Shown piece after piece: positions 1-64,000 of a DNA stretch of 64,000 nucleotides. The stretch comes from Planosporangium flavigriseum (GTDB lineage Bacteria > Actinomycetota > Actinomycetes > Mycobacteriales > Micromonosporaceae), in contig NZ_JAATVW010000006.1 in the NCBI RefSeq assembly GCF_011947225.1, positions 62,001 through 126,000 of the forward strand, given 5' to 3'. The translations under genes and the position numbers were made by a program. The notes beneath the pieces are model-generated. The model had not been told where the DNA came from. It worked only from the letters and a program-made list of their open reading frames with translations, and ran no database searches. The number at the start of each line of letters is the position of its first letter. The first letter of the stretch is position 1.

Positions 1-114
1 CGATGACCGGACAGTCTGTAAGGCCCAGCACGGTGTCGGCCGGTACGCCCGTCCCGTTGGTCCGATACGCCGTGTACCGTGCAGGGAGAGGGACGAAGCG
101 ACACGGAGGCGGCG

Positions 115-579
115 GTGCGTGAGCTGAGCGTGGTCGGTGTTCGGGTGGAACTACCCACCAATCAGCCGATCGTGCTGCTCAAAGAGGTGGAAGGTGACCG
201 TTACCTGCCGATCTGGATCGGTGCGGTAGAGGCCACGGCCATCGCCTACGAGCAGCAGGGCGTCAAACCTGCCAGGCCGCTCACCCACGACCTGTTGCGG
301 GACGTCCTCACGGCGCTGGAGGCGCCGCTGCGGGCCGTTGAGATCGTCGAGATGCGCGACAACATCTTCTACGCCGAGCTGGTCATCGGCAACGGCGTCC
401 GGGTGTCGGCCCGGCCCAGTGACTCGATCGCGCTGGCGCTGCGGGTCGGCGCGCCGATCCGCTGTGCTGACCAGGTCCTCACCGAGGCCGCCATCGTCAT
501 TCCGGACGAGCAGGAGGACGAGGTCGAGAAGTTCCGGGAGTTCCTGGAGCAGGTGACCCCGGAGGACTTCGCCGGCTGA
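115..579 (+). CDS. DUF151 bifunctional nuclease family protein
   Basis: The product is about 154 residues and matches the BFN/DUF151 family (Rv1829 type) by its N-terminal core (ELPTNQPIVLLKE, then YLPIWIG) and its acidic C-terminal tail. Plant and bacterial members have been reported as nucleases; in actinobacteria the role is unclear. I chose GTG at 115 because GGAGG lies six bases upstream; an in-frame GTG at 79 has no such site and would add 12 unconserved residues. The next genes are a MerR regulator and gcvP, the same order as Rv1829–Rv1830–gcvB in Mycobacterium, which supports orthology. Bases 1–114 hold no recognisable gene. Confidence 0.88.
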   Translation: MRELSVVGVRVELPTNQPIVLLKEVEGDRYLPIWIGAVEATAIAYEQQGVKPARPLTHDLLRDVLTALEAPLRAVEIVEMRDNIFYAELVIGNGVRVSARPSDSIALALRVGAPIRCADQVLTEAAIVIPDEQEDEVEKFREFLEQVTPEDFAG

Positions 580-715
580 GTCGAGGCGTCGGGGTGCGCC
601 GTCGTCACCTCTCTGCCGGGCCTGTTGGCAGTTGGTTACGGCGTGTCGAGAAAAATATCCCCGTGGAGCACTGATTTGCGCTATAGGGTGATGACATCGA
701 CGCTGGAGGTGTCGT

Positions 716-1255
716 ATGAGTCAGCCACCCGACCCTGGTTACGGGGGTGCCGAGGATGCCGTGGGTTACCGCGGAGTGACAGCATGCCACGCGGCCGGCA
801 TCAGTTACCGTCAGCTCGACTACTGGGCCCGTACGGGCCTCGTGGTGCCCAGCGTGCGGGACGCGTCCGGCTCGGGCACGCAGCGACTGTACTCGTTCCG
901 CGACATCGTCGTGCTGAAAGTCGTCAAGCGACTCCTCGACGCGGGCGTCTCGCTTCAGAACATCCGGAAGGCGATCGACACCCTCCGTTCGCGCGGTGTC
1001 GCCGACCTGGCCGGCATCACGCTCATCTCGGACGGCACGTCCGTGTACGAGTGCCGCTCGCCGGAAGAGATCGTGGATCTGCTCCAGGGCGGGCAGGGCG
1101 TCTTCGGTATCGCGATCGCGGGCGCCTTCAACGAGATCCAGGGAACGCTGTCGCACCTGCCCGCCGAGCCGGCCGTCCAGGTCGACGACGAGCCGGTGTT
1201 CGACGCGACCGGCGACGAGTTGGCGGCCCGCCGTGCCCGCCGGCGCGCCGGCTGA
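716..1255 (+). CDS. MerR-family regulator, ResR/Rv1830-like
   Basis: This 179-residue protein has an N-terminal MerR winged helix-turn-helix (about residues 17–85, with the motif YRQLDYWARTGLV and then the wing SGTQRLYSF) followed by a C-terminal region rich in short helices. It has no metal-binding cysteine cluster. Position between a DUF151 gene and gcvP matches Rv1830 of M. tuberculosis, known as ResR/McdR, which affects growth and cell division. The related FtsR (Rv1828) is normally one gene further upstream, outside this window. A strong ribosome site (GGAGGTGTC) precedes the ATG. Orthology rests on gene order and the HTH; the target genes here are unknown. Confidence 0.82.
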   Translation: MSQPPDPGYGGAEDAVGYRGVTACHAAGISYRQLDYWARTGLVVPSVRDASGSGTQRLYSFRDIVVLKVVKRLLDAGVSLQNIRKAIDTLRSRGVADLAGITLISDGTSVYECRSPEEIVDLLQGGQGVFGIAIAGAFNEIQGTLSHLPAEPAVQVDDEPVFDATGDELAARRARRRAG

Positions 1256-1430
1256 CGTACCCACCCGGTCCAGCCGCGTCGGGTGACCATGCCGTGTGCT
1301 TGGTCACCCGTACGTCGGAGTTGTCCCAGCTCCTGCGGCTGTGCGCCGGTTTCCCGGCAACCCGCTGATCATCCGGCTAGGCCGTTGGCGCAGATTCCGC
1401 TGGTAGCGTTGTCGGTGCTGGCACGTTTAC

Positions 1431-1545
1431 GCGCGAGAGATCGTCCACAGTTCCGGACGGCGCCGAAGGGGCAAATCCTCCCCGGAACCTCTCAGGCAAA
1501 AGGACCGCGTAGGCAGGCACCTCTGGAGCGACCGAGCGCGGCTCG
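1431..1545 (+). ncRNA. Glycine riboswitch (gcvT-type aptamer)
   Basis: The leader of gcvP carries the conserved glycine-aptamer blocks in order: GAGAG at the 5' stem (1435), CGCCGAAGGGGCAA (1461), CTCTCAGGCAAAAGGAC (1490) and CTCTGGAG (1521). These match the known glycine riboswitch core. Only one complete aptamer is visible, rather than the common tandem pair. Glycine binding is expected to switch on expression of the downstream glycine decarboxylase. The 3' part (about 1530–1600) probably holds the expression platform, but I cannot define it by eye. Confidence 0.9.
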
Positions 1546-1601
1546 GCCATGACAGAGGGGGAGGCGTGAGATTTTGACACCACGACCTCCCGGAGCGTGC
1601 A

Positions 1602-4445
1602 ATGACCGATCCCGTCGACCTGTCCGCGAACCGCGGGTTCGCCCGCCGGCATATCGGCGCCTCACCGGATGAGCAGCGACGCATGCTCGACTCGATCGGG
1701 TACGCGTCGATCGACGAGCTGATGAACGCGGCCATCCCGGAGGCGATCCGCTGGCACGGCTCGCTCGATCTCCCCGCTGCCGCCTCCGAGGCGGAGACGA
1801 TCGGGGAACTGCGCGCGCTGGCCGAGCGTAACCGGCCGATGGTGTCGATGATCGGCCTCGGCTACTACGGCACCGACCTCCCCGCGGTGATCCGCCGAAA
1901 CGTGCTGGAGAACCCCGCCTGGTACACGGCGTACACGCCGTACCAGCCCGAGATCAGCCAGGGGCGGCTCGAGGCGCTGCTCAACTTCCAGACCGTGATC
2001 GCCGACCTCACCGGGCTGCCGATCGCCGGCGCCTCGCTGCTGGACGAGGCGACCGCAGCGGCCGAGGCGATGACGCTCGCCCGCCGCGCTGGCAAGGCCA
2101 AGAGCAATGTGTACGTGGTTGACGCGGACACCCTGCCGCAGACGATCGCCGTGCTCGCCACTCGCGCGGAGCCGCTCGGTATCGAGGTGCGCGTCGTCGA
2201 CACCGAACGCGAGGAGCTTCCGGAAGCGTTCTTCGGCCTGCACCTGCAGTACCCGGGCGCCTCCGGCGCGGTGCGCGACCACGCCGCGCTCATCGCGGCG
2301 GCCCACGAGCGAGGCGCCCTGGTCACGGTCGCCGCCGACCTGCTCGCGCTGTGCGTGCTGCGGGAGCCGGGCGCGATCGGCGCGGACATCGCCGTCGGCA
2401 GCGCGCAGCGGTTCGGCGTACCGATGGGCTTCGGCGGGCCGCACGCCGGCTACCTGTCGGTCCGCGCGGGCCTGGAGCGGATGCTGCCCGGTCGCCTGGT
2501 CGGGGTGTCCAAGGACGCCGCCGGCGACCCGGCCTACCGGCTCGCGCTGCAGACGCGGGAGCAGCACATCCGCCGGGAGAAGGCGACCAGCAACATCTGC
2601 ACAGCGCAGGTGCTGCTCGCCGTGATCGCCAGCATGTACGCGGTGTACCACGGGCCGCAAGCCCTGCGCGCGATCGCGACCCGCGTCCACGAGCGGGCCG
2701 CCCGCCTGGCTGCCGGGCTGGTCGCGGGCGGGGTCGAACTGGCCAGCGAGCTGTTCTTCGACACCCTCACGGCGGTCGTGCCCGGCCGGGCCGACGAGGT
2801 CGTCGCGGCCGCCGCGGCGCAGGGAATCAACCTGCGCCTGGTCGATGCGGACCGGGTCGGCGTCGCCTGCGACGAGACGACCACCGAGGCGCACCTGCGG
2901 GCGGTGTGGGAGGCGTTCGGGGTGGCCGGGGTCGAGGCGGCCGCTGAGGCGGTGCCGACGGGGCTGCGGCGCACGAGTGAGTACCTGACCAACCCGGTGT
3001 TCTCCAGTTACCACTCCGAGACGGCGATGCTGCGCTACCTGCGGCGGTTGTCGGACAAGGACTACGCCCTGGACCGGGGCATGATCCCGCTCGGCTCCTG
3101 CACCATGAAGCTCAACGCGACCACCGAGATGGAGCCGATCACCTGGTCGGAGTTTGCCGACCTGCACCCGTTCGCGCCGGCCCACCAGGTCGAGGGGTAC
3201 CGCCAGCTCACCGACGACCTGGAGCGGTGGCTGGCCGAGGTCACCGGTTACGACGCGGTCAGCCTGCAGCCCAACGCGGGGTCGCAGGGCGAGCTGGCCG
3301 GGCTGCTGGCCATCCGCGGATACCACCGCGACCGCGGTGACGAGCACCGCGACGTCTGCCTGATCCCGTCGAGCGCGCACGGCACCAACGCCGCCAGCGC
3401 CGTGATGGCGGGCATGCGGGTGGTCGTCGTGGCCTGTGACGACAACGGCAACGTGGACCTGGTCGACCTGGACCGCAAGATCGAGCAGCACTGTGACCGG
3501 CTCGCCGCGATCATGGTGACCTACCCGTCGACCCATGGCGTGTACGAGACGGGGATCGCGCAGCTGTGCGCGAAGGTGCACGACGCCGGCGGGCAGGTGT
3601 ACGTCGACGGCGCCAACCTCAACGCACTGCTCGGGTTCGCCAAGCCCGGTCGCTTCGGCGCCGATGTGTCCCACCTCAACCTGCACAAGACGTTCTGCAT
3701 CCCGCACGGTGGCGGTGGTCCGGGCGTCGGGCCGGTCGCTGTCCGGTCCCACCTCTCGGCGTTCCTGCCCGGCCACCCGCTGAACCACGGCAAGGGGTCG
3801 GGGCCGGTGTCGGCGGCGCCGCAGGGCTCGGCCGGCATCCTGCCGATCCCGTGGGCGTACCTGCGGATGATGGGCCCGGACGGGCTCACGCAGGCCACCG
3901 GCGTCGCGGTGTTGTCGGCCAACTACGTCGCAGCGCGGCTGCGTGACCACTACCCGGTGCTCTACAGCGGCAACAAGGGCCTCGTGGCGCATGAGTGCAT
4001 CCTGGACCTGCGGCCGATCACCAAGGCCAGTGGTGTGACCGTCGACGACGTGGCGAAGCGGCTGATCGACTACGGCTTCCACGCCCCGACGATGTCGTTC
4101 CCGGTCGCCGGGACGCTCATGGTCGAGCCGACGGAGAGCGAGAACCTGGCCGAGCTGGACCGCTTCTGCGACGCGATGATCGCGATCAGGGGCGAGATCG
4201 ACCGGGTGGCGGCGGGGGAGTGGCCCGCTGGGGACAACCCGCTCGCCAACGCGCCGCACACGGCGTCGATGGTGACCGCGGATGAGTGGCCGCACCCGTA
4301 CCCGCGGTCGCTCGCGGCCTACCCCGCAGGCGGGGACCGTTCTGCCAAGTACTGGCCGCCGGTGCGCCGGATCGACGGCGCGTACGGGGACCGCAACCTG
4401 GTGTGCGCCTGCCCGTCGCCCGAGGCGTTCGAATCGGGCGAGTGA
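1602..4445 (+). CDS. gcvP: Glycine dehydrogenase (decarboxylating), P-protein
   Basis: This PLP-dependent P-protein of the glycine cleavage system decarboxylates glycine and passes the aminomethyl group to the lipoyl H-protein. At 947 residues it is the usual size for a fused (homodimeric) P-protein. The PLP lysine lies in [16 protein letters not shown] (Lys about residue 696), and the N-terminal half starts with the typical FARRHIGAS motif. GGAG stands upstream of the ATG. The gene lies alone behind a glycine riboswitch; gcvT and gcvH are not in the window. A strong hairpin follows the stop codon. Confidence 0.97.
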
Positions 4446-4458
4446 CGTCCGGATGGGC

Positions 4459-4502
4459 GAGGATCTTGGAATGGGCGGACGCAGGCCCGCTCATTCCAAG
4501 AT
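4459..4502. terminator. Perfect-stem terminator between gcvP and the DUF5999 gene
   Basis: GGATCTTGGAATG is followed 18 bases later by its exact reverse complement, giving a 13-bp outer stem. The inner 18 bases can add a few GC pairs. There is no U tract. It lies between two converging genes, so it probably ends transcription from both sides. The core GATCTTGGA recurs in the hairpin at 6053. Confidence 0.8.
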
Positions 4503-4522
4503 CCGGCCAAGTCAACGGGTGT

Positions 4523-4735
4523 TCAGGCAGCCTCGGAAATGACCGTGTGCGGGGCCGGTCCGCGGTGCGGCGCAACCGGTCTGCCGTCGGGCAGCAGTTC
4601 ACCGGTGTCCTCGAACACGACGACACCGTTGCAGAGCAGGTTCCAGCCCTGCTCGGGGTGGAATGCGACGATCCGGGCCGCATCGTGGTCGACCGCTTCG
4701 GAGTCGGGGCAGGGAGGCTGGTGCTGGCAGTACAT
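4523..4735 (-). CDS. DUF5999 family small protein
   Basis: This 70-residue protein begins MYCQHQPPCPD and contains HPEQGWNLLCNGVVVFEDTG, closely matching the DUF5999 family found widely in Streptomyces and relatives. Function is unknown. The N-terminal CxHxPxC cluster could bind a metal, which is my inference. The ATG at 4735 has GGAG six bases upstream; an upstream ATG at 4807 would add 24 residues that do not look conserved. The gene stands alone, transcribed towards gcvP. Confidence 0.8.
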   Translation of the reverse strand: MYCQHQPPCPDSEAVDHDAARIVAFHPEQGWNLLCNGVVVFEDTGELLPDGRPVAPHRGPAPHTVISEAA

Positions 4736-4929
4736 CGGGGTCTCCGACTGTCGGTGCTCTGGATGGGCTGTGCGGTAGCTCACATGAACAGTGACGCACG
4801 TTACCAACGTTTACGGCGCACATTCGAGCATCGTTCAGCGGTTGCCGGGGAATCTCATCCCTTCGGACGAGGCGGATCGATCCGATCGGCCTATCAACAT
4901 TCGTTACGCTGGGTGACAAGGTACCTGAA

Positions 4930-6069
4930 ATGGTGACGCCGAGTAGAAGGGCGTCGCCCGAGGTCGCGCGCCTGGAGTGGTGGCTCGGCGACGGCGGCGA
5001 TCCGGCAACCCTGATCGAGGAGTTCCTCGCCAAGCACGGGCTGCTCGGCGAGGACCTGCGCGACGCCGGCCGACAAGGCTCAGGTGACGCCGACGGATGC
5101 GCGGCCCAACTGTTCATCTCGGCCGCAGCCAGCGCCCGGATGATCGATCACGACAGCCCGCCGAGCCCAGCGCCCGCCGTCCCCGACGTGGTGATCGTGA
5201 TCCACACGCCGGGAAGAGAAGCGCCAACCATCCAGTCCAGGCCGTGGACGCTCGGGACGTGGCGGCCGAGCTGGACCCCGCAGGCGCACGCCGACGCGGT
5301 CCGCGACGTCCGGGCGGCCATCGCCCGTGGGGACGTATACCAGGTCAACCTCGTCGGCCACCAGAGCGCCGAGTACTCCGGAGATCCGCTGCCGGCGCTG
5401 CACCGTGTCGCCGTCCTGCCCGGCGCCCGCTACGGCGGGGTGCTGACCGGCGACGGATGGGCGTTGGCCTGTGCCTCACCGGAGACCCTGTTCGAGGTGT
5501 CCGAAGGTCGAATCGTCACCCGGCCGATCAAGGGCACCCGGGCCGCCACCGACCTGGGACGGCGGGAACTGCTCGCCTCGACCAAGGAACGCGCCGAGCA
5601 CGTCATGATCGTCGACCTCGAGCGCAACGACCTCGCCCGCGTCGCGGCCACCGGATCGGTGCGGGTCGACGAGCTGTACGCGATCCGCCGCTGGTGCGGG
5701 CTGTGGCAGGCGGAGTCGGTGGTCTCGGCCCGCCTCGCCGCTCGCGTCGGCCTGGCCGACGTCCTGCGGGCGCTGTGCCCCGGCGGATCTGTGACCGGCG
5801 CGCCGAAGCTCGCGGCGCTCGACGTGATCGCCGATCTCGAACCGGTGGGGCGGGGGCCGAGCATGGGCGCGTACGGCTGGGTCACCCGCGACCACATCGA
5901 CCTCGGCCTGACGATCCGTACCGTCGCGGTCGACGCCGAACGCGTACACGTCTGGGCCGGGGGCGGCATCACCTGGGGCAGCGACCCGTACGCCGAGGTG
6001 GCGGAGGCGGCGGCGAAGGCCGCCCCGCTGCGCGCGGCGCTCAGTTCTTCGCCGATCTTGGACGCTTAG
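4930..6069 (+). CDS. pabB: Aminodeoxychorismate synthase component I (chorismate-binding)
   Basis: This 379-residue protein belongs to the chorismate-utilising (TrpE/PabB/MenF) superfamily. It shows PIKGTR near residue 199, whose lysine is characteristic of PabB as opposed to the PIAGT of TrpE, then VDLERNDLARV and GGSVTGAPK in the C-terminal half. The predicted reaction is conversion of chorismate to 4-amino-4-deoxychorismate for folate synthesis, with a glutamine amidotransferase partner not present here. It is shorter than E. coli PabB at the N-terminus. The stop codon falls inside a palindromic terminator. Another aminating chorismate enzyme is possible but less likely. Confidence 0.88.
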   Translation: MVTPSRRASPEVARLEWWLGDGGDPATLIEEFLAKHGLLGEDLRDAGRQGSGDADGCAAQLFISAAASARMIDHDSPPSPAPAVPDVVIVIHTPGREAPTIQSRPWTLGTWRPSWTPQAHADAVRDVRAAIARGDVYQVNLVGHQSAEYSGDPLPALHRVAVLPGARYGGVLTGDGWALACASPETLFEVSEGRIVTRPIKGTRAATDLGRRELLASTKERAEHVMIVDLERNDLARVAATGSVRVDELYAIRRWCGLWQAESVVSARLAARVGLADVLRALCPGGSVTGAPKLAALDVIADLEPVGRGPSMGAYGWVTRDHIDLGLTIRTVAVDAERVHVWAGGGITWGSDPYAEVAEAAAKAAPLRAALSSSPILDA

Positions 6070-6102
6070 ACCGGCTACAGCCGGTCTAAGCGTCCAAGAT
6101 CG
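6053..6102. terminator. 50-nt near-perfect palindromic terminator
   Basis: A 24-bp uninterrupted stem with a two-base loop (AC at about 6077) starts at 6053 and ends at 6102. It contains the stop codon of pabB and lies just before the stop of the converging aldo/keto reductase gene, so it serves both strands. The stem base GATCTTGGA is the same as in the hairpin at 4459. Confidence 0.88.
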
Positions 6103-6112
6103 CGGAGAGGTT

Positions 6113-7150
6113 CTACTCGGCGCTGGAGCGGGCCCAGAGGTTGATCTCCGCCTCGGTGGCGTACTGGTCGATCTCGGCGAGCTCGTCCGCTGTGAACTCC
6201 AGGTTGTCAAGGGCGGCGATGTTGTCCTCCAGCTGCCGCACGCTGCTCGCGCCGAGGACGACCGACGTCATCCGCGGGTCGCGCAGCGCCCACGCGATGG
6301 CCATCTGGGCGAGCGTCTGCCCGCGCCGCGCGGCGATCGTGTTCAGCGCCTTGACCTTCGCGAGGTTGGAGTCGGTGAGCATCGACTCGTCCATCGCGCC
6401 GCCGGTGCGTACCCGGGAGTCTTCCGGGATGCCGTTCAGGTACCGGTTGGTGAGCAGGCCCTGCGCCAGCGGTGAGAACGCGATGCAGCCGACTCCCTGC
6501 TCGCCCAGCACGTCGAGCAGGCCGTCCTCGATCCAGCGGTTCACCATCGAGTACGACGGCTGGTGGATCAGCAGCGGCGTGCCGAGCTCGCGCAGGATCC
6601 GCACCGCCTCCTCGGTCTTGCCCGGCGAGTAGGACGAGATCCCCACGTACAGCGCCTTGCCAGCGCGTACGGCCGAGTCCAGGGCGCCGAGCGTCTCCTC
6701 CAACGGGGTGTCCGGGTCGAAGCGGTGCGAGTAGAAGATGTCGACGTAGTCCAGCCCCATCCGGCGCAGCGACTGATCCAGGGACGCGGTCAGGTACTTG
6801 CGCGAGCCGCGGTCGCCGTACGGGCCGGGCCACATGTCGTACCCCGCCTTGGTCGAGATCACGAGCTCGTCGCGGTACGGCCGGAAGTCGGTGGCCAGCA
6901 GCCGGCCGAAGTTCTCCTCGGCGGCGCCGTACGGCGGCCCGTAGTTGTTGGCGAGGTCGAAGTGGGTCACGCCGAGGTCGAAGGCGCGCCGGCAGATGGC
7001 CTGCTGGGTGGCGAACGGGCGGTCGTGGCCGAAGTTGTGCCACAGGCCGAGGGAGACAAGGGGAAGGTCGAGACCACTGCGGCCGGTCCGCCGGTACTTC
7101 ATCGTGGAGTACCGGTCGGACGAGGCGACGTACGCGTCCTGGATAGGCAT
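6113..7150 (-). CDS. Aldo/keto reductase, L-glyceraldehyde 3-phosphate reductase type
   Basis: This is a 345-residue NADPH-dependent aldo/keto reductase of the YghZ/MgrA subgroup (AKR14-like). The N-terminus (YRRTGRSGLDLPLVSLGLWHN) is typical of that subgroup, followed by the catalytic set: Asp/Tyr in DLANNYGPP, Lys in STKAG and His in YSHRFDPDTP. The C-terminal GASSVRQLEDNIAAL segment is the usual cofactor-binding region. The ATG at 7150 is chosen because homologues start here; the open frame continues upstream but without family similarity. Likely role: detoxifying reduction of aldehydes or methylglyoxal. Confidence 0.93.
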   Translation of the reverse strand: MPIQDAYVASSDRYSTMKYRRTGRSGLDLPLVSLGLWHNFGHDRPFATQQAICRRAFDLGVTHFDLANNYGPPYGAAEENFGRLLATDFRPYRDELVISTKAGYDMWPGPYGDRGSRKYLTASLDQSLRRMGLDYVDIFYSHRFDPDTPLEETLGALDSAVRAGKALYVGISSYSPGKTEEAVRILRELGTPLLIHQPSYSMVNRWIEDGLLDVLGEQGVGCIAFSPLAQGLLTNRYLNGIPEDSRVRTGGAMDESMLTDSNLAKVKALNTIAARRGQTLAQMAIAWALRDPRMTSVVLGASSVRQLEDNIAALDNLEFTADELAEIDQYATEAEINLWARSSAE

Positions 7151-7270
7151 TCGTAGAGCGTAGGGCCTGGCCCTGGCCGGATCAGCCAGCGCCAGGCGGT
7201 CTGAATCGTCACCGGGACCGGACTTCGTCGTTACCCGGATGTACCGGGGTGGGGGATCGGCGGCGTAAAT

Positions 7271-9979
7271 ATGGTCAGGTTGCTCGTCGAGGCGCTGTTC
7301 GCGCTGGTGTTCGTACAGGCCCTGGTGGCGTACCTGCGACGCCGTGACCCGATGCAGCGCGATGTGATGGCGGTCTTCTCGGCCGCGGCGATGCTGTTCT
7401 TGCTCGACCTGGCGCGCGAGTTCCTCGGCGAGCCGCCGCGGGTGCTCCGTACCGCGGCGCTGATCCTGCTGCTCGCCCAGCCGTACCTCACCCTGCGTCT
7501 CGTGCACCGGGTCCGGCCCGGTGCCCGCTCGCTGCAGGTCGTGGCGTTCGTCGCGTTCGGAGTCAGCGTGGTGCCGGTGCTGATGACCCGGCAGCTGACC
7601 CTGCCTGAACTGCTCGGGGTCCTGGCGATCTTCTTGATGGGCCAGGCGACCGCCGCCGTCCTGCTCGCGCGGGAGGCGGGCGGGCGTACCGGCTCGCCGC
7701 GGGCCCGGTTCGCCACGGCCGCCGTGTCGACGGCGCTGTTCGGGCTGGGCATCCTCTGCGTGGGCTTCGGCATGGTCAACGTCAACCTCCGCGAGGAGGC
7801 TCTCACCTGCGGGTACACCCTCTGCCTGGTGTCGGCGCTCGGCTACGTCGTGGGGTTCCGCCCGCCCGCCTGGATCCGTCGCATGTGGTCGGGCGCAGCC
7901 TCGTACCGGGTCAGCCGGCGACTGCTGGAGGCGCCCGCCGCGGACGCGCCGGAGAAGACCTGGAGCCGGTACGCGGACACGGTCCGCGAGGTGAGCGGCG
8001 CGGACGCGGTCCTGGTCGTACCGCCCTCCGCGGCGGGGGAACGGCCTGTGATCACGGCGGGGGTGCGGCGGCAGACGGTGACGGCCGGTGAGGGGGACGT
8101 CAGCCTCCTCCTGTGCCTGCCCGAGATGGCCCGCGTCACGCGGCACGTCGACCGGCTCCCGGCATTCGCCGTCGCGTGCGCCGCGGAGGTGGACGCCCGG
8201 TACATCACGGCAGCGCCGCTCCGGTCGGCGCTGACGGGTTCAGGCGCGCTCGTACTGCTCAACCGCAGGCGCGGCCTGTTCGCCGAGGACGACGTGCAGT
8301 TGCTGGCGGAGTTGGGCGGGCAGGCCGCACTGATCGCCGAGCGCGGCGCGATCCGGGCGGAGCAGGAGCGACTCGCGCTCGAACTGGCCCAGTCGGTACG
8401 CGCCCTGAGCGCCGCCAGTCAGGCCAAGAGCGACTTCCTGGCGAACATGAGTCACGAGCTGCGCACCCCGCTGAACGCGATCATCGGCTTCAGCGAACTG
8501 ATGCGCGGCGAGGAGAGCATCGGCGACTCGCGGGTCGTGCCCGCGGACTGGATCGAGCACATCTACTCGAGCGGCCGGCACCTGCTCGATCTCATCAACG
8601 ACATCCTCGACCTGACCAAGATCGAGGCCGGCCGGCTGGAACTGCACCCGGACCGTGTCGAGCTACCGGATCTCGTCACGGCGGCGGTGAACGCGCTTCG
8701 CCCGCTGGCGGAGGGCAAGGACCTCGAACTCCGTACCGAGGTGCCCGGCCTGGATGTGTGGGGCGATCGGCTCCGCCTGCGCCAGGTCCTGAACAACCTG
8801 CTCTCCAACGCCATCAAGTTCACGCCCGAGGGCGGGCGGATCAGCGTCGAGGCCAGCCGCGCCGACGGCGAGGTGCGCCTCGCCGTCGCCGATACCGGCG
8901 TCGGTATCTCCGCAGCGGACATCAACCGGATCTTCGAGGAGTTCCAGCAGGTCGGCGACCCCTCCATGCAACACGCCGGCACCGGGCTGGGGCTTGCGCT
9001 CACCCGGCGGCTGGTCGAAGCGCACGGCGGTCGGGTGCAGGTGGAGTCCACGCCCGGGGCCGGATCCCGGTTCACCGTGTGCCTGCCTGACGCCCTGGCC
9101 CCGCGGGCCGCCTCGACCGCGGACGGTTCGGTCGAGGCGCGAGCCGTGTCCGCCCCACCGATCGCGCCCGACCCCGTCGAACCGCCGGTACGCGTCCGGG
9201 GCGACGTCCTGCTCATCGAGGACGACCCCAGCGCCGCCCGCCTGCTGCGCACGTACCTGGAGGGCGCTGACTACCAGGTCCGGGTGGCCAGTAGCGGCGA
9301 GGCGGGGCTGACCGAGGCGCGCCGGGAACGACCAGATGCCGTGCTCCTGGACGTGCTGCTGCCCGGCATCGACGGCTGGGACGTGCTCCGCGAGCTCAAA
9401 CAGGACCCCGGGCTGGGCGGCGTACCGGTGTTCGTCGCGAGCGTCGTTGACGATCACGACGTCGGCCTGTCGCTCGGCGCGGCCGACTTCTTCGTCAAGC
9501 CGATCGACCGGCGCCGGTTGCTGGCGCGGGTCGCCGAGTTCTTGTTGGAGCCGGAGACCGCAGACCGGATGCGGGTCCTCGCGGTCGACGACGATCCCGC
9601 GACACTGGAGGTGATCGCGCAGGCGCTGCGCGAGCAGCGGGTCGAGGTGGTCACCGCGCGCAGCGGCCAGGAGGCGGTCCAGTTGGCCCGCAGCGGCCCG
9701 TTTGACCTCATCATCAGCGATCTCCGGATGCCGGACATCGACGCCGTCAGCTTGATGAGCGCGCTCAACAAGGATCCCGCGACGAGTAGGATCCCGGTAC
9801 TCGTCGTCACCGGGCCGGACTCCAGTGACACCGGTCGCAGCGGCTTGCACGCGACCAAAGCGCTGGGCATCCTTCCGAAGAGTGAGGGCCTGATCAAGGC
9901 GCTGCACCACTGGATGACCAGGCTGCCGCGCCCGGGCGCGGAGACCAGAGGCAACACCGGACCGGAAGGCACCCCGTGA
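7271..9979 (+). CDS. Membrane hybrid histidine kinase with two receiver domains
   Basis: The order of domains is: about six N-terminal hydrophobic segments (residues 1–215, a membrane sensor of unknown ligand), a GAF-like region (about 230–360), a HisKA domain with the phosphate-accepting His395 in NMSHELRTP, an HATPase domain (NLLSNAIKFTPEGG, ADTGVGIS, GTGLGLAL), and two receiver domains with Asp694 (LLDVLLPG) and Asp817 (ISDLRMPD). The second receiver ends LPKSEGL instead of the usual lysine–proline, a mild departure. The next gene overlaps by four bases and encodes a third receiver, so a multistep phosphorelay is likely. No DNA-binding output is encoded nearby. Confidence 0.93.
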   Translation: MVRLLVEALFALVFVQALVAYLRRRDPMQRDVMAVFSAAAMLFLLDLAREFLGEPPRVLRTAALILLLAQPYLTLRLVHRVRPGARSLQVVAFVAFGVSVVPVLMTRQLTLPELLGVLAIFLMGQATAAVLLAREAGGRTGSPRARFATAAVSTALFGLGILCVGFGMVNVNLREEALTCGYTLCLVSALGYVVGFRPPAWIRRMWSGAASYRVSRRLLEAPAADAPEKTWSRYADTVREVSGADAVLVVPPSAAGERPVITAGVRRQTVTAGEGDVSLLLCLPEMARVTRHVDRLPAFAVACAAEVDARYITAAPLRSALTGSGALVLLNRRRGLFAEDDVQLLAELGGQAALIAERGAIRAEQERLALELAQSVRALSAASQAKSDFLANMSHELRTPLNAIIGFSELMRGEESIGDSRVVPADWIEHIYSSGRHLLDLINDILDLTKIEAGRLELHPDRVELPDLVTAAVNALRPLAEGKDLELRTEVPGLDVWGDRLRLRQVLNNLLSNAIKFTPEGGRISVEASRADGEVRLAVADTGVGISAADINRIFEEFQQVGDPSMQHAGTGLGLALTRRLVEAHGGRVQVESTPGAGSRFTVCLPDALAPRAASTADGSVEARAVSAPPIAPDPVEPPVRVRGDVLLIEDDPSAARLLRTYLEGADYQVRVASSGEAGLTEARRERPDAVLLDVLLPGIDGWDVLRELKQDPGLGGVPVFVASVVDDHDVGLSLGAADFFVKPIDRRRLLARVAEFLLEPETADRMRVLAVDDDPATLEVIAQALREQRVEVVTARSGQEAVQLARSGPFDLIISDLRMPDIDAVSLMSALNKDPATSRIPVLVVTGPDSSDTGRSGLHATKALGILPKSEGLIKALHHWMTRLPRPGAETRGNTGPEGTP

Positions 9980-10383
9980 TCGACTCCCCGCCGCGCATCC
10001 TCCTTGTCGAAGACAACGAGCTCAACCGGGCACTCGTGCGGGCGATCCTGACGCGCGCCGCGGACCCGGCGGTACGCGGCGCCCACCTGGTCGAGGCCCA
10101 CAACTTGACGCAGGCGCGAGCGGTGCTCGCCCACGAGAAGGTCGACGCCGTCCTGCTCGACGTCCAGCTCCCCGACGGCAGCGGACTCGCCCTGCTCGAC
10201 GACTTCGCCGGCCACGCCGACGTCCGCCGCCCCGCGATCATCGCGGTCACCGGCGGCGTGCTTCCCGAGCAGCAGGCCGCCGCGTTCGCCGCAGGCTGCG
10301 ACGCCATCCTCGAGAAGCCGTTCGTCGCGGCCCAGCTGATCCGCGTGCTCACCGACAGCATCGCCAGTCGCCGGGCCAGCTGA
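9976..10383 (+). CDS. Single-domain response regulator
   Basis: This 135-residue protein is a lone receiver domain with the acidic pair (VEDNELNRAL), the phospho-acceptor Asp in LLDVQLPDGSG, Thr in AVTGG and Lys in EKPF. The GTG start overlaps the stop of the upstream hybrid kinase (GTGA), which implies translational coupling. It is probably the terminal or shuttle receiver of that kinase, acting through protein contacts since it has no output domain. Confidence 0.92.
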   Translation: MIDSPPRILLVEDNELNRALVRAILTRAADPAVRGAHLVEAHNLTQARAVLAHEKVDAVLLDVQLPDGSGLALLDDFAGHADVRRPAIIAVTGGVLPEQQAAAFAAGCDAILEKPFVAAQLIRVLTDSIASRRAS

Positions 10384-10414
10384 CCGCACCGCGGCGCAAA
10401 CGGGGCTCAGGCGG

Positions 10415-10438
10415 GTTTACCGGGCACCTGCTGGGTTA
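10415..10438 (+). promoter_or_regulatory. Candidate SigB/SigF-type promoter
   Basis: GTTT at 10415–10418 and GGGTTA at 10433–10438 are separated by 14 bases. This resembles the actinobacterial general-stress promoter (GTTT, 14–16 bases, GGGTAT). It lies 50 bases before the small gene at 10488. Pattern match only. Confidence 0.4.
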
Positions 10439-10487
10439 GAGGCATCCGTGATGTCCCTAACGCCCCCGCATCCCGGGAGGAGCCGTC

Positions 10488-10730
10488 ATGGGAACCGCCC
10501 ACACGCCCGCCGACAACATCTTCTACGACCTGGTGTCGATCGAGTACCACGCGCTCAAGGGTGCGTCCCTCTACGACCGCTACATACAGGACGCGCACGA
10601 CCATACTGACGTGCGCCAGTTCATCGAGCAGTGCAAGCAGGAGGACTCGCAGCGTGCGATCCGCTCGCACGAGCTGATCATGAAGCTGACGCAGGAGGCC
10701 ACCGCGAAGACGCCCGTCGGCCAGCGGTGA
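10488..10730 (+). CDS. Small helical hypothetical protein
   Basis: This 80-residue protein is charged and predicted to be mostly helical, with histidines and acidic residues spaced like a short ferritin-like or hemerythrin-like bundle (IEYHALKGASLYDRYIQD, then EQCKQEDSQRAIRSHELIMK). Related short proteins occur in other actinobacteria, without a known function. The ribosome site GGGAGGAG is strong. A stress-sigma-like promoter lies upstream, so induction under stress is a reasonable inference. No partner gene is evident. Confidence 0.7.
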   Translation: MGTAHTPADNIFYDLVSIEYHALKGASLYDRYIQDAHDHTDVRQFIEQCKQEDSQRAIRSHELIMKLTQEATAKTPVGQR

Positions 10731-10742
10731 GGGCCGGCGGCC

Positions 10743-11231
10743 TCAGTCGTTGAGGACCGTGGAGAGCTCGTCGACGAAGCGGCGTTCGGACTCGCTGACC
10801 CAGGATCCGCCGATGCCGAGGAAACCCCCGGATTTGGCTGCGTTGACGACCTGATCGGCGATGCCGACGAGCCAGTGCCGGTACGCGGCCGCCTCGCCCG
10901 GGCCCGCCTTCGCGGCGAGCACGTCGGCGACCATCCGCGCCCGCGTCAGCACCTCGTTCGGGTCGACCTCACGGGTCCCGATCTCGAGCATCGGCGGCAG
11001 CTCACCGGTCTCCGGGTCACCGAGCCTGGTGACGAGCTCCGTGGCGACATCGCGGACCAGGTTGCTGCCGGAGTCGCACCCGGCGGCGATGGCGTCGAGG
11101 CCGGCGCTGCTCTCCGACGCGGTCCGGTTCGTGTTGTCGCTCTCGGCGAAGATGGCGGCCATCATGACCGACTCCGGCAGGCCGACGAGCAGCCCCCACT
11201 CTGTGTCCGAATAAGCCCGCTGGCTCGTCAT
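10743..11231 (-). CDS. Hypothetical protein, possibly TerB-like
   Basis: The 162-residue product starts MTSQRAYSDTEWGLLVGLPE and is predicted to be an all-helical soluble protein with an Asp-rich surface. I do not recognise a named family with confidence; the helical pattern and the C-terminal SESERRFVDELSTVL recall TerB-like or co-chaperone-type folds. The ATG at 11231 is the first with a plausible start; the upstream open frame is a shadow. It converges with the small gene at 10488. Confidence 0.6.
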   Translation of the reverse strand: MTSQRAYSDTEWGLLVGLPESVMMAAIFAESDNTNRTASESSAGLDAIAAGCDSGSNLVRDVATELVTRLGDPETGELPPMLEIGTREVDPNEVLTRARMVADVLAAKAGPGEAAAYRHWLVGIADQVVNAAKSGGFLGIGGSWVSESERRFVDELSTVLND

Positions 11232-11313
11232 CGCACCCGACCTTCCAGATCGATTTCCGCAAAAGCCTAACCCGGTGCCCGGCCGCGTCGCCGGGCAGGC
11301 GTATCGGCCTGCG

Positions 11314-12489
11314 TCACTGTCCACTCGTCTGCCGGGCGAGGAGGGCCAGGACCTCCCGCAGCCCGCCGTCGCTTCGGGCCCGGCGTTGCCGGGCCGCGCC
11401 GCTGCCGCGTTCGCGCAGCAGGGTGAGCAGGTCAGCGACGGCGGCCAGGTCGCCATGGCGGACCAGGGCCGGTTCGACCCGCGCGACCAGCCGGTCGACC
11501 AGCTGCCAAGCGGGGGTGAGGACGCCGGTGAGAACGTCGAAGCCGATACCTTCCAGGCCGTCGTGCGCCGCGCGCCAGTGGGCGGCCGCCAGCAGGCCGT
11601 CGGCGACCTGCGGTACCGGTACGCCCGCGTGGATGTCGTCGATGACCGTCGCGACCAGCGCCCGGATGAGCGCTGCGACCAGCGTGGCGTCCTCCGCCGT
11701 GGCGCACACGTCGCTGACGCGCACCTCGACCGTGGGGTACTTCGTCGACGGCCGGGCGTACCAGTAGATCATTCCCTCGTCGAGCATGACGCCCGCGGTG
11801 ATCAGGCGCTCGATGGTCGCCTCGTACTCCGCCAGGTCGCGCAGGTACGGGGTGGGCCCGGTGCTCGGCCAGCGCGCCCACAGCACCGAGCGCCAACTGG
11901 CGTGCCCGGTGTCGCGGCCGGCGGAGAACGGCGAGTTGACCGTCATCGACTGCAGGATCGGCAGCCACGGCCGCAGGTGGTTGCAGACCTCCAGGGCCAG
12001 GGCCCGATCGGGCACCCCCACATGGACGTGGCAGCCGCACTGGCCCGACGTGTCCGCGATCGCACCGAACCGCTGCGCCATCCGGGCGTACCGGTAGTCG
12101 TCGGTCACCGGTGCGGGCGGCCCGTCGAGCACGGCGGTACCCACCGCCAGGAGCTGGCAGCCGACGCTCGTCGCCGCGGTCGCCACCGTCCGCCGCAGGT
12201 GGGCGAGCTGCGCCCGCACGTCGTCGAGGGAGGTGCACACGGTCGTGCCCACCTCCAATTGGGTGGCGTGGAACTCGCGGCTGACCTGGTCGCGGATGCT
12301 GGGATCGATGGCCGCCTCGACCTCGTCGGCGCGCGCGGCCGCGATGCCGCTGCCGGTGTCGACCAGGAGGTACTCCTCCTCGACGCCGAGGGTGAGCGGC
12401 GCCGGCACGGTCTGCCGGGCCAGGTGGATGGTGGAGGAGGCGCTCCCGCCCGTCTCCACGTTGCGCAGGTCTACGTTCCCCACCGCCAT
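11314..12489 (-). CDS. Carboxylate–amine ligase, GCS2 (YbdK-like) family
   Basis: This 391-residue protein belongs to the glutamate–cysteine ligase 2 family. It shows LGVEEEYLLVD near residue 34 (the Mg-ATP glutamate motif), CGCHVHVGVPD near 170 and EVRVSDVCAT near 270. It should form an amide bond between a carboxylate and an amine with ATP; the true substrate is unknown, since actinobacteria use mycothiol rather than glutathione. ATG 12489 is preferred over 12519 because GGAGGG stands seven bases before it. A second GCS2-type gene lies at 37792. Confidence 0.87.
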   Translation of the reverse strand: MAVGNVDLRNVETGGSASSTIHLARQTVPAPLTLGVEEEYLLVDTGSGIAAARADEVEAAIDPSIRDQVSREFHATQLEVGTTVCTSLDDVRAQLAHLRRTVATAATSVGCQLLAVGTAVLDGPPAPVTDDYRYARMAQRFGAIADTSGQCGCHVHVGVPDRALALEVCNHLRPWLPILQSMTVNSPFSAGRDTGHASWRSVLWARWPSTGPTPYLRDLAEYEATIERLITAGVMLDEGMIYWYARPSTKYPTVEVRVSDVCATAEDATLVAALIRALVATVIDDIHAGVPVPQVADGLLAAAHWRAAHDGLEGIGFDVLTGVLTPAWQLVDRLVARVEPALVRHGDLAAVADLLTLLRERGSGAARQRRARSDGGLREVLALLARQTSGQ

Positions 12490-12765
12490 GCCTTGTCCCT
12501 CCAGCGTCTTGAGCACCACCCAGGTGCCCCACGAGGACGGACGGCAAACAGGTGGGGTGGGCCGGCCGTGCTCGGCACCGGCGTTGGTCGGGGCTCGAGA
12601 CGGCGTTGAGCAGGGTGTTTGTCGGTAGCCATTCGATTGCGTTAAGTGACTGAGTGGTCCCCCTTACAGTTTTGATCCGGGACGCTGCGGCAGACTGGGG
12701 AAGGTGCAGGATTTATCGGTACGTCCACGGCGCCAAGGAAAAAGCGGAGCGGTTGAGGAGCAGGA

Positions 12766-14049
12766 ATGACGGACTTTAAGCTGGAATACGCCAACGGCCA
12801 GCTACCGCTGACGGCGCACGAGGCCACTGAGGGCCCCGCGGGTCTCGACATCAGCAAGCTCTTGAAGGAGACCGACCACGTCACCCTGGACGTCGGCTTC
12901 GTCAACACCGCGTCGTGCAAGTCGGAAATCACGTTCATCGATGGCGACGCCGGCATCCTGCGCTACCGCGGCTACCCGATCGACCAGCTCGCTGGCAAGG
13001 TGTCCTTCCTCGAGGTCTCGTACCTGCTGATCTACGGCGAGCTGCCCACGCAGCAGCAGCTCGACCACTTCAGCGACCGGGTCCGTAACCACACCCTCCT
13101 GCACGAGGAGATGCGGCGCTTCTTCGACGGCTTCCCGCGGGACGCCCACCCGATGCCCGTCCTGTCCTCGGCGGTCAGCGCACTGTCGACCTTCTACCAG
13201 GACAACCTGAACCCGTTCGACAAGGAGCAGGTCGACCTGTCCACCGTCCGGCTGCTGGCCAAGGTGCCGACGATCGCCTCGTACGCGTACAAGAAGTCGA
13301 TCGGCCAGCCGCTGCTCTACCCGGACAACTCGCTGGGCTACGTCGAGAACTTCCTGCGGATGACGTTCGGTGTCCCGACGACGCCGTACGAGGTGGACCC
13401 GGTCGTGGCCCGCGTGCTCGACATGCTGTTCGTGCTGCACGCCGACCACGAGCAGAACTGTTCCACGTCGACCGTCCGGCTGGTCGGCTCCAGCCAGGCC
13501 AACCTCTTCGCGTCCGTCTCGGCCGGCGTCAACGCGCTCTTCGGCCCGCTGCACGGCGGCGCCAACCAGTCGGTGCTCGAGATGCTCGAGGCGATCCACG
13601 CCAGCGGCGACGACGTCGACGCGTTCGTGCGCAAGGTGAAGAACCGCGAGAGCGGCATCAAGCTGATGGGCTTCGGACACCGCGTCTACAAGAACTACGA
13701 CCCGCGCGCGGCGATCGTGAAGAAGGCGGCGCAGGAGGTGCTCGGCCGGATGGCCAACCCCGACCCGCTGCTCGACATCGCGATGCGGCTCGAGGAGGTC
13801 GCGCTGAGCGACGAGTACTTCGTCTCGCGCAAGCTGTACCCGAACGTGGACTTCTACACCGGCCTGATCTACAAGGCGATGGGCTTCCCGACCAAGATGT
13901 TCACCGTGCTGTTCGCCCTCGGGCGGCTGCCGGGCTGGATCGCGCAGTGGCGCGAGATGATCGAGGACCCGGACACGAAGATCGGCCGCCCGCGCCAGGT
14001 GTACGTGGGCCAGCCCGAGCGCAGCTTCGTCCCGATCGAGCAGCGCTGA
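12766..14049 (+). CDS. gltA: Citrate synthase
   Basis: This 427-residue type II (hexameric, Gram-negative-like length) citrate synthase condenses acetyl-CoA and oxaloacetate at the entry of the TCA cycle. Signature segments are LHADHEQNCSTSTVRLVGSS near residue 225, GPLHGGANQ near 261 and GFGHRVYKNYDPRA near 302, carrying the catalytic His and Asp set. The ribosome site GAGGAGCAGGA precedes the ATG. The gene stands alone and ends at a strong terminator. A 276-base upstream gap (12490–12765) holds no gene and presumably its promoter. Confidence 0.96.
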   Translation: MTDFKLEYANGQLPLTAHEATEGPAGLDISKLLKETDHVTLDVGFVNTASCKSEITFIDGDAGILRYRGYPIDQLAGKVSFLEVSYLLIYGELPTQQQLDHFSDRVRNHTLLHEEMRRFFDGFPRDAHPMPVLSSAVSALSTFYQDNLNPFDKEQVDLSTVRLLAKVPTIASYAYKKSIGQPLLYPDNSLGYVENFLRMTFGVPTTPYEVDPVVARVLDMLFVLHADHEQNCSTSTVRLVGSSQANLFASVSAGVNALFGPLHGGANQSVLEMLEAIHASGDDVDAFVRKVKNRESGIKLMGFGHRVYKNYDPRAAIVKKAAQEVLGRMANPDPLLDIAMRLEEVALSDEYFVSRKLYPNVDFYTGLIYKAMGFPTKMFTVLFALGRLPGWIAQWREMIEDPDTKIGRPRQVYVGQPERSFVPIEQR

Positions 14050-14061
14050 CCGAGGGCGTCT

Positions 14062-14110
14062 GAAAGGAAGGGCTCCTCGCGGCGGTGTGCCGCGAGGAGC
14101 CCTTCCTTTC
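14062..14110. terminator. Strong 22-bp stem terminator after citrate synthase
   Basis: GAAAGGAAGGGCTCCTCGCGGC pairs exactly with its reverse complement across a five-base loop (GGTGT). It lies between the converging citrate synthase and Imm1-like genes and can end both transcripts. Confidence 0.92.
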
Positions 14111-14118
14111 GGCTGTGT

Positions 14119-14547
14119 TCAGGCGTTGCCGTCGAACCGGAGGAAGGTCGGCCTCGCGCCCGTCAGCATGTACTCGCGGGCGGCCTCCATGGCCTGCCGC
14201 GGCGTGACCCTGGTCCAGGCCGGCTTGAAGTCGACGACTTCGACGCCGCAGTCGAAGCCGATCGGCTCGGGCCACGCCTCGAGGTCGTCGTCGATGCCGT
14301 AGCTGCCACCCGCTGCGGGTCCGGTCTCGCTCGCGTCCAGCCATACCACGAAGGCGCGGTGGGGGTGGCCGATGCCGAGTTGGAGGCCGCCGCCGGTCGC
14401 GCCGGCCGGTAGCAGGTCGACGCCGTGCGGCGCACCATCGCGGCCGCGGACGGTGGTGAGAAAGGACAGCAGGCCATCGAGCTCGGCGACGGTGGCGAGA
14501 CGTCGGGCGTTGTCGCGGCCCCAATGAAGCGTGTACCTCACCGCCAT
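14119..14547 (-). CDS. Imm1-family-like protein
   Basis: The 142-residue product resembles the Imm1 group of polymorphic-toxin immunity proteins: an N-terminal strand region (MAVRYTLHWG), a TVAELDGLLSFL helix, GLQLGIGHPHRAFVVWLD in the middle and a C-terminal AMEAAREYMLTGARPTFLRFDG segment. The ATG at 14547 has a good GGAAGGAG site; the frame upstream is not conserved. No toxin gene lies beside it, so either it is an orphan immunity gene or it serves another purpose. The family call is by pattern and is moderate. Confidence 0.6.
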   Translation of the reverse strand: MAVRYTLHWGRDNARRLATVAELDGLLSFLTTVRGRDGAPHGVDLLPAGATGGGLQLGIGHPHRAFVVWLDASETGPAAGGSYGIDDDLEAWPEPIGFDCGVEVVDFKPAWTRVTPRQAMEAAREYMLTGARPTFLRFDGNA

Positions 14548-14924
14548 CGCTCCTTCCGGTCGTTGCCGGCACGGGCGCAACCGCGATCGCGAAGAAGCCG
14601 ATCGTCGCGCCGGTGGCTTGTGTCGCCGCACTTCCGTCGACCGATCGATATGACTCGTAGTCACATCGTTCAGCGGCATCAGTCACCATGCACCAGTCCG
14701 GGGCGCTCCGCAACCGTCAATGAAAAACTCTTACCCTCTGCTCGGTTATCGGACACGGTCTGTTATTTCGCCCCGTGTTGCCCCGGGAAACAGCGGTCTG
14801 GCGGGGCGGTGGTGAACCGTCATGAATCTGTGATCTACCGCCCGGTTTCACCGATAACAGATGGGGGACCGTCGCGTCCGGGTCGCCGAAGGACGGCGCG
14901 TGGCCCGCGTCAAGGGGGGATGAG
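14548..14924. other. Intergenic region without a gene
   Basis: This 377-base divergent spacer holds no coding frame I can support. It includes two opposite copies of GGTTATCGG (about 14744) and CCGATAACA (about 14851), roughly 100 bases apart, which may be regulator sites for the gene at 14925. That is a pattern observation only. Confidence 0.45.
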
Positions 14925-15488
14925 GTGGAAGAGATGCAGGGATCGGTCGCGACGGCCGTGCGCTCGCCGGTCCAGATGGACCGGCGGCAGTTCCTCAAGC
15001 CGGACAGCGCGCTGGTGCGTACGGCGCTCGAGATGATGGCCAAGCATGTGGCGGCCGGTGCCGAGGGGGAGCCGGCGCCGTGCGAGTTCTGCGGGCTGTC
15101 CTTTCCGTGCCCCACGGTGATCCATGCGCGGCAGGTGGCCAGTGCCGGCGGGATGCTGCGTGCGTCGGATCGCTCGGTCGAGCGCGCGCCGGCCGTCGTC
15201 GCCGAGGACGCAGTGGCCAAGGACGCAGTGGCCAAGGACGCAATGGCCGTGGACGCGATGGCCAAGGACGCAACGGCCAAGGACGCAATGGCCGTGGACG
15301 CGATGGCCGAAGACGGAATGGCCAAGGACGAAACGGATGCCGTGGTGGAGCCCGTACCGGACGTCGCGGTCGAGGGTGCGTCGGAGGTGACGGCGGGGCC
15401 TGTACCGGACACGCCGACCGAGTCCGTACCGGGCGAGGCCAAAACGGATGGCCCGGTCGACTCTCGCGAGCCGGTCGGCGCCGCATAG
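14925..15488 (+). CDS. Hypothetical protein with CxxC motif and Ala-Lys-Asp repeat tail
   Basis: This 187-residue protein has two parts. Residues 1–75 form a compact domain with PCEFCGLSFPCPTVIHARQ, a three-cysteine cluster with a histidine that could hold zinc. Residues 85–135 are a low-complexity run of AMAKDAVAKD-like and AMAVDA units, then a Val/Pro/Asp-rich tail. The start is GTG with GGGGGGATGAG just upstream. I know no function for the family. The repeat DNA (about 15205–15335) is tandem and likely to vary in length between strains. No signal peptide or membrane segment is present. Confidence 0.65.
   Translation: MEEMQGSVATAVRSPVQMDRRQFLKPDSALVRTALEMMAKHVAAGAEGEPAPCEFCGLSFPCPTVIHARQVASAGGMLRASDRSVERAPAVVAEDAVAKDAVAKDAMAVDAMAKDATAKDAMAVDAMAEDGMAKDETDAVVEPVPDVAVEGASEVTAGPVPDTPTESVPGEAKTDGPVDSREPVGAA
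15205..15335 (+). repeat. In-gene tandem repeat coding Ala-Met-Ala-Lys/Val-Asp
   Basis: Units of 15 bases such as GCAATGGCCGTGGAC and GCAGTGGCCAAGGAC recur about eight times head to tail in frame. The period is a multiple of three, so unit gain or loss would keep the reading frame. Confidence 0.8.
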
Positions 15489-15498
15489 GGCCGGGTAG

Positions 15499-15524
15499 GC
15501 GGCGGGGCGGCGGGGCGGCGGGGC
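15499..15524 (+). repeat. Short GGCGGGGC tandem repeat
   Basis: Three head-to-tail copies of the eight-base unit GGCGGGGC lie between the repeat-tail gene and the receiver gene. They are probably a replication-slippage product; no other role is seen. Confidence 0.6.
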
Positions 15525-15634
15525 GCCGGACACCTGCGGAGGGAACTTCTCAGGATGCCCCGCGCCGCGCCGATTCTGGTCGTTGCGAAGGGCAGCAGTC
15601 GGCTGACCCGGTGCCGACGACGAGAGGTGACGGC

Positions 15635-16030
15635 GTGCGCGCCCTAATCATCGACGATGCCCGCGCGATGCGGTCGATCCTGAAGCGCATCGTGCAACCG
15701 CTGGGCTTCGAGATCCACGAGGCAGCGAACGGCCGGGAGGCGCTCGATCACCTCGAGGCCGCCGACGAGGTTCCCGACCTCGCGCTGGTGGACTGGAACA
15801 TGCCCGAGATGAACGGGCTGGACTTCATCAAGGCGGTCCGTGGTGATCAGCGCTACCGGGGCATGTCGCTGATGATGGTCACCACCGAGAGTGAAAATCA
15901 CCAGGTCGTACGCGCTCTCGCGGCCGGTGCCCACGAGTACGTGATCAAGCCCTTCCCGCCGACCGCGATCGTCGAGAAGCTTGTCCTTCTCGGCCTGATC
16001 CCCGCGGAGGGGGAAGCCGCGGCGGCCTGA
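15635..16030 (+). CDS. CheY-like single-domain response regulator
   Basis: The 131-residue protein is a lone receiver domain: acidic pocket IIDDARAMRSIL, phospho-acceptor Asp in LVDWNMPEMNGLDF, Thr in VTTESE and Lys in VIKPF. The WNMPEMNG segment is typical of CheY-type proteins. I placed the start at GTG 15635 because GAGAGG lies about seven bases upstream and the receiver begins at once; the frame upstream is a shadow of the previous gene. It precedes a STAS protein and a SpoIIE phosphatase, so it may feed a partner-switching pathway. Confidence 0.88.
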   Translation: MRALIIDDARAMRSILKRIVQPLGFEIHEAANGREALDHLEAADEVPDLALVDWNMPEMNGLDFIKAVRGDQRYRGMSLMMVTTESENHQVVRALAAGAHEYVIKPFPPTAIVEKLVLLGLIPAEGEAAAA

Positions 16031-16122
16031 TCCCCGCGTCCGGTGCCCGACCGACGTAGCGTCCGGGTACCGGGTAATCGGTATGCTGCCCGCGACAGCC
16101 TGGTACTGGCCGGAGGGCGGGC

Positions 16123-16503
16123 ATGGACGAGCCGGTTCGCATTGCCGACGAGGGTGACGGCACGCTGACGGTGGCGCTGTTCGGCGACATCGACTTCGCC
16201 AACGCGCCCGCCGTCCGGGAGACGGTTCGTTCAGCCGTGTCCGAGGCGGTGCCGACGGAGGTCCGCATCGACCTCGCGGCCGTGACCTTCCTGGACTCGT
16301 CCGGGATCGCGCTTCTCGTCACGGTGTACCGGCTGGCGTCTAAGCTCGGTGCCCCGTGCAGCGTGGTGAACCCGACGCGGAGCGTCTACGAGCACCTGCG
16401 CCTGACCGGGCTTGCCGAACTGTTCGGCGTGGCCCGACCCGATGGGTCTCGATCCGGCGACGCGCCCGGCCCCGGCCGGCCGGCGCCGCCCGTGGGCCGG
16501 TAG
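16123..16503 (+). CDS. STAS-domain anti-sigma factor antagonist
   Basis: This 126-residue protein has a single STAS domain with the phosphorylation site FLDSSGIALL (DSSG at residues 58–61). Such proteins bind an RsbW-like kinase and free a sigma factor when unphosphorylated. The C-terminal 25 residues are a Gly/Pro-rich tail. The phosphatase gene begins 14 bases after the stop, which suggests the pair act together. Another STAS gene is at 36101 and an RsbW-type kinase at 43305. Confidence 0.9.
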   Translation: MDEPVRIADEGDGTLTVALFGDIDFANAPAVRETVRSAVSEAVPTEVRIDLAAVTFLDSSGIALLVTVYRLASKLGAPCSVVNPTRSVYEHLRLTGLAELFGVARPDGSRSGDAPGPGRPAPPVGR

Positions 16504-16517
16504 CAGTCGGCGCGGCG

Positions 16518-18035
16518 ATGGAGTCGACCGTACAGGCCGTCCTGGATGTGCTGCCGATGTCGGCGGCCGTCCTGTCGCCGGTACACGACGATGCCGGTGA
16601 GATTGCCGACTACGTCATCGAGGCGGCGAGCCCGGAGGCGATCGACATCGCCGGTCGGCGCGGTGCCGATCTCGTCGGCTTGCGCGTGCTGGAGTGCTAC
16701 CCGACGATCCGGAACGGCCCACTGTGGACGGTCCAGCGGCAGGTGCTGGCGGACGGTCAGGTGCGCGAGGTTGGCCCGTTCGCCTATGTCGAGGACGCGC
16801 GGGGAGTTCCGGCCGAGGCGGTGTTCTCGTTCCGGGTCAGCCGGCTGGGCGCCGGCCTGCTGGTGTCCTGGGTCCGCCACGACGAGCAGCGGCGCCAGGC
16901 CGAGCGGATCGAGCGCGCCGAACGGCTGGGCAACCTGGGCTGGTTCGAGCGGGATCTGATCACCGGCCGGACCGAGTGGTCCGACCAGGTGTACCGGATG
17001 TTTGCCGCCGACCCGGCCGATGGCCCGCTGTCGTTCGCTGCGATGGCCGAGCTGATGCCGGCCGAGGACGTGCCGGCGTTCACCCAGGACCTGGCCAGGA
17101 TCGTCGAGGGCGGCGAGGCCATCGACATCGGGTACCGCATTCGGGTGGGCGGCGTGGTGAAGCACCTGCGGTCGTACGTCGAGGTCATCCGCGACGCCGT
17201 CGGCCGGCCGCTGCAAATCTACGGCATCGTGCAGGACGTCACCGCGCGTGAGGTCGCTCGCGAGCGCTTGGGGGCGGCCCGGCGCGAGTTGGCCGAGCAC
17301 CGGCGCAGCCTCGACGCCGAGCACCGGCTCGCGGTCGAGCTGCAGCAGATCATCCTCCCGGTGCCGGAGGAGCCCGTGGATCTGCCCGGACTCCGGGTGG
17401 CCGTGCGCTACCTGCCCGCGGAGCAACTCGCGCGGATCGGCGGCGACTGGTACCACGCAGCGACACTCCCCAATGGACAGACGCTGCTGGCGATCGGGGA
17501 CGTCGCCGGCCACGGGCTGCGCGCCGCAGCGACCATGGCCCGGCTGCGGCACGCGCTCGCCGCCCTGGCGGCAGCGACGACGGACCCCGCCGAGTTGATG
17601 CGGCTTCTCAACAGGGTGTTGTTCGACGCCGACGACGAGGCCACGGCCACCGCCGTGATCGCCCGCTATGACCCGCGACAACAGGTGCTGACCTGGGCGC
17701 AGGCGGGTCACCCGGCGCCGCTGCTGGCCCGAGGCGGCGCGCCGGCCCCGCTGCCCCGCCCGCGCGGACTGCTCCTGGGCGCGATCCGGGACGCCACCTA
17801 CGAGGCGGCGACCGTGCCGATGAGCGTCGGTGACCTGCTGCTGCTGTACACCGACGGTCTGGTGGAGCGGCCCGGCCGCACTGTCGCCGAGGGGCTGGAG
17901 CAGGTCGCGGACGCCGTCGCCGACGCGATCAGGGCCTCGCCCGACCAGCCGCTGGCCCGGCTGCTGGGTGTTCTGCGGCAGGCCAATCCGCAGGATGACA
18001 CGTGCGTGCTCGCCGCCCGGCCGCTGTCAGGGTGA
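16518..18035 (+). CDS. PAS–PAS–SpoIIE (PP2C-type) serine phosphatase
   Basis: This 505-residue protein is RsbU-like. It has two PAS-like sensor regions (about 1–130 and 131–245, the second with LGNLGWFERDLITGRTEW), a coiled linker, and a SpoIIE phosphatase domain (about 270–505) with intact metal residues in GGDWYHA, AIGDVAGHG, LLLYTDGLVERP and QDDTCVLAAR. It should remove phosphate from a STAS protein, most likely its neighbour at 16123. ATG 16518 is the first start after the STAS stop; no strong ribosome site is present, consistent with coupling. Its last nine bases overlap the converging kinase gene. Confidence 0.9.
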   Translation: MESTVQAVLDVLPMSAAVLSPVHDDAGEIADYVIEAASPEAIDIAGRRGADLVGLRVLECYPTIRNGPLWTVQRQVLADGQVREVGPFAYVEDARGVPAEAVFSFRVSRLGAGLLVSWVRHDEQRRQAERIERAERLGNLGWFERDLITGRTEWSDQVYRMFAADPADGPLSFAAMAELMPAEDVPAFTQDLARIVEGGEAIDIGYRIRVGGVVKHLRSYVEVIRDAVGRPLQIYGIVQDVTAREVARERLGAARRELAEHRRSLDAEHRLAVELQQIILPVPEEPVDLPGLRVAVRYLPAEQLARIGGDWYHAATLPNGQTLLAIGDVAGHGLRAAATMARLRHALAALAAATTDPAELMRLLNRVLFDADDEATATAVIARYDPRQQVLTWAQAGHPAPLLARGGAPAPLPRPRGLLLGAIRDATYEAATVPMSVGDLLLLYTDGLVERPGRTVAEGLEQVADAVADAIRASPDQPLARLLGVLRQANPQDDTCVLAARPLSG

Positions 18036-19250
18036 TCGCACCGCGCTGCGGCGCGCCGGGTGGGCGCACCGGGCCGTGGTAGGCGAGTGGGTCGGCGCGC
18101 GCAGGCGTACCCGGAACGTGGCGCCGGACCCGGGAGCGGTCTTCACGCCGACCGTGCCACCATGGGCGGCGACGACCGCCGCAACGACGGCCAGGCCCAG
18201 GCCGTTGCCGCCGGTGTGGCGGGCCCGCGACGCGTCGGCGCGGTAGAAGCATTCGAAAGCGCGGGCCGCGTGCTCCGGCGCCATCCCCGGGCCGTCGTCG
18301 GCAACCTCCAGCAGTATCGCCGACCCGTCGTCGCGCGTGACGGTGACGGTGACCGGCGTACCCGCCGGGGTGTGCGTCAGCGCGTTGCTCACGAGGTTGG
18401 CGACAACCTGGCGTAGCCGGAGCGGGTCGCCGTTGACGACGCAGGCGCCACTCGTACGCAGCTCGATCCGCCGGTCCGGGGCCACCGCGCGGGCATCGCG
18501 CACCGCGTGCGCGGCGACGGCCGCCACGTCGACCGGCCGGCGGCGGAGCGCTCGCCGCTGGTCGAGCCGCGCCAGCAGCAGGAGGTCCTCGACCAGCAGG
18601 CCCATCCGGTACGACTCGACCTCGATCCGGCGCATGAACCAGGAGACGTCGTACGCGGAGCTGGCGGCGCCCTGCCGGTACAGCTCGGCGAACCCGCGGA
18701 TCGAGGTCAGCGGCGTCCGGAGCTCATGGCTGGCGTCGGCGATGAACCGGCGCATCCGCTGCTCGGACGCGCGGGCCTGCGCCTCGGAGGCTTCGCGGTC
18801 GCGGAACGCGTCCTCGACGCGCGCCAACATCGCATTCAGGGACCGGCTCAGGTGCCCGACCTCGGTCCGCGGGTCGCGCTCGGGTACCCGTTGGCCGAGC
18901 CTGCCCTCCGCCACGGCCGACGCCACGGCCTCGACCTGTCCCAGTGGGCGCAGGCTGGCGCGGACCAGCAGGTACGCCAGGCCGCCGAGCAGTACCAGGA
19001 CGGCGCCGCTCGCCACGGCGTCGATGAGGGCCACGTGCGTGACGATGTCGCGGACGAGGGGACGGTCGAGACGGGCAGTCAGGTACCGGTCGAGCGCCGC
19101 GACCGCGACCGCGCCGGTCGTGACCTGAGCGACGGCGACGAGCGCCAGTACGGCGCCGACCAGGCGGACCCGCAGCGGTACCCGGTCGACCAACGAAGCG
19201 ATCCGGCGGGTGGCCGCGGCGATGCGGGAGCTGACGGTCCGACTGGTCAC
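18027..19250 (-). CDS. HAMP-type sensor histidine kinase
   Basis: This 407-residue kinase has two transmembrane segments (about 28–50 and 76–98) with only a short extracytoplasmic loop between them, a HAMP domain, HisKA with ASHELRTPLTSIRGFAELYRQGA (as in many actinobacterial OmpR-pair kinases) and a complete HATPase (NLVSNALTHTP, ADDGPGMAP, GNGLGLAVV). The short loop suggests it senses membrane state or a partner protein rather than a soluble ligand. No response-regulator gene is adjacent, so it is an orphan kinase. Confidence 0.9.
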   Translation of the reverse strand: MTSRTVSSRIAAATRRIASLVDRVPLRVRLVGAVLALVAVAQVTTGAVAVAALDRYLTARLDRPLVRDIVTHVALIDAVASGAVLVLLGGLAYLLVRASLRPLGQVEAVASAVAEGRLGQRVPERDPRTEVGHLSRSLNAMLARVEDAFRDREASEAQARASEQRMRRFIADASHELRTPLTSIRGFAELYRQGAASSAYDVSWFMRRIEVESYRMGLLVEDLLLLARLDQRRALRRRPVDVAAVAAHAVRDARAVAPDRRIELRTSGACVVNGDPLRLRQVVANLVSNALTHTPAGTPVTVTVTRDDGSAILLEVADDGPGMAPEHAARAFECFYRADASRARHTGGNGLGLAVVAAVVAAHGGTVGVKTAPGSGATFRVRLRAPTHSPTTARCAHPARRSAVRSP

Positions 19251-19327
19251 CTCGCTACTCTGCTCGCGGCGCTGAAGGATCGCCGCTACCGCGCTGTGAG
19301 CTGCCTGGGAATGCGCGCCGGCGGCGG

Positions 19328-20068
19328 TTACCGCGGCCAGCCGGGCGTGGCGAGCAGGTCACCGTTGTCCCGGACGAGGAGCGCCTCGTACCCGGGCAGG
19401 CCGGCGAGCCAGACCACGGCCTGCGGGCCGCGCGCCACGGCGGCGGTGGCGTACACGTCGGCCCATGTCAGTGAGGGCCCGATGACGGTGACCGAGCGCA
19501 GGCCAATGGCCGGCGCGCTGGTGTGCGGGTCGATGATGTGCGCGCCCCGGTGGGCGCCGCCGGAGGTGGCCACCGCGCAGTCGGCGACCTCGATGGCCGT
19601 CAGCAGCCGGTCCGGCCGGCTCGGGTCCTCGATGCCCACCCGCCAGGAGCCGCGCAGCACCATGTCGCCACCGCCGCTCACGTACGCCTCGTGCCCGGCC
19701 AAGCGTGCGGCGGCGCGTTCCAGTCCCCACCCCTTCACCAGGCCGGACGGGTCGAACCGGGTCCCGCCGGAGGGGTCCGGCAGGGTGGCGTCGAAGTAGC
19801 CGTCGGTGCGTTCGCGTGCCTGCGCGCACAGGTCGGTCACGGCGTCGAGGAGCGGATCGGACACCGGCTCGCCGCGGTTCACCGCACTCACGAGGCTGTC
19901 CGGCCGAAATGGACTGAACAGTGCATCGACCAGGCGTAGTTCGGCGAACACCGTGTCGACGGCGTCGGCCACCTCCGCGGAGCCCGCCTGCGGCCCCCGC
20001 ACGTGCACGCTGATCGGCAGTCCCATGATCTGCTCGATGAACGAGCGTCTGGTCAGCGTCGTATCCAT
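19328..20068 (-). CDS. apbE: FAD:protein FMN transferase
   Basis: This 246-residue ApbE-family enzyme moves FMN from FAD onto a threonine of a target protein. Visible motifs are the N-terminal MGLPISVHV, the substrate region RFDPSGLVKGWGLERAA and the C-terminal HIIDPHTSAPA (metal-binding His/Asp) with TWADVYATAA. No signal peptide is evident, so it may act in the cytoplasm or be exported with a partner. It is the third gene of a flavin operon, starting seven bases after the stop of the FMN-binding protein that is its likely target. Confidence 0.92.
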   Translation of the reverse strand: MDTTLTRRSFIEQIMGLPISVHVRGPQAGSAEVADAVDTVFAELRLVDALFSPFRPDSLVSAVNRGEPVSDPLLDAVTDLCAQARERTDGYFDATLPDPSGGTRFDPSGLVKGWGLERAAARLAGHEAYVSGGGDMVLRGSWRVGIEDPSRPDRLLTAIEVADCAVATSGGAHRGAHIIDPHTSAPAIGLRSVTVIGPSLTWADVYATAAVARGPQAVVWLAGLPGYEALLVRDNGDLLATPGWPR

Positions 20069-20075
20069 GAACCGT

Positions 20076-20618
20076 TCAGCCCTTGAAGTGCGCGCTGTCC
20101 AGCGCGGCCTGCAGGGACTCGAGGTAGCCGTCGCTGGTGACCGTCGCGCCGGACACCACGTCGATGGTGGCGCTCTGGGCCGCGAGTACCTCCGAGCGCA
20201 GCTGCGGCACCGCATACGAGTTGATCTCGATGTCGCGGTGGTTCCCGCTCGGCACCTGCAGCGCCGTCACCTCGGTGATCTTGCCGCTGGTGATGTGGAC
20301 CTGTACCTGCACCGGGCCCCAGCGCGTCTGCGCGACCGAGCCGTTGACCACCAGGTTCCCGGTCGACCCGGACGTGGAGCCTGAAGTCGAGCCGGAGCCT
20401 GACGTCGAGCCTGAGGTCGAGCCGGAGCCTGACGTCGAGGCGCTGTTGTCGGGCGGGCCGGCGGCCGCCGAGTCCGAGGTGGACCCGGAGACGATGCCGG
20501 GCGCGCCGGCGCCGGCCGCCGCGGCGGGCGCGGTGGTCCCCATGGTCGAGGTGCGGTAGCTGAACAGGAGGACGACCACGGCCACCGTGGCGACGAACCA
20601 CATCGTGATCCTGCGCAT
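20076..20618 (-). CDS. Secreted FMN-binding-domain protein
   Basis: The 180-residue product has an N-terminal membrane anchor or signal segment (residues 3–20), a linker rich in Ser, Gly and Thr (about 50–90, with GSTSGS repeats) and a C-terminal FMN_bind domain ending in VVSGATVTSDGYLESLQAAL. SGATVTS matches the flavinylation motif whose threonine receives FMN from ApbE. It therefore probably carries covalently bound FMN outside the membrane and accepts electrons from the flavocytochrome encoded just upstream. Confidence 0.9.
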   Translation of the reverse strand: MRRITMWFVATVAVVVLLFSYRTSTMGTTAPAAAAGAGAPGIVSGSTSDSAAAGPPDNSASTSGSGSTSGSTSGSGSTSGSTSGSTGNLVVNGSVAQTRWGPVQVQVHITSGKITEVTALQVPSGNHRDIEINSYAVPQLRSEVLAAQSATIDVVSGATVTSDGYLESLQAALDSAHFKG

Positions 20619-20643
20619 GAGGTGTAGTTCCTTCCGACGTGGG

Positions 20644-22038
20644 TTACCAGGTGAAGCGTTCGAGGTGGATGCGGTCGGCGGGCACGCGGGCCCGGCGGGC
20701 CGCGCCCACCACCGCTTCCATCCAGGGATCCGGCCCGCACACGAACACGTCGTGGTGTGCGATGTCCGGGACGAGATGGCGTAGGCCCGCGGCGTCGTCG
20801 CCCCAGCCGGCCGGCAGCCACGACCCGTCACGGTCCCGCGGCCCGAGCAGGTACCGCACGTGTACGCCGCGGGCCGCCGCCAGGTGCTCCAGTTCACCCC
20901 GGAACACCAGGTCGGCCGCTTCCCGGGCGCGGTAGAGCAGCACCGCGTCGCCGGGCGCGTACGGCAACTCCTCCAGCAGCGCGCGCAGGGGAGTGATCCC
21001 GACCCCGGACGCGATCATCGCGACCCGGCGCGCGGTGCGCCGGTCGGCGGTCAGCCGCCCGTACGGCCCTTCGATCAGCACCTTCGTCCCCGGCCGCAGC
21101 GCCGCGACCTCCCGGCTGTCGTCCCCGAGCGTCTTCACCGTGATCCGCAGCGCGTCGGGCCGGGGAGCGGCCGACAGCGAGTACGGGTGGGCGCGGGTCC
21201 ACCCCGGACCGGTCAGGAACCGCCACTGCAGGAACTGGCCAGCGCGCACCGGTAGCCGGTGCAGGTCGCGGCCGCGCAGGTAGACCGAGTGGACCCCGGG
21301 CGCCTCGCGGACGACCGTGGTGACCTCCAGACGGTGGCGCATCGACCGCCACAGCGGCAGCCCGAGCCGGAACACCAGCACCGCGCCGGCTGCGACACCG
21401 TACGCGGTCCACCAGTACACGGTCGCGACCGGTGAGCTGGTGAAGTCGGCCCCGGTCCACAGCTGGTGCGGCAGTGCCAGGCCCACCCCGAGGTAGGCGT
21501 ACAGGTGCATCAGGTGCCAGGACTCGTAGCGCAGCCGGCGCCGCGCCGCGCGTACCGAGGTGACGACGACCATCACGAGCGCGGCGGTGCCGGCCACCGC
21601 GAGCAGCATCCCCGGGTACGTGGTGACCAGGTCCCACGCCTCGCGTACCACCGACGCGTGGGCCGTGCCGGCGTACCCGACGGTGATGAGCATGATGTGG
21701 GCGAGCATCAGGTTGAACGAGGTGAACCCGACCAGCCGGTGCCAGCGGGCGAGCTGGTCCTGACCGTAGGCGCGCTCGATCCACGGCACCCGCGCCATCA
21801 GCAGCACCTGTACCAGCAGCAGGTCGGCCGAGATCAGGCCGGCCAGGCGCCCGACCGAGGTAGTGGCGGTCCACAAGCCCCCGAGGTCCTGCAGGCCGCG
21901 GCCGCGTACCCACAGCGCCACGACGATCAGCATGCTGAAGGCGGTGACGGCGCCGATGACGTCCGGCCACCAGCCGCGCTTCGGGCGGATCGCCGATCCG
22001 GCGGCCGGCCCGGCCGTCCGGGTCGTGGTCGCTGTCAT
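20644..22038 (-). CDS. Ferric reductase-like flavocytochrome (NAD(P)H oxidoreductase)
   Basis: This 464-residue protein joins a six-helix ferric-reductase-type membrane domain (about 20–225, with haem-ligand histidines in ARWHRLVGFTSFNLMLAH and SWHLMHLYAYLGVGLALPH) to a ferredoxin–NADP reductase-like module (HPYSLSAAP for FAD, ASGVGITPLRALL and FVCGPDPWME for NAD(P)H). It should move electrons from cytoplasmic NAD(P)H across the membrane. The ATG has GGAGGTGCG before it. It heads an operon with the FMN-binding protein and ApbE. The final electron acceptor is unknown. Confidence 0.92.
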   Translation of the reverse strand: MTATTTRTAGPAAGSAIRPKRGWWPDVIGAVTAFSMLIVVALWVRGRGLQDLGGLWTATTSVGRLAGLISADLLLVQVLLMARVPWIERAYGQDQLARWHRLVGFTSFNLMLAHIMLITVGYAGTAHASVVREAWDLVTTYPGMLLAVAGTAALVMVVVTSVRAARRRLRYESWHLMHLYAYLGVGLALPHQLWTGADFTSSPVATVYWWTAYGVAAGAVLVFRLGLPLWRSMRHRLEVTTVVREAPGVHSVYLRGRDLHRLPVRAGQFLQWRFLTGPGWTRAHPYSLSAAPRPDALRITVKTLGDDSREVAALRPGTKVLIEGPYGRLTADRRTARRVAMIASGVGITPLRALLEELPYAPGDAVLLYRAREAADLVFRGELEHLAAARGVHVRYLLGPRDRDGSWLPAGWGDDAAGLRHLVPDIAHHDVFVCGPDPWMEAVVGAARRARVPADRIHLERFTW

Positions 22039-22339
22039 CGCACCTCCAGTTGTTGGCTGCTCAACTGTCGCGGGCGAACCTAAGAAATTCCTGTCGGCAC
22101 CCTGAGAATTCCGTGATCGAGCGGGGTAAGTCGGATCACATGGCCCGTCCCCGCACCTCATGGTCATTCTCGCCGGCGGCGCCGGCGGCCGGCGGCACCG
22201 CCGGCGCCCGGGTGCGGCCGGAAGCCGCGTCCACGTCGTGAACGCGACCGCGCGGACCGGGCCGATGCCGAGTTAAGATGATCGATACCGCGCCACCGGT
22301 CTGGGTGCGGGGTCGGTACTCCTGTGGGGAGCCGTTGCC
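22039..22339. other. Intergenic region with divergent promoters
   Basis: About 300 bases separate the flavin operon from the gene at 22340. I see no gene in it. Both flanking genes are transcribed outwards, so it presumably holds both promoters. Confidence 0.5.
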
Positions 22340-23299
22340 GTGAACTCGCCAGCGAGCCTCGCCGTGCATGCGGGCTTCATTCCCGCCATCGCGGTCACCC
22401 TGTGGCTGGGCCTGCTCGGCGCGGCCAGCGTGGTCCTCCTCGCGTCCGGTGTTCTCGCCTGGTGGCAGCGTAGCCGGGTGACGTGGGCGCCGGTGGCTCC
22501 GGTGACGCCGGTACGCAGCCGCCGGCCCGCATGCGCGGATCTGGTCCGGTTGGCGGCCGAGGTGGAGGCGCTGACCATGCACGCCGTCAGCGCCGGGATG
22601 GCCGCCGCTGAGGCGGAGGCCGCGGTGGCGGCGGCGCGCTCCCGGTGCCGTGCGGCCGAGGCGGCCCGGGAGCGCGCCTGGTACGAGTACGCCACCGCGC
22701 ACCAGGCCTACCTGTCGGCGCTGAGTGCCGAACCCGGCGGCGACGAAGTCTGGCCCGCCGGCGGCGCACACGCCGTCTGGCCGGTCGTGGTCCCGGCGGA
22801 GACTGCGTCCACTGCGGAGGAGGCTTCGGCGACGCCGCTCGACCCGCCCGTACCGCGCCCCCGCCAGGATTCCGAGCTGCGGGACGACGTGGCGCGGGCG
22901 GCGCTCACCACCTACCGGCGCGGGGGTATCTCGGTCGAACAACTGCGCCGGATCCTGCGGCACTCCAGTGGATGGAGCCACCTGCACGCCCGGCACGAGC
23001 GTGAGGTGCTGCTGCGATGCGCGGCCGAGCGCGAGGCGCGCCGCCGGTACGCTACCGCCGCCGCGACGGAGCGCAGCGCGTACCAGGCCGTCGACGTGGC
23101 GACGGTCGCCGCCCGGGCCTGGGCCGACGAAGCCGCCGAGGCGGCCGAGGAGGCGCGGTTGGCGCGGGCCTACGCCAGCGAGTACCTGCGCCGGGCGAGG
23201 ACCAGGCGGCGACTGCGGGGTCTGGCCGGCGGGAGCGGGACACCGGCGCCCGCCCCCGCGCCGGCGCCCGCCCCCGCGCCGGCGCCCGCGGCCGGCTGA
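22340..23299 (+). CDS. Membrane-anchored coiled-coil protein of unknown function
   Basis: The 319-residue protein starts at a GTG with GGGGAG upstream. It has one transmembrane segment (about 14–42), an Ala/Glu/Arg-rich helical region likely to form coiled coils (about 65–125), a Pro/Val spacer, a second helical region (about 165–290) and a Pro-Ala tail of alternating residues. It resembles no enzyme I know. The anchored coiled-coil plan suggests a structural or scaffold role, which is inference only. The tail is encoded by an 18-bp tandem repeat. Confidence 0.65.
   Translation: MNSPASLAVHAGFIPAIAVTLWLGLLGAASVVLLASGVLAWWQRSRVTWAPVAPVTPVRSRRPACADLVRLAAEVEALTMHAVSAGMAAAEAEAAVAAARSRCRAAEAARERAWYEYATAHQAYLSALSAEPGGDEVWPAGGAHAVWPVVVPAETASTAEEASATPLDPPVPRPRQDSELRDDVARAALTTYRRGGISVEQLRRILRHSSGWSHLHARHEREVLLRCAAEREARRRYATAAATERSAYQAVDVATVAARAWADEAAEAAEEARLARAYASEYLRRARTRRRLRGLAGGSGTPAPAPAPAPAPAPAPAAG
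23239..23292 (+). repeat. 18-bp tandem repeat coding a Pro-Ala tail
   Basis: Nearly three copies of an 18-base unit beginning CCGGCGCCCGCCCCC lie at the 3' end of the coiled-coil gene and encode alternating proline and alanine. Confidence 0.75.
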
Positions 23300-23306
23300 C
23301 GCTGGC

Positions 23307-24164
23307 TCACAGCGCCCGACGCGCCGCCAGGTACATGGCCGCCATGTCCTCGTCGCGGTGGCTGCGCTGGGCCACCGTGTCGAGGTGGCTGCGGGCCGCT
23401 TCGACGGCCGCCAGATCGACCCCGGCGGATCGGCCTGCCGCGAGGATGAGGTTCGCATCCTTGCGCGCGCCGTTGACCGGGAAGGACGGCGGGAACTCGC
23501 GGCGCATCATCAGGGCGCCCTTGACGTGGGCGTACTTGAGGTCGAGCGGCCCGCCGCCGATCACCTCCAGGAACGCCGCGCCGTCCAGGCCGAGCGCGTC
23601 GGCGAGGGCGAAGGCGTTCGCGACCCCTTCGGTCGCGGTCAGCACCCACGTGTTGACCACGAGCTTCAGGCGGCTGCCGGTGCCCGCCGGGCCCAGCCAG
23701 AGCGCCTTCGCGGCGATCGGCCGCAGCAGCTGCACGACGCTGTCGCGTACCTCGTCCGGGCCGGACGCGAGCACGGTCAGCTTGCCCTGCTCGGCCGGTT
23801 CCTTGGTACCGACGACGGGCGCGTCCACGTAGCGCAGTTCATAACTGAGCGCCAGCTCGGCGAGACGGTCGGCGCCTTCGAGGCCGACCGTGCTCATCTG
23901 CAGCCACAGGGCGCCGGGGCGCAGCCGGTCGCTCGCGGCCTCCATCGTCGCGGCCACCGCGTCGGCGTCGAAGAGCATCGTCACGATCACGTCGGCGCCG
24001 TCGACCGCCGTCGCCGGGTCGTCGGCCACCTGCGCGCCAGCCTCGGCGAGCGGCTCGGCCTTCGCGCGGGTACGGTTCCACACCCGTACCGTCTCGCCGG
24101 CCTTCAGCCAGTTGCGGGCCATCGCCGAGCCCATGATGCCCGTGCCGAGTACCGCGATTGTCAT
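23307..24164 (-). CDS. NAD(P)-dependent 3-hydroxyisobutyrate dehydrogenase-family oxidoreductase
   Basis: This 285-residue beta-hydroxyacid dehydrogenase has the N-terminal dinucleotide fold VLGTGIMGSAMARNW, the substrate-site segment DAPVVGTKEPAEQG and the catalytic lysine in LKLVVNTW. The usual first Gly-rich catalytic motif reads AQMSTVG-like here (LQMSTVGL). Family members reduce or oxidise glyoxylate, succinic semialdehyde or hydroxyisobutyrate; the substrate cannot be told. ATG 24164 has AAGGAG upstream. Confidence 0.87.
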   Translation of the reverse strand: MTIAVLGTGIMGSAMARNWLKAGETVRVWNRTRAKAEPLAEAGAQVADDPATAVDGADVIVTMLFDADAVAATMEAASDRLRPGALWLQMSTVGLEGADRLAELALSYELRYVDAPVVGTKEPAEQGKLTVLASGPDEVRDSVVQLLRPIAAKALWLGPAGTGSRLKLVVNTWVLTATEGVANAFALADALGLDGAAFLEVIGGGPLDLKYAHVKGALMMRREFPPSFPVNGARKDANLILAAGRSAGVDLAAVEAARSHLDTVAQRSHRDEDMAAMYLAARRAL

Positions 24165-24268
24165 GCTGTGCTCCTTCTGCTGTATCCCGCGCCGCGTACC
24201 CACTCGCGGCCCGATCAACACAACATCTCAAACGCGGTGCGGCCCCGGACATGGGCCCGCGACGCCGC

Positions 24269-24285
24269 CGCCAGTTGAGCTGGCG
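24269..24285 (-). terminator. Weak hairpin after the secreted-repeat gene
   Basis: CGCCAG and CTGGCG can pair across a five-base loop in the gap downstream of the gene at 24350. It is short, so it is only a possible terminator. Confidence 0.3.
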
Positions 24286-24349
24286 ACGACGCCGCGGGGG
24301 TCCGTGGAGCGTCGGTGGTTTTGTGTTGAAGGCCGGCTAGCTGCTCCGC

Positions 24350-25102
24350 CTAGTAGCCGCCACCGCTGCTGCTGCCGCTGTTGCCGCTGTTGCCGCTGGC
24401 CGGCGGCTCGACGGCCTTCGGCGTGCCGGTCGGCAGGCAGGTCAGGTTCTTCTTGCCGTTGGGGCTCACCACGAACCACGTGCCGCCGACGCCCTGGCCG
24501 GTCCACTTACCCGGGGTCTTGTCACCGATGTAGCGGTACAGCGGCCAGCCGCCGAGGGTGACCTGGGTGCCGCCGTCCGGGCGCTGGATCGTGCCGATAA
24601 GCGACGAGTCGACGCCCTCCAGTTGCGGGTTGCCGTCGGTCAGCACCGGGGGCCACACGATCGCGCACTTGTCCTTGCAGTTGGTAGCCGGCGGGTTGGG
24701 GGTGTCCTTGTCGAAGCGGTACAGCACCCACCCCTTGTCGTCGACCACGACCTGGCCCATGCGGGGCAGGCTCTTGGCGGCCAGCGACGTCGTCTTGTTA
24801 CCGACCGCGGTGGCCGGGGCGGCGGCGGGAGCGGCCTGCTCGTTGTTGGCGGCCGCGTTCTCGTTGGCGGCCGCGTTCTCGCCGCCGGCCTGCGGGACGG
24901 CCTGGGCGTTGTCACCGCCGGCGACGCCGGCCGCCTGGTTGTTGTTCGGTGCGGCCAACGGGACCGTCTGGTTCGTGTTGCTCGCGGCGTTGTTGGCGGT
25001 GCTGTTGTGCGGCGCTCCGGCCGCCCGGACGCCCCACCCCGCCAGTGCGAGTGCGGTGAGCACCCCGCAGACGAGGTATGCTGCGCGGCTGGCTCGGATC
25101 AC
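24350..25102 (-). CDS. Secreted protein with paired 'secreted repeat' (COG4315) domain
   Basis: The 250-residue product has an N-terminal signal or anchor segment (residues 6–30), an Asn/Ala/Gln-rich linker (about 35–100) and a COG4315-type region: VVVDDKGWVLYRFDKDTPNPPATNCKDK-like first half and QVTLGGWPLYRYIGDKTPGK second half, with the NPP and WPLY motifs of the family. Function of the family is unknown; related lipoproteins occur in many actinobacteria. GTG 25102 is chosen because GAGGAGGAG lies just upstream. No lipobox cysteine is seen at the N-terminus. Confidence 0.82.
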   Translation of the reverse strand: MIRASRAAYLVCGVLTALALAGWGVRAAGAPHNSTANNAASNTNQTVPLAAPNNNQAAGVAGGDNAQAVPQAGGENAAANENAAANNEQAAPAAAPATAVGNKTTSLAAKSLPRMGQVVVDDKGWVLYRFDKDTPNPPATNCKDKCAIVWPPVLTDGNPQLEGVDSSLIGTIQRPDGGTQVTLGGWPLYRYIGDKTPGKWTGQGVGGTWFVVSPNGKKNLTCLPTGTPKAVEPPASGNSGNSGSSSGGGY

Positions 25103-25287
25103 GTCTCCTCCTCGGTAGCTGACCGGATCGAACTTCATCCCGGAGTACGCGTGGGCCCGGCGGGCGGTTCACGGGTTCCTCAAACTAATTTCAGATGCAC
25201 CTGTGGCCTCGCGAGAGTCGGGCTTGGCAAGCAAGTTACTCACCGGTACCTTGCTGGTCTGCGTACCGAAAGATCGCGGGAGGTCGT

Positions 25288-26769
25288 ATGAGCCCGTTGC
25301 CCTTCACCGACATGTCGGCGTCCGCGCTGGCAGCCGAGATCCGCCAGGGGCGCGCGAGCGCGGCCGAGGTGGTCGAGGCGCACATCGACGTCTTCCGGCA
25401 GGTCAATCCCGGGCTCAACGCCCTCGTCGCGGAGCGCTTCGACGCCGCCCGCGAAGAGGCCCGGCGCGCCGACGCGCGGGTGGCTGTAGCCGCGCCCGAC
25501 GAGCCCCTGCCGCCGCTGCTGGGCGTGCCGTGCACGGTCAAGGAGGCGGTGGCGTTCACCGGGATGCCGAACAGCTCCGGGGTGGTCGCCCGCGGCGGCG
25601 TCCCGGCCACCGCCACCGCCCCGGTCGCCCAGCGCCTGGTCGACGCCGGGGCGATCGTGCTCGGCGTGACGAACACGTCGGAGATGTGCCTGTGGGTGGA
25701 GTCCGAGAACCGCCTCTACGGGCGGACCCGGAACCCCTACAACCCGACGCGGACGGCGGGCGGCTCGTCCGGGGGAGAGGGCGCGGCGGTCGGCAGCGGG
25801 GCCTCGCCGTTCGGCGTCGCGTCGGACATCGGCGGCTCCATCCGGATCCCCTCGTTCTGCTGCGGCGTCTTCGGCCACAAGCCGACCCGTGGGCTGCTGC
25901 CCGCCACCGGGTCGTGGCCCCCGTGCGACGACGGGAACCGCGCGCTGTTCGCGCACGGACCCATCGCCCGCCGCGCCGAGGACCTCATGCCGCTGCTGCG
26001 CATCATGGCCGGCCCCGACGGCGTCGACCCCCTCGCCGCCGAGATGGATCTCGGCGACCCGGCCGACGTGTCCCTGCGCGACCTGCCGGTCCTGCTCATC
26101 GACGAGGCCTGGCCGCTGGCCGCGAGCGTGGACATGCTGTGGGCGCGCGAGCGGGCCGCCGGAGCGCTCGCCGCAGCCGGGGCCCAGGTGCGGCGCCGGC
26201 GCATGCCGGCGCTGCGGCGCGCGGTCGAGTCGTACATCACCACCCTGGCCCGGATGTCCGGCATCGGCGCGCGCGACGTGCTGTTCGCGGCCGGCGCGAA
26301 CGAGGTCCACTGGCGGGCGCTGTTGCGCCGCGGCGGGCCGCACACCGTCGCGACCCGGCTGTTGCTGGTCGCCGAGCGGGCGCAGACGCGGCTGCCGCGC
26401 CGCTGGGCGGAGCGGTTGATCACGACGGGGGAGGCGATCGCCGACGAGCTGCGGAACGCGATCGGCGACGGCGTGCTGCTGGAGCCGACGCTCGCCACCA
26501 CCGCGCCGCGCCACGGCCGTACGGTCGGGCGGCCGTGGTGGCTGGCCCACGTGGTGCCGTTCAACCTGGCCGGGCTGCCGGTCACCCAGACGCCCCTCGG
26601 GCTGGACCCCGAAGGTTTGCCGCTCGGGGTCCAGGTGGTGGCCGGGCACGGTCGCGACCACGTGTCGATCGCGGTCGCTCTCGAACTCGAACGGGTCTTC
26701 GGCGGCTGGACGCCACCGCCGCTGCACGTCGGCGGGCGGCCCGACCGGTTGGTCCGGGTGCTCAGTTAG
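25288..26769 (+). CDS. Amidase signature family hydrolase
   Basis: This 493-residue protein has the full amidase-signature triad: Lys in TVKEAV (near residue 85), cis-Ser in GGSSGGEGA and nucleophile Ser in DIGGSIRIPSFCCG. The arrangement is closest to fatty-acid-amide-hydrolase-like or nonspecific amidases, and no gatB or gatC gene is adjacent, so it is unlikely to be GatA. GGGAGGTCGT precedes the ATG. It converges with and overlaps the APC permease by four bases. Confidence 0.9.
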   Translation: MSPLPFTDMSASALAAEIRQGRASAAEVVEAHIDVFRQVNPGLNALVAERFDAAREEARRADARVAVAAPDEPLPPLLGVPCTVKEAVAFTGMPNSSGVVARGGVPATATAPVAQRLVDAGAIVLGVTNTSEMCLWVESENRLYGRTRNPYNPTRTAGGSSGGEGAAVGSGASPFGVASDIGGSIRIPSFCCGVFGHKPTRGLLPATGSWPPCDDGNRALFAHGPIARRAEDLMPLLRIMAGPDGVDPLAAEMDLGDPADVSLRDLPVLLIDEAWPLAASVDMLWARERAAGALAAAGAQVRRRRMPALRRAVESYITTLARMSGIGARDVLFAAGANEVHWRALLRRGGPHTVATRLLLVAERAQTRLPRRWAERLITTGEAIADELRNAIGDGVLLEPTLATTAPRHGRTVGRPWWLAHVVPFNLAGLPVTQTPLGLDPEGLPLGVQVVAGHGRDHVSIAVALELERVFGGWTPPPLHVGGRPDRLVRVLS

Positions 26770-28247
26770 GCCGACGTCGGGGCCACGGGCTCCTCCGGGG
26801 CGCGCTGGCCCGCGCGGCGCAGCCGGCTGTGGCGGGCGCCGTACAGGAAGTACACGGCCAGGCCCACGGCCATCCACACGACGAACCGGATCCAGGTCTC
26901 CACCGGCAGGTTCAGCATCAGCCACACGCTCGCGGCGACGCTCGCGACCGGTAGCCACGGCACGCCCGGCGCCCGGAAGGTCCGGGGCAGGTCGGGCCGG
27001 GTACGGCGCAGGATCACCACGCCGATCGACACCACCACGAACGCGAAGAGCGTGCCGATGCTGGTCAGCTCGGACAGCTCGGACAGCGGGATGAAGCCCG
27101 CGAGCGCGGCGACCACGACGCAGGTCAGGATCGTGACGACCCAGGGCGTACCGAAGCGGGGGTGGACCTTGGCGATGGCCGGCGGCAGCAGGCCGTCGCG
27201 GGACATCGCGAAGAACACCCGGGTCTGGCCGAGCATCATCACCAGGATGACGGAAGTGATGCCGGAGATCGCGCCCAGCGCGATGAGCTTGGCGGCCCAG
27301 CCCTGCCCGACGTCGTTGAACGCCTTCGCCAGGGGAGCGCCGGTGTTGAGGTTGGTGTACTTGGTCATGCCGGTGACCACCGCCGAGACGGCCACGTAGA
27401 GCAGCGCGCAGATGGCGAGCGAGGCGAGGATGCCGCGCGGCATGTCCCGCTGCGGGTTCTTGGTCTCCTCGGCGGCGGTGGCCACGATGTCGAACCCGAT
27501 GTAGGCGAAGAAGACGATCGCGGCGGCGGCCAGGACGCCGAACCAGCCGAAGTGCTGCGGGGTGACCCCGGCGAGTACCTGCAGCAGCGGTGCGTTGCCG
27601 CCGCTGGCCTTCGGCGCGGGCTGCGCCGGCGGGATGAATGGCGAGTAGTTGGACGTCTTGATGAAGAAGATGCCCAGGCCGATCACGAAGAAGATGACCG
27701 CGAGCTTGACCCCGACGAGGACGTTGGTCAGCCGGCTCGACATCTTCATCCCGACGATCATGACGACGCCGAGCGCGAGGACGATGAAGATCGCGCCCCA
27801 GTCGGGCAGCGCCTTGTCCCCGGCGAGCCATCCCGGCAGGTCCAGCAGTTGCTGCAGGTATGCCGACCAGCCGCGGGACACGACCGCGGCGCCCAGCGCC
27901 AACTCCAGGCAGAGGTCCCAGCCGATGATCCACGCGACGAACTCGCCGAGGGTGGCGTAGGAGAACGTGTACGCCGAGCCGGCGACCGGCACGGTGGAGG
28001 CGAACTCGGCGTAGCACATCGCGGCGAGGGCGCAGACGACGCCGGCGATGACGAACGAGAGCACGATGGCGGGGCCGGCGTTGATCGCGGCCTGCTGTCC
28101 GGTCAGCACAAAGATCCCGGTGCCGACGATGACCCCGATACCGAACGCTGCCAGATCCACGGCGGTGAGGGACCTCCGGAGCCGGTACTCCGGCTCGTCC
28201 GTGTCCTTGATCGAGTCTTCCACCGGTTTAGTACGGAATATCCACAC
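26766..28247 (-). CDS. APC-superfamily cationic amino acid permease
   Basis: The 493-residue protein has about 12–13 transmembrane helices and the APC motifs GIGVIVGTGIFVLTGQ at helix 1 and FFAYIGFDIVATAAEETKNP in the middle, typical of the CAT (cationic amino acid transporter) branch. It should import amino acids with protons. GTG 28247 has AGG in good spacing; an ATG at 28283 has no ribosome site and would add 12 residues. The downstream amidase may release amino compounds, but they are convergent, not an operon. Confidence 0.88.
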   Translation of the reverse strand: MWIFRTKPVEDSIKDTDEPEYRLRRSLTAVDLAAFGIGVIVGTGIFVLTGQQAAINAGPAIVLSFVIAGVVCALAAMCYAEFASTVPVAGSAYTFSYATLGEFVAWIIGWDLCLELALGAAVVSRGWSAYLQQLLDLPGWLAGDKALPDWGAIFIVLALGVVMIVGMKMSSRLTNVLVGVKLAVIFFVIGLGIFFIKTSNYSPFIPPAQPAPKASGGNAPLLQVLAGVTPQHFGWFGVLAAAAIVFFAYIGFDIVATAAEETKNPQRDMPRGILASLAICALLYVAVSAVVTGMTKYTNLNTGAPLAKAFNDVGQGWAAKLIALGAISGITSVILVMMLGQTRVFFAMSRDGLLPPAIAKVHPRFGTPWVVTILTCVVVAALAGFIPLSELSELTSIGTLFAFVVVSIGVVILRRTRPDLPRTFRAPGVPWLPVASVAASVWLMLNLPVETWIRFVVWMAVGLAVYFLYGARHSRLRRAGQRAPEEPVAPTSA

Positions 28248-28310
28248 CGTGCACCTGCCCGTCACTTGATTGACAGCGTTCATGCCCGGTAGGTGGGGGG
28301 TTTGAAACGT

Positions 28311-29318
28311 TCAGTCCCGCCTGATCAGGACGCAGGCCGGGCTCGGCACGTCGATGCGCGCCCCGGTCGCCCGCGGCACGCCGGTGTCCGGGTCGACCCG
28401 CAGCACGGTGACCGCGTCCGAGTACTGGTTCGCCACGTACATCAGGTCGCCGTCGAGCGTGAAGTGGCGGGGCCACCGCCCGCCGGTGGGTGTCTCGTCG
28501 ACGCCGCGCAGTTCGTCGCCGTCGACCGCGAACGTGGCCACCGTGTCGTTGCCCCGGTTGGCGACGTAGACGTACCGGCCGTCGGGCGACAGGGCGATCT
28601 CCGACGGCTGGTTGCGCTCGGCCGGCTCGGTCAGCGTCGCCGGTCGGCGGTACACCAGGCGCAGACCCCCGTCGGCCTGCGGCTCGTACACCGACACCGT
28701 GGACGAGAGCTCGTCGGCGACGTACCGGCGGCCGTCCGGCGCGCTGACCAGATGCCGGGGCCCGACCCCGGGGCCCGCGTGCGCCTGCCAGGTCGGGTTC
28801 AGCCGGCCGCCGGCGCCCAGGCGGTATCCGTAGATCGTGTCGGTGCCGAGGTCGACCGCGATCACCTCGTCCTCGGTCACCGTGACCTGGTGGGCGTGCG
28901 GGCCCTCCTGGCGGGACGGGTCGGGCCCGCTGCCGTGGCGGGTGACCAGGTCGGTGCGGGCGCCGAGCGTACCGTCGCTGTCGAGGGCGAAGACGGCGGC
29001 GGTGCCGTTGCCGTAGTTGGCGCACAGCAGGTGCCGCCCGTCGGCAGTGACGGCCAGGTGGCAGGGGTCCGAGCCGCCGCTGGGCTGGCGGGAGACCGGA
29101 TGGAGGGCTCCGTCGGCGCCGACGGAGAGGGCGTTCACCGCGCCGTCGGCGAGCTCGCTGACCGCGTACAGGACCGGCGCGACCGGGTGGGCGACCAGCC
29201 AGGACGGGGCGGCGAGGGCCGACGTGGGCGCTGCGGGCGCGAGCTGCGCGTCCCACACCGAGATGCCGGTGCCCTTCCCGTCGACCTCCGGCGTGTACGA
29301 CCCGACATAAATCAGCAT
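28311..29318 (-). CDS. Lactonase (6-phosphogluconolactonase-like beta-propeller)
   Basis: The 335-residue protein is a seven-bladed beta-propeller of the YbhE/Pgl type, with repeating blades such as PSEIALSPDGRYVYVANRG and HLAVTADGRHLLCANYGNG. The family includes 6-phosphogluconolactonases of the pentose phosphate pathway and lactone-hydrolysing relatives. Start is ATG 29318; AAAGG lies upstream. There is no signal peptide. Substrate is not certain. Confidence 0.87.
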   Translation of the reverse strand: MLIYVGSYTPEVDGKGTGISVWDAQLAPAAPTSALAAPSWLVAHPVAPVLYAVSELADGAVNALSVGADGALHPVSRQPSGGSDPCHLAVTADGRHLLCANYGNGTAAVFALDSDGTLGARTDLVTRHGSGPDPSRQEGPHAHQVTVTEDEVIAVDLGTDTIYGYRLGAGGRLNPTWQAHAGPGVGPRHLVSAPDGRRYVADELSSTVSVYEPQADGGLRLVYRRPATLTEPAERNQPSEIALSPDGRYVYVANRGNDTVATFAVDGDELRGVDETPTGGRWPRHFTLDGDLMYVANQYSDAVTVLRVDPDTGVPRATGARIDVPSPACVLIRRD

Positions 29319-29471
29319 GCGTGCGACCTTTCCATAGCGAATCCGTTCTCCGGAGAAGCGGTGGCTAATGGGTCTCCGGGGTGGCTGCCGGGTCCACCGC
29401 CGCCCGCATGCTCGCTTTCCATAGATCATGCCCGAACTGCCGGAAGTCGATCGAGGACGTAGGGTGAACGG

Positions 29472-31052
29472 GTGACCTTGCTTCTGGTCGTGGTGGGCCT
29501 GGTAACGATCGTCGTGGCCGTCTCGGTCGTGGCCCGCCGGCTCGGAGCACTCGCGCCCATCCTGCTCGTGGTGGTGGGCCTGGCGCTGTCGTTCGTCGTC
29601 GCTGGGCCGGAGCTGCGCCTGGATCCCGAGATCATCCTGATCGGCGTGCTTCCGCCGCTGCTGTACGTGGCGGCCGTCGAGACGTCCGTTCCCGCTTTCC
29701 GCCACAACCTGCGCCCCATCCTGCTGCTCGCGGTCGGGCTCGTGCTGTTCACCACGGCCTGTGTCGGGTACGCCGTGCACCTGCTGCTGCCGCAGGTCCC
29801 GCTCGCCGCCGCGTTCGCGCTGGGCGCCGTGGTCGCTCCGCCCGACGCGGTCGCCGCGACGGCGGTGGCCCGGCGGATCGGCCTGCCCCGCCGGATCGTC
29901 GCGATCCTCGAGGGCGAGAGCCTGATCAACGATGCGACCGCGCTGGTGCTGTTCCGCGTGGCGGTCGCCGCCGCCACCGGACACCTCCTCACCCCGCTCG
30001 GCGTCGCGGGCGACGCGCTGATCGCTTCGCTGGGTGGTGTCGTGATCGGCGGGATCGGCGCGGTCACGCTCGCCTGGATCCACCGCAGAGTCACCCATCC
30101 GCTGATCGACAACTCGGTGTCGCTGCTGGCGCCGTGGCTGGTCTACGTGCCCGCCGAGCAGGTGCACGCCTCCGGCGTCGTGGCGGTCGTGGTAACCGGG
30201 CTGTACCTGGGGCACCGGTACCCGACCCTGATGTCGTCCGCCTCGCGTCTGCAGATGGAGGCGTTCTGGCGGATGGTCAAGTTCCTGCTCGAAGGCATCG
30301 TCTTCCTGCTGGTCGGCCTGCAACTGCGGTTCATCGTGCACGACCTGGACACCCCGCTCGGCACGATCGTCAAGGCCACCGTCGTCGTGCTCGCGGTGGT
30401 CGTGCTGACCCGGTTCATCTGGCTGTACCCGGCGACCTACCTGACCCGGCTCATCCCCCGAATCCGGGAGCGCGACCCCGCGCCGCCCATGCAGTACCCG
30501 ACGGTCATCTCCTGGGCGGGGATGCGCGGCGTGGTCACCCTCGCCGCGGCCCTCGCGCTGCCGCCGACCCTGGCGGGCGGTGCGCCGTACCCGCGGGACC
30601 TGTTCGTCTGGCTGGCCTTCTCGGTGATCGTCGGCACCCTGGTGCTGCAGGGCATGACGCTGCCGGTCATGGTGCGGTGGCTGCGTATCCCGCATGACGA
30701 CCCGAAGAAGGACGCGCTCGCGGAGGCGTCTGTCCAGCAGGCGGCGGTCCGCGCCGCCCGCGAGCGGCTGGAGGAGGAGGTCAGCCGCGACGGCCAGGTG
30801 CCCGAAGCGGTGATCGAGCGCCTGCACACGGTGCTCGCGGACCGTGCCAACATGGCCTGGGAGCGGCTGGGTGGGCGGCGGCGGGAGACGCCGTCCGAGG
30901 CGTACAGCCGGCTGCGCCGCGCGATGATCGACGCCGAGCGTGCCGTGTTCCGACAGGCCCGGGACGAGGGCAGGATCCCCGAGGAGGTGCTGCGCCGGGC
31001 GCAGCGCGACATGGACCTGGAGGAGTCGCTGCTGTACAGGGAGGACCGATGA
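29472..31052 (+). CDS. CPA1-family Na+/H+ antiporter
   Basis: The 526-residue protein has about 12 transmembrane helices, the conserved APPDAVAATAVARR (ion-binding Asp) and EGESLINDATALVLF motifs, and a cytoplasmic helical tail (about 410–526). It exports sodium in exchange for protons. The GTG start follows AGGG. The stop overlaps the start of the zinc-finger gene (ATGA), implying coupled translation. Confidence 0.93.
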   Translation: MTLLLVVVGLVTIVVAVSVVARRLGALAPILLVVVGLALSFVVAGPELRLDPEIILIGVLPPLLYVAAVETSVPAFRHNLRPILLLAVGLVLFTTACVGYAVHLLLPQVPLAAAFALGAVVAPPDAVAATAVARRIGLPRRIVAILEGESLINDATALVLFRVAVAAATGHLLTPLGVAGDALIASLGGVVIGGIGAVTLAWIHRRVTHPLIDNSVSLLAPWLVYVPAEQVHASGVVAVVVTGLYLGHRYPTLMSSASRLQMEAFWRMVKFLLEGIVFLLVGLQLRFIVHDLDTPLGTIVKATVVVLAVVVLTRFIWLYPATYLTRLIPRIRERDPAPPMQYPTVISWAGMRGVVTLAAALALPPTLAGGAPYPRDLFVWLAFSVIVGTLVLQGMTLPVMVRWLRIPHDDPKKDALAEASVQQAAVRAARERLEEEVSRDGQVPEAVIERLHTVLADRANMAWERLGGRRRETPSEAYSRLRRAMIDAERAVFRQARDEGRIPEEVLRRAQRDMDLEESLLYREDR

Positions 31053-31312
31053 GCTGCCCGCACCTGGCCGAGTTCAGGGACCTTGACCCCGCGCCGGTCA
31101 CCACCGAGGGCTGCACGGGGTGCCTGGAGGAGGGGCGCGAGGACTGGGTGCACCTGCGGCTGTGCCTGTCCTGCGGGTACGTGGGCTGCTGCGACTCCTC
31201 GCCGCGCCAGCACGCCACCCGGCACTTCGGGCAGACCGAGCACCCGGTGGTCCGCTCGTTCGAGCCGGGGGAGTCGTGGCGCTGGTGCTTCGTCGACGAG
31301 ACGATCGGCTAG
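31049..31312 (+). CDS. UBP-type zinc-finger protein
   Basis: This 87-residue protein is a stand-alone ZnF-UBP domain: CPHL, then CTGC, CLSCGYVGCCDSS, H in QHATRHF, and H in EHPVVRS, matching the zinc-ligand pattern. Eukaryotic members bind the free C-terminus of ubiquitin. In actinobacteria, which lack ubiquitin, the role is unknown. The ATGA overlap with the Na+/H+ antiporter gene suggests a link to that transporter, perhaps binding its tail. Confidence 0.9.
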   Translation: MSCPHLAEFRDLDPAPVTTEGCTGCLEEGREDWVHLRLCLSCGYVGCCDSSPRQHATRHFGQTEHPVVRSFEPGESWRWCFVDETIG

Positions 31313-31325
31313 CCGAGATCGCTGG

Positions 31326-32498
31326 CTAACCGTGCGCCGAGGGGAAGACGAGGTGCACTGAGGTGCCGTCGCCGGGGCGGTCGTAGAGCGCGATGGTCGC
31401 GCGGTGGGCGTCGAAGACGGCCTTGACGTTGCGGAGACTGGGGTTGGGGCTGCGCGCTGGCGGCTGCCGGACCACCGCCTCCCGGTAGAAGTGGCCGAAC
31501 AGGCTCGGCCGGTCGCCGGCGACCTCCGGATTTCGTACGCGTACCGTCGGCTCGGCCTCCAGGCCGCTGCAGACCTCCAACCGGCCGCCCTCCGCCGTGT
31601 ACTTCACCGCGTTGAACAGCAGGTGGCTGAGCGCCTGTTCGAGGCGGACCGGATCGCCGCGTACCGGAGTCGGCGTGACCGAGGTGCACAGCACCGGAAT
31701 GTGTTTGGCGTCGGCGATTGGCCGAACCGTGTCGGTGGCCCGCTGGGTGAGCGGGCTCAGGTCGATGATCTCATGCTGGCGTAGCGCCGCCGGCGGCGCT
31801 GGCTCGACCAGGGCCAGCAGTTCGTCGATGAGCCGGCGGAGCGGGCCGGCGTTCGCGGTGACCGCGTCCCAACCGTTGGCCTCGTCCGGGGCGGCGAGGC
31901 TGGCGCGGAGCGCGCTGAGCGGCTCGCGCAACCTGCCGACGAGCCGGCCAAGGTCGTCGCGGCGGAGTTCGAGCTCGCGCAGCCGGTTGGCGCCGCGCTT
32001 CAGCAGTACGGCGAACGGGCGCAGTTCGAGTTGGATGCTGACCTGCCGGGCAAGGGCGCGCAGTGCCCTGAGCTGCGGCCGGGCCAGGCGCCGCGGGGCC
32101 GCGTCGATGACGCAGAGCGCGCCGAGGGGGTATCCGGCGGTGGTGATGAGCGGTGCGCCGGCATAGAACCGGATGCCCGGCCCCCCGGTCACGAGGGGGT
32201 TCTCGGCGAAGCGGGCGTCGGTGGCGGCGTCCGGCACGACCAGCAGATCCGGTTGCAGGATGGTGTGGGCACAGAACGACATCTCGCGGGGGATCTCAAT
32301 GTCGTCGACGCCGACGTTCGCCTTGGACCACTGCCGGTCCCGGTCGATCAGGTTGATCTGCGAGACGGGTGTGTCGCAGATGTCCGACGCCAACCGCACC
32401 ATGTCGTCGAAGTCCGGCTCGGGCGGCGTATCGAGAACCTTCAACTCGTAGAGTGCCCGGAGCCGCTCCGCCTCGTCGGGCGGCGTCGGGGGACGCAT
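31326..32498 (-). CDS. GAF-domain protein with degenerate histidine-kinase region
   Basis: The 390-residue protein has an N-terminal GAF domain (about 20–165, opening as in phytochrome-like kinases: LRALYELKVLDTPPEPDFDD) and a kinase-like half. The position of the phospho-His is occupied by RLREPLSALRAS, with no histidine, and the ATP lid lacks a DxGxG box, although an N-box-like HLLFNAVKYT remains. It is therefore probably not an active autokinase. GGAGGGAGTGCG precedes the ATG. It may act as a sensor scaffold or pseudokinase. Confidence 0.82.
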   Translation of the reverse strand: MRPPTPPDEAERLRALYELKVLDTPPEPDFDDMVRLASDICDTPVSQINLIDRDRQWSKANVGVDDIEIPREMSFCAHTILQPDLLVVPDAATDARFAENPLVTGGPGIRFYAGAPLITTAGYPLGALCVIDAAPRRLARPQLRALRALARQVSIQLELRPFAVLLKRGANRLRELELRRDDLGRLVGRLREPLSALRASLAAPDEANGWDAVTANAGPLRRLIDELLALVEPAPPAALRQHEIIDLSPLTQRATDTVRPIADAKHIPVLCTSVTPTPVRGDPVRLEQALSHLLFNAVKYTAEGGRLEVCSGLEAEPTVRVRNPEVAGDRPSLFGHFYREAVVRQPPARSPNPSLRNVKAVFDAHRATIALYDRPGDGTSVHLVFPSAHG

Positions 32499-32639
32499 CG
32501 CACTCCCTCCCGCCGGGGTCAGTATTAGGTAAATCCTAGCGAAAGGTGTTTTATCGGCCCGGCCGACCTCGGCACCGACCTGCGCAAACAGGTGCCGGCC
32601 ACGGGGACTTGACTGTCCATGATGGATGAACTGGGCTCG

Positions 32640-34046
<1,407 letters not shown>

Positions 34047-34286
34047 GGCTGCCTCTCCGTTTTACGGCTCTATTCCCTGCGTGCCGGTCCATCAAACGCG
34101 GCGCGATCTCCGCGGGCCGGCCGACCGGCCGACCACCCCACGGCGACCGGTCGCCTACGGGCGGTAGAGGCTGGACCGCTACGCATTCCCATTGACCTAC
34201 TTTGCGCATTGCCGCCCGCGCGGTACGGGCCGGATTCGGCCCGCTGGCGGGTACCGCGAGCCACCGTGAAACCCTAGGCTGCCAGC

Positions 34287-36023
34287 GTGGCGAGGGGTTT
34301 GCCGGTGCAGCGCGCGCGAGTGCCCTATATGGACACCGCTCGTTCCGACCTGGACCGTGACGCCCTCGCCCGCCGGTGGGCGAGGGCGATCGCCGACGCC
34401 GACCACGCGTCCGTACCCGGGGCGCCGAGGCTGGAGTTCCTCCGTGGCCTGGTCGACCGGGTGGCCGATGCGCTGGACGCCGAGCCGTTCGACGCCGAGC
34501 CCGGCCGTCGCGTCGGCGCCGAACTGGTCGAGGCCGACCTCGCGGGCAGCGACACGCTCGGCCGCACCATCGAGATTCTGGGTGCCGGGCTCGACCGGCC
34601 CGGAGACGGGCGGCAGCCGTTCCTGCTGGGCGCGCTCGCCGAGGGGTTCACCCACGCCCTGTGGCAGCGGACGCTCCACGAGCAGGAGGCGATCCAGGGC
34701 CGCCTGCGGCACCAGGCCCTGCACGACCCCCTCACCGGCCTGCCCAACCGCACGCTCCTGTTCGACCGGCTCCAGGAACTGTTCGACGCGGCGCGAAGCG
34801 ACGACCGGGTCGCGGTCTGCTACGTCGATCTCGACGGGTTCAAGGCCGTCAACGACAGTTTCGGCCACGACATCGGCGACGAGTTGCTGGTGGCGGTAGC
34901 TCGCCGGCTCCACGAGTGCGTGTCCCGGGCCGGCCACTTCGTCGCCCGGATGGGCGGCGACGAGTTCGTGATCCTCGTCCACGGCCACACAGCCGCCGGC
35001 GACGCTGTCGGGCTGGCCCAGGCGGTGCTCGACGCCCTCGCGGTGGCGGTAGAGGCGGGCGGACACCGGCTGACGGTCTCGGCGAGCATCGGCATCGTCG
35101 ATCGCCCCTGCGGCGTCACCACCCCGGCAGAGCTCATGCGGGCCGCCGACATCACGCTGTACTGGGCCAAGGCGGAGGGCAAGCGCAGGTGGGCCCTGTT
35201 CGACTCGGCACGTACCGACCGCGAGGTGGCCCGGTACGAGCTGTCCGCCGCGATGCCCGGGGCCCTGCGGCGCGGCGAGTTCGTACTGGAGTACCAGCCG
35301 CTGGTGCTGTGCGGCGGCGAGACGGTCATCGGCGCCGAGGCGCTCGTACGCTGGCTGCACCCCCGCCTCGGCCGGCTCGCACCCGACCGGTTCGTCGGCC
35401 TCGCCGAGGAGACCGGGATGATCGTCCCGCTCGGCCTGTGGGTGTTGGAAGAGGCCTGCCGGCAGGGCCGCCGGTGGCGCGACCTCGCCGGCGACGCGGC
35501 GCCGCTGATCAGCGTCAACCTTGCCGTGCGGCAGGCGCAGGAGCCGGCCCTGGTCGACGACGTCGCGGCCATCCTCGAACGCACCGGGCTCGAACCGGCC
35601 TACCTGCAACTGGAGTTGACCGAGAGCGCGCTGATCGGTCCCGGGCACGAGCCGCTCGCCGCGTTGACCAAGCTCGCCGCGATGGGCGTGCGGATCGCGA
35701 TCGACGACTTCGGCACCGGGTACTCCAACCTGACCTACCTGCGCACGCTCCCGGTGCAGGCGATCAAGCTCGCCGGCTCGTTCGTCGACGGGCTGCGCAC
35801 CCCGGGCCGCCGCCCCGGGCACGCCGACCTGGCGGGGGAGCGTATGGTCGCGACGCTGGTCCAACTCGCGCACGCGCTCGATCTGACGGTCACCGCCGAG
35901 GGGGTCGAGACGCAGGTGCAGGCCGACCGGCTCCGCGCGGTGGGGTGTGACTCAGGGCAGGGCTTCTACTACGCTCCGCCGGGGCCGCCCGAGCGGATCA
36001 CTGAGATGATCACCAGTGGGTAG
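34287..36023 (+). CDS. GGDEF–EAL cyclic-di-GMP protein
   Basis: The 578-residue protein has a helical N-terminal region (1–145), a GGDEF domain (about 150–310, intact signature ARMGGDEFVIL) and an EAL domain (about 325–575; GAEALVRW, SVNLAVRQ, LELTES, DDFGTGYSNL, AEGVET, QGFYYAPP). Both could be active. One departure is IKLAGSFV where phosphodiesterases usually have IKIDRSFV. It should make or degrade c-di-GMP. GTG 34287 is used; ATG 34329 is possible. No membrane helices are seen. Confidence 0.9.
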   Translation: MARGLPVQRARVPYMDTARSDLDRDALARRWARAIADADHASVPGAPRLEFLRGLVDRVADALDAEPFDAEPGRRVGAELVEADLAGSDTLGRTIEILGAGLDRPGDGRQPFLLGALAEGFTHALWQRTLHEQEAIQGRLRHQALHDPLTGLPNRTLLFDRLQELFDAARSDDRVAVCYVDLDGFKAVNDSFGHDIGDELLVAVARRLHECVSRAGHFVARMGGDEFVILVHGHTAAGDAVGLAQAVLDALAVAVEAGGHRLTVSASIGIVDRPCGVTTPAELMRAADITLYWAKAEGKRRWALFDSARTDREVARYELSAAMPGALRRGEFVLEYQPLVLCGGETVIGAEALVRWLHPRLGRLAPDRFVGLAEETGMIVPLGLWVLEEACRQGRRWRDLAGDAAPLISVNLAVRQAQEPALVDDVAAILERTGLEPAYLQLELTESALIGPGHEPLAALTKLAAMGVRIAIDDFGTGYSNLTYLRTLPVQAIKLAGSFVDGLRTPGRRPGHADLAGERMVATLVQLAHALDLTVTAEGVETQVQADRLRAVGCDSGQGFYYAPPGPPERITEMITSG

Positions 36024-36100
36024 CGGGGCGGGGTGCGGCCCGGACGGTGCGTCGACGCGCGTTACGGTGGCGCCTGGCCGAGAAGCTCCACGGGGGTGTC

Positions 36101-36463
36101 GTGTTAGAGGTGCGGGTGGCGCACTGCGGTGACCGGGTGGTCGTCGCAGCGGACGGCGAGATCGATCTCCTGACGGCGGGTCGGTTGCGCGACGCGTTGG
36201 GCGACGCCGTACGCCTGGCGGGCAGCGGGTCGGTCGTCGTGGACCTCAGCCGGGTGGACTTCCTCGACTCCACCGGTGTCCAGGCGCTCGTCGACGGCTA
36301 CCACACCGCCATGGTCGCCGGGGGGACCCTGACCGTCCGCGGCGCCCACGGCACCGCGGCCAGGGTGCTCCGCGTGGTCGGGCTGGCCCGGCTGCTCGGC
36401 GTGGCGCTGCGCGACGGCGACGCCGACGGGCCACCGTGGTACGAGGCCGAGCGGTCGGCCTGA
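36101..36463 (+). CDS. STAS-domain anti-sigma factor antagonist
   Basis: This 120-residue STAS protein carries the phosphorylation site FLDSTGVQAL and otherwise follows the RsbV/SpoIIAA pattern (VVVAADGEIDLLTAGRLRDAL). GTG 36101 is chosen since homology begins there; the start is not certain. It lies 78 bases after the c-di-GMP gene on the same strand. Confidence 0.86.
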   Translation: MLEVRVAHCGDRVVVAADGEIDLLTAGRLRDALGDAVRLAGSGSVVVDLSRVDFLDSTGVQALVDGYHTAMVAGGTLTVRGAHGTAARVLRVVGLARLLGVALRDGDADGPPWYEAERSA

Positions 36464-36487
36464 GCCTCCGGCGATGGCGCGGTCGGC

Positions 36488-37675
36488 TCAGCCTGACGCG
36501 ACGGCGACCATTGCCGGCTCGGGCTGAGCGGCGGGCGGGGCGGCCCGCGTGCGCTCACCGTGGGGGATGATCGCCGGCCGGCGGCGGGCGGCCAGGTCCT
36601 CCACCCAGCCGAACCCGACGACGGCCACCACGATCAGCGCTGCCACGCCCGTGAGCAGGAGCAGGCGGCCGCTGAGACCGGTCAGCTGGATGCCCGACCA
36701 GCTCGCGGCGACGACCGTCACGCCGATCGCCGTCTGGTGCCAGAGGTACACCGTCATCACCCGGCTGTTGACCGCGGTCAGCACTCGCGCCATCCAGGGC
36801 AGCCCGGGCTCCCGCCCCTGCCGCGCCCCTTCCCGCCGCTGCCGCTCCTGCCACCAGGACGGTGCCACGCCGAGCAGGATCAGCAGGAACGCCATGGTCC
36901 AGAGTGCGTTGCCGAGCGGGATGTCGTTGAGGTCGTAGCCACGGGCGCTCGGGTGGGTGAGGAACCAGCCGGCGCCGACGGTGGCCAGGGCGCCGGCGGT
37001 GAGCAGCAGCGTCGACCGGCGCATCCGGCCCAGGACGCCGTCGTGCTGGGCGAAGCCGAGCAGCCAGCAGCCGCCGTACAGCGCGAGGTCGGAGATCACG
37101 CCGGGCGGCCTGATCCCGGTCAGGGTGCAGACGACCAGCAGCCCCAGCGGCGTGAGCAGGCACATCATGGGCCGCCGCCGGAACGCGGGCAGCGCCAGCG
37201 GCGACAGCAGCACGAACCACAGGTACTCCCGCAGGTACCAGATCATGCCGAGCGTGGCCGCGCCCCACCCGTTCACCGGCGGATCCTGTAGGGGAAACAG
37301 CCACAGCAGCACTGACCAGTCCAGGCGCATGCCGCCGGCGACCATCACCGGTACGCAGACCGCGGCGAGCATCCAGACCGGCGGGAGCAGGCGGCGCAGC
37401 CGATGGGCGACCGCGGCCCGTCCGGCCCGGTCGAGGGACGCCGCCATCAGCGACCCGGAGAGCGCGAACATCACGCCGACGGCCGGGAACGCGACCGTCA
37501 GCCAGGCTAGGCCGAGGCAGTGATAGGCCACGACGCGCACGATCGCGAGCGATCGCAGCAGATCGAAGTACAGGTTGCGGGTGCGCCGTGGCCCGGCCGC
37601 CGGCCTACCGGGTGAGGTCAGCGCTCCTTGGCAGGAGGGTGGCAAGCGCCCACGTCCCCTCGTCTTCGGCGGCAC
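36488..37675 (-). CDS. Acyltransferase-3-family membrane protein
   Basis: The 395-residue protein has about 10 transmembrane helices and belongs to the acyltransferase 3 family, which acylates sugars or lipids at the membrane. The first helix region carries RNLYFDLLRSLAIVRVVAYH, with the conserved catalytic-type His, and FALSGSLMAAS follows. The N-terminal 30 residues are Pro/Arg-rich; the true start may be further in, where AAGGAG stands before a non-standard codon. Substrate unknown. Confidence 0.82.
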   Translation of the reverse strand: MPPKTRGRGRLPPSCQGALTSPGRPAAGPRRTRNLYFDLLRSLAIVRVVAYHCLGLAWLTVAFPAVGVMFALSGSLMAASLDRAGRAAVAHRLRRLLPPVWMLAAVCVPVMVAGGMRLDWSVLLWLFPLQDPPVNGWGAATLGMIWYLREYLWFVLLSPLALPAFRRRPMMCLLTPLGLLVVCTLTGIRPPGVISDLALYGGCWLLGFAQHDGVLGRMRRSTLLLTAGALATVGAGWFLTHPSARGYDLNDIPLGNALWTMAFLLILLGVAPSWWQERQRREGARQGREPGLPWMARVLTAVNSRVMTVYLWHQTAIGVTVVAASWSGIQLTGLSGRLLLLTGVAALIVVAVVGFGWVEDLAARRRPAIIPHGERTRAAPPAAQPEPAMVAVASG

Positions 37676-37791
37676 GCCTCATTCAGCGTGGTACGCGGCT
37701 GAAGTCCCCCGTCAGGTCCCGGTAACTATTACCAATGGATCTGGGTGTGGGCTCAGGGGACGCTGTGAGGAGTCTGGGAATGCCGGCAACC

Positions 37792-39267
37792 TCAGCCGGG
37801 CCATTCGTGGACGGGCAGGTTGGCGTGCATGTTTTCGACATAGCGGCGCAGCATCTCGCGCAGCGCCTCCGGTCGGTCCAGCCGACCCTCCCGCTCGAGG
37901 CGCCGTACGGTGTCCACCTGCCAGCGGGCCCCGTTGCGGCCGGTCACGCAGCGCCCCTCGATGATGCCGAGGAGCCGGTCGCGTTCATCCGGGTCGACGC
38001 CCCACCGGTCGAGCCCCTCGTACGCCAGTGGCAGCAGCGTGCGCAGGACGAGTTCGCTGGCCGGCAGGGTGCCCATGTCGGGCCAGTACAGCCGGGCCTC
38101 CATGCCGTGGCGCGCGCCGCGGTGGAAGTCTTGAGTGGCGGACGCAAACGACATCTGCGTCCAGACCGGCCGCTCGGCCTCCGCGAGCGACCGGACGAGT
38201 CCAAAATAGAACGCCGCGTTGGCGAGCGTGTCGACCACGGTCGGTCCGGCGGGCAGGACCCGGTTCTCCACCCGTACGTGCGGACGGCCCTGGACGACGT
38301 CGTAGACCGGCCGGTTCCAGCGGTACACGGTGCCGTTGTGCAGGCGCAACTCGGCCAACTCCGGGGTGCCGCCGCTGCCCAGCACCTCGACCGGGTCCTC
38401 ATCCTCGATGATCGGCAGCAGGGCGGGGAAGTACCGCACGTTCTCCTCGAACAGGTCGAATATCGAGGTGATCCAGCGCTCACCGAACCACACCCGCGGG
38501 CGTACCCCCTGCTCTTTGAGCTCTTCCGAGCGGGTGTCGGTGGACTGTTCGAACAGCGGGATCCGGGTCTCGCGCCACAGTTCCCTGCCGAACAGGAACG
38601 GCGAGTTTGCGCCGACCGCGAGCTGGACTCCGGCGATGGCCTGCGCGGCGTTCCAGTAGGCGGGGAACTGCTCCGGGCTGACCTGCAGGTGGAACTGTGT
38701 ACTCGTGCAGGCGGCCTCGGGCGCGACGGTATCCGCGGTGGTCGCCAGCCGCTCGACCCCGTCGATCGCGATGTACAGGTCCTCACCGCGGGCCGCGAAG
38801 ATCTGCTCGTTGAGCAGTTCGTAGCGCGCGTTGTCCGACAGCGCGTCGTGGGTCACGTGTTCGGGGCGCAGCGTGGGCAGGATGCCGATCATGACCAGGT
38901 GCGCGCCGACCCGCCGCGCCCGGTCCTCGGCGGCGTTGAGGGTGCTGCGCACCAGCTTCTCGTAGTCGCGCAGGCCGTCCGGCGCCAGCCGCTGCGGGTC
39001 AACGTTGATCTCCACGTTGAACTGGCCGAGCTCGGTCTGGAAGGCCGGGTCGGCGATGGCGCGGAGCACCTCCGCGTTGCGCATCGCCGGTTCGCAGCGC
39101 TCGTCGATCAGGTTCAGCTCGATCTCCAGCCCGGTCATCGGGCGATCGGCCTCGAAGCGCGACTCGCTCAGCATCCGTGCGAAGACGTCCAGGCAGCGGT
39201 GCACCTTCTCCCGGTGCTGCTGCCGGTCCTGGCGGGTGAACTCCCGCAGGTCGACCTCTTGCCCCAT
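37792..39267 (-). CDS. Glutamate–cysteine ligase-family (GCS2-type) protein
   Basis: This 491-residue protein is a GCS2-family carboxylate–amine ligase of the longer type. It has MTGLEIELNLID (metal/ATP glutamates) near residue 45, QFNVEINVDPQRL near 85, TQFHLQVSP near 195 and RVENRVLPAGPTVVDT near 325. ATP-dependent amide-bond formation is expected; glutamate and cysteine as substrates are not assured. It follows a papain-like peptidase gene on the same strand with a 103-base gap. The GCS2-type gene at 11314 is a distant relative. Confidence 0.82.
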   Translation of the reverse strand: MGQEVDLREFTRQDRQQHREKVHRCLDVFARMLSESRFEADRPMTGLEIELNLIDERCEPAMRNAEVLRAIADPAFQTELGQFNVEINVDPQRLAPDGLRDYEKLVRSTLNAAEDRARRVGAHLVMIGILPTLRPEHVTHDALSDNARYELLNEQIFAARGEDLYIAIDGVERLATTADTVAPEAACTSTQFHLQVSPEQFPAYWNAAQAIAGVQLAVGANSPFLFGRELWRETRIPLFEQSTDTRSEELKEQGVRPRVWFGERWITSIFDLFEENVRYFPALLPIIEDEDPVEVLGSGGTPELAELRLHNGTVYRWNRPVYDVVQGRPHVRVENRVLPAGPTVVDTLANAAFYFGLVRSLAEAERPVWTQMSFASATQDFHRGARHGMEARLYWPDMGTLPASELVLRTLLPLAYEGLDRWGVDPDERDRLLGIIEGRCVTGRNGARWQVDTVRRLEREGRLDRPEALREMLRRYVENMHANLPVHEWPG

Positions 39268-39370
39268 CAGGCACGACCCTTCGATCCGTAGTGGCGTCGC
39301 GGTCTCATACCCGGTGGTAGGGGCGGGACAAACCGGGCGGGTGACCGTTAGGCCACCCGCCGGTGAATAC

Positions 39371-40147
39371 TCACGTGACCTGCAGGATCGACCAGAAGTC
39401 GGACGAGAGGCCGCGCTCGGTGAGGTACGCGTACGGCATGGTGAAGTAGCCGTCCTGGCCCCAGCCCGCGCCCCAGGAGTTGCGCACCAGGAACCGTGCG
39501 CTCGCGTCGTCGTAGCCGACGGCGAGGACCGCGTGCCCGCCCAGAGCCTGCTCGTCGGCCTGCGGCATGGGTACGACACCGGTCCGCGCGACGTCCGCGC
39601 TCTCGAAGCTCTCGTACACCCGGAAGCCGAAGACGATCGGGAACCCGGCCGCGAGGCACCCCTTGAGCTGGCTGAGGGTTGGCCGCACGCGCTGGTAGGA
39701 GGTCGCCCGGTTGCCCAGCGCCTCGTCGTAGCAGGGCTGCGGCGGCTTGACGGTGAACCGGGAGATGTCGTACGGCCAGCTCACCTCGGTGCACACGCCC
39801 TGCTTGGCGACGCTCTTGATGCCGTCGCGGATCATCGCGCCGCTGTCGACGTCGACGGTCCCCAGCTTGACGCGCTCGTTGTAGTAGACGAACAGCCGCG
39901 ACGGCATGAAGTCGGCCAGCCCCTGTCTGAGCAGGTCGAACTCGAACGCGGCGGCGATGGCGTTGGCCGTGCAACTGCCGAGGTTGCCCTGGTCGTAGAC
40001 CTCTTTGGGGCACTGGTCCCGTAGGTCGATGGCGGCCGGCAGCGTGGCCAGTACGGGCGGCGGGGCGGAGAAGATGTGGTCCCGCTGGTCGGGCAGGTCC
40101 GGAACCCACCCGTAACGCTGTACCTTGCGAGGGCTCGGTGCGGTCAT
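39371..40147 (-). CDS. Papain-like (C1) cysteine peptidase
   Basis: The 258-residue protein has all catalytic residues of the C1 family: Gln53 and Cys59 in QGNLGSCTANA, His205 in GGHAVLAVGYD and Asn223 in RNSWG. It has no signal peptide and almost no propeptide, so it is a cytoplasmic enzyme that may be made active. It is the first gene of a likely two-gene unit with the downstream ligase. Substrates are unknown. Confidence 0.9.
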   Translation of the reverse strand: MTAPSPRKVQRYGWVPDLPDQRDHIFSAPPPVLATLPAAIDLRDQCPKEVYDQGNLGSCTANAIAAAFEFDLLRQGLADFMPSRLFVYYNERVKLGTVDVDSGAMIRDGIKSVAKQGVCTEVSWPYDISRFTVKPPQPCYDEALGNRATSYQRVRPTLSQLKGCLAAGFPIVFGFRVYESFESADVARTGVVPMPQADEQALGGHAVLAVGYDDASARFLVRNSWGAGWGQDGYFTMPYAYLTERGLSSDFWSILQVT

Positions 40148-40252
40148 GGTCGTCCTGCCTCTCAGCTGGAGAGCGAGTCAGGAGACGACTGTCCGCCCAG
40201 GTAGACGCCCCTGGAAGGCAACTGTCCCGAACCGGACCGTTCCCCACCCGTC

Positions 40253-40330
40253 CCCATGATCACCGAGAGTTGTGAGCGTTACGGCGCGTTACGGCGCGTT
40301 TCAGCGCCCCGAACTCTCGGTGATCATGGG
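40253..40330. terminator. Long-stem terminator with repeat-containing loop
   Basis: CCCATGATCACCGAGAGTT pairs exactly with its reverse complement ending at 40330, a 19-bp stem. The loop contains the tandem unit GCGTTACGGC twice. It lies between two genes of the same strand and downstream of the MFS pump gene, so it probably ends that transcript. Confidence 0.82.
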
Positions 40331-40337
40331 TGGGGAT

Positions 40338-41924
40338 TTACGGGCGGGGTGCCGCCGGCACGGCCTCGGTCGCGGCCGGCGCCGCAGAGTCGCCGGGGCC
40401 GCCGCGCAGCGGGACCTCCTTGACGAGGATCGCGAGCACCGGGACGACCGCGGCGAAGAGGATCGCCCAGCCGAAGACGCTGGACACCGAGTTCGCCAGC
40501 GACTCCAGGAAGCCGGCCTTGACCGGGCTGGGCAGCGCCTTGAGCGCTGCGGGGTCGAGCCGGGCGCCGGCCTTGGTCAGGGCGGTGCCCGCGGCGCCCA
40601 GCTTGGCGGAGATCTCGGTGGCGAGTTGGTGGTTGAAGACCGCCCCGAACATCGAGACGCCGAACGAGCCGCCGATCGAGCGGAAGAACGTCGCGGTGCT
40701 GCTGGATACGCCGAGGTCCTTCTGCTCGACGCTGTTCTGCGCGATCAGCATCGTGGTCTGCATCAGGAAGCCCATGCCCAGGCCCAGTACGGCGATGAAA
40801 ATGCCGGTCTGCAGGCGGCTGGTGTGGACGTCCTGCAGCGACAGCAGCCACATGCCAACCGCCATGCCGACGCCGCCGATGATCGGGAAGATCTTGTACC
40901 GGCCGGTCTGGGTGATGATCCGCCCGACGAACAGCGACACCACCATCGCGGCCGCCATCATCGGCAGCAGGAGGAGGCCGGAGTTGGTGGCCGAGGCGCC
41001 CTGCACGGTCTGCTGGAACAGCGGCAGGAAGTTGATCGCGCCGAACATCGCGAAGCCGAGCAGGAAACCGATCGCCGAGATGAGGCTGAAGTTGCGGTTG
41101 GCGAACAGATTCAGGGGCAGGACCGGCTCCGGTGCGCGCCGCTCGACGACCACGAAGGCGGCCAGCGACACCGCGGCGAGCGCCGCGAGGCCGAGGATCT
41201 GGGCCGAGCCCCAGGCGTACTCGTTGCCGCCCCACGTGGTGATCAGTACCAGGGCGGTGATGCCCACGGCGAGCAGGCCGGCGCCGAGCCAGTCGATGCG
41301 GTGCTCCGTGCGGTACTTCGGCAGGTGGAGCTTTGCGATGAGCAGCGGTATGGCGATCGCGCCGACCGGCAGATTGATGTAGAACGCCCAGCGCCAGCTG
41401 AGATGGTCGGTGATGAAGCCGCCGACGAGCGGTCCGGCGATCATCGCCAGCGACATGACGGCGGCCATGATGCCCTGGTAGCGCCCCCGCTCCCGAGGTG
41501 GCACGAGGTCACCGATGATCGCGAACGCGTTGACCATGAGGCCACCGGCGCCCAGGCCCTGCAGCGCCCGGAACGCGATGAGCTCGGTCATGCCGTCGTG
41601 CACGCCGCCGAGCAGCTCCGAGCCGGCCATCCCGCACAGGGCCGAACCCACCATGAAGATCGCGATGGAGACGAGGAAGATCGTCTTCCGCCCGTACAGG
41701 TCGCCGATCTTTCCCCAGAGCGGCGTCGATACCGTTGTGCCCAGGACATACGCCGTCACGACCCAGGACAGGTGTGTCAGGCCGCCCAGCTCGCCGACGA
41801 TCCGTGGCATCGCGGTACCAACGATCATGTTGTCGAGCATGGCGAGCAGCATGGCCAGTAACAGGCCGGGTAACACCACCATGACCTCGCGCCGGCGTCC
41901 TGGCGGGGCCTCAGATGTGGACAC
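40338..41924 (-). CDS. MFS DHA2-family multidrug efflux transporter
   Basis: This 528-residue protein has 14 predicted transmembrane helices and the DHA2 (EmrB/QacA) motifs: LDNMIVGTAMPRIVGELG in helix 1, GKIGDLYGRKTIFLV in loop 2–3 and motif C (IAGPLVGGF). It likely extrudes drugs with proton influx. The GTG start has AAGGGGGAG upstream. A divergent TetR gene and two operator-like palindromes lie between them, so substrate-induced expression is expected. Confidence 0.93.
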   Translation of the reverse strand: MSTSEAPPGRRREVMVVLPGLLLAMLLAMLDNMIVGTAMPRIVGELGGLTHLSWVVTAYVLGTTVSTPLWGKIGDLYGRKTIFLVSIAIFMVGSALCGMAGSELLGGVHDGMTELIAFRALQGLGAGGLMVNAFAIIGDLVPPRERGRYQGIMAAVMSLAMIAGPLVGGFITDHLSWRWAFYINLPVGAIAIPLLIAKLHLPKYRTEHRIDWLGAGLLAVGITALVLITTWGGNEYAWGSAQILGLAALAAVSLAAFVVVERRAPEPVLPLNLFANRNFSLISAIGFLLGFAMFGAINFLPLFQQTVQGASATNSGLLLLPMMAAAMVVSLFVGRIITQTGRYKIFPIIGGVGMAVGMWLLSLQDVHTSRLQTGIFIAVLGLGMGFLMQTTMLIAQNSVEQKDLGVSSSTATFFRSIGGSFGVSMFGAVFNHQLATEISAKLGAAGTALTKAGARLDPAALKALPSPVKAGFLESLANSVSSVFGWAILFAAVVPVLAILVKEVPLRGGPGDSAAPAATEAVPAAPRP

Positions 41925-41959
41925 GGATACGCTCCCCCTTGATCAAGTAAGCCGACTTC

Positions 41960-42018
41960 CTAGCCGGCCGGCTAGTAGCGCCAGTGGACGGTAGGTTTGT
42001 TACTAGCCGGCCGTCAAG
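41960..42018. promoter_or_regulatory. Two TetR operator sites between pump and regulator
   Basis: CTAGCCGGCCGGCTAG at 41960–41975 is a perfect 16-bp palindrome. A second copy at 42003–42018 differs at two bases. Their centres are 43 bp apart, close to four helix turns. The second lies between TTGTTA (41997) and TAAGTA (42019), a possible promoter for tetR, so binding should block the regulator's own transcription. Confidence 0.72.
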
Positions 42019-42047
42019 TAAGTAAACAAGGAGAGCGCGAGCCAGTC

Positions 42048-42599
42048 ATGAAAGAGACCGCCGACACGCGTACGCGGATCCAGGATGTCGCCCTGGAACT
42101 GTTCACCGAGCAGGGGTACGAGGCGACGTCACTGCGCGAGATCGCCGAGCGGCTCGGGGTCACCAAGGCGGCGCTCTACTACCACTTCAAGACCAAGGAA
42201 GACATCGTCACCAGCATGTTCGAAAGCCGGGTGGCGGTGATGGACGAGCTCATCGCGTGGGGGCAGGCGCAGCCGAAGACGCCGGAGACCAGGCGGGAGT
42301 TCGTCCGGCGCTACGCGGCCGACCTGCAGAAGGGTCGGCACCACCAGACGATGCGCTTCTTCGAACGCAACCAGACCGCGATGCGCGACAACCCGGCCGG
42401 CGAGAAGGTGCGCGAGCGGATGGCGGCGATGCTCGACATCCTCACCGACAAGGACGCCCCGCTGACCGACCAGTTGCGGAGCGCACTGGCCATCTTCGCC
42501 ATGCACGCGACGTGGTTCGTCTTCCGGCAACCGGAGGTCACCGACGAGCAGCGCCAGGAGGCCGGCCTGCAGGTGGCGCTGGAAATGATCGGCGATTGA
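42048..42599 (+). CDS. TetR-family regulator
   Basis: The 183-residue protein has an N-terminal TetR helix-turn-helix (TRTRIQDVALELFTEQGYEATSLREIAERLGVTKAALYYHF) and a helical ligand domain. ATG 42048 has AAGGAG in range. It is divergent from the DHA2 pump and most likely represses both genes through the palindromes in between. The inducer is unknown. Confidence 0.93.
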   Translation: MKETADTRTRIQDVALELFTEQGYEATSLREIAERLGVTKAALYYHFKTKEDIVTSMFESRVAVMDELIAWGQAQPKTPETRREFVRRYAADLQKGRHHQTMRFFERNQTAMRDNPAGEKVRERMAAMLDILTDKDAPLTDQLRSALAIFAMHATWFVFRQPEVTDEQRQEAGLQVALEMIGD

Positions 42600-42681
42600 C
42601 CCGAGCCGAGAGCTACCCCGATCGGCGAGCGACGCCGTAGCGTCGGACGTGGATGCCCGCAGCGCTGGCGAGGAGCGGGAG

Positions 42682-43308
42682 ATGAACGGGTGGACCCCCG
42701 AAGAGCCGCCGGGCCGCTGGAACGTGCCGCCCGGACGGCCGGTGCCGCAGCCGTCGGTGCCCCCGACCGATCCCGGGATGGCGCCGTGGATGGAGGAGCG
42801 GATGTTCGCACAGCGCATCGTGCTCCTGCAGGGGCCGGTCGGCGCGGCGGCGGCGAACCGGGCGGCGGCCACGCTGCTCACCTTGGACGGTTTGGGTGCC
42901 GAGCCGGTGCGGTTGCACCTCAACACCCCGAGCGGGGAGCTCTCGGCGGTGTTCGCCGTCGTCGACGCGATAGACGTCATGCGGACGCCGGTCCATGCGA
43001 CGGTCATCGGTGAGCTGGGTGGGGCGGCGGTCGGGGTGTACGCGGCGGCGAACCGGCGGCTGGCGTACCCGCACGCCCGGTTCCGCCTGGTCGAGCCCGC
43101 CTCCGAGGGGGTGAACGGGACCGCCGACGAGGTCGCGGCGGCCGCCGGTCGTTACCTGAGAGCGCTGGAAGACCTGGTGGTACGGGTGGTTCAGGCGACC
43201 GGGCGGCCGCGCAGCCGGGTGGAGGACGACTTCAGCGTGGGCCGGGTCATGAGCGCGGTGGAGGCCCACGAATACGGCCTGGTCGACGAGATCGTGCCGC
43301 AGCGCTAG
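42682..43308 (+). CDS. ClpP-like protein lacking catalytic Ser and His
   Basis: The 208-residue protein follows the ClpP fold from about residue 45: RIVLLQGPV, LHLNTPSGELSAVFAVVDAI, IGELGGAAVGVYAAANRRLAYPHARFRLVEP and FSVGRVMSAVEAHEYGLVDEI. In true ClpP the nucleophile Ser sits in GMAAS and the His in IMIHQP; here those places hold Gly and Val. It is therefore unlikely to be a protease. It could form inactive subunits in a Clp complex or bind other partners. ATG 42682 has AGGAG six bases upstream. The N-terminal 40 residues are Pro-rich. Confidence 0.85.
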   Translation: MNGWTPEEPPGRWNVPPGRPVPQPSVPPTDPGMAPWMEERMFAQRIVLLQGPVGAAAANRAAATLLTLDGLGAEPVRLHLNTPSGELSAVFAVVDAIDVMRTPVHATVIGELGGAAVGVYAAANRRLAYPHARFRLVEPASEGVNGTADEVAAAAGRYLRALEDLVVRVVQATGRPRSRVEDDFSVGRVMSAVEAHEYGLVDEIVPQR

Positions 43309-43748
43309 TGCGAGAGCGCGATCGTGAGGTGCACCCGCGTGCCCCGCGGTCCAGTCGTGATCGTGACGTTGTCGCAGAGCCGGTGCGCCAACCACAGGCC
43401 CCGGCCGTTCAGCGCGAACGGCGACGGCAGGAGATGGCCGTCGATCTGCGCCGCCGGAATGCCGGGCCCTTCGTCGGCAACCTCGCACAGCAGCGTCTGG
43501 TCCTGGAGCCACAGGGTCAGCACGCCCGAGCCGCCAGCATGGCGCACGACGTTGGTCATCATCTCGTTGACGGCGAGGACGAAGTCGTCCAGACGCTGGC
43601 CGGCCAGGCCGGCGCGGCCGGCGAGGCGGGCGACGGCGTGCCGCACGGAGGTGATGAGGCGATGGTCGAACAACTCGGAGAGCAGGGCCGTCGGTCGTCC
43701 CGCGGACCGGGCGTCGCTAGCCATGGTCGAGGCCGACCCACAGGGCAC
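43305..43748 (-). CDS. RsbW-like ATP-binding regulator (HATPase)
   Basis: This 147-residue protein is a small GHKL ATPase of the anti-sigma-factor kinase group: N-box VNEMMTNVVRHAGGSG, EVADEGPGIP and GRGLWLAHRLCD. It likely phosphorylates a STAS protein; candidates in the window are at 16123 and 36101. The start is uncertain: GTG 43748 or ATG 43724, neither with a clear ribosome site. No sigma factor gene is adjacent. Confidence 0.85.
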   Translation of the reverse strand: MPCGSASTMASDARSAGRPTALLSELFDHRLITSVRHAVARLAGRAGLAGQRLDDFVLAVNEMMTNVVRHAGGSGVLTLWLQDQTLLCEVADEGPGIPAAQIDGHLLPSPFALNGRGLWLAHRLCDNVTITTGPRGTRVHLTIALSH

Positions 43749-43883
43749 GTCGCCGTGCGAAGGAGGTGTCGGTGTTCACCACGCACCGGTCCTTCCGCTT
43801 GAGACGACGACGCCTGCGAGAGTACGCCGAGCCGGGTGCAATCGCAGCTACCGGTACGGAGGTCGCGCGACGCGCGGTGTGAT

Positions 43884-44186
43884 CTATGCCCGCGGAGTCT
43901 CCCGGATGGTGAACCCGGACAGGCCCTCGGGCTGCTCGTCGTGGATGTCCAGGTGGGCGACGGTCGCCTGCTCCGGCCCGTGCCGGGCCCAGTCCACGAG
44001 CCGCTGGACCGGACCGTCCGCTCCCTCGAAGACCGCCTCGACCCGGCGGTCCGGCAGGTTGCGCACCCAGCCCACGACGCCCTGCGCGAGCGCGACCCGC
44101 CGGCAGGTGTCTCGGAAGAAGACGCCCTGGACGGTGCCCGAAACCACGACCCGCTTGCGGACCACAGTCGGAGCCTCCACGGTCAC
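43884..44186 (-). CDS. acyP: Acylphosphatase
   Basis: The 100-residue protein has the acylphosphatase signature: catalytic Arg in VQGVFFRDTCRR and Asn in GWVRNLPDRRVEAVFEG. It hydrolyses acyl phosphates. The start at GTG 44186 fits the family length; the upstream frame is a shadow. It lies just downstream of the proline-rich repeat gene on the same strand. Confidence 0.93.
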   Translation of the reverse strand: MTVEAPTVVRKRVVVSGTVQGVFFRDTCRRVALAQGVVGWVRNLPDRRVEAVFEGADGPVQRLVDWARHGPEQATVAHLDIHDEQPEGLSGFTIRETPRA

Positions 44187-44217
44187 TCGTCGTCCACGCG
44201 GATTCCGGCCGGGCGCT

Positions 44218-46641
44218 CTACGAGGCGCTGGGGCGTGAGCCGGCCGGCTCCTCGTCCCACGCGCGGGCCTTGCGGATCTCATCGAAGAACCCGAGCAGCC
44301 GGTTGAGCTCCGACGCGTCCGACGCTGTGGCCTTTTCCTCGTCGCGGACGGCGCGGCCGCCCTTCCCGGACGCGGTCCGGTGCGAGCGGATCTCAGTGCG
44401 CTGCAGCAGCTCCTGCGAATCGTCTATCTTCCGCTCCGCCGGCGGCTCGGGGGCGGGCGGCGCCGGCGGAGCCGGCCGGCGACCAGGCTGTGGCATCGGC
44501 GGCCCAGCCGGCTGGGGGAACGGCTGGCGGGCAGCGCGTACCGGCTGCGGCTGGTTGCCGAGGTGCGCGGGCGGCGGTGCGATCGGCGTCCCGGGTGGCA
44601 GCAGCGGCTGCCGCGTGGCCGGGTAGGGCGCGCGTGCCGGCGGCTGGGTCGGGCGCGTCATCGACGGTGTACCGGGCTGGCGGACCGGGCGCGTCGCGGG
44701 TGGGAACGCGGCCGGTGACACCGGCGCCGGCGGCATGGCGGGCAGCGCGGGCTGGCGGGCGGCGTGTGCCGGTGGCGGCACCGGGGCTGGCAAGACCGGC
44801 GTAGGCGCCGGAGGCGTCATCGGAGCCATCGGCGGCGCCGCGGCCGGCGGCGAACTCGACTGCCGGACGCCCTGCGCCGAGGACGGGAACGGCAGCCGGC
44901 CCGACGGGGGAGCGGCGTGCTGCGCCGCTGGCTGCTGGACCGCGGGGTGGGGCGGGTACGGCGTGGGCTGCCGGACGGCCGGGTGCGGCGGGTACGGGGT
45001 GGGCTCGCGGAGCGCCGGCGGGGTGGCGTCGGGCGCGGCGTGTGCCGGCTGCCGGACCGCGGGGTGGGGTGGGTACGGGGTGGGTTCGCGCAGTGCCGGG
45101 TGGGGTGGGTACGGGGTGGGTTCACGCAGCGCCGGGTGGGGTGGGTACGGGGTGGGTTCACGCAGCGCCGGCTGGGGTGGGTACGGGGTGGGTTCGCGCA
45201 GCGCCGGCTGGGGTGGGTACGGGGTGGGTTCGCGCAGCGCCGGGTGTGGTGGGTACGGGGTGGGTTCGCGCAGGGCCGGCTGGGTCAGGCGCGCCGACTC
45301 GCTCGCGGCGCGGGCGCGCCGGCGGCCGCCGGCGGAGACGATTTGGACCTTCCCCTCGCCGGGCAACTGCTCGGCCAGCGCGGCCGCAAGGTTCGTGATC
45401 TCGTCGCCGGCGCCGCGGGGCACCGCGAACCGGATCCGGGCGCGCGCGTCAGCGGGGAGCTGGTCCAGCAGCGCGGCGAGCAGCGCGCCGGGCGGCGGCG
45501 GGTACGCGCCTGAGGGCGTACCCAGCACGATGGCGCACTCGTCGACGTCGAGCGGCAGGCCGCGCGCCCACTCGGCCGGGTCGGCCGAGTGGGCCGGGCG
45601 GATCCACAGCCCCGCCTCGATCACCTCGGCGGCCCAGCCGGAGCCGAGCGCGTACGTGGCCGGGGCGATCGGCTCGGCCAGCATCTCGGGTGCCGGGTTG
45701 ACCCAGTCCGCCGGCTCGACGGACTCGGTACGCGGGTTGCAGCTCAGCTCGCGGACGAACGGTCGCCAGCGCGGCCGGCCCTCGCAGTCGACGGTGACGA
45801 GGGCCCGCTGCCCCCCCGACCCGTACAGCGGCAGGCCGGCGCGGGTCCGCGTGGGCGCCCCGAGCAGGGACGCCGCGACCTCGCCGAGCCGGCCGTCGGC
45901 CACCGGATCCGGCCCGTACGGCGTGAAGACGAGCCGTTCGGCGGTCCGGCGGGGCAGGATGGCCAGCGCGCGGGCCAGCTCCTCACGCTGCAGGGGCTCC
46001 TCGTCGGGGTGCGAGACGACGAGCGCCGGATTGTCCGGATCGACCGGCACGGAGAAGACGAGGTCGGTCATGCTGCGGTAACCGGCACGGTGCAGCCACA
46101 GCCCGGCGGGTACCTGGTCCACGACCAGGCCGTTTCCCAGGTCGCCGACCTCGCCCAGGTCGGCGTCCCACTGGGGCACCGGGTAGCGCCAGCCGACGCG
46201 CGACGGGGCGCTGCCGGGAGCGAACCGCCACCAGCCGCCGGGTCGCTGGGCGCCGCGGCCGGCCGCCGCGAACAGGGAGCCGCCGGGAACGCCGAGCAGG
46301 GGGCCGGCCGGGGCGATGACCTCGAGGCCGAGCCGCGTCGCGAGTTGGTACGCCGGGGCTGGGCGGTCGTCGTGCAGGCAGCCGCTGTTCCACGCGACGA
46401 GGCGCACCCGGTTGCACCGCGGCGGCAGGTGCTCGGCCAGCACATCGGCGAGCTCGTTCATCATCGCCGGGAGTAACCGGAGGGTGTGCGAGGTGACCAC
46501 GACGGGCAGCTCGGAGCCGCCGGAGGCGTTCGCGACCAGTGCGGTCATGCCGGCCCCGGGCTCCGGTCCGGAGTGCACCATCGCGCAGCCGGACACCCAC
46601 GTGAGGCGCATGTCCGGCCAGTGCCGGAGGCTTAGCTGCAC
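44218..46641 (-). CDS. Large proline-rich protein with ALREPTPYPPHP repeats
   Basis: This protein of about 807 residues has a folded N-terminal part (about 1–430, with no family I know; motifs such as VVVTSHTLRLLPAMMNELADVL and LVAWNSGC) followed by at least nine 12-residue repeats of ALREPTPYPPHP type (about 452–570), a Pro/Ala-rich stretch, and a charged C-terminus. GTG 46641 is favoured: GGAGGG lies 11 bases before it; other starts at 46653 and 46611 are possible. No signal peptide is seen. It may be an actinobacteria-specific cytoplasmic scaffold; function unknown. Confidence 0.65.
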   Translation of the reverse strand: MQLSLRHWPDMRLTWVSGCAMVHSGPEPGAGMTALVANASGGSELPVVVTSHTLRLLPAMMNELADVLAEHLPPRCNRVRLVAWNSGCLHDDRPAPAYQLATRLGLEVIAPAGPLLGVPGGSLFAAAGRGAQRPGGWWRFAPGSAPSRVGWRYPVPQWDADLGEVGDLGNGLVVDQVPAGLWLHRAGYRSMTDLVFSVPVDPDNPALVVSHPDEEPLQREELARALAILPRRTAERLVFTPYGPDPVADGRLGEVAASLLGAPTRTRAGLPLYGSGGQRALVTVDCEGRPRWRPFVRELSCNPRTESVEPADWVNPAPEMLAEPIAPATYALGSGWAAEVIEAGLWIRPAHSADPAEWARGLPLDVDECAIVLGTPSGAYPPPPGALLAALLDQLPADARARIRFAVPRGAGDEITNLAAALAEQLPGEGKVQIVSAGGRRRARAASESARLTQPALREPTPYPPHPALREPTPYPPQPALREPTPYPPQPALREPTPYPPHPALREPTPYPPHPALREPTPYPPHPAVRQPAHAAPDATPPALREPTPYPPHPAVRQPTPYPPHPAVQQPAAQHAAPPSGRLPFPSSAQGVRQSSSPPAAAPPMAPMTPPAPTPVLPAPVPPPAHAARQPALPAMPPAPVSPAAFPPATRPVRQPGTPSMTRPTQPPARAPYPATRQPLLPPGTPIAPPPAHLGNQPQPVRAARQPFPQPAGPPMPQPGRRPAPPAPPAPEPPAERKIDDSQELLQRTEIRSHRTASGKGGRAVRDEEKATASDASELNRLLGFFDEIRKARAWDEEPAGSRPSAS
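44935..45281 (-). repeat. 36-bp tandem repeats in the proline-rich gene
   Basis: Six back-to-back 36-base units and several degenerate ones encode ALREPTPYPPHP or its Gln and AVRQ variants. The period keeps the frame. Confidence 0.88.
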
Positions 46642-46936
46642 TGAAAAGGTCACCCTCCGTGAGGACGTTCCGGCGGTGGTGCGTCGGCGAGCATACCGCA
46701 AATTTGCGGGCCGGCCGCGTCAGCGCACCCTATGGACAATTCGCGTGTCTCTAGCCCGGCGCAACCCGTGATGGACGATTCCGGTTCGTCACCTGGGTCG
46801 GTAGCGCAGCGTGTACCTATCGCATACGCCGCGACGACGGTCGTTCGTAGACGCTCCCGGCAGACGCTCCCGCCTGGAGCCGAAAGTCGGTCCATGATCA
46901 TGTTTTCGCGCGGCGTGCCGGTGGTAGTGATGTTGC

Positions 46937-49900
46937 ATGGGCGTACGCACCTGGCTCGAGAGCTGGCCGGTCTACCGCCAACTCACCGGATCCGACCCCC
47001 TGGGTCGGGGCAAGGCGGCGATGTCCCGCCGCTCGGCGGAGCTCCAGCCGCGCACCGAGACCGCGGATTCGATGGCCAGGTCGGTCTGCCCGTACTGCGC
47101 GGTCGGATGCGCGCAGCGGGTCTACGTCTCCGACGGCCGGGTCACCCAGATCGAAGGCGACCCGGACAGCCCCATCAACCGGGGGCGGCTGTGCCCGAAG
47201 GGCGCGGCGAGCAAGAACCTGGTGAACAGCAAGTTCCGGCAGACGACGGTGCGCTACCGCCGGCCGTACTCGACGGAGTGGGAGGATCTGGACCTCGACA
47301 CGGCGATGGACATGATCGCCGACCGGGTCATCGCGGCCCGGGCCGCGCGGTGGGAGGACGCCGACTCCGAGGGCCGGCCGCTCAACCGCACCCTGGGCTT
47401 CTCCGGGCTGGGCGGCGCGACGCTGGACAACGAGGAGAACTACCTCATCAAGAAGTTGTTCACGGCGATGGGCGCGATCCAGATCGAGAATCAGGCCCGC
47501 ATTTGACACTCCTCCACCGTCCCCGGTCTGGGGACCAGCCTCGGTCGCGGCGGCGCCACCAACTTCCAGCAGGACCTGGCCAACGCCGACTGCATCATCA
47601 TCGAGGGCTCCAACGCCGCCGAGTGCCACCCGGTCGGTTTCCAGTGGTTCATGGTGGCGAAGGAGCGCGGCGCGAAGATCATCCACGTCGACCCCCGATT
47701 CACCCGTACCAGCGCGCTGGCGAACACGTACGTGCCGATCCGAGCCGGCACGGACATCGCGTTCCTGGGTGGGATCGTGCGCTACATCCTGGAGAACGAA
47801 CTGGACTTCCGCGAGTACGTGCTGGCGTACACCAACGCGGCGTCGATCGTCAGCGAGGACTTCCGCGACACCGAGGACCTCGACGGGCTGTTCTCCGGCT
47901 ACGACCCGGAAACCGGCGTGTATGACCCGACGACGTGGCAGTACGAGGGTCAGGAGGCCGCTGTCCAGGACCGCGACCCCGTCATGGAGCGCGAGACGGC
48001 GATGCCGCTGCAGCACGAGTCGCACGGGCCGGGAGTCTCCGGCCGGGTCAGGCGCGACGAGACGCTGCAGCATCCGCGCTGCGTGTACCAGATTCTCAAG
48101 CGCCACTACGACCGCTACACACCCGAGATGGTCGAGCGGATCTGCGGCATCCCGCCGGAGAAGTTCGCCGACGTCGCGCGGGCCTGGACGGAGAACTCCG
48201 GGCGGGAGCGCACGACGGCGCTGGCGTACGCGGTGGGATGGACCCAGCACGCCACCGGCGCGCAGAACATCCGCACCGGCGCGATCATTCAGTTGCTGCT
48301 GGGCAACGTCGGGCGGCCGGGCGGCGGCATCATGGCGTTCCGGGGGCACGCGAGCATCCAGGGATCGACAGACATCCCGACGCTGTTCAACCTGCTGCCG
48401 GGCTACCTGCCGATGCCGAACGCGAAACTGCATGAGACGTACGACGACTGGGTCACCAGCATCTGCCACCCCGAGCAGAAGGGCTTCTGGTACCACGCCC
48501 CGGCGTACTGCGCGAGCCTGATGAAGGCGTACTGGGGCGACGCGGCCACACCGGAGAACGACTTCTGTTACGAGTACATGCCGCGCATCAACGGTGACCA
48601 CGGCATCTACAAGCAGGTCCTGGACATGATCGACGGCAAGATCAAGGGGTACCTGCTGTTCGGGCAGAACCCCGCGGTCGGCTCGATCAACGGCCGGGCC
48701 CAGCGGCTGGGCATGGCCAACCTCGACTGGCTGGTCGTGCGGGACCTGTTCATGATCGAGAGCGCCACGTTCTGGCAGAACAGCCAGGAGGTCGAGACCG
48801 GCGAGATCGTGCCGGAGGAGTGCCGCACCGAGGTGTTCTTCCTGCCGGCGGCGTCCCATGTGGAGAAGGAGGGCACCTTCACCCAGACCCAGCGGCTGTT
48901 GCAGTGGCGGGAGAAGGCCCTCGACCCGCCGAACGACGCCCGGTCCGACCTCTGGTTCATCTACCACCTGGGCCGCATCATCAAGGAGAAGCTGGCCGGC
49001 TCCACCCTGCGCCGGGACCGGCCGATCCGCGACGTGGCCTGGGACTACCCCTTGCACGGCGAGTACGCCGAGCCGAGCGCCGAGGCGGTGCTGCGCGAGA
49101 TCAACGGGTACTCCCTCGAAACCGGGCAGACGCTGCGCACGTTCGGCCAGTACCGCGATGACGGCACGACCGTGGGTGGCTGCTGGATCTACTGCGGTGT
49201 CTTCGCCGACGGCGTCAACCAGGCAGCCCGGCGTCGGCCGGGCAAGGAACAGACCTGGGTGGCCCCCGAGTGGGGCTGGGCCTGGCCGGGCAACCGGCGT
49301 GTTCTGTACAACCGCGCCTCCGCCGACCCCGAGGGGCGGCCGTGGAGCGAGCGCAAGGCCTACCTGTGGTGGAACGAGGAGACGGGCTGCTGGGACGGGT
49401 ACGACGAGCCCGACTTCGAGAGGACGAAGCCGCCGACGTACCGGCCGGGCCCCGAAGCCGAGGGCACCGAGGCCCTCGCCGGCGACGACCCGTTCATCAT
49501 GCAGGGCGACGGAAAGGGCTGGCTGTACGCGCCGTCGGGGCTGATTGACGGGCCGATGCCGACGCACTACGAGCCGCCCGAGTCACCCGTACGCAACCAG
49601 CTGTACGGGCAGCAGGCCAACCCGGCCCGCAAGGTGTACGACCGGCCGGAGAACACGACGCATCCGAGCCCGCCGGAGCCGAACGTCGAGGTCTACCCGT
49701 ACGTGTTCACCGTCGCCCGGCTCACCGAGCACCACACGGCCGGCGGCATGAGCCGCTTCGTGGAGCACCTGGCGGAGCTTCAGCCGGAGATGTTCTTCGA
49801 GGTGTCACCGGAGCTCGCCGCCGAGCGGGGCCTGACCCACCTCGGCTGGGGGCACGTGATAACCGCCCGGGGCTGTGTCGAGGGCAAGGTGCTCGTCACC

Positions 49901-50230
49901 GACCGGCTCACCCCGCTGCGGATCGCCGACCGGATCGTCCACCAGGTGTGGATGCCCTACCACTGGGGCCCCTCCGGCTGGTCGACCGGTGACTCGACCA
50001 ACGACCTGTTCACGATGGTCCTCGACCCCAACGTCCTCATCCAGGAGGGCAAGGCCGGCACGTGTGACGTACAGGCGGGGCGACGACCACACGGACCGGA
50101 TCTTCTCGAGTACCTGAGGGAGTACCGCCGGCGTGCGGGTATAGAGGAGTTTCACCACACGCCGATCATCACAACAGACGCCGCCGAGGCGTCCCACAGA
50201 TGCGGGAGGACTGACGATGGTGGCGCATGA
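46937..50230 (+). CDS. fdhA: Selenocysteine-containing formate dehydrogenase, alpha subunit
   Basis: This is one gene of about 1097 residues with an in-frame UGA at 47504–47506 read as selenocysteine 190. A gene caller that treats it as stop splits it into two pieces. The frame is unbroken on both sides and reads NQARI-Sec-HSSTVPGLGTS, the exact context of selenium FDH. A [4Fe-4S] motif (C51, C54, C58, C86) and the Mo/W-bis-MGD fold follow, with a molybdopterin-dinucleotide domain at about 915–1060. No clear Tat signal is present, so the enzyme is probably cytoplasmic. It oxidises formate to CO2. Homologous operons exist in Streptomyces. A SECIS hairpin lies directly after the UGA. Confidence 0.97.
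47504..47544 (+). promoter_or_regulatory. Sec UGA codon and bacterial SECIS hairpin
   Basis: The UGA at 47504–47506 is followed by a hairpin whose stem GTCCCC (47519) pairs with GGGGAC (47530) around the loop GGTCT (47525–47529). The loop sequence and the 18-base distance from the UGA match E. coli fdhF, in which SelB binds the same GGUCU loop. Confidence 0.93.
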
Positions 50231-51356
50231 GCCGAGGACGGTGCCGACGGAGACGGATCTCCGCGATGAGAGATTGATCCGGGAGAACCGCATCTTCGGG
50301 CCGCTCGACCCGGCGCCGGAGGCGGGGTACGGCATGGACGCCCCGCCGCGCATGGGGTTCTTCACCGACACCAGCGTCTGCATCGGCTGCAAGGCGTGCG
50401 AGGTGGCCTGCAAAGAGTGGAACAACGTCCCCGAGACGGGCCTGGACCTGCTCGGCATGTCGTACGACAACACCGGCGACCTGACCGCCAACTCGTGGCG
50501 CCACGTCGCCTTCATCGAGCAGCCGGTGTCCCGCGAGAAGCTGGCCGAGCGCGGGACGGCCACGGGCGGCCAGGCCGGCAAGGAGACCCCGGCCTTCGAG
50601 GGGCTGCCGACGTCCAGGGTGGCGGCCCCCGACATGGCGGCACGCGCGGCCACCACCGGCAAGGAGACCGGCACCCGGCCGGGTGTGCCGCCGAGCCCCG
50701 AGCCGGGCGCCGCGGTCGAGATGGCGACCGAGTTCCTCGGCATGCCGTCGACCGTGCTCCCCGGCCAACTTCCCGGCGGGGAGCGTACCGACTTCCGCTG
50801 GCTGATGATGTCGGACGTGTGCAAGCACTGCACCCACGCCGGCTGCCTGGACGTCTGCCCGACCGGCGCGCTGTTTCGGACCGAGTTCGGCACCGTGGTG
50901 GTGCAGGAGGACATCTGCAACGGCTGCGGGTACTGCATCTCGGGCTGCCCGTACGGCGTGATCGACCAGCGGGTCGGCGACGGCCGCGCCTGGAAGTGCA
51001 CGCTCTGCTACGACCGGCTGAAGGACGGGATGATGCCGGCCTGCGCCAAGGCCTGCCCGACCGAGTCGATCCAGTACGGGCCCCTGGACGAACTGCGGGA
51101 GCGGGCGGCGCGCCGGCTGGACCACCTGCACGACATCGGGGAGACCGGCGCCCGGCTGTACGGCAACGACCCGTCCGATGGCGTCGGCGGCGACGGCGCG
51201 TTCTTCCTCCTCCTCGACGAGCCCGAGGTGTACGGGCTGCCGCCGGACCCGGTCGTGCCGACCAAGGACCTGCCGGCCATGTGGCGGACGGCCGGTCGGG
51301 CGGCGTTGGCCATGGCGGCGGCCGTAGCGGTCGCGTTTCTGGGACGGCGACCGTGA
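50217..51356 (+). CDS. fdhB: Formate dehydrogenase iron–sulfur (beta) subunit
   Basis: This 379-residue protein carries four [4Fe-4S] cysteine groups: C55/C58/C61/C65, the C202 group (CKHCTHAGCLDVCP), CNGCGYCISGCP and CTLCYDRLKDGMMPACAKACP. A hydrophobic C-terminal helix (about 355–375) anchors it. Between the first two groups lies an insertion of roughly 75 residues (about 105–180), Gly/Thr/Pro-rich and unlike other beta subunits. It passes electrons from FdhA to the membrane subunit. The start overlaps the fdhA end by 14 bases and has GGGAGGAC upstream. Confidence 0.95.
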   Translation: MVAHEPRTVPTETDLRDERLIRENRIFGPLDPAPEAGYGMDAPPRMGFFTDTSVCIGCKACEVACKEWNNVPETGLDLLGMSYDNTGDLTANSWRHVAFIEQPVSREKLAERGTATGGQAGKETPAFEGLPTSRVAAPDMAARAATTGKETGTRPGVPPSPEPGAAVEMATEFLGMPSTVLPGQLPGGERTDFRWLMMSDVCKHCTHAGCLDVCPTGALFRTEFGTVVVQEDICNGCGYCISGCPYGVIDQRVGDGRAWKCTLCYDRLKDGMMPACAKACPTESIQYGPLDELRERAARRLDHLHDIGETGARLYGNDPSDGVGGDGAFFLLLDEPEVYGLPPDPVVPTKDLPAMWRTAGRAALAMAAAVAVAFLGRRP

Positions 51357-52465
51357 CCGCCGGGGAGATGGGCAGCATGGGCAGGGAGGCCGCGAGCCGC
51401 GAACCGTCCGGTCGCCCGCCGGTCGGTGAACGTTTCCGGGCGTTCCAGGAGTCCCGGAGACGGGGTGAGGGTAAGCGCGAGGGCGGCGAGCAGCCGATGG
51501 TTCCCCGCGCCGAGTTCAGGTCGTACTACGGCCGGCCGATCCTCAAGCCGCCGGTGTGGCACCACGACATCGCGGCGTACCTGTTCACCGGCGGCCTGGC
51601 GGCAGCCTCCTCGATGATTGCCGCCGGCGCCGACCTCACCGGCCGGCCGGTCCTGCGCCGGACGGGCCGGGTGACCTCGCTCGCCGCGCTCGGCGCGAGC
51701 ACCTACTTCCTGATCCACGACCTGGGCAAGCCCGAGCGGTTCCACCACATGCTGCGGGTGGCCAAGCCGACCTCCCCGATGTCGATCGGCACCTGGATCC
51801 TCGCCGCCTTCGGGCCGGCGGCCGGGGTGGCCGCCATCGCCGAGGCCGCGCCGCTGCTGCCGGAGCGCGGGCCGCTCGGCCTCGTCCGGCGGATCCTGCC
51901 GCCCGTCGGCCGGGGCGCGAACCTCGTCGCGTTCGTGATGGGCCCACCGCTCGCCACGTACACGGCGGTGCTTCTCGCGCAGACGGCCGTGCCGTCGTGG
52001 CACGAGGCGTACCCGTACCTGCCGTTCGTCTTCGCCGGCAGCGCGACGGCCGCCGCCTCCGGGGTGGGGCTGATCGCGGCGCCGCCGGAGGAGACCGGGC
52101 CGGTGCGGCGGCTCGCGGTCGCCGGCGCCGCCCTGGAGTTGACCGCGATGCACAAGGTCGAGCACGAGCTGGGCGTGGTGAGCGAGCCCTACCGCGAGGG
52201 CCGGGCGGGACAGCAGTTGCGCCTCGCCCGCAGGTTCACCGTGGCCGGGGCGTTCGGCGCGCTGCTGAGCGGTCGCAGCCGCATCCTGTCCGCGCTGTCC
52301 GGCGCGGCGCTGGTGGCCGGATCCGTCCTGACCCGGTTTGGCGTCTTCGACGCTGGTAAGGAATCGGCTCGGGACCCGAAGTATGTTGTCGTGCCGCAGC
52401 GGCAGCGCCTTGAAGAGCGCGGCCTCGAGCGCGTGGAGAAGGTGACCACGCCGGAGGCCGACTGA
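51353..52465 (+). CDS. fdhC: NrfD-family membrane subunit of formate dehydrogenase
   Basis: The 370-residue protein is a polysulfide-reductase NrfD-type membrane anchor with about eight to nine helices. Residues 1–55 are a hydrophilic N-terminal tail rich in charged residues. YYGRPILKPPVW and HDLGKPERFHHMLRVAKPTSPMSIGTW are family motifs. It should pass formate electrons to quinone. The GTG overlaps the fdhB stop (GTGA), implying coupling; ATG 51368 is also possible. Confidence 0.9.
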   Translation: MTAGEMGSMGREAASREPSGRPPVGERFRAFQESRRRGEGKREGGEQPMVPRAEFRSYYGRPILKPPVWHHDIAAYLFTGGLAAASSMIAAGADLTGRPVLRRTGRVTSLAALGASTYFLIHDLGKPERFHHMLRVAKPTSPMSIGTWILAAFGPAAGVAAIAEAAPLLPERGPLGLVRRILPPVGRGANLVAFVMGPPLATYTAVLLAQTAVPSWHEAYPYLPFVFAGSATAAASGVGLIAAPPEETGPVRRLAVAGAALELTAMHKVEHELGVVSEPYREGRAGQQLRLARRFTVAGAFGALLSGRSRILSALSGAALVAGSVLTRFGVFDAGKESARDPKYVVVPQRQRLEERGLERVEKVTTPEAD

Positions 52466-52479
52466 TGTAAGGACGAACG

Positions 52480-53766
52480 ATGACCGCGCCGACGATGGAC
52501 CGGAAGGCGGTCCTGACGCGCCGGCGGTGGGGCCTGGTGGTCGCCGCCGTGCTGGTCCAGTTGGCGCTGGGCGCGGTGTACGCGTGGAGCGTGTTCAACA
52601 CGCCGCTGCAGCAGCAGTTCCACTGGACCAAGGCGCAGGTCGTGCTGCCGTTCGAGGTGGCGATCGGCACGATCTTCATTGGCAGCATGATCGGTGGCCG
52701 CATCCAGGATCGGTACGGGCCACGACCGGTGGCGCTGGCCGGCGGGGTGCTGTACGCGCTGGGCATGATGCTGTCGTCCCTGGTGACGTCACGAAACCAG
52801 CTGTGGCTGCTGATCCTGGGCTACGGGGTCATGGGTGGCATCGGGATGGGCGCGGCGTACATCACGCCGATCGCCATGCTGGCCAAGTGGTTTCCGGACA
52901 AGCGCGGCCTGATCACCGGTGTCGCCGTCGCAGGGTTCGGCTTCGGCGCGGTCATCACCGCCCCCGCCGCGAAGTGGCTGCTGTCTATGGTCCCCCGCAA
53001 GACCGAGGTGTTCCTGCCGCTGGGGCTGGCGTACCTGGTGGCGGTGCTGCTCGGCGCATCGTTCTTCCGGGACCCGCCGCCGGGGTACCGGGTGCCGGGG
53101 TTCGTGCCGCCCAGCACCGGGCGGGCGGTGGCCGGCAACCGCGCGTACACGCTCGGCGAGGCGCTGCGCACCCCGCAGTGGTACGAACTGACCGCCATCC
53201 TCGCCCTGAACGTGACCTGTGGCATCGCCTTCATCTCCCAGGCCGCCGACGCCACGCACGCCATCGCCGGGGTGAGCGGGGCCACCGCGGCGGCGTTCGT
53301 CGGCGTGCTCGGCCTGTTCAACTCTGCCGGCCGGGTGGTGTGGGCCTGGCTGTCCGACCGGATCGGTCGGATGGCGGCGTTCATGGGCATGCTCGTGCTC
53401 CAGGCGATCTGCTTCCTGGCGCTGCCACGCGCCCACGTGTTCGCGCTGTTCGCGCTGTTCGCCGCGCTCATCGTGCTCGCGTACGGCGGTGGTTTCGGCA
53501 CCATGCCGGCGACCGCGGCGGACTACTTCGGCACGTCCCACGCGGGCGCGGTCTACGGGGCGATGATCGTGGCGTGGAGCATCGGCGGCGTGGTCGGACC
53601 GACGGTCACCGCGCTGCTGTACGAGTGGAGCGGGCACAACTACACCGTGCCGTTCACGGTCCTCGCGGTCCTCGCGCTGGCGGCGGTGTCGCTGCCGGTG
53701 GTCACCCGAATGCCGGCGGAGCCGGCTCTGTACCGCGGCGGGGTTGAGCCGATCCCACGGCACTGA
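52480..53766 (+). CDS. OFA-family MFS transporter (oxalate/formate antiporter-like)
   Basis: The 428-residue protein has 12 predicted helices and opens RRRWGLVVAAVLVQLALGAVYAWSVF, typical of the OFA family, and FGTMPATAADYFG in helix 10–11. It starts 14 bases after fdhC, so it is likely part of the operon and may import or exchange formate. Transport of formate is inferred from family and neighbours, not shown. Confidence 0.85.
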   Translation: MTAPTMDRKAVLTRRRWGLVVAAVLVQLALGAVYAWSVFNTPLQQQFHWTKAQVVLPFEVAIGTIFIGSMIGGRIQDRYGPRPVALAGGVLYALGMMLSSLVTSRNQLWLLILGYGVMGGIGMGAAYITPIAMLAKWFPDKRGLITGVAVAGFGFGAVITAPAAKWLLSMVPRKTEVFLPLGLAYLVAVLLGASFFRDPPPGYRVPGFVPPSTGRAVAGNRAYTLGEALRTPQWYELTAILALNVTCGIAFISQAADATHAIAGVSGATAAAFVGVLGLFNSAGRVVWAWLSDRIGRMAAFMGMLVLQAICFLALPRAHVFALFALFAALIVLAYGGGFGTMPATAADYFGTSHAGAVYGAMIVAWSIGGVVGPTVTALLYEWSGHNYTVPFTVLAVLALAAVSLPVVTRMPAEPALYRGGVEPIPRH

Positions 53767-53782
53767 CGCCTACGCTGCGTTC

Positions 53783-54016
53783 GTGCGGAGTTTCGAGATT
53801 GACGCCCGCGCCCGGCGCGCGATCGACCGGTTCAACGCGGTCATGCAGCCGGAGCTGGACAAGCTGCTCAGGCGGTACGCCGGCGCGCCGGTCGCCGAGG
53901 TGCGCGCCGAACTGGCGAAGGTGTGGGGCGCGAACGCGGGGAAGGCGCTGCCCGAGCCGTACCTGACGACCTGGGCGACGTCGATCAGCAACGGCGACCG
54001 GGTTCGCCTCTCCTGA
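53783..54016 (+). CDS. Small hypothetical protein
   Basis: This 77-residue protein from GTG 53783 (VRSFEIDARARRAIDRFNAVM) is helical and charged. No ribosome site precedes it, so the start may be wrong or the mRNA leaderless. A slightly longer frame from 53744 overlaps the transporter stop. No family is recognised; the position after the formate operon suggests possible cotranscription. The stop lies in the bidirectional terminator. Confidence 0.5.
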   Translation: MRSFEIDARARRAIDRFNAVMQPELDKLLRRYAGAPVAEVRAELAKVWGANAGKALPEPYLTTWATSISNGDRVRLS

Positions 54017-54044
54017 CCCCCACCTCATGGGAGGTGGGGGTCAG
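54013..54044. terminator. Bidirectional terminator between formate operon and selD
   Basis: CTGACCCCCACCTC pairs exactly with its reverse complement across four bases (ATGG). It overlaps the stop codons of both converging genes. Confidence 0.9.
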
Positions 54045-55030
54045 CGGACGATCAGCGTGCAGCCCTCGCGGCGGGGGACCAGTTCGCCGACGACCGGATA
54101 GCCCGGCACCTCACCGGCGACGAGCAGGCCGCCCGACGTCTGCGCGTCGGCCAGGAGCAGCAGTTCGTCCTCGGCGACCCCGTCGGCCGAGAGATGCGGG
54201 CGTACCCACTCCAGGTTGCGCCGGGTGCCGCCGCTGACGTACCCGGCGGCGAGGGCGTCCCGCGCGCCGTCCAGGTACGGCACCGCCGACGCGTCGACCA
54301 CGGCTGTCACACCGCTGGCCCGGGCCAGCTTGTGCAGGTGGCCGAGCAGGCCGAAGCCGGTGACGTCGGTGGCGCAGACCGCGCCGGCCTTCACCGCGGC
54401 CTCGGCCGCGTCCCGGTTGAGCGTCGTCATCGCGTCCACGGCCTGCGCGAACACCTCGCCGGTCGCCTTGTGTCGGCTGTTGAGCACGCCGACACCGAGC
54501 GGTTTGGTCAGCGTCAACGGCACGCCGGGCGTCCCCGCGTCGTTGCGCATGATCCGGTCAGGGTCGGCGACCCCGGTGACGGCCATCCCGTACTTCGGCT
54601 CCGGGTCGTCCACGCTGTGCCCGCCGGCGACGTGGCAGCCGGCCTCCCGCGCCACGTCCAGGCCCCCGCGCAGCACCTCGGCGGCCAGTTCGAGCGGGAG
54701 CACCTCGCGCGGCCAGGCGAGCAGGTTGACCGCGACGACCGGGACGCCGCCCATCGCGTACACGTCGGACAGTGCGTTGGCGGCCGCGATGCGGCCCCAG
54801 TCGTACGCGTCGTCGACCACCGGCGTGAAGAAGTCGGCCGTCGCGACGATCGCGGTGCCGTTCGCGATCCGTACGACCGCGGCGTCGTCGCCGTCGTCGA
54901 GGCCGACGATCAGCTCGCCGGGGCCTTCCGGCGGCGCGTCGCCGACCAGCCCCGCGACGACGCTCTCCAGTTCTCCAGGGGGGATCTTGCAGGCACAGCC
55001 GCCGCCGTGCGCGTACTGGGTCAGGCGCAT
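54041..55030 (-). CDS. selD: Selenide, water dikinase
   Basis: The 329-residue SelD makes selenophosphate from selenide and ATP. The N-terminal active site GGGCACKIPP holds the catalytic Cys and Lys, here without selenocysteine. Other motifs: VATADFFTPVVDDAYDWGRIAAANALSDVYAMGG and TDVTGFGLLGHLHKLARAS (both family signatures, given in parts). It supplies selenium for FdhA just upstream. It converges with the formate operon and shares its terminator. There is no clear ribosome site before the ATG. Confidence 0.96.
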   Translation of the reverse strand: MRLTQYAHGGGCACKIPPGELESVVAGLVGDAPPEGPGELIVGLDDGDDAAVVRIANGTAIVATADFFTPVVDDAYDWGRIAAANALSDVYAMGGVPVVAVNLLAWPREVLPLELAAEVLRGGLDVAREAGCHVAGGHSVDDPEPKYGMAVTGVADPDRIMRNDAGTPGVPLTLTKPLGVGVLNSRHKATGEVFAQAVDAMTTLNRDAAEAAVKAGAVCATDVTGFGLLGHLHKLARASGVTAVVDASAVPYLDGARDALAAGYVSGGTRRNLEWVRPHLSADGVAEDELLLLADAQTSGGLLVAGEVPGYPVVGELVPRREGCTLIVR

Positions 55031-55255
55031 TCAGTAACTCTTACTCGTGAGGTTCCGGGTGGACAGAGCCGGGTGGCTGGTGCCCGAATCCCGCGATTTT
55101 CAAACGGAACGATCGCCGTACCAACGGGGGACACGCGACGGCGTAGTGGCCCGGGGCGCGCGGGGATGATTCCGCACATGCTGGGCAGCGGGTACGAGAT
55201 GTGTCCCGGGCCGGCGGGCATACCGCGAACGCACACGATCAGCAAGGAGCGTGAC

Positions 55256-55915
55256 GTGAGCGAGAAGTCCATCCTCTGCTTCGGAGACTCCCTCACGTGG
55301 GGCTGGGTGCCGAAGGACCCGCCCGTCCCGAGCGAGCGCTATCCCCGCCAGGTCCGCTGGACCGGGGTGCTCGCCGACCAACTCGGCGCCGGCTACACCC
55401 TCGTCGAGGAGGGCCTCAGCAGCCGGACCACCACGGCCGACGATCCCATCGACCCACGGCTCAACGGCGCCAAGTACCTGCCGTCGGCGCTGGCCAGCCA
55501 CCTGCCGCTCGATCTGGTCATCGTCATGCTCGGCACCAACGACACCAAGGCCTACTTCGGCCGCTCCGCGTTCGACATCGCCATGGGCATGTCGTTACTG
55601 CTCAAGCAGATCGCCTCGGCCGCCGGCGGCGTCGACACCACCTACCCCGCGCCGGTGCCGCTCGTGGTCAGCCCGCCGCCGCTTGGCGAGCAGCCCAATC
55701 CGTGGTTCCGTGAGCTCTTCACCGGTGGCCAGGCGAAGACGCGTGAGCTGCCGCGGCTGTACAAGGATGTCGCCGACTTCGCCGGGGCGGGGTTCTTCGA
55801 CGCCGGCTCGGTCATCAGCGCCGACGGGGTCGATGGCATCCACCTCACCGAACAGAACAACCGGGACCTCGGGCAGGCACTCGCGAACCCGGTGCGCCGC
55901 CGCTTGGCGGACTGA
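55256..55915 (+). CDS. SGNH/GDSL-family hydrolase
   Basis: The 219-residue protein has block I GDSLTWGW, block III GTND and block V DGIHLTEQN, the SGNH esterase triad. No signal peptide is present. GTG 55256 has AAGGAG six bases upstream. It could hydrolyse esters or acyl groups on small molecules. It lies between selD and the tRNA-Sec gene but has no known selenium link. Confidence 0.88.
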   Translation: MSEKSILCFGDSLTWGWVPKDPPVPSERYPRQVRWTGVLADQLGAGYTLVEEGLSSRTTTADDPIDPRLNGAKYLPSALASHLPLDLVIVMLGTNDTKAYFGRSAFDIAMGMSLLLKQIASAAGGVDTTYPAPVPLVVSPPPLGEQPNPWFRELFTGGQAKTRELPRLYKDVADFAGAGFFDAGSVISADGVDGIHLTEQNNRDLGQALANPVRRRLAD

Positions 55916-56151
55916 CACCGCCGTTCCGCTGGCTCGGGGAGCCGGCGCCATCAGGAGACGCCTCAGGGCACCTGTCGCGCCGCCGGCGCCGCTGACCTCG
56001 GGGCAGAAACCTCCGGGTCGGACTCTTATGCGAGCTTCACGCGGGTTTTATGGAAAACCTACACACCCAGTGGCAGGCTGGTCCTTGGTACGGAGTGCGA
56101 GGAACGGATTATTCCTCGGGTTTGACTTCGAGTTCGAGGGAGCTCCTACCG

Positions 56152-56607
56152 ATGAAACCGATTCAGAGAGTGCTCGCGGTCGGTGCGCTTGTGGCCGGGC
56201 TGCTGGGATCCGGCGCCACCGCCGCCACGGCACAGACCACCCCGCCGCCGCCGCCGGGTGCCAGCACGAGCGCCTCGCCGTGGTCGGTGGCCCAGATCAA
56301 GCACCACGTCGACAGCCACCTGGCCAAGGTGATCGCCCGGGCAACCGCCGCGCGCCAGCGCGTCAACAGCGACTCGACGCTGACGGCGGCGCAGAAGGCC
56401 AAACTCAACGCCGACCTCAACAAGCTGATCACCGACGCCACCACGGCCCGGCGGAAAGTGGACGCGGCGAACGACCGTGCCGGTCTTGAGGCCGCCCGGC
56501 CCGCGTTGCAGGCGGTCAAGGCAGACCGTCGCCAGCTGTACAAGGACTGGGAGGCCATCCACGGCGCTCACGGGACGGCGACGCCGAGCGCGCCTTCGAC
56601 CAGCTGA
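56152..56607 (+). CDS. Secreted alpha-helical protein
   Basis: The 151-residue product has a clear signal peptide (MKPIQRVLAVGALVAGLLGS, cleavage near ATAQ), a short Pro-rich spacer and a helical domain (about 50–135, TAAQKAKLNADLNKLITDATTARRK). The ATG at 56152 is favoured over 56050 since the signal peptide starts there and GAGGGAG is upstream. No family with known function. A GC-rich hairpin follows. Confidence 0.75.
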   Translation: MKPIQRVLAVGALVAGLLGSGATAATAQTTPPPPPGASTSASPWSVAQIKHHVDSHLAKVIARATAARQRVNSDSTLTAAQKAKLNADLNKLITDATTARRKVDAANDRAGLEAARPALQAVKADRRQLYKDWEAIHGAHGTATPSAPSTS

Positions 56608-56625
56608 ATATCGGATCCAGGAAAG

Positions 56626-56653
56626 CGGGCCCGGCGGCGCTGCCCCGGGCCCG
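56626..56653 (+). terminator. GC-rich hairpin after the secreted protein gene
   Basis: GGGCCCGG and CCCGGGCCC pair across about 10 bases, 20 bases after the stop codon. Confidence 0.65.
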
Positions 56654-57000
56654 ATGATCTGCGCTCAGGAACAGTGAAGAACCGCGGGATGTGATCCACT
56701 CCTTGTTCCGGGACTGCGGTTGCGAATGATCTCGTGCAGTCGGGGAGGTCTGCCGCAGGTACGAGTTCGCACTGTCGCCGGGCTTCTGCCAGTTGCAGGT
56801 GGTGGCGGTGAATGCGAGGGGGGCGGGCCCAGCGTCGGCGGCCGATCAGCTGACTGTGCGCTCGCGGCCGGTCCGACACGGCTCTCGGAGCCTGTGGAGA
56901 ACGGCAAGTACCACGGAGACCCGTGTGGACAACAGCGGAGGAAGATCGCCCCTGCTGTGGGTGTGGCGTAGCTGATCTGTATAGGCTGAAGACCACGACC
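56654..57000. other. Gap with a possible fibronectin-III remnant
   Basis: No complete gene is present. At about 56757–56850 one plus-strand frame reads like the end of a fibronectin type III domain (FCQLQVVAVNARGAGPASAA), but it lacks a start and the rest of a domain. It may be a gene remnant or chance. Confidence 0.3.
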
Positions 57001-57030
57001 TTCTGACCTGCGGTAAACCGCAGGTCAGAA
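57001..57030. repeat. Perfect 13-bp hairpin just 5' of selC
   Basis: TTCTGACCTGCGG pairs exactly with its reverse complement across four bases (TAAA), ending five bases before the tRNA. It may be a terminator for upstream transcription or an RNA-processing signal. Confidence 0.7.
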
Positions 57031-57035
57031 CCTAT

Positions 57036-57131
57036 GGAGGCGTTCGGGCAGCTGGTGCTCCCCACGGTCTTCAAAACCGATGTGGCCCGGGATCCGGGTC
57101 AGGCGGGTTCGATTCCCGTCCGCCTCCGCCA
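57036..57131 (+). tRNA. selC: tRNA-Sec (UCA)
   Basis: The 96-base gene starts GGAGGCGTTCGGG and ends CGCCTCCGCCA with encoded CCA. The anticodon loop CTTCAAA (57069–57075) holds TCA at 57071–57073. It has the long variable arm (CCCGG–GAT–CCGGG) and T arm GCGGG/CCCGT expected of tRNA-Sec, and it resembles actinobacterial selC closely. One mismatch (T57043 with C57120) is at the eighth acceptor pair. Confidence 0.96.
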
Positions 57132-57272
57132 CCAGCACGTCGCCCCGGTGACCTGCCGGGACGTAGATCAATGGGGCGTCCTGCAAGACCAGCGCCGGTC
57201 TCACCTCGTCTCACGGATATCCGCTGTGGCCCACTGGTTGCGGCAAATGGGCGGCAAACTTCGCTCCAGCGG

Positions 57273-57510
57273 TCAGGCGCTGTCGTCCTGCTCCGACAGT
57301 CCGAGGGCCTCGCCGATGCGGCGGCGCGCCACGTCGTCCTGACCCTCGATGCACTTGGCGTAGACCTTGAGTAACACGTGGACGCTGTGCCCCGCCCACT
57401 CAGCCACCTGAGTAGCCGGTACCCCGGCGTTGAGCCACAGTGACACGGCCGCGTGCCGGAGATCGTACGGACGCGCCGCTAGCGGCGATTGCTGTTGCGG
57501 CCACCGGTTG
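57273..57510 (-). pseudogene. Truncated tyrosine recombinase (integrase) C-terminus
   Basis: The minus-strand frame ends RPYDLRHAAVSLWLNAGV, AEWAGHSVHVLLKVYAKC, carrying catalytic Arg, His and Tyr of phage/ICE integrases. Similarity stops upstream of about 57510, so the N-terminal two thirds are missing. It lies 140 bases from selC, a classic integration target, and is probably a relic of an element that inserted there. Confidence 0.8.
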
Positions 57511-57599
57511 CGGCGGGATCCGCTGGTGGCGTTCGTGGTGTCTCCTGGCACCGCCGAAGAGGGGCGGCTTACGCCGGAGGCGGATGGCTGGCTGGCCAT

Positions 57600-57977
57600 T
57601 ACCGCCGACGGGGTTGGTTGTTCGAGGTGCTCTCAGCCTTGTGGTGAGGCTGGTAAGAGTGGAGGAGCCTGATCACCGGCGGCCGGCGAGTTGCCGCAGG
57701 CCCCTCCACCAGTCGGTTCAGCGAATCCAGGCCATCATCGACGGCAAAGGCCGTACTGGGCCGCTCAGTGGAGTCGGGGGAGACCGGCATGTCGGGCCGG
57801 TGCGATTGAGATTGGCGGGTGTGGCTCGCATCAGCGGCAGGAAGGCCGCTCGGCGTCTCCGAAGTCGAGGCCAGCGATCCGGCGGGACGGCCGCGCTGGC
57901 GTGCTCGACGTGGCCAGAGTAGCACCGGATTCCGACGAGTCAATCCATTGCGATCGCTGGCGATGCCGGGGGTGATC
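57600..57977. other. Gap without a supported gene
   Basis: No coding frame here has a recognisable start, ribosome site or family match. It lies between the broken integrase and the IS element and is probably decayed element DNA. Confidence 0.4.
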
Positions 57978-57992
57978 CGGCTGCCTGCCGCG
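57978..57992 (+). repeat. Left 15-bp target-site duplication of the IS
   Basis: CGGCTGCCTGCCGCG occurs here and again at 59022–59036, immediately outside the IS ends. Confidence 0.85.
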
Positions 57993-59021
57993 TCTAAAAC
58001 TGACGATCATCGTTGACACCTGGGTCTCCGGAGACTACGGAGACCATCTATGTCTAAGTCCACCCCTGCGCTGGATCGTGAAGCGAAGCGGCGCCTGGCG
58101 ATCATCCGCCACGTCGAGGAGGTCACCGGCAACGTCGCGCTGACCTGCCGCTACTACGGCATCAGCCGGCAGGCGTACTACATCTGGTACCGCCGCTACC
58201 TGGCCGAGGGGGTCGACGGGCTGCGGACCCGGTCGAAGCGGCCCAAGACCTGCCCCCACGCCACCCGTGCCGAGGTCGTCGAGAAGATCCTCTACCTGCG
58301 GCAGAACTACCACTTCGGCCCGGCGAAGATCGCGATGTACCTCAAGCGCTACCACGACATCACGGTCAGCCACTCCGGCGTGTGGCGCATCCTCAAGCGC
58401 CTGGACCTCAACCGGCTGCCTGCCTCGCAGCGCTACAAGCGCCACGACAAGCGCTGGAAACGCTACGAGAAACAGCTGCCCGGCCACCGGGTCCAGATCG
58501 ACGTCAAGTTCATCGAGCCCATCGGCGCGACCAAGACCGGCCGCCGCGGCGGGCGCAACAAGTACTACCAGTTCACCGCGATCGACGACTGCACCCGGCT
58601 GCGGGTGCTGCGCATCTACCCGCAGCTCAACCAGAAGACCGCCATCCAGTTCCTCGACTACGTGCTGCAGCGGCTGCCGTTCCAAGTGCAGGTGATCCAG
58701 ACCGACAACGGCGCGGAGTTCCAGACGGCGTTCCACTGGCACGTGCTCGACAAGGGCATCGCCCACACCTACATCAAGCCGCGCACCCCGCGCCTCAACG
58801 GCAAGGTCGAACGGTCCCACCGCATCGACGCCGAGGAGTTCTACCGGATGCTCGACGGTGTCGTCATCGACGACGCCGAGGTCTTCAACGACAAGCTCCG
58901 CGAATGGGAGGACTACTACAACTACCATCGCCCGCACGGCGGCCTCGACGGCCAGACCCCCTACGAACGCCTCAAGCAGAAGACCACGACCCAGGCGTAA
59001 ACGATCACCGTCACTCGCACA
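57993..59021 (+). mobile_element. IS481-family insertion sequence
   Basis: The 1029-bp element is flanked by an exact 15-bp direct repeat. Imperfect inverted repeats lie inside each end (58001–58023 and 58991–59013), matching at 19 of 23 positions. The outer ends read TCT on the left and ACA on the right, near the TGT/ACA ends of the family. It encodes one transposase. The intact duplication suggests a fairly recent single insertion. Confidence 0.88.
58050..59000 (+). CDS. IS481-family transposase
   Basis: The 316-residue protein has an N-terminal helix-turn-helix region (about 20–75, CRYYGISRQAYYIWYRRYL) and an rve DDE domain with Asp in QIDVKF, Asp in QTDNGAEF and Glu in GKVERSHR. The frame is complete. 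The stop codon lies within the right inverted repeat. Confidence 0.95.
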   Translation: MSKSTPALDREAKRRLAIIRHVEEVTGNVALTCRYYGISRQAYYIWYRRYLAEGVDGLRTRSKRPKTCPHATRAEVVEKILYLRQNYHFGPAKIAMYLKRYHDITVSHSGVWRILKRLDLNRLPASQRYKRHDKRWKRYEKQLPGHRVQIDVKFIEPIGATKTGRRGGRNKYYQFTAIDDCTRLRVLRIYPQLNQKTAIQFLDYVLQRLPFQVQVIQTDNGAEFQTAFHWHVLDKGIAHTYIKPRTPRLNGKVERSHRIDAEEFYRMLDGVVIDDAEVFNDKLREWEDYYNYHRPHGGLDGQTPYERLKQKTTTQA

Positions 59022-59036
59022 CGGCTGCCTGCCGCG
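59022..59036 (+). repeat. Right 15-bp target-site duplication of the IS
   Basis: Exact copy of the repeat at 57978–57992. Confidence 0.85.
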
Positions 59037-59590
59037 ATCGGGGAGGACTTTCTGTACATCTATCAAGGCGGCCCGAACCGGTCCGCACGCGCCGCCGGCT
59101 GGGCGCGTGCCGCCGCTGCCGCTGTCGCTCTGCGGCGTCACGCAGAACGCCCGCCGTCTGGCGCGGAAAGCGAGAAGCCCTCGGGGCCGCCGAAGCACGG
59201 ACAGCACCAAGGGCACCTGATCGAGGTGAGCCGGCAGCCGGCCGGCGGCGAACTGGGCACGCGGCGTGACAGACACGCCGCGCCGTAGCGCGCGCCGCGG
59301 TCCGCAGTGAGTGGTCGGTGTGGGCGTCCCCCGGTGCCCGACTCTCCACGCCACCCGCCCGGCGTCAAGGGCGCTTCGCGTCGGCTACGCCGATGGCCTC
59401 CGGCCACCCTTGACCCCGACCGGGCGCCGAGGATCTTGGCACCTGTCCGGGGGACGGGGAAGGTACGGTGAGCCGGAGGGTCTGTCTCCATAGGCGGTCA
59501 CTGGGCGAGTGCCTAAGGGGCCAGCGCTACGGACACGCGGGTATCGCCGCTGAGCTGGTCGCTTCCCAAGAGCCCGAGGGAACCGGCCTA
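59037..59590. other. Gene-poor stretch with a cloverleaf repeat
   Basis: No gene is supported here. It contains the folded repeat at 59364–59414 and, at about 59431, another GATCTTGG core as in the terminators at 4459 and 6053. Confidence 0.5.
59364..59414. repeat. 51-nt fully paired three-armed cloverleaf sequence
   Basis: The outer stem GTCAAGGG/CCCTTGAC (59364–59371 and 59407–59414) encloses three adjoining hairpins with no unpaired junction bases: CGC-TTC-GCG (59372–59380), TCGGC-TAC-GCCGA (59381–59393) and TGGCC-TCC-GGCCA (59394–59406). Each loop is T-N-C. It is not a tRNA. I believe related sequences are dispersed in Micromonosporaceae genomes, from memory and not checked. Confidence 0.8.
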
Positions 59591-60169
59591 TCAGGACATG
59601 CGAAAGTTGGAAATCCCGTCGAGGTCGTCCGCCCACTGTTGTTCGCGCTCGGCGTTGTCCCAGCCCATCACCGCGTTGATGCGGTGCCAGGCGCTCCGGA
59701 ACGCCAGGATCACGACCTGCACGGCGCTGTCCAGCACATCGAGGTCGACGCCCCAGTGCAGCAGTTCGGTTCCGTCAGGCTGCTGCACTGGCGTCATAAA
59801 GTGCATGAGGCCGTAGAGCTCACCGTGTGCCACCGCCGAATATCCCTTGTAGACCGAAACAGGCGGCTCCTTAGTGACCAGGCCAGCGTGCAGCAGATTC
59901 GCCGTCTGCTGGGTGGCCGTCAACTGCACCTCGGTCTCAATCTGCGGCGAGAACTTGTTCGGCCACGTGACGGTCAGGTCCAGATCAGTGGCGCGCCTGG
60001 TCACACGTGTCTGCTGGTCGAGCGCGTCGTTCTGTTCGGGCCCTGACTCCAGCATCGACTTGGCCTGCTCGCCTGCCTGGCGCGCGCTGGACAGGCTTAG
60101 CACCAGTTCCCGGCACACGCGCGATACGTGGACCACAGCCGGGATGCCTTGATCGCGGCCACTGCCCAA
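59591..60169 (-). CDS. Hypothetical protein, possibly truncated
   Basis: The 192-residue frame is non-repetitive with a natural residue mix. Base composition looks lower in GC than the flanking genes, a sign of transfer. The N-terminus begins abruptly in a helical stretch, and it overlaps a PIN fragment on the other strand, so it may be a C-terminal remnant. ATG 60055 is an alternative start. I recognise no family. Confidence 0.5.
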   Translation of the reverse strand: MGSGRDQGIPAVVHVSRVCRELVLSLSSARQAGEQAKSMLESGPEQNDALDQQTRVTRRATDLDLTVTWPNKFSPQIETEVQLTATQQTANLLHAGLVTKEPPVSVYKGYSAVAHGELYGLMHFMTPVQQPDGTELLHWGVDLDVLDSAVQVVILAFRSAWHRINAVMGWDNAEREQQWADDLDGISNFRMS

Positions 60170-60307
60170 TTCGAAGGCTGTGCTCTCGTCACCAACGACA
60201 AGCGTCTGGCTGGACGGGCTCGGGCTCGAGGTGTCCCTGTGCTATCCAGCGCCGAACTCTTCGCCCGAATCGGATTCGCGTCACCATCAGTGAGCGGCGG
60301 CCAGTAG
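60122..60307 (+). pseudogene. PIN-domain (VapC-like) C-terminal fragment
   Basis: The plus-strand frame from about 60143 reads DALIAATAQFEGCALVTNDKR, then GVPVLSSAELFARIGF and stops at 60305. DALIAATA and LVTND are the C-terminal PIN motifs with catalytic Asp. The N-terminal half and antitoxin are missing. It is too short and lacks a start, so it is a relic. Confidence 0.65.
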
Positions 60308-60683
60308 CTTCGCGTGCGGTGTAGCGGTGCCTGTAGCAACGAGCACGGACCGCGATGGATGTCAGCGGCAGGAACAGGCAGCCACACTGAGCCCACGGAC
60401 GGCTTGGGGCCTGACTCGGACAACTGCCCGGAACTTACAAACGAGGGGTCACCTCAACCAGAAAGGCGACCGGCCTGCCCGGACAGGGGGTCGATCCCGT
60501 AGATCCGACCGTCGGCGGAGAAGTGGCCTCGTTCTGGAAGTCGGTCTACTCCCGGTTGCGGCGTCCCGACCGCTCTGCATCTTCGCCGCCTGGTCTGGTC
60601 ATCTGCTGTCAGCGCGTGACGCGACCATGGTGTGGTGGTCGGCGCATTGCGGTTCCGCCGCCGGGCGCGAAGAATACTCCGCC
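60308..60683. other. Gap without a supported gene
   Basis: No frame here looks like a real gene. It may hold the promoter of the gene at 60684. Confidence 0.4.
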
Positions 60684-61232
60684 ATGGATTTGCCGAAGAG
60701 CAGGACGGCGTACCGGCAGGCTGAACGGGCGTTCGACAAGCTGTCGGCATTGGCTGACGCCGCAGGTGCCGACGAGTTCCGGGACGAGTTCGTGTCCTGC
60801 ATCGGCATGATCCAGCGCGTCGGCCCGATCCTTTACAACGAAACGAAGGGACACCGGACGGCGACCTTCGGCGCCTGGTGGCAGACGACCGGTCAGGATC
60901 CGCTGTTCCGCTTCATGGCCGATGTTCGAAACGCCGAGTTCAAGCGGGCTGAGAACCGTAAGGTCGCCCACCATGACGTCGTTGTCCACGAGGTGGTCAC
61001 TGTAACGGACGCCGTGCATGTAGCGGTCATCCGCGATGGGAAGGTGGTGGAGGAGCACTCTCACAGCGATCCGTTGCCGCCCCCGCCGGTCGTCCCCGAG
61101 CCGACCCACACGGTCACGTGGTACTTCAGTGGCGGCACCTATGACGGACAGGAAGTGCTCGGGCTACTGAGGCAGTACCTGGTCTGGATTCGGGACGTGC
61201 TTATTCCAACGGCCGAACGCCTCACCCCGTAG
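60684..61232 (+). CDS. Hypothetical protein of the integrated region
   Basis: The 182-residue protein has a helical N-terminal half (LPKSRTAYRQAERAFDKLSAL, then WWQTTGQDPLFRFMADVRNAEFKRAE) and a strand-rich C-terminal half (HHDVVVHEVVTVTDAVHVAVI, TVTWYFSGG). No signal or membrane segment. The ATG at 60684 lacks a good ribosome site; the frame upstream looks non-coding. It may be part of a mobile-element cargo. No function assigned. Confidence 0.6.
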   Translation: MDLPKSRTAYRQAERAFDKLSALADAAGADEFRDEFVSCIGMIQRVGPILYNETKGHRTATFGAWWQTTGQDPLFRFMADVRNAEFKRAENRKVAHHDVVVHEVVTVTDAVHVAVIRDGKVVEEHSHSDPLPPPPVVPEPTHTVTWYFSGGTYDGQEVLGLLRQYLVWIRDVLIPTAERLTP

Positions 61233-61415
61233 GGATACAGACGGTGCGGCCCCCAGCGAAGGTACCCAGTCGTAATGCACGGGCGAGCGAAGTGGTCGGG
61301 TGGCCGGCGGTACAGCACGGAAGTACAGCAACCGGGCCACCCGTACCGAGCCGAACCAGACCGCGCCGCATCGGTTGACCTCGTATCCACCTTCGCCAGA
61401 TCGCGTTGCCGATCT

Positions 61416-61457
61416 CTGGGGGTCAAGGGGTCGTCGGTTCAAATCCGGCCGTCCCGA
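61416..61457 (+). other. Orphan 3' fragment of tRNA-Pro(GGG), likely att site
   Basis: CTGGGGGTCAAG (anticodon loop and stem), GTCGGTTCAAATCCGGC (T arm) and CGTCCCGA (acceptor 3' strand) match the 3' half of a tRNA-Pro. No 5' half precedes it and no CCA follows, so it is not a functional tRNA. Such duplicates mark attachment sites of pSAM2-type elements, which integrate in tRNA-Pro. Confidence 0.78.
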
Positions 61458-61539
61458 CAGCGACAATCGGCCGTTGACGCGGGGAGTTTCACCAGGTCAA
61501 CGGCCGTTGCCGTGTCTGCCGGTGACCCGCTCCAGTGAT

Positions 61540-61790
61540 CTAGACGGCTCGGAGTTGGGGACCGTTTGGGGACCGGCGCACCGCGAGATGGGCACTGAGC
61601 GCCGTTCCGGCTTCATCGATGGAGCGGCGGTCCGGATGTAGGTACCGCTGAGTCGTGGTGATGGCGCCATGCCCCGCGATCTTCCGGAGCACGTGGACCG
61701 GCACGCCCACGTCACCCCGGTGTGCCGCAGGTCGTGACGGCGCAGGTGCTCGAACCCCTGGGCCGCCTCGACCTCATCCCAGGTGCGTGG
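61540..61790 (-). pseudogene. Frameshifted tyrosine recombinase fragment
   Basis: Minus-strand frames read EHLRRHDLRHTGVTWA and then, after a frame change near 61708, GVPVHVLRKIAGHGAITTTQ, RYLHPDRRS, ending at a stop at 61540. The intact family sequence has a few extra residues (an Asp-Ala stretch) at the break, so a small deletion caused the shift. It lies 80 bases from the tRNA-Pro fragment, as expected for an integrase next to its att site. Confidence 0.82.
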
Positions 61791-61877
61791 CGTCGCGCGG
61801 CACCGTCGAAGCGGCGTGTGGCGGCCATCCTCCCGAGAGCAGGTCCGCCGGGCGGCGGTGCGGTGCGCGGGCCGGGA

Positions 61878-63533
61878 TCAGACCGCTCGTCGGGTCGCGC
61901 GCAGCACGACGTCGTTGACGTGGTGGGTACTGGCCGCGCCGGGAGGCCGTGGCCGGGTCTCGTGCGTCTCGACGTGCCAGGTATCGGGGTCGGCGGTGAG
62001 CGCGGCGGCGATCTCGTCGACCCCGACGAACGCCCCCGGGTCGTACATCCGGGTCTGGGTCGCCGCGTCCACCGGGTCGCGCAGGGCGGTGAGGTCGTGA
62101 TGGACGACCAGGAGTGTGCCGCCGGGGGCGACGGCATCGAGCAGGCTGCGCAGGCCGCGCTGGTCGGGCGTGCGCTTGAACGAGCCGTACTGCAGTGAGA
62201 CCAGGTGGAAGGGCTCGGTGCCGAAGGGGGTGGGATCGTTGGCGTCGCTGCGTACCAGATGGATGCTGAGCCCGCGGCGCTCGGCCTCGGCGCGTACCCG
62301 GGCGAGTGCGTTGCCGGAGATGTCGGTGGCGGTCACCTTCCAGCCGTGTTCGGCCAGCCAGAGGGTGTCGGCGCCCTCGCCGGTGCCGACGTCGAGCGCC
62401 CGGCCGGGGGGCAGGTCGGTGACCTCGTCGACGAGTGTGCCGTTGGGGTTGACGCTCCAGACACGGTCCGGGCCCCCGTAGCGGTGGTCCCAGTCGATCT
62501 CCTCGCCCGAGGACCGAGCGGCGTCGCGCAGGTCCTCCTCGGCGAGGCTGAAGGCGATCATGGCGCCTACCTGGCTGCCCTGGGCCGCCGACGGCAGCAC
62601 CTGCAGGCTGGGGTCGGTGACGTTGCCGGCTGCGTAGATGCCGGGCACGGCGGTCTGGCCACGCGGATCCACTGAGAGGACATCGCCGGCGCCGGTGGGG
62701 TGAGCAGTGGTGGTGAGCCCAACCCCGGCCAGCATGTCGGCACGGGCATGGAACCGTGGATTGACCACGACGGTGTCGGCCTCCAGGACGCGACCGTCGA
62801 CGAGCTCGACTCCGAAGACCTCGTCGTCGGGCCCCGTAAGGACGCGGTTAACCTCGTTGCGCTCGATGACGAGGCCCGAGGCGGCCAGAGCGTGCAGGAC
62901 CTCCTCGTTGAGCCCGGTGGGGTCGTGCAGCACGACGGTCAGCCGGTCGGTCAGGTGCCGCCACAGCGGGGTCGGGTGCATACCCAGGGGGTGGGTGATG
63001 ATCTGCACCAGGCGCTGGTCGCGCACCTCGAAGCCGTGGCAGAACGGGCAGTGCACCACGCCGCGACCCCACTGCGCGGCGACGCCGTCGATCGCGGGCA
63101 GTTCGTCGGTCAGGCCTGTCGCGGCGAGGACACGGCGGGCCACCAGCGCATGCCCACCGGTGAGGTCAAGCCGGAACCGACCGTCGTCGCGACGGTGCAC
63201 CGCCACGACCCGGCCGGTGAGTACCTCTCCGCCGTACGTGCGTACTTCCTCGCGCCCGACCGCCATGAGTTCGCCGGGCGCTGCCCCCTCGTGCCCCAGG
63301 TAGCCGTGCATGTGGACGGCCGGGGCGTTGCGCGGGGCTCCGTCGTCGACCACGATCACGCTGCGCCGCTGGCGGGACATTTGCAGGGCGGCAGCGAGCC
63401 CGGCGGCCGAGCCGCCGATCACGGCGACATCACAGTGACGCTCCATGGTCGGATGCCGAGCGTGATGGTCGGCGTGGTGGTCGACGCCTTCGGGGTCGAC
63501 CAGCTGCTGGCTATCGGCGGCGTGCTCGCTCAT
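61878..63533 (-). CDS. Bifunctional FAD-dependent oxidoreductase / SAM methyltransferase
   Basis: This 551-residue protein is a fusion. Residues about 30–340 are a thioredoxin-reductase-like FAD/NAD(P) enzyme (VIGGSAAGLAAALQMSR; CPFCHGF in the redox position; GIYAAGNVTDPSLQV). Residues about 350–551 are a class I SAM methyltransferase (ALDVGTGEGADTLWLAEHGWKVTATDIS). Such fusions are known in actinobacteria. The pair may oxidise and methylate one small molecule, a guess. ATG 63533 is used; the ribosome site is weak. It is divergent from the XRE gene and likely controlled by it. Confidence 0.9.
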   Translation of the reverse strand: MSEHAADSQQLVDPEGVDHHADHHARHPTMERHCDVAVIGGSAAGLAAALQMSRQRRSVIVVDDGAPRNAPAVHMHGYLGHEGAAPGELMAVGREEVRTYGGEVLTGRVVAVHRRDDGRFRLDLTGGHALVARRVLAATGLTDELPAIDGVAAQWGRGVVHCPFCHGFEVRDQRLVQIITHPLGMHPTPLWRHLTDRLTVVLHDPTGLNEEVLHALAASGLVIERNEVNRVLTGPDDEVFGVELVDGRVLEADTVVVNPRFHARADMLAGVGLTTTAHPTGAGDVLSVDPRGQTAVPGIYAAGNVTDPSLQVLPSAAQGSQVGAMIAFSLAEEDLRDAARSSGEEIDWDHRYGGPDRVWSVNPNGTLVDEVTDLPPGRALDVGTGEGADTLWLAEHGWKVTATDISGNALARVRAEAERRGLSIHLVRSDANDPTPFGTEPFHLVSLQYGSFKRTPDQRGLRSLLDAVAPGGTLLVVHHDLTALRDPVDAATQTRMYDPGAFVGVDEIAAALTADPDTWHVETHETRPRPPGAASTHHVNDVVLRATRRAV

Positions 63534-63574
63534 GGGTGTGACGCTACGGCGTCCCGGCGATCTGAGCAAAGACC

Positions 63575-63591
63575 CTTGCAGAATTAGCAAG
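63575..63591. promoter_or_regulatory. Candidate operator for the XRE regulator
   Basis: CTTGCAGAATTAGCAAG is a 17-bp inverted repeat (CTTGC/GCAAG arms) in the 77-base gap between two divergent genes. A third GCAA half-site lies at 63566. Position fits control of both genes. Confidence 0.5.
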
Positions 63592-63610
63592 AGAGGGCCA
63601 GGATGGGGAC

Positions 63611-64000
63611 ATGAGCGAAGTCGCGGACGTCGAGGCCCTGGCCCGCTCGCGTCTGCGCAGCTTGCGCAGCACTCTGGGATATTCCCTCGACGAGTTGGCC
63701 GAGCGAACCAACCTCAGCCCGTCCACCATCAGCCGCGTCGAGACGGGCAAGCGCACCCTGAGCATTGACGTGCTCGTGCCGCTGGCCAACGCCCTGCAGG
63801 TGAGTCTCGATGTGCTCTTCGAGGTGCCGACCGACGACGACGTCGTCATCCGTCCCGTCGCGCACAGCAGCGGCGCGCGCACGACATGGCTGCTGAGCCG
63901 TCCAGACGGGCGCACGGTTGCGATGAAGATGCGCCTCGAGCCGTCCGAAGTGCCGCCCAGCCAACGGGTGCACCCGGGCCACGACTGGTTTCTAGTGCTG
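63611..64000 (+). CDS. XRE–cupin transcriptional regulator, partial
   Basis: The gene is cut by the window end. The 130 visible residues show an XRE helix-turn-helix (LRSTLGYSLDELAERTNLS, then STISRVETGKRTLSIDVL) and the start of a cupin domain (HPGHDWFLVL with a metal-type His). Such proteins sense small molecules and control adjacent genes, here the oxidoreductase/methyltransferase fusion. Confidence 0.9.
   Translation, partial: MSEVADVEALARSRLRSLRSTLGYSLDELAERTNLSPSTISRVETGKRTLSIDVLVPLANALQVSLDVLFEVPTDDDVVIRPVAHSSGARTTWLLSRPDGRTVAMKMRLEPSEVPPSQRVHPGHDWFLVL

Follow-up and report, generated by a model that had tools for sequence, protein, structure and literature searches.

The DNA analysed here, called the window, is a stretch of 64,000 nucleotides (C56:62001-126000) in the 5.72-Mb draft genome of Planosporangium flavigriseum. 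On its forward strand a formate dehydrogenase gene, fdhA, heads an fdhA-fdhB-fdhC(NrfD) operon. A transporter gene and the selenocysteine (Sec) genes selD and selC lie downstream. The features are as follows.

46937-50230, + strand: fdhA, predicted Sec-containing alpha (catalytic) subunit of formate dehydrogenase, 1,097 residues with Sec190; one in-frame TGA, matches to NF041513 and TIGR01553
47501-47503, + strand: ATT codon for Ile189, immediately 5' of the Sec UGA; U/A retained at the third base despite a strong GC3 bias
47504-47506, + strand: predicted Sec UGA codon, residue 190; TGA in 81/81 close homologues, aligned with a non-standard residue of 1h0h_A
47519-47535, + strand: apical hairpin of the SECIS, stem GUCCCC/GGGGAC, loop GGUCU; from fold, conservation, covariation and published bacterial SECIS (bSECIS) constraints
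50217-51356, + strand: fdhB, iron-sulfur beta subunit, 379 aa; Fer4_11 82.8 bits, TIGR01582 179.9 bits (under the cut-off of 334.7)
51353-52465, + strand: fdhC, NrfD-type membrane subunit, 370 aa, GTG start; PF03916 (NrfD) 69.3 bits
52480-53766, + strand: MFS transporter, lactate / oxalate-formate antiporter group; NF049980 414 bits (above the cut-off), TIGR00890 224 bits
54041-55030, - strand: selD, selenophosphate synthetase; TIGR00476 392 bits (cut-off 125)
57036-57131, + strand: selC, tRNA-Sec with anticodon UCA; ARAGORN, Rfam RF01852 73.3 bits

When TGA was read as Sec, the fdhA frame ran from its ATG to a terminal TGA at 50228, and the sole internal TGA was codon 190, in the context NQARI-U-HSSTVPG. 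Both the frame, open but for this codon, and the surrounding motif are as a preliminary description of the DNA had given them. Without recoding, standard ORF calling yielded two ORFs from the region, 46937-47506 and 47651-50230. The protein scored above the cut-offs of NCBIfam NF041513 (1,896 bits over residues 6-1066, cut-off 1,400), the actinobacterial formate dehydrogenase family formate_DH_Act, and of TIGR01553 (947 bits, cut-off 814.2). Its relatives of solved structure were the Sec formate dehydrogenases 1h0h, 1kqf and 8cm4; residue 190 aligned with the 'x' that marks a non-standard residue within the active-site motif of 1h0h_A, and the motif around it is the one that holds Sec196 in E. 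coli FdnG.

The hairpin downstream of the TGA has a 6-bp stem, GTCCCC/GGGGAC, in which 47519-47524 pair with 47530-47535, and the spacing from the UGA to the GGTCT loop is exactly 18 nt, which bears out the earlier claim of such a loop at the standard distance. The published bacterial SECIS model specifies a loop of 3-9 nt, an upper stem of 4-16 bp, a G in the first two loop positions, 16-37 nt from UGA to apical loop and a minimum free energy (MFE) of -7.5 kcal/mol or lower (PMC13188914), and the fdhA hairpin lies within all four of its constraints (5-nt loop with 6 pairs; GGUCU; 18 nt; -11.4 kcal/mol). Compared with shuffled sequences, its folding energy was ordinary for the composition (z = -0.04), and the evidence for the SECIS is therefore positional and evolutionary. 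The combination of a TGA, an 18-nt spacing, an RGTYT loop and a full 6-bp stem occurred once in the window, at 47504, against 0.005 per strand expected from shuffles. The element also carries U17, G23 and U24 (E. coli numbering, with the U of UGA as 1), and SelB binding sites have been described at U17 and G23 (PMC8659212). Among the distinct Sec homologues these bases were present in 138/138, 135/138 and 136/138, respectively.

We found that the TGA and the GGTCT were invariant in 81 close homologues drawn from numerous actinobacterial genera, including Micromonospora, Actinoplanes, Nocardioides, Streptomyces, Amycolatopsis and Mycobacterium. Among 284 columns in which these homologues conserve the amino acid and have a synonymous choice, just four were invariant in codon, and three of the four were the consecutive SECIS codons CCC GGT CTG; GGT makes up 11% of the glycine codons in the same genes. 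A single in-frame stop within an otherwise open frame is also what a pseudogene would present, or a TGA produced by sequencing error or by recent mutation from TGC/TGT. Against this stand the TGA shared by all 81 close homologues and by a paralogue in the same genome, the invariant SECIS codons with a covarying stem, and a GC3 of 0.93 over the complete frame, like that of a maintained gene. This reading is refuted because the TGA is conserved across genera, and its remaining probability is negligible.

The stem itself was examined across the phylum. Full SECIS pairing was found in 124 of the 138 Sec homologues and in none of 17 Cys homologues, which are a natural control for the element; 15 of the 17 also lacked the GGTCT loop. 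Several loci listed with one TGA were assigned to the Cys group, since they had Cys at residue 190 and their TGA lay at another position. Pair 3 of the stem occurred as C-G, U-A and G-U, and pairs 4 and 6 changed from C-G to G-C. In a 15-sequence alignment all cells paired, none of 500 shuffles attained the observed covariation score, and sliding the pairing partner abolished it. As to distribution, matches at E <= 1e-100 were present in 82 of 151 sampled genomes of the family and 124 of 396 sampled genomes of the phylum.

The genome encodes a complete set of Sec-decoding genes. The nearby selD and tRNA-Sec of the preliminary description were recovered by TIGR00476, ARAGORN and RF01852, while selA (417 bits, C56:135991) and selB (269.5 bits, C56:137262) were located about 10 kb past the end of the window. 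That description had named a genome without selA and selB as an argument against Sec; this does not apply, because both genes are on the same contig, intact and above their cut-offs. About 17 kb separate the tRNA-Sec at 57036 from selA/selB at C56:135991, including an IS481-type transposase gene (58050-59000); in Arthrobacter, selD, selA and selB sit side by side. Decoding of the UGA by a near-cognate tRNA, or another recoding event (for example, to Trp), is a general possibility, yet tRNA-Sec, selA, selB and selD all occur here, residue 190 coincides with the Sec of solved formate dehydrogenases, and homologues without the TGA have Cys at this residue; such decoding is thus highly improbable. 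Family score, SECIS anatomy, codon conservation, covariation, the contrast with Cys homologues and the complete selA/selB/selC/selD set together support the earlier proposal of a Sec formate dehydrogenase. From these sequence data we conclude that 46937-50230 is almost certainly an intact gene of this type, its internal 'stop' being taken as Sec.

A second Sec formate dehydrogenase alpha subunit, 78% identical and with its TGA kept, is encoded on another contig, C16 (L019 541-4752). It directly follows purU (formyltetrahydrofolate deformylase, TIGR00655), with a GcvT-like gene also upstream, and no beta or gamma genes were found adjoining it. The deformylase reaction releases formate.

Within the operon, neighbouring genes overlap, fdhA and fdhB by 14 nt and fdhB and fdhC by 4 nt, and GGGAGG lies upstream of the fdhB start. 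The third gene, fdhC, gave no match to an FdnI-type (cytochrome b-type gamma) family, and the order fdh-4Fe4S-nrfD was also seen in Arthrobacter and Thermomicrobium records. The MFS protein encoded next is possibly a formate transporter. Elsewhere in the window, a glycine riboswitch aptamer was detected at 1422-1517 (RF00504, 59.3 bits), and the minus strand at 61878-63590 encodes a 570-aa protein in which a thioredoxin-reductase-like half is joined to a methyltransferase half.

By analogy with the families to which these proteins belong, SelB-GTP with Sec-tRNA(Sec) would bind the hairpin, whose loop begins 18 nt after the UGA, and Sec190 would be inserted in place of release-factor termination and would ligate Mo/W in the active site of FdhA. 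FdhA would then oxidise formate to CO2, and electrons would pass from FdhB through FdhC to the respiratory chain, presumably by coupling to quinone. Formate dehydrogenases can be reversible, and the enzyme might instead be mainly a CO2 reductase, or soluble, rather than a respiratory formate oxidase. The N-terminus of FdhA bears SRRS with no hydrophobic stretch after it, as judged by eye, whereas E. coli FdnG has one; because it seems to have no E. coli-like Tat leader, FdhA may face the cytoplasm, which would suit a reductase or soluble enzyme. The NrfD-type membrane subunit encoded immediately downstream argues against this alternative, as does the dependence on selenium of formate/formic acid removal in the actinobacterium Actinomycetospora chiangmaiensis DSM 45062 (PMC7176365). 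We therefore regard a reductive or soluble enzyme as unlikely. A. chiangmaiensis encodes three Sec formate dehydrogenase systems, and its proteome contained SelA, SelB and SelD (PMC7176365). The locus very probably specifies a membrane-associated, Sec-dependent formate dehydrogenase, with FdhA as catalytic, FdhB as electron-transfer and FdhC as NrfD-type membrane subunit.

A further constraint was found on the 5' side of the UGA. Codon 189 was ATT in 80 of the 81 close homologues, ATA in one and ATC in none, whereas isoleucine elsewhere in the same genes was encoded by ATC 3,084 times and by ATT 67 times. Across the 138 Sec homologues of the phylum, the base before the UGA (-1) was U in 108, A in 25, C in 3 and G in 2. 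U or A was present in 133 of the 137 scored, against about 10 expected from the synonymous usage of each gene, although these counts are not independent events because the sequences are related. None of the 17 Cys homologues had U or A at this base, which was always C or G. Parsimony on the tree gave three Sec/Cys changes, with C or G at -1 in every Cys tip, and other conserved isoleucine columns stayed C-ending on the same tree. In E. coli fdnG and in 8/8 other Sec homologues of Pseudomonadota, which came from plasmid records, the -1 base was C.

Codon 188 (Arg, 47498-47500) showed the same bias more weakly, ending in U or A in 62% of Sec and no Cys homologues. Mutual information revealed no complementary partner for the -1 base. 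The ATT-TGACA junction contains a perfect -35 hexamer, and an overlapping promoter was considered and rejected: there was no promoter-like site, and the ATA clades are without the hexamer. In an independent actinobacterial Sec family (TIGR01591, 297 genomes), TGA was present in just one of the matches listed.

Taking these data together, we lean towards the view that the Sec decoding signal of Actinomycetota extends 5' of the UGA, with selection for a U or A at the third base of the P-site codon (AUU, AUA, GUU). The absence of the constraint from Cys homologues and from Sec homologues of Pseudomonadota suggests that the extension is a lineage-specific feature of Sec decoding. The effect could possibly arise through weaker release-factor termination beside the UGA or through tuned delivery by SelB; in human cells, the identity of the P-site codon affects termination (PMC9841425). 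The SelB of this genome (L010 1441-3249) matched TIGR00475 only at positions 2-339 of 581, and the divergent C-terminal half, where SECIS binding would be expected, lies beyond that match; this divergence might be related to the 5' context.

This 5' context is the sole part of the analysis that is likely to be of specialist interest. The sequence scanned by one recent predictor of selenoproteins lies entirely downstream of the UGA (PMC12013277), and if the rule is true, current SECIS models, being built on downstream sequence only, miss a 5' feature, and the -1 base could be used by selenoprotein gene finders. It would also offer a natural handle on the partition between Sec insertion and termination, which has been studied in E. 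coli (PMC4513850). No prior report of the rule was found in the open-access literature, most subscription papers lying outside that scope, so its novelty is unproven.

The gene itself belongs, as an ordinary member, to a family already known. Few bacterial selenoproteins are as widespread as the formate dehydrogenase alpha subunit (PMC5029168), and Sec formate dehydrogenases have already been described in Actinomycetospora and in Streptomyces, where S. incarnatus NRRL8089 has a Sec FDH-O with a SECIS and a selABCD cluster (PMC4498112). The related genes of Arthrobacter and Thermomicrobium, with TGA at the Sec site, each carry the annotation of a single full-length gene, 'fdh, formate dehydrogenase', and because of this the earlier expectation that automatic annotation would split or break the gene is outdated for NCBI, which has a dedicated model in NF041513. 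For the gene, the analysis accordingly offers little beyond the right annotation and one more genome with two Sec formate dehydrogenases in a well-populated family.

With FDH1 and FDH2 of A. chiangmaiensis and FDH-O of S. incarnatus, the present system shares a Sec alpha subunit, a downstream SECIS, beta and gamma subunits and linked sel genes; it differs in the distance of selA/selB from the tRNA-Sec and in having a second Sec paralogue on another contig with no adjacent beta or gamma gene. With E. coli FdnGHI it shares a TIGR01553 alpha subunit, Sec in the same motif and a UGA-18 nt-RGUCU SECIS with U17, G23 and U24. Here, however, the membrane subunit is NrfD-type, the beta subunit scores under the TIGR01582 cut-off, FdhA appears to lack an E. 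coli-like Tat leader, and ATT precedes the UGA where E. coli has GTC. By the first three of these features, the predicted complex is not of the FdnGHI type in full. The hairpin agrees with the bSECISearch model in loop length (5 nt), stem length (6 bp), G at the opening positions of the loop, spacing (18 nt) and MFE, and the conserved U or A at -1 is a feature outside that published model.

Follow-up and report, generated by a model that had tools for sequence, protein, structure and literature searches.

A 51-nucleotide sequence of Planosporangium flavigriseum that folds into a three-armed cloverleaf forms the top of a longer fold-back DNA element, of about 130–150 nt in all. The element folds as DNA, is conserved at the DNA level, and has a fixed place and direction in RepSA-bearing AICE-type elements and in MOBP plasmids. 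Our preferred reading, to which we give a probability of roughly 40%, is that the cloverleaf is a DNA signal of mobile elements that would act when single-stranded, in a replication or transfer role like that of sso or Frpo sequences. We prefer it because the covariation is of a kind expected only of DNA, the hairpin caps are hyperstable, and position and direction are fixed beside rolling-circle and conjugative initiators.

The cloverleaf and its surroundings in the window

The window, the 64,000-nt stretch of DNA that was analysed, carries the cloverleaf GTCAAGGGCGCTTCGCGTCGGCTACGCCGATGGCCTCCGGCCACCCTTGAC at positions 59364–59414, exactly where the preliminary description had placed it. Folding as DNA and as RNA gave the fully paired structure claimed there, with the minimum free energy and centroid structures both being a cloverleaf with an 8-bp outer stem, hairpins of 3, 5, and 5 bp with loops TTC, TAC, and TCC, and a junction without any unpaired base. 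None of 200 dinucleotide shuffles matched the DNA fold energy of -18.3 kcal/mol (z -5.5; RNA fold, z -3.6), in agreement with the claim that such folding is very unlikely by chance. The DNA energy model gives -18.3 for both strands and thus does not separate them; on the minus strand, the loops read GAA, GTA, and GGA and are closed by C-G. A covariance model trained on 22 copies scored the cloverleaf at 79 bits, and the next best match in the window, its own reverse strand aside, reached 14.6 bits. The flanks pair imperfectly in the DNA fold (about 59325–59363 with 59415–59456). The features are as follows.

57036–57127, plus strand: tRNA-Sec (Rfam RF01852, 73.3 bits)
57276–57599, minus strand: tyrosine integrase relic, C-terminal part (Pfam Phage_integrase, E 0.009, below the cut-off)
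58050–59000, plus strand: IS481-type transposase gene (Pfam rve_3, rve, LZ_Tnp_IS481)
59325–59363, plus strand: left arm, imperfect lower stem, beginning CGTCCCCCGGTGCC (DNA folding; arm pairing in relatives; unit of ~145 bp in the genus)
59364–59414, plus strand: cloverleaf core (sequence, folds, covariation in relatives, covariance model score)
59364–59371 with 59407–59414, plus strand: outer stem of the cloverleaf (folding)
59372–59380, plus strand: hairpin 1, loop TTC (GAA on the minus strand)
59381–59393, plus strand: hairpin 2, loop TAC (GTA on the minus strand)
59394–59406, plus strand: hairpin 3, loop TCC (GGA on the minus strand)
59415–59456, plus strand: right arm, imperfect lower stem (DNA folding; arm pairing in relatives)
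59438–59448, plus strand: bulged motif GGCACCTGTCC in the right arm (family pattern roughly GGC-ANYT-ATC-GGG)

An Rfam scan of the window at the gathering threshold left the cloverleaf unmatched and reported only the tRNA-Sec and a glycine riboswitch (1422–1517), which fits the earlier statement that the cloverleaf does not look like a tRNA or a known riboswitch.

The order tRNA-Sec, integrase relic (minus), IS481-type gene, cloverleaf (plus) mirrors that of AICE elements. The tRNA-Sec beside the integrase relic is a candidate attachment site of a decayed element; a second att copy was sought in the window and none was found. Over 66 aa, the relic shares 65% identity (E 1.5e-19) with an integrase that lies beside another cloverleaf (locus L101), on the same side and in the same orientation relative to it. 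The IS481-type gene between relic and cloverleaf probably represents a later insertion.

Conservation as DNA and distribution

Many copies with strong stem covariation were found, rather than the single copy without covariation that the preliminary description had named as evidence against itself. Among 22 copies, nine pairs have two-sided changes, amounting to 22 double-sided cells compared with 3.7 in shuffles, and no cell has a one-sided change to another standard pair. In 159 distinct copies, parsed so as to favour no mismatch type, 3240 of 3378 pairs (95.9%) are Watson-Crick and only 10 (0.3%) are G-T. The remaining mismatches fall mostly into a few stem types, chiefly with an altered outermost base (CTC.../ATC... 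stems). Since RNA helices normally drift through G-U, the near-absence of G-T indicates that the pairing acts as DNA, not RNA.

The loops are conserved as a class. TNC loops, in which N is any of the four bases, occupy hairpins 1, 2, and 3 in 144, 139, and 134 of the 159 copies, and the closing pair of hairpins 2 and 3 is C-G in every copy. All three loops are TNC in 111 copies and GNA in none, and a few copies, mostly from Caulobacterales, mix TNC and GNA on one strand. A TNC loop closed by C-G is a C(GNA)G mini-hairpin on the opposite strand, and d(GNA) mini-hairpins, studied by Hirao and colleagues, are exceptionally stable in single-stranded DNA (PMC4686876). Pairing extends beyond the core: in 65 dereplicated copies, the flanks form a mean of 28.4 bp, compared with 14.7 bp when arms are swapped between copies, from which the unit length of about 130–150 nt follows.

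The element is dispersed, as had been supposed. A second copy is present in the same genome and further copies occur in the genus; DNA similarity searches found copies in 29 of 151 genomes of the family, and the covariance model matched 92 of 394 genomes of the class (about a quarter of the sampled actinobacteria), with 1 to 14 copies per genome. The core query matched 46 plasmid records, which are nearly all actinobacterial plus Acidiphilium, with partial matches in Sinorhizobium, and a pattern scan of GTDB genomes added Caulobacterales and one Armatimonadota bin. We rejected a phage origin, as phage records gave just a partial 27-nt match and viral contigs one match. A literature search for the cloverleaf sequence returned nothing relevant.

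Placement on mobile elements

The preliminary description overlooked three things: the GNA caps, the extended fold-back, and a fixed link to the genes by which mobile elements replicate and transfer. In the 16 genomes that hold RepSA, a pSAM2-type rolling-circle initiator, 28 of 39 cloverleafs have a RepSA gene 0.8–2.2 kb to their right on the minus strand, in the same orientation in 28 of 28 cases; these are not 28 independent events, because the RepSA loci are related (71–92% identity among eight compared). In the 1579-bp plasmid pD03b, which also encodes a CopG protein, the cloverleaf lies 28 bp past the stop codon of a rep gene whose product resembles Rep_trans rolling-circle initiators (E 1.8e-4, below the Pfam cut-off). 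Plasmid pSD9660b carries a Replicase/PriCT initiator, which is not of the rolling-circle type.

MOBP plasmids of about nine genera (Micromonospora, Verrucosispora, Curtobacterium, Cutibacterium, Glutamicibacter, Gulosibacter, Miniimonas, Cryobacterium, and Leifsonia) share the gene order relaxase-mobC (minus), cloverleaf (plus), with a small plus-strand gene close by. In the plasmids read, a separate hairpin followed by CTTGCT lies directly upstream of mobC and looks like an oriT. The cloverleaf is about 150–850 bp from this hairpin, on the opposite, leading side. The leading side of D26b encodes SSB, VbhA-Fic, and AbiEii, with the genes pointing toward oriT, which is the arrangement of published leading regions (PMC11541004). 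The Cutibacterium acnes plasmid pTZC1, which carries erm(50) and tet(W), has its cloverleaf on the leading side of mobC (NZ_LC473083.1:17978-18029).

This architecture resembles two known kinds of signal. Like sso sequences, including sso1 of ICEBs1, which has three stem-loops just downstream of the relaxase gene (PMC4595007), the cloverleaf is non-coding, multi-hairpin, near a relaxase or rep gene, and in fixed orientation on mobile elements. It differs in being a joined three-way fold with GNA caps that is also chromosomal, and the likeness is one of architecture. With Frpo/ssi promoters, it shares the leading side of MOBP plasmids and a long imperfect fold-back, yet it has no established conserved -35/-10 and is not consistently upstream of a T-strand gene; the text of the Frpo/ssi paper names no actinobacterial example (PMC11541004). 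Some copies from the genus have TTGAC within the stem and xANNNT hexamers after it, but by inspection the pattern does not extend across the family; we set aside a fixed promoter made of TTGAC and a -10 hexamer, which is suggestive in the genus only. Streptomyces telomere palindromes also form hairpins with GNA-type triloop caps, whereas the cloverleaf is non-terminal and a single compact structure.

Under the single-stranded reading, the exposed strand would fold back on itself as a long, imperfect stem that ends in three mini-hairpins with GNA caps. This shape would be recognised by a factor of the host or element, possibly RNA polymerase, a primase, or a replication protein, and recognition would prime or promote the conversion of single-stranded DNA that has been transferred or displaced, as at sso/ssi or the F-plasmid Frpo promoter. 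Chromosomal copies, including that of the window, may be what is left of such elements or the outcome of their secondary spread. A broader proposal, a little more tentative still, is that the copies constitute a family of structural signals in single-stranded DNA that spans the actinobacteria and has not been described before. Its members would be common to AICE-type elements, MOBP plasmids, and small plasmids of the rolling-circle type, would be read by a conserved host factor that establishes incoming or displaced single-stranded DNA, and would have spread to chromosomes too. To our knowledge, conversion of single-stranded to double-stranded DNA is poorly understood for actinobacterial conjugative elements and rolling-circle plasmids, and few such signals have been described. 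The cloverleaf, a compact recognisable structure found from skin bacteria (pTZC1) to soil actinomycetes, is a directly testable candidate for a conversion signal and could serve as a marker for decayed mobile elements in genomes.

Several observations temper this reading. The strands appear to conflict: the T-strand of the MOBP plasmids, as deduced from the order hairpin then nic, has the TNC loops, whereas in pD03b and the RepSA elements the GNA loops are on the sense strand of rep. To explain why chromosomal copies lie among ordinary genes, and why Streptomyces has inverted pairs and giant palindromes, either mobile spread or another function must be invoked. The presence of a cloverleaf at only 28 of 66 RepSA loci, the relatedness of those loci, the initiator type of pSD9660b, and the below-cut-off Rep_trans match of pD03b also count against it.

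Alternative explanations and gene context

Mobile spread is the core of the best-surviving alternative, which we consider somewhat unlikely: a non-autonomous fold-back element (MITE- or REP-like) moved in trans by an enzyme acting on folded DNA, with plasmids and AICEs as vehicles for hitch-hiking. It would account for copies being scattered between genes, with as many as 14 in a genome, for the ~145-bp unit that recurs with similar limits at unrelated loci within the genus, and for inverted pairs in Streptomyces and Actinomadura, including two equal-scoring copies around a DUF222 gene. Against it, random insertion would not be expected to leave copies in one place and direction relative to RepSA and relaxase genes, and unit length varies between lineages. 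When empty sites were sought in Micromonospora and the genus, unit limits were obtained but neither a clean empty site nor a target duplication. There is no recurrent transposase; the Y1 (TnpA-REP) transposase PF01797 is absent from four of the six genomes tested (G001, G292, G295, and G282), copy-rich ones included. The term "REP-like" used in the preliminary description therefore holds as a description, since the cloverleaf, like REP/BIME sequences, is a short palindromic repeat of intergenic regions that sometimes occurs as an inverted pair. It fails in the sense of RAYT-driven, an identity that we rejected because several multi-copy genomes lack RAYT; the cloverleaf further differs in its three-hairpin head and its fixed sites on plasmids and AICEs.

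Two half cloverleafs broken within the structure (L010, G001:C18:128400, and L011, G001:C52:56411) suggest insertion or recombination at the cloverleaf. Two Actinomadura species have a DUF222-HNH (13E12-type) gene bracketed by inverted cloverleafs at a spacing of about 2.4 kb (L157:2455-4946, where the copies score identically, and contig NZ_BCQT01000015.1, L218 and L169); pair and gene together are a possible mobile unit. Streptomyces sp. CB03234 has inverted pairs inside giant imperfect palindromes of ~1.4 kb (L184, L189, L214, and L223), which are repeated in this one genome and have no coding gene called within them.

It is unlikely that the cloverleaf is instead a double-stranded protein-binding or cruciform site that serves plasmid establishment, recombination, the nucleoid, or regulation independently of single-stranded DNA, although the protein-binding cruciform of the preliminary description is one of the readings that we retain. 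Such a site would fit the Watson-Crick-only covariation, the random orientation to the nearest genes (for dereplicated copies, a simple gene caller gave 16 divergent, 16 and 13 tandem, and 9 convergent arrangements), the few copies with mixed loops, and the inconsistent strand use between element types. A two-stranded cruciform has no need, however, of the single loop polarity shared by most copies.

Far less probable is that the cloverleaf is part of the transfer origin itself, as an oriT or relaxosome site. It adjoins relaxase-mobC in all MOBP plasmids inspected, but those read have the separate oriT-like CTTGCT hairpin beside mobC, and cloverleafs also occur on elements without such a relaxase; we therefore rejected oriT itself. 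Least probable of all is an RNA structure (terminator, leader, or small RNA): although the sequence also folds as RNA and many Streptomyces copies lie near the 3' ends of genes, the rarity of G-T, the zero one-sided changes, the missing T-tract, the random gene orientation, and the lack of an Rfam match at the gathering threshold led us to reject riboswitch, leader, and structured RNA as well as the (intrinsic) terminator proposed earlier; convergent neighbours are the rarest arrangement.

Clustering of neighbouring genes revealed lineage-specific settings. Streptomyces copies are accompanied by DUF397/XRE genes and Actinomadura copies by DUF222-HNH genes; in AICE-like elements the neighbours encode an integrase and FtsK, and on plasmids a relaxase. 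Micromonosporaceae copies, and likewise Streptomyces copies, lie among ordinary genes. DUF222-HNH was rejected as a general partner, since only a single cluster, comprising about nine loci, contains it. Several Micromonosporaceae cloverleafs have a second GC-rich hairpin repeat of about 115–125 bp at a distance of 200–560 bp (L130:6481-6608; similar in L132, L134, and L138:6263-6376), apparently at the 3' ends of genes. Six Streptomyces cloverleafs (L106, L124, L177, L185, L199, and L216) lie beside genes whose sequences resemble those of Vsr-type endonucleases and helicases in a defence-like island.
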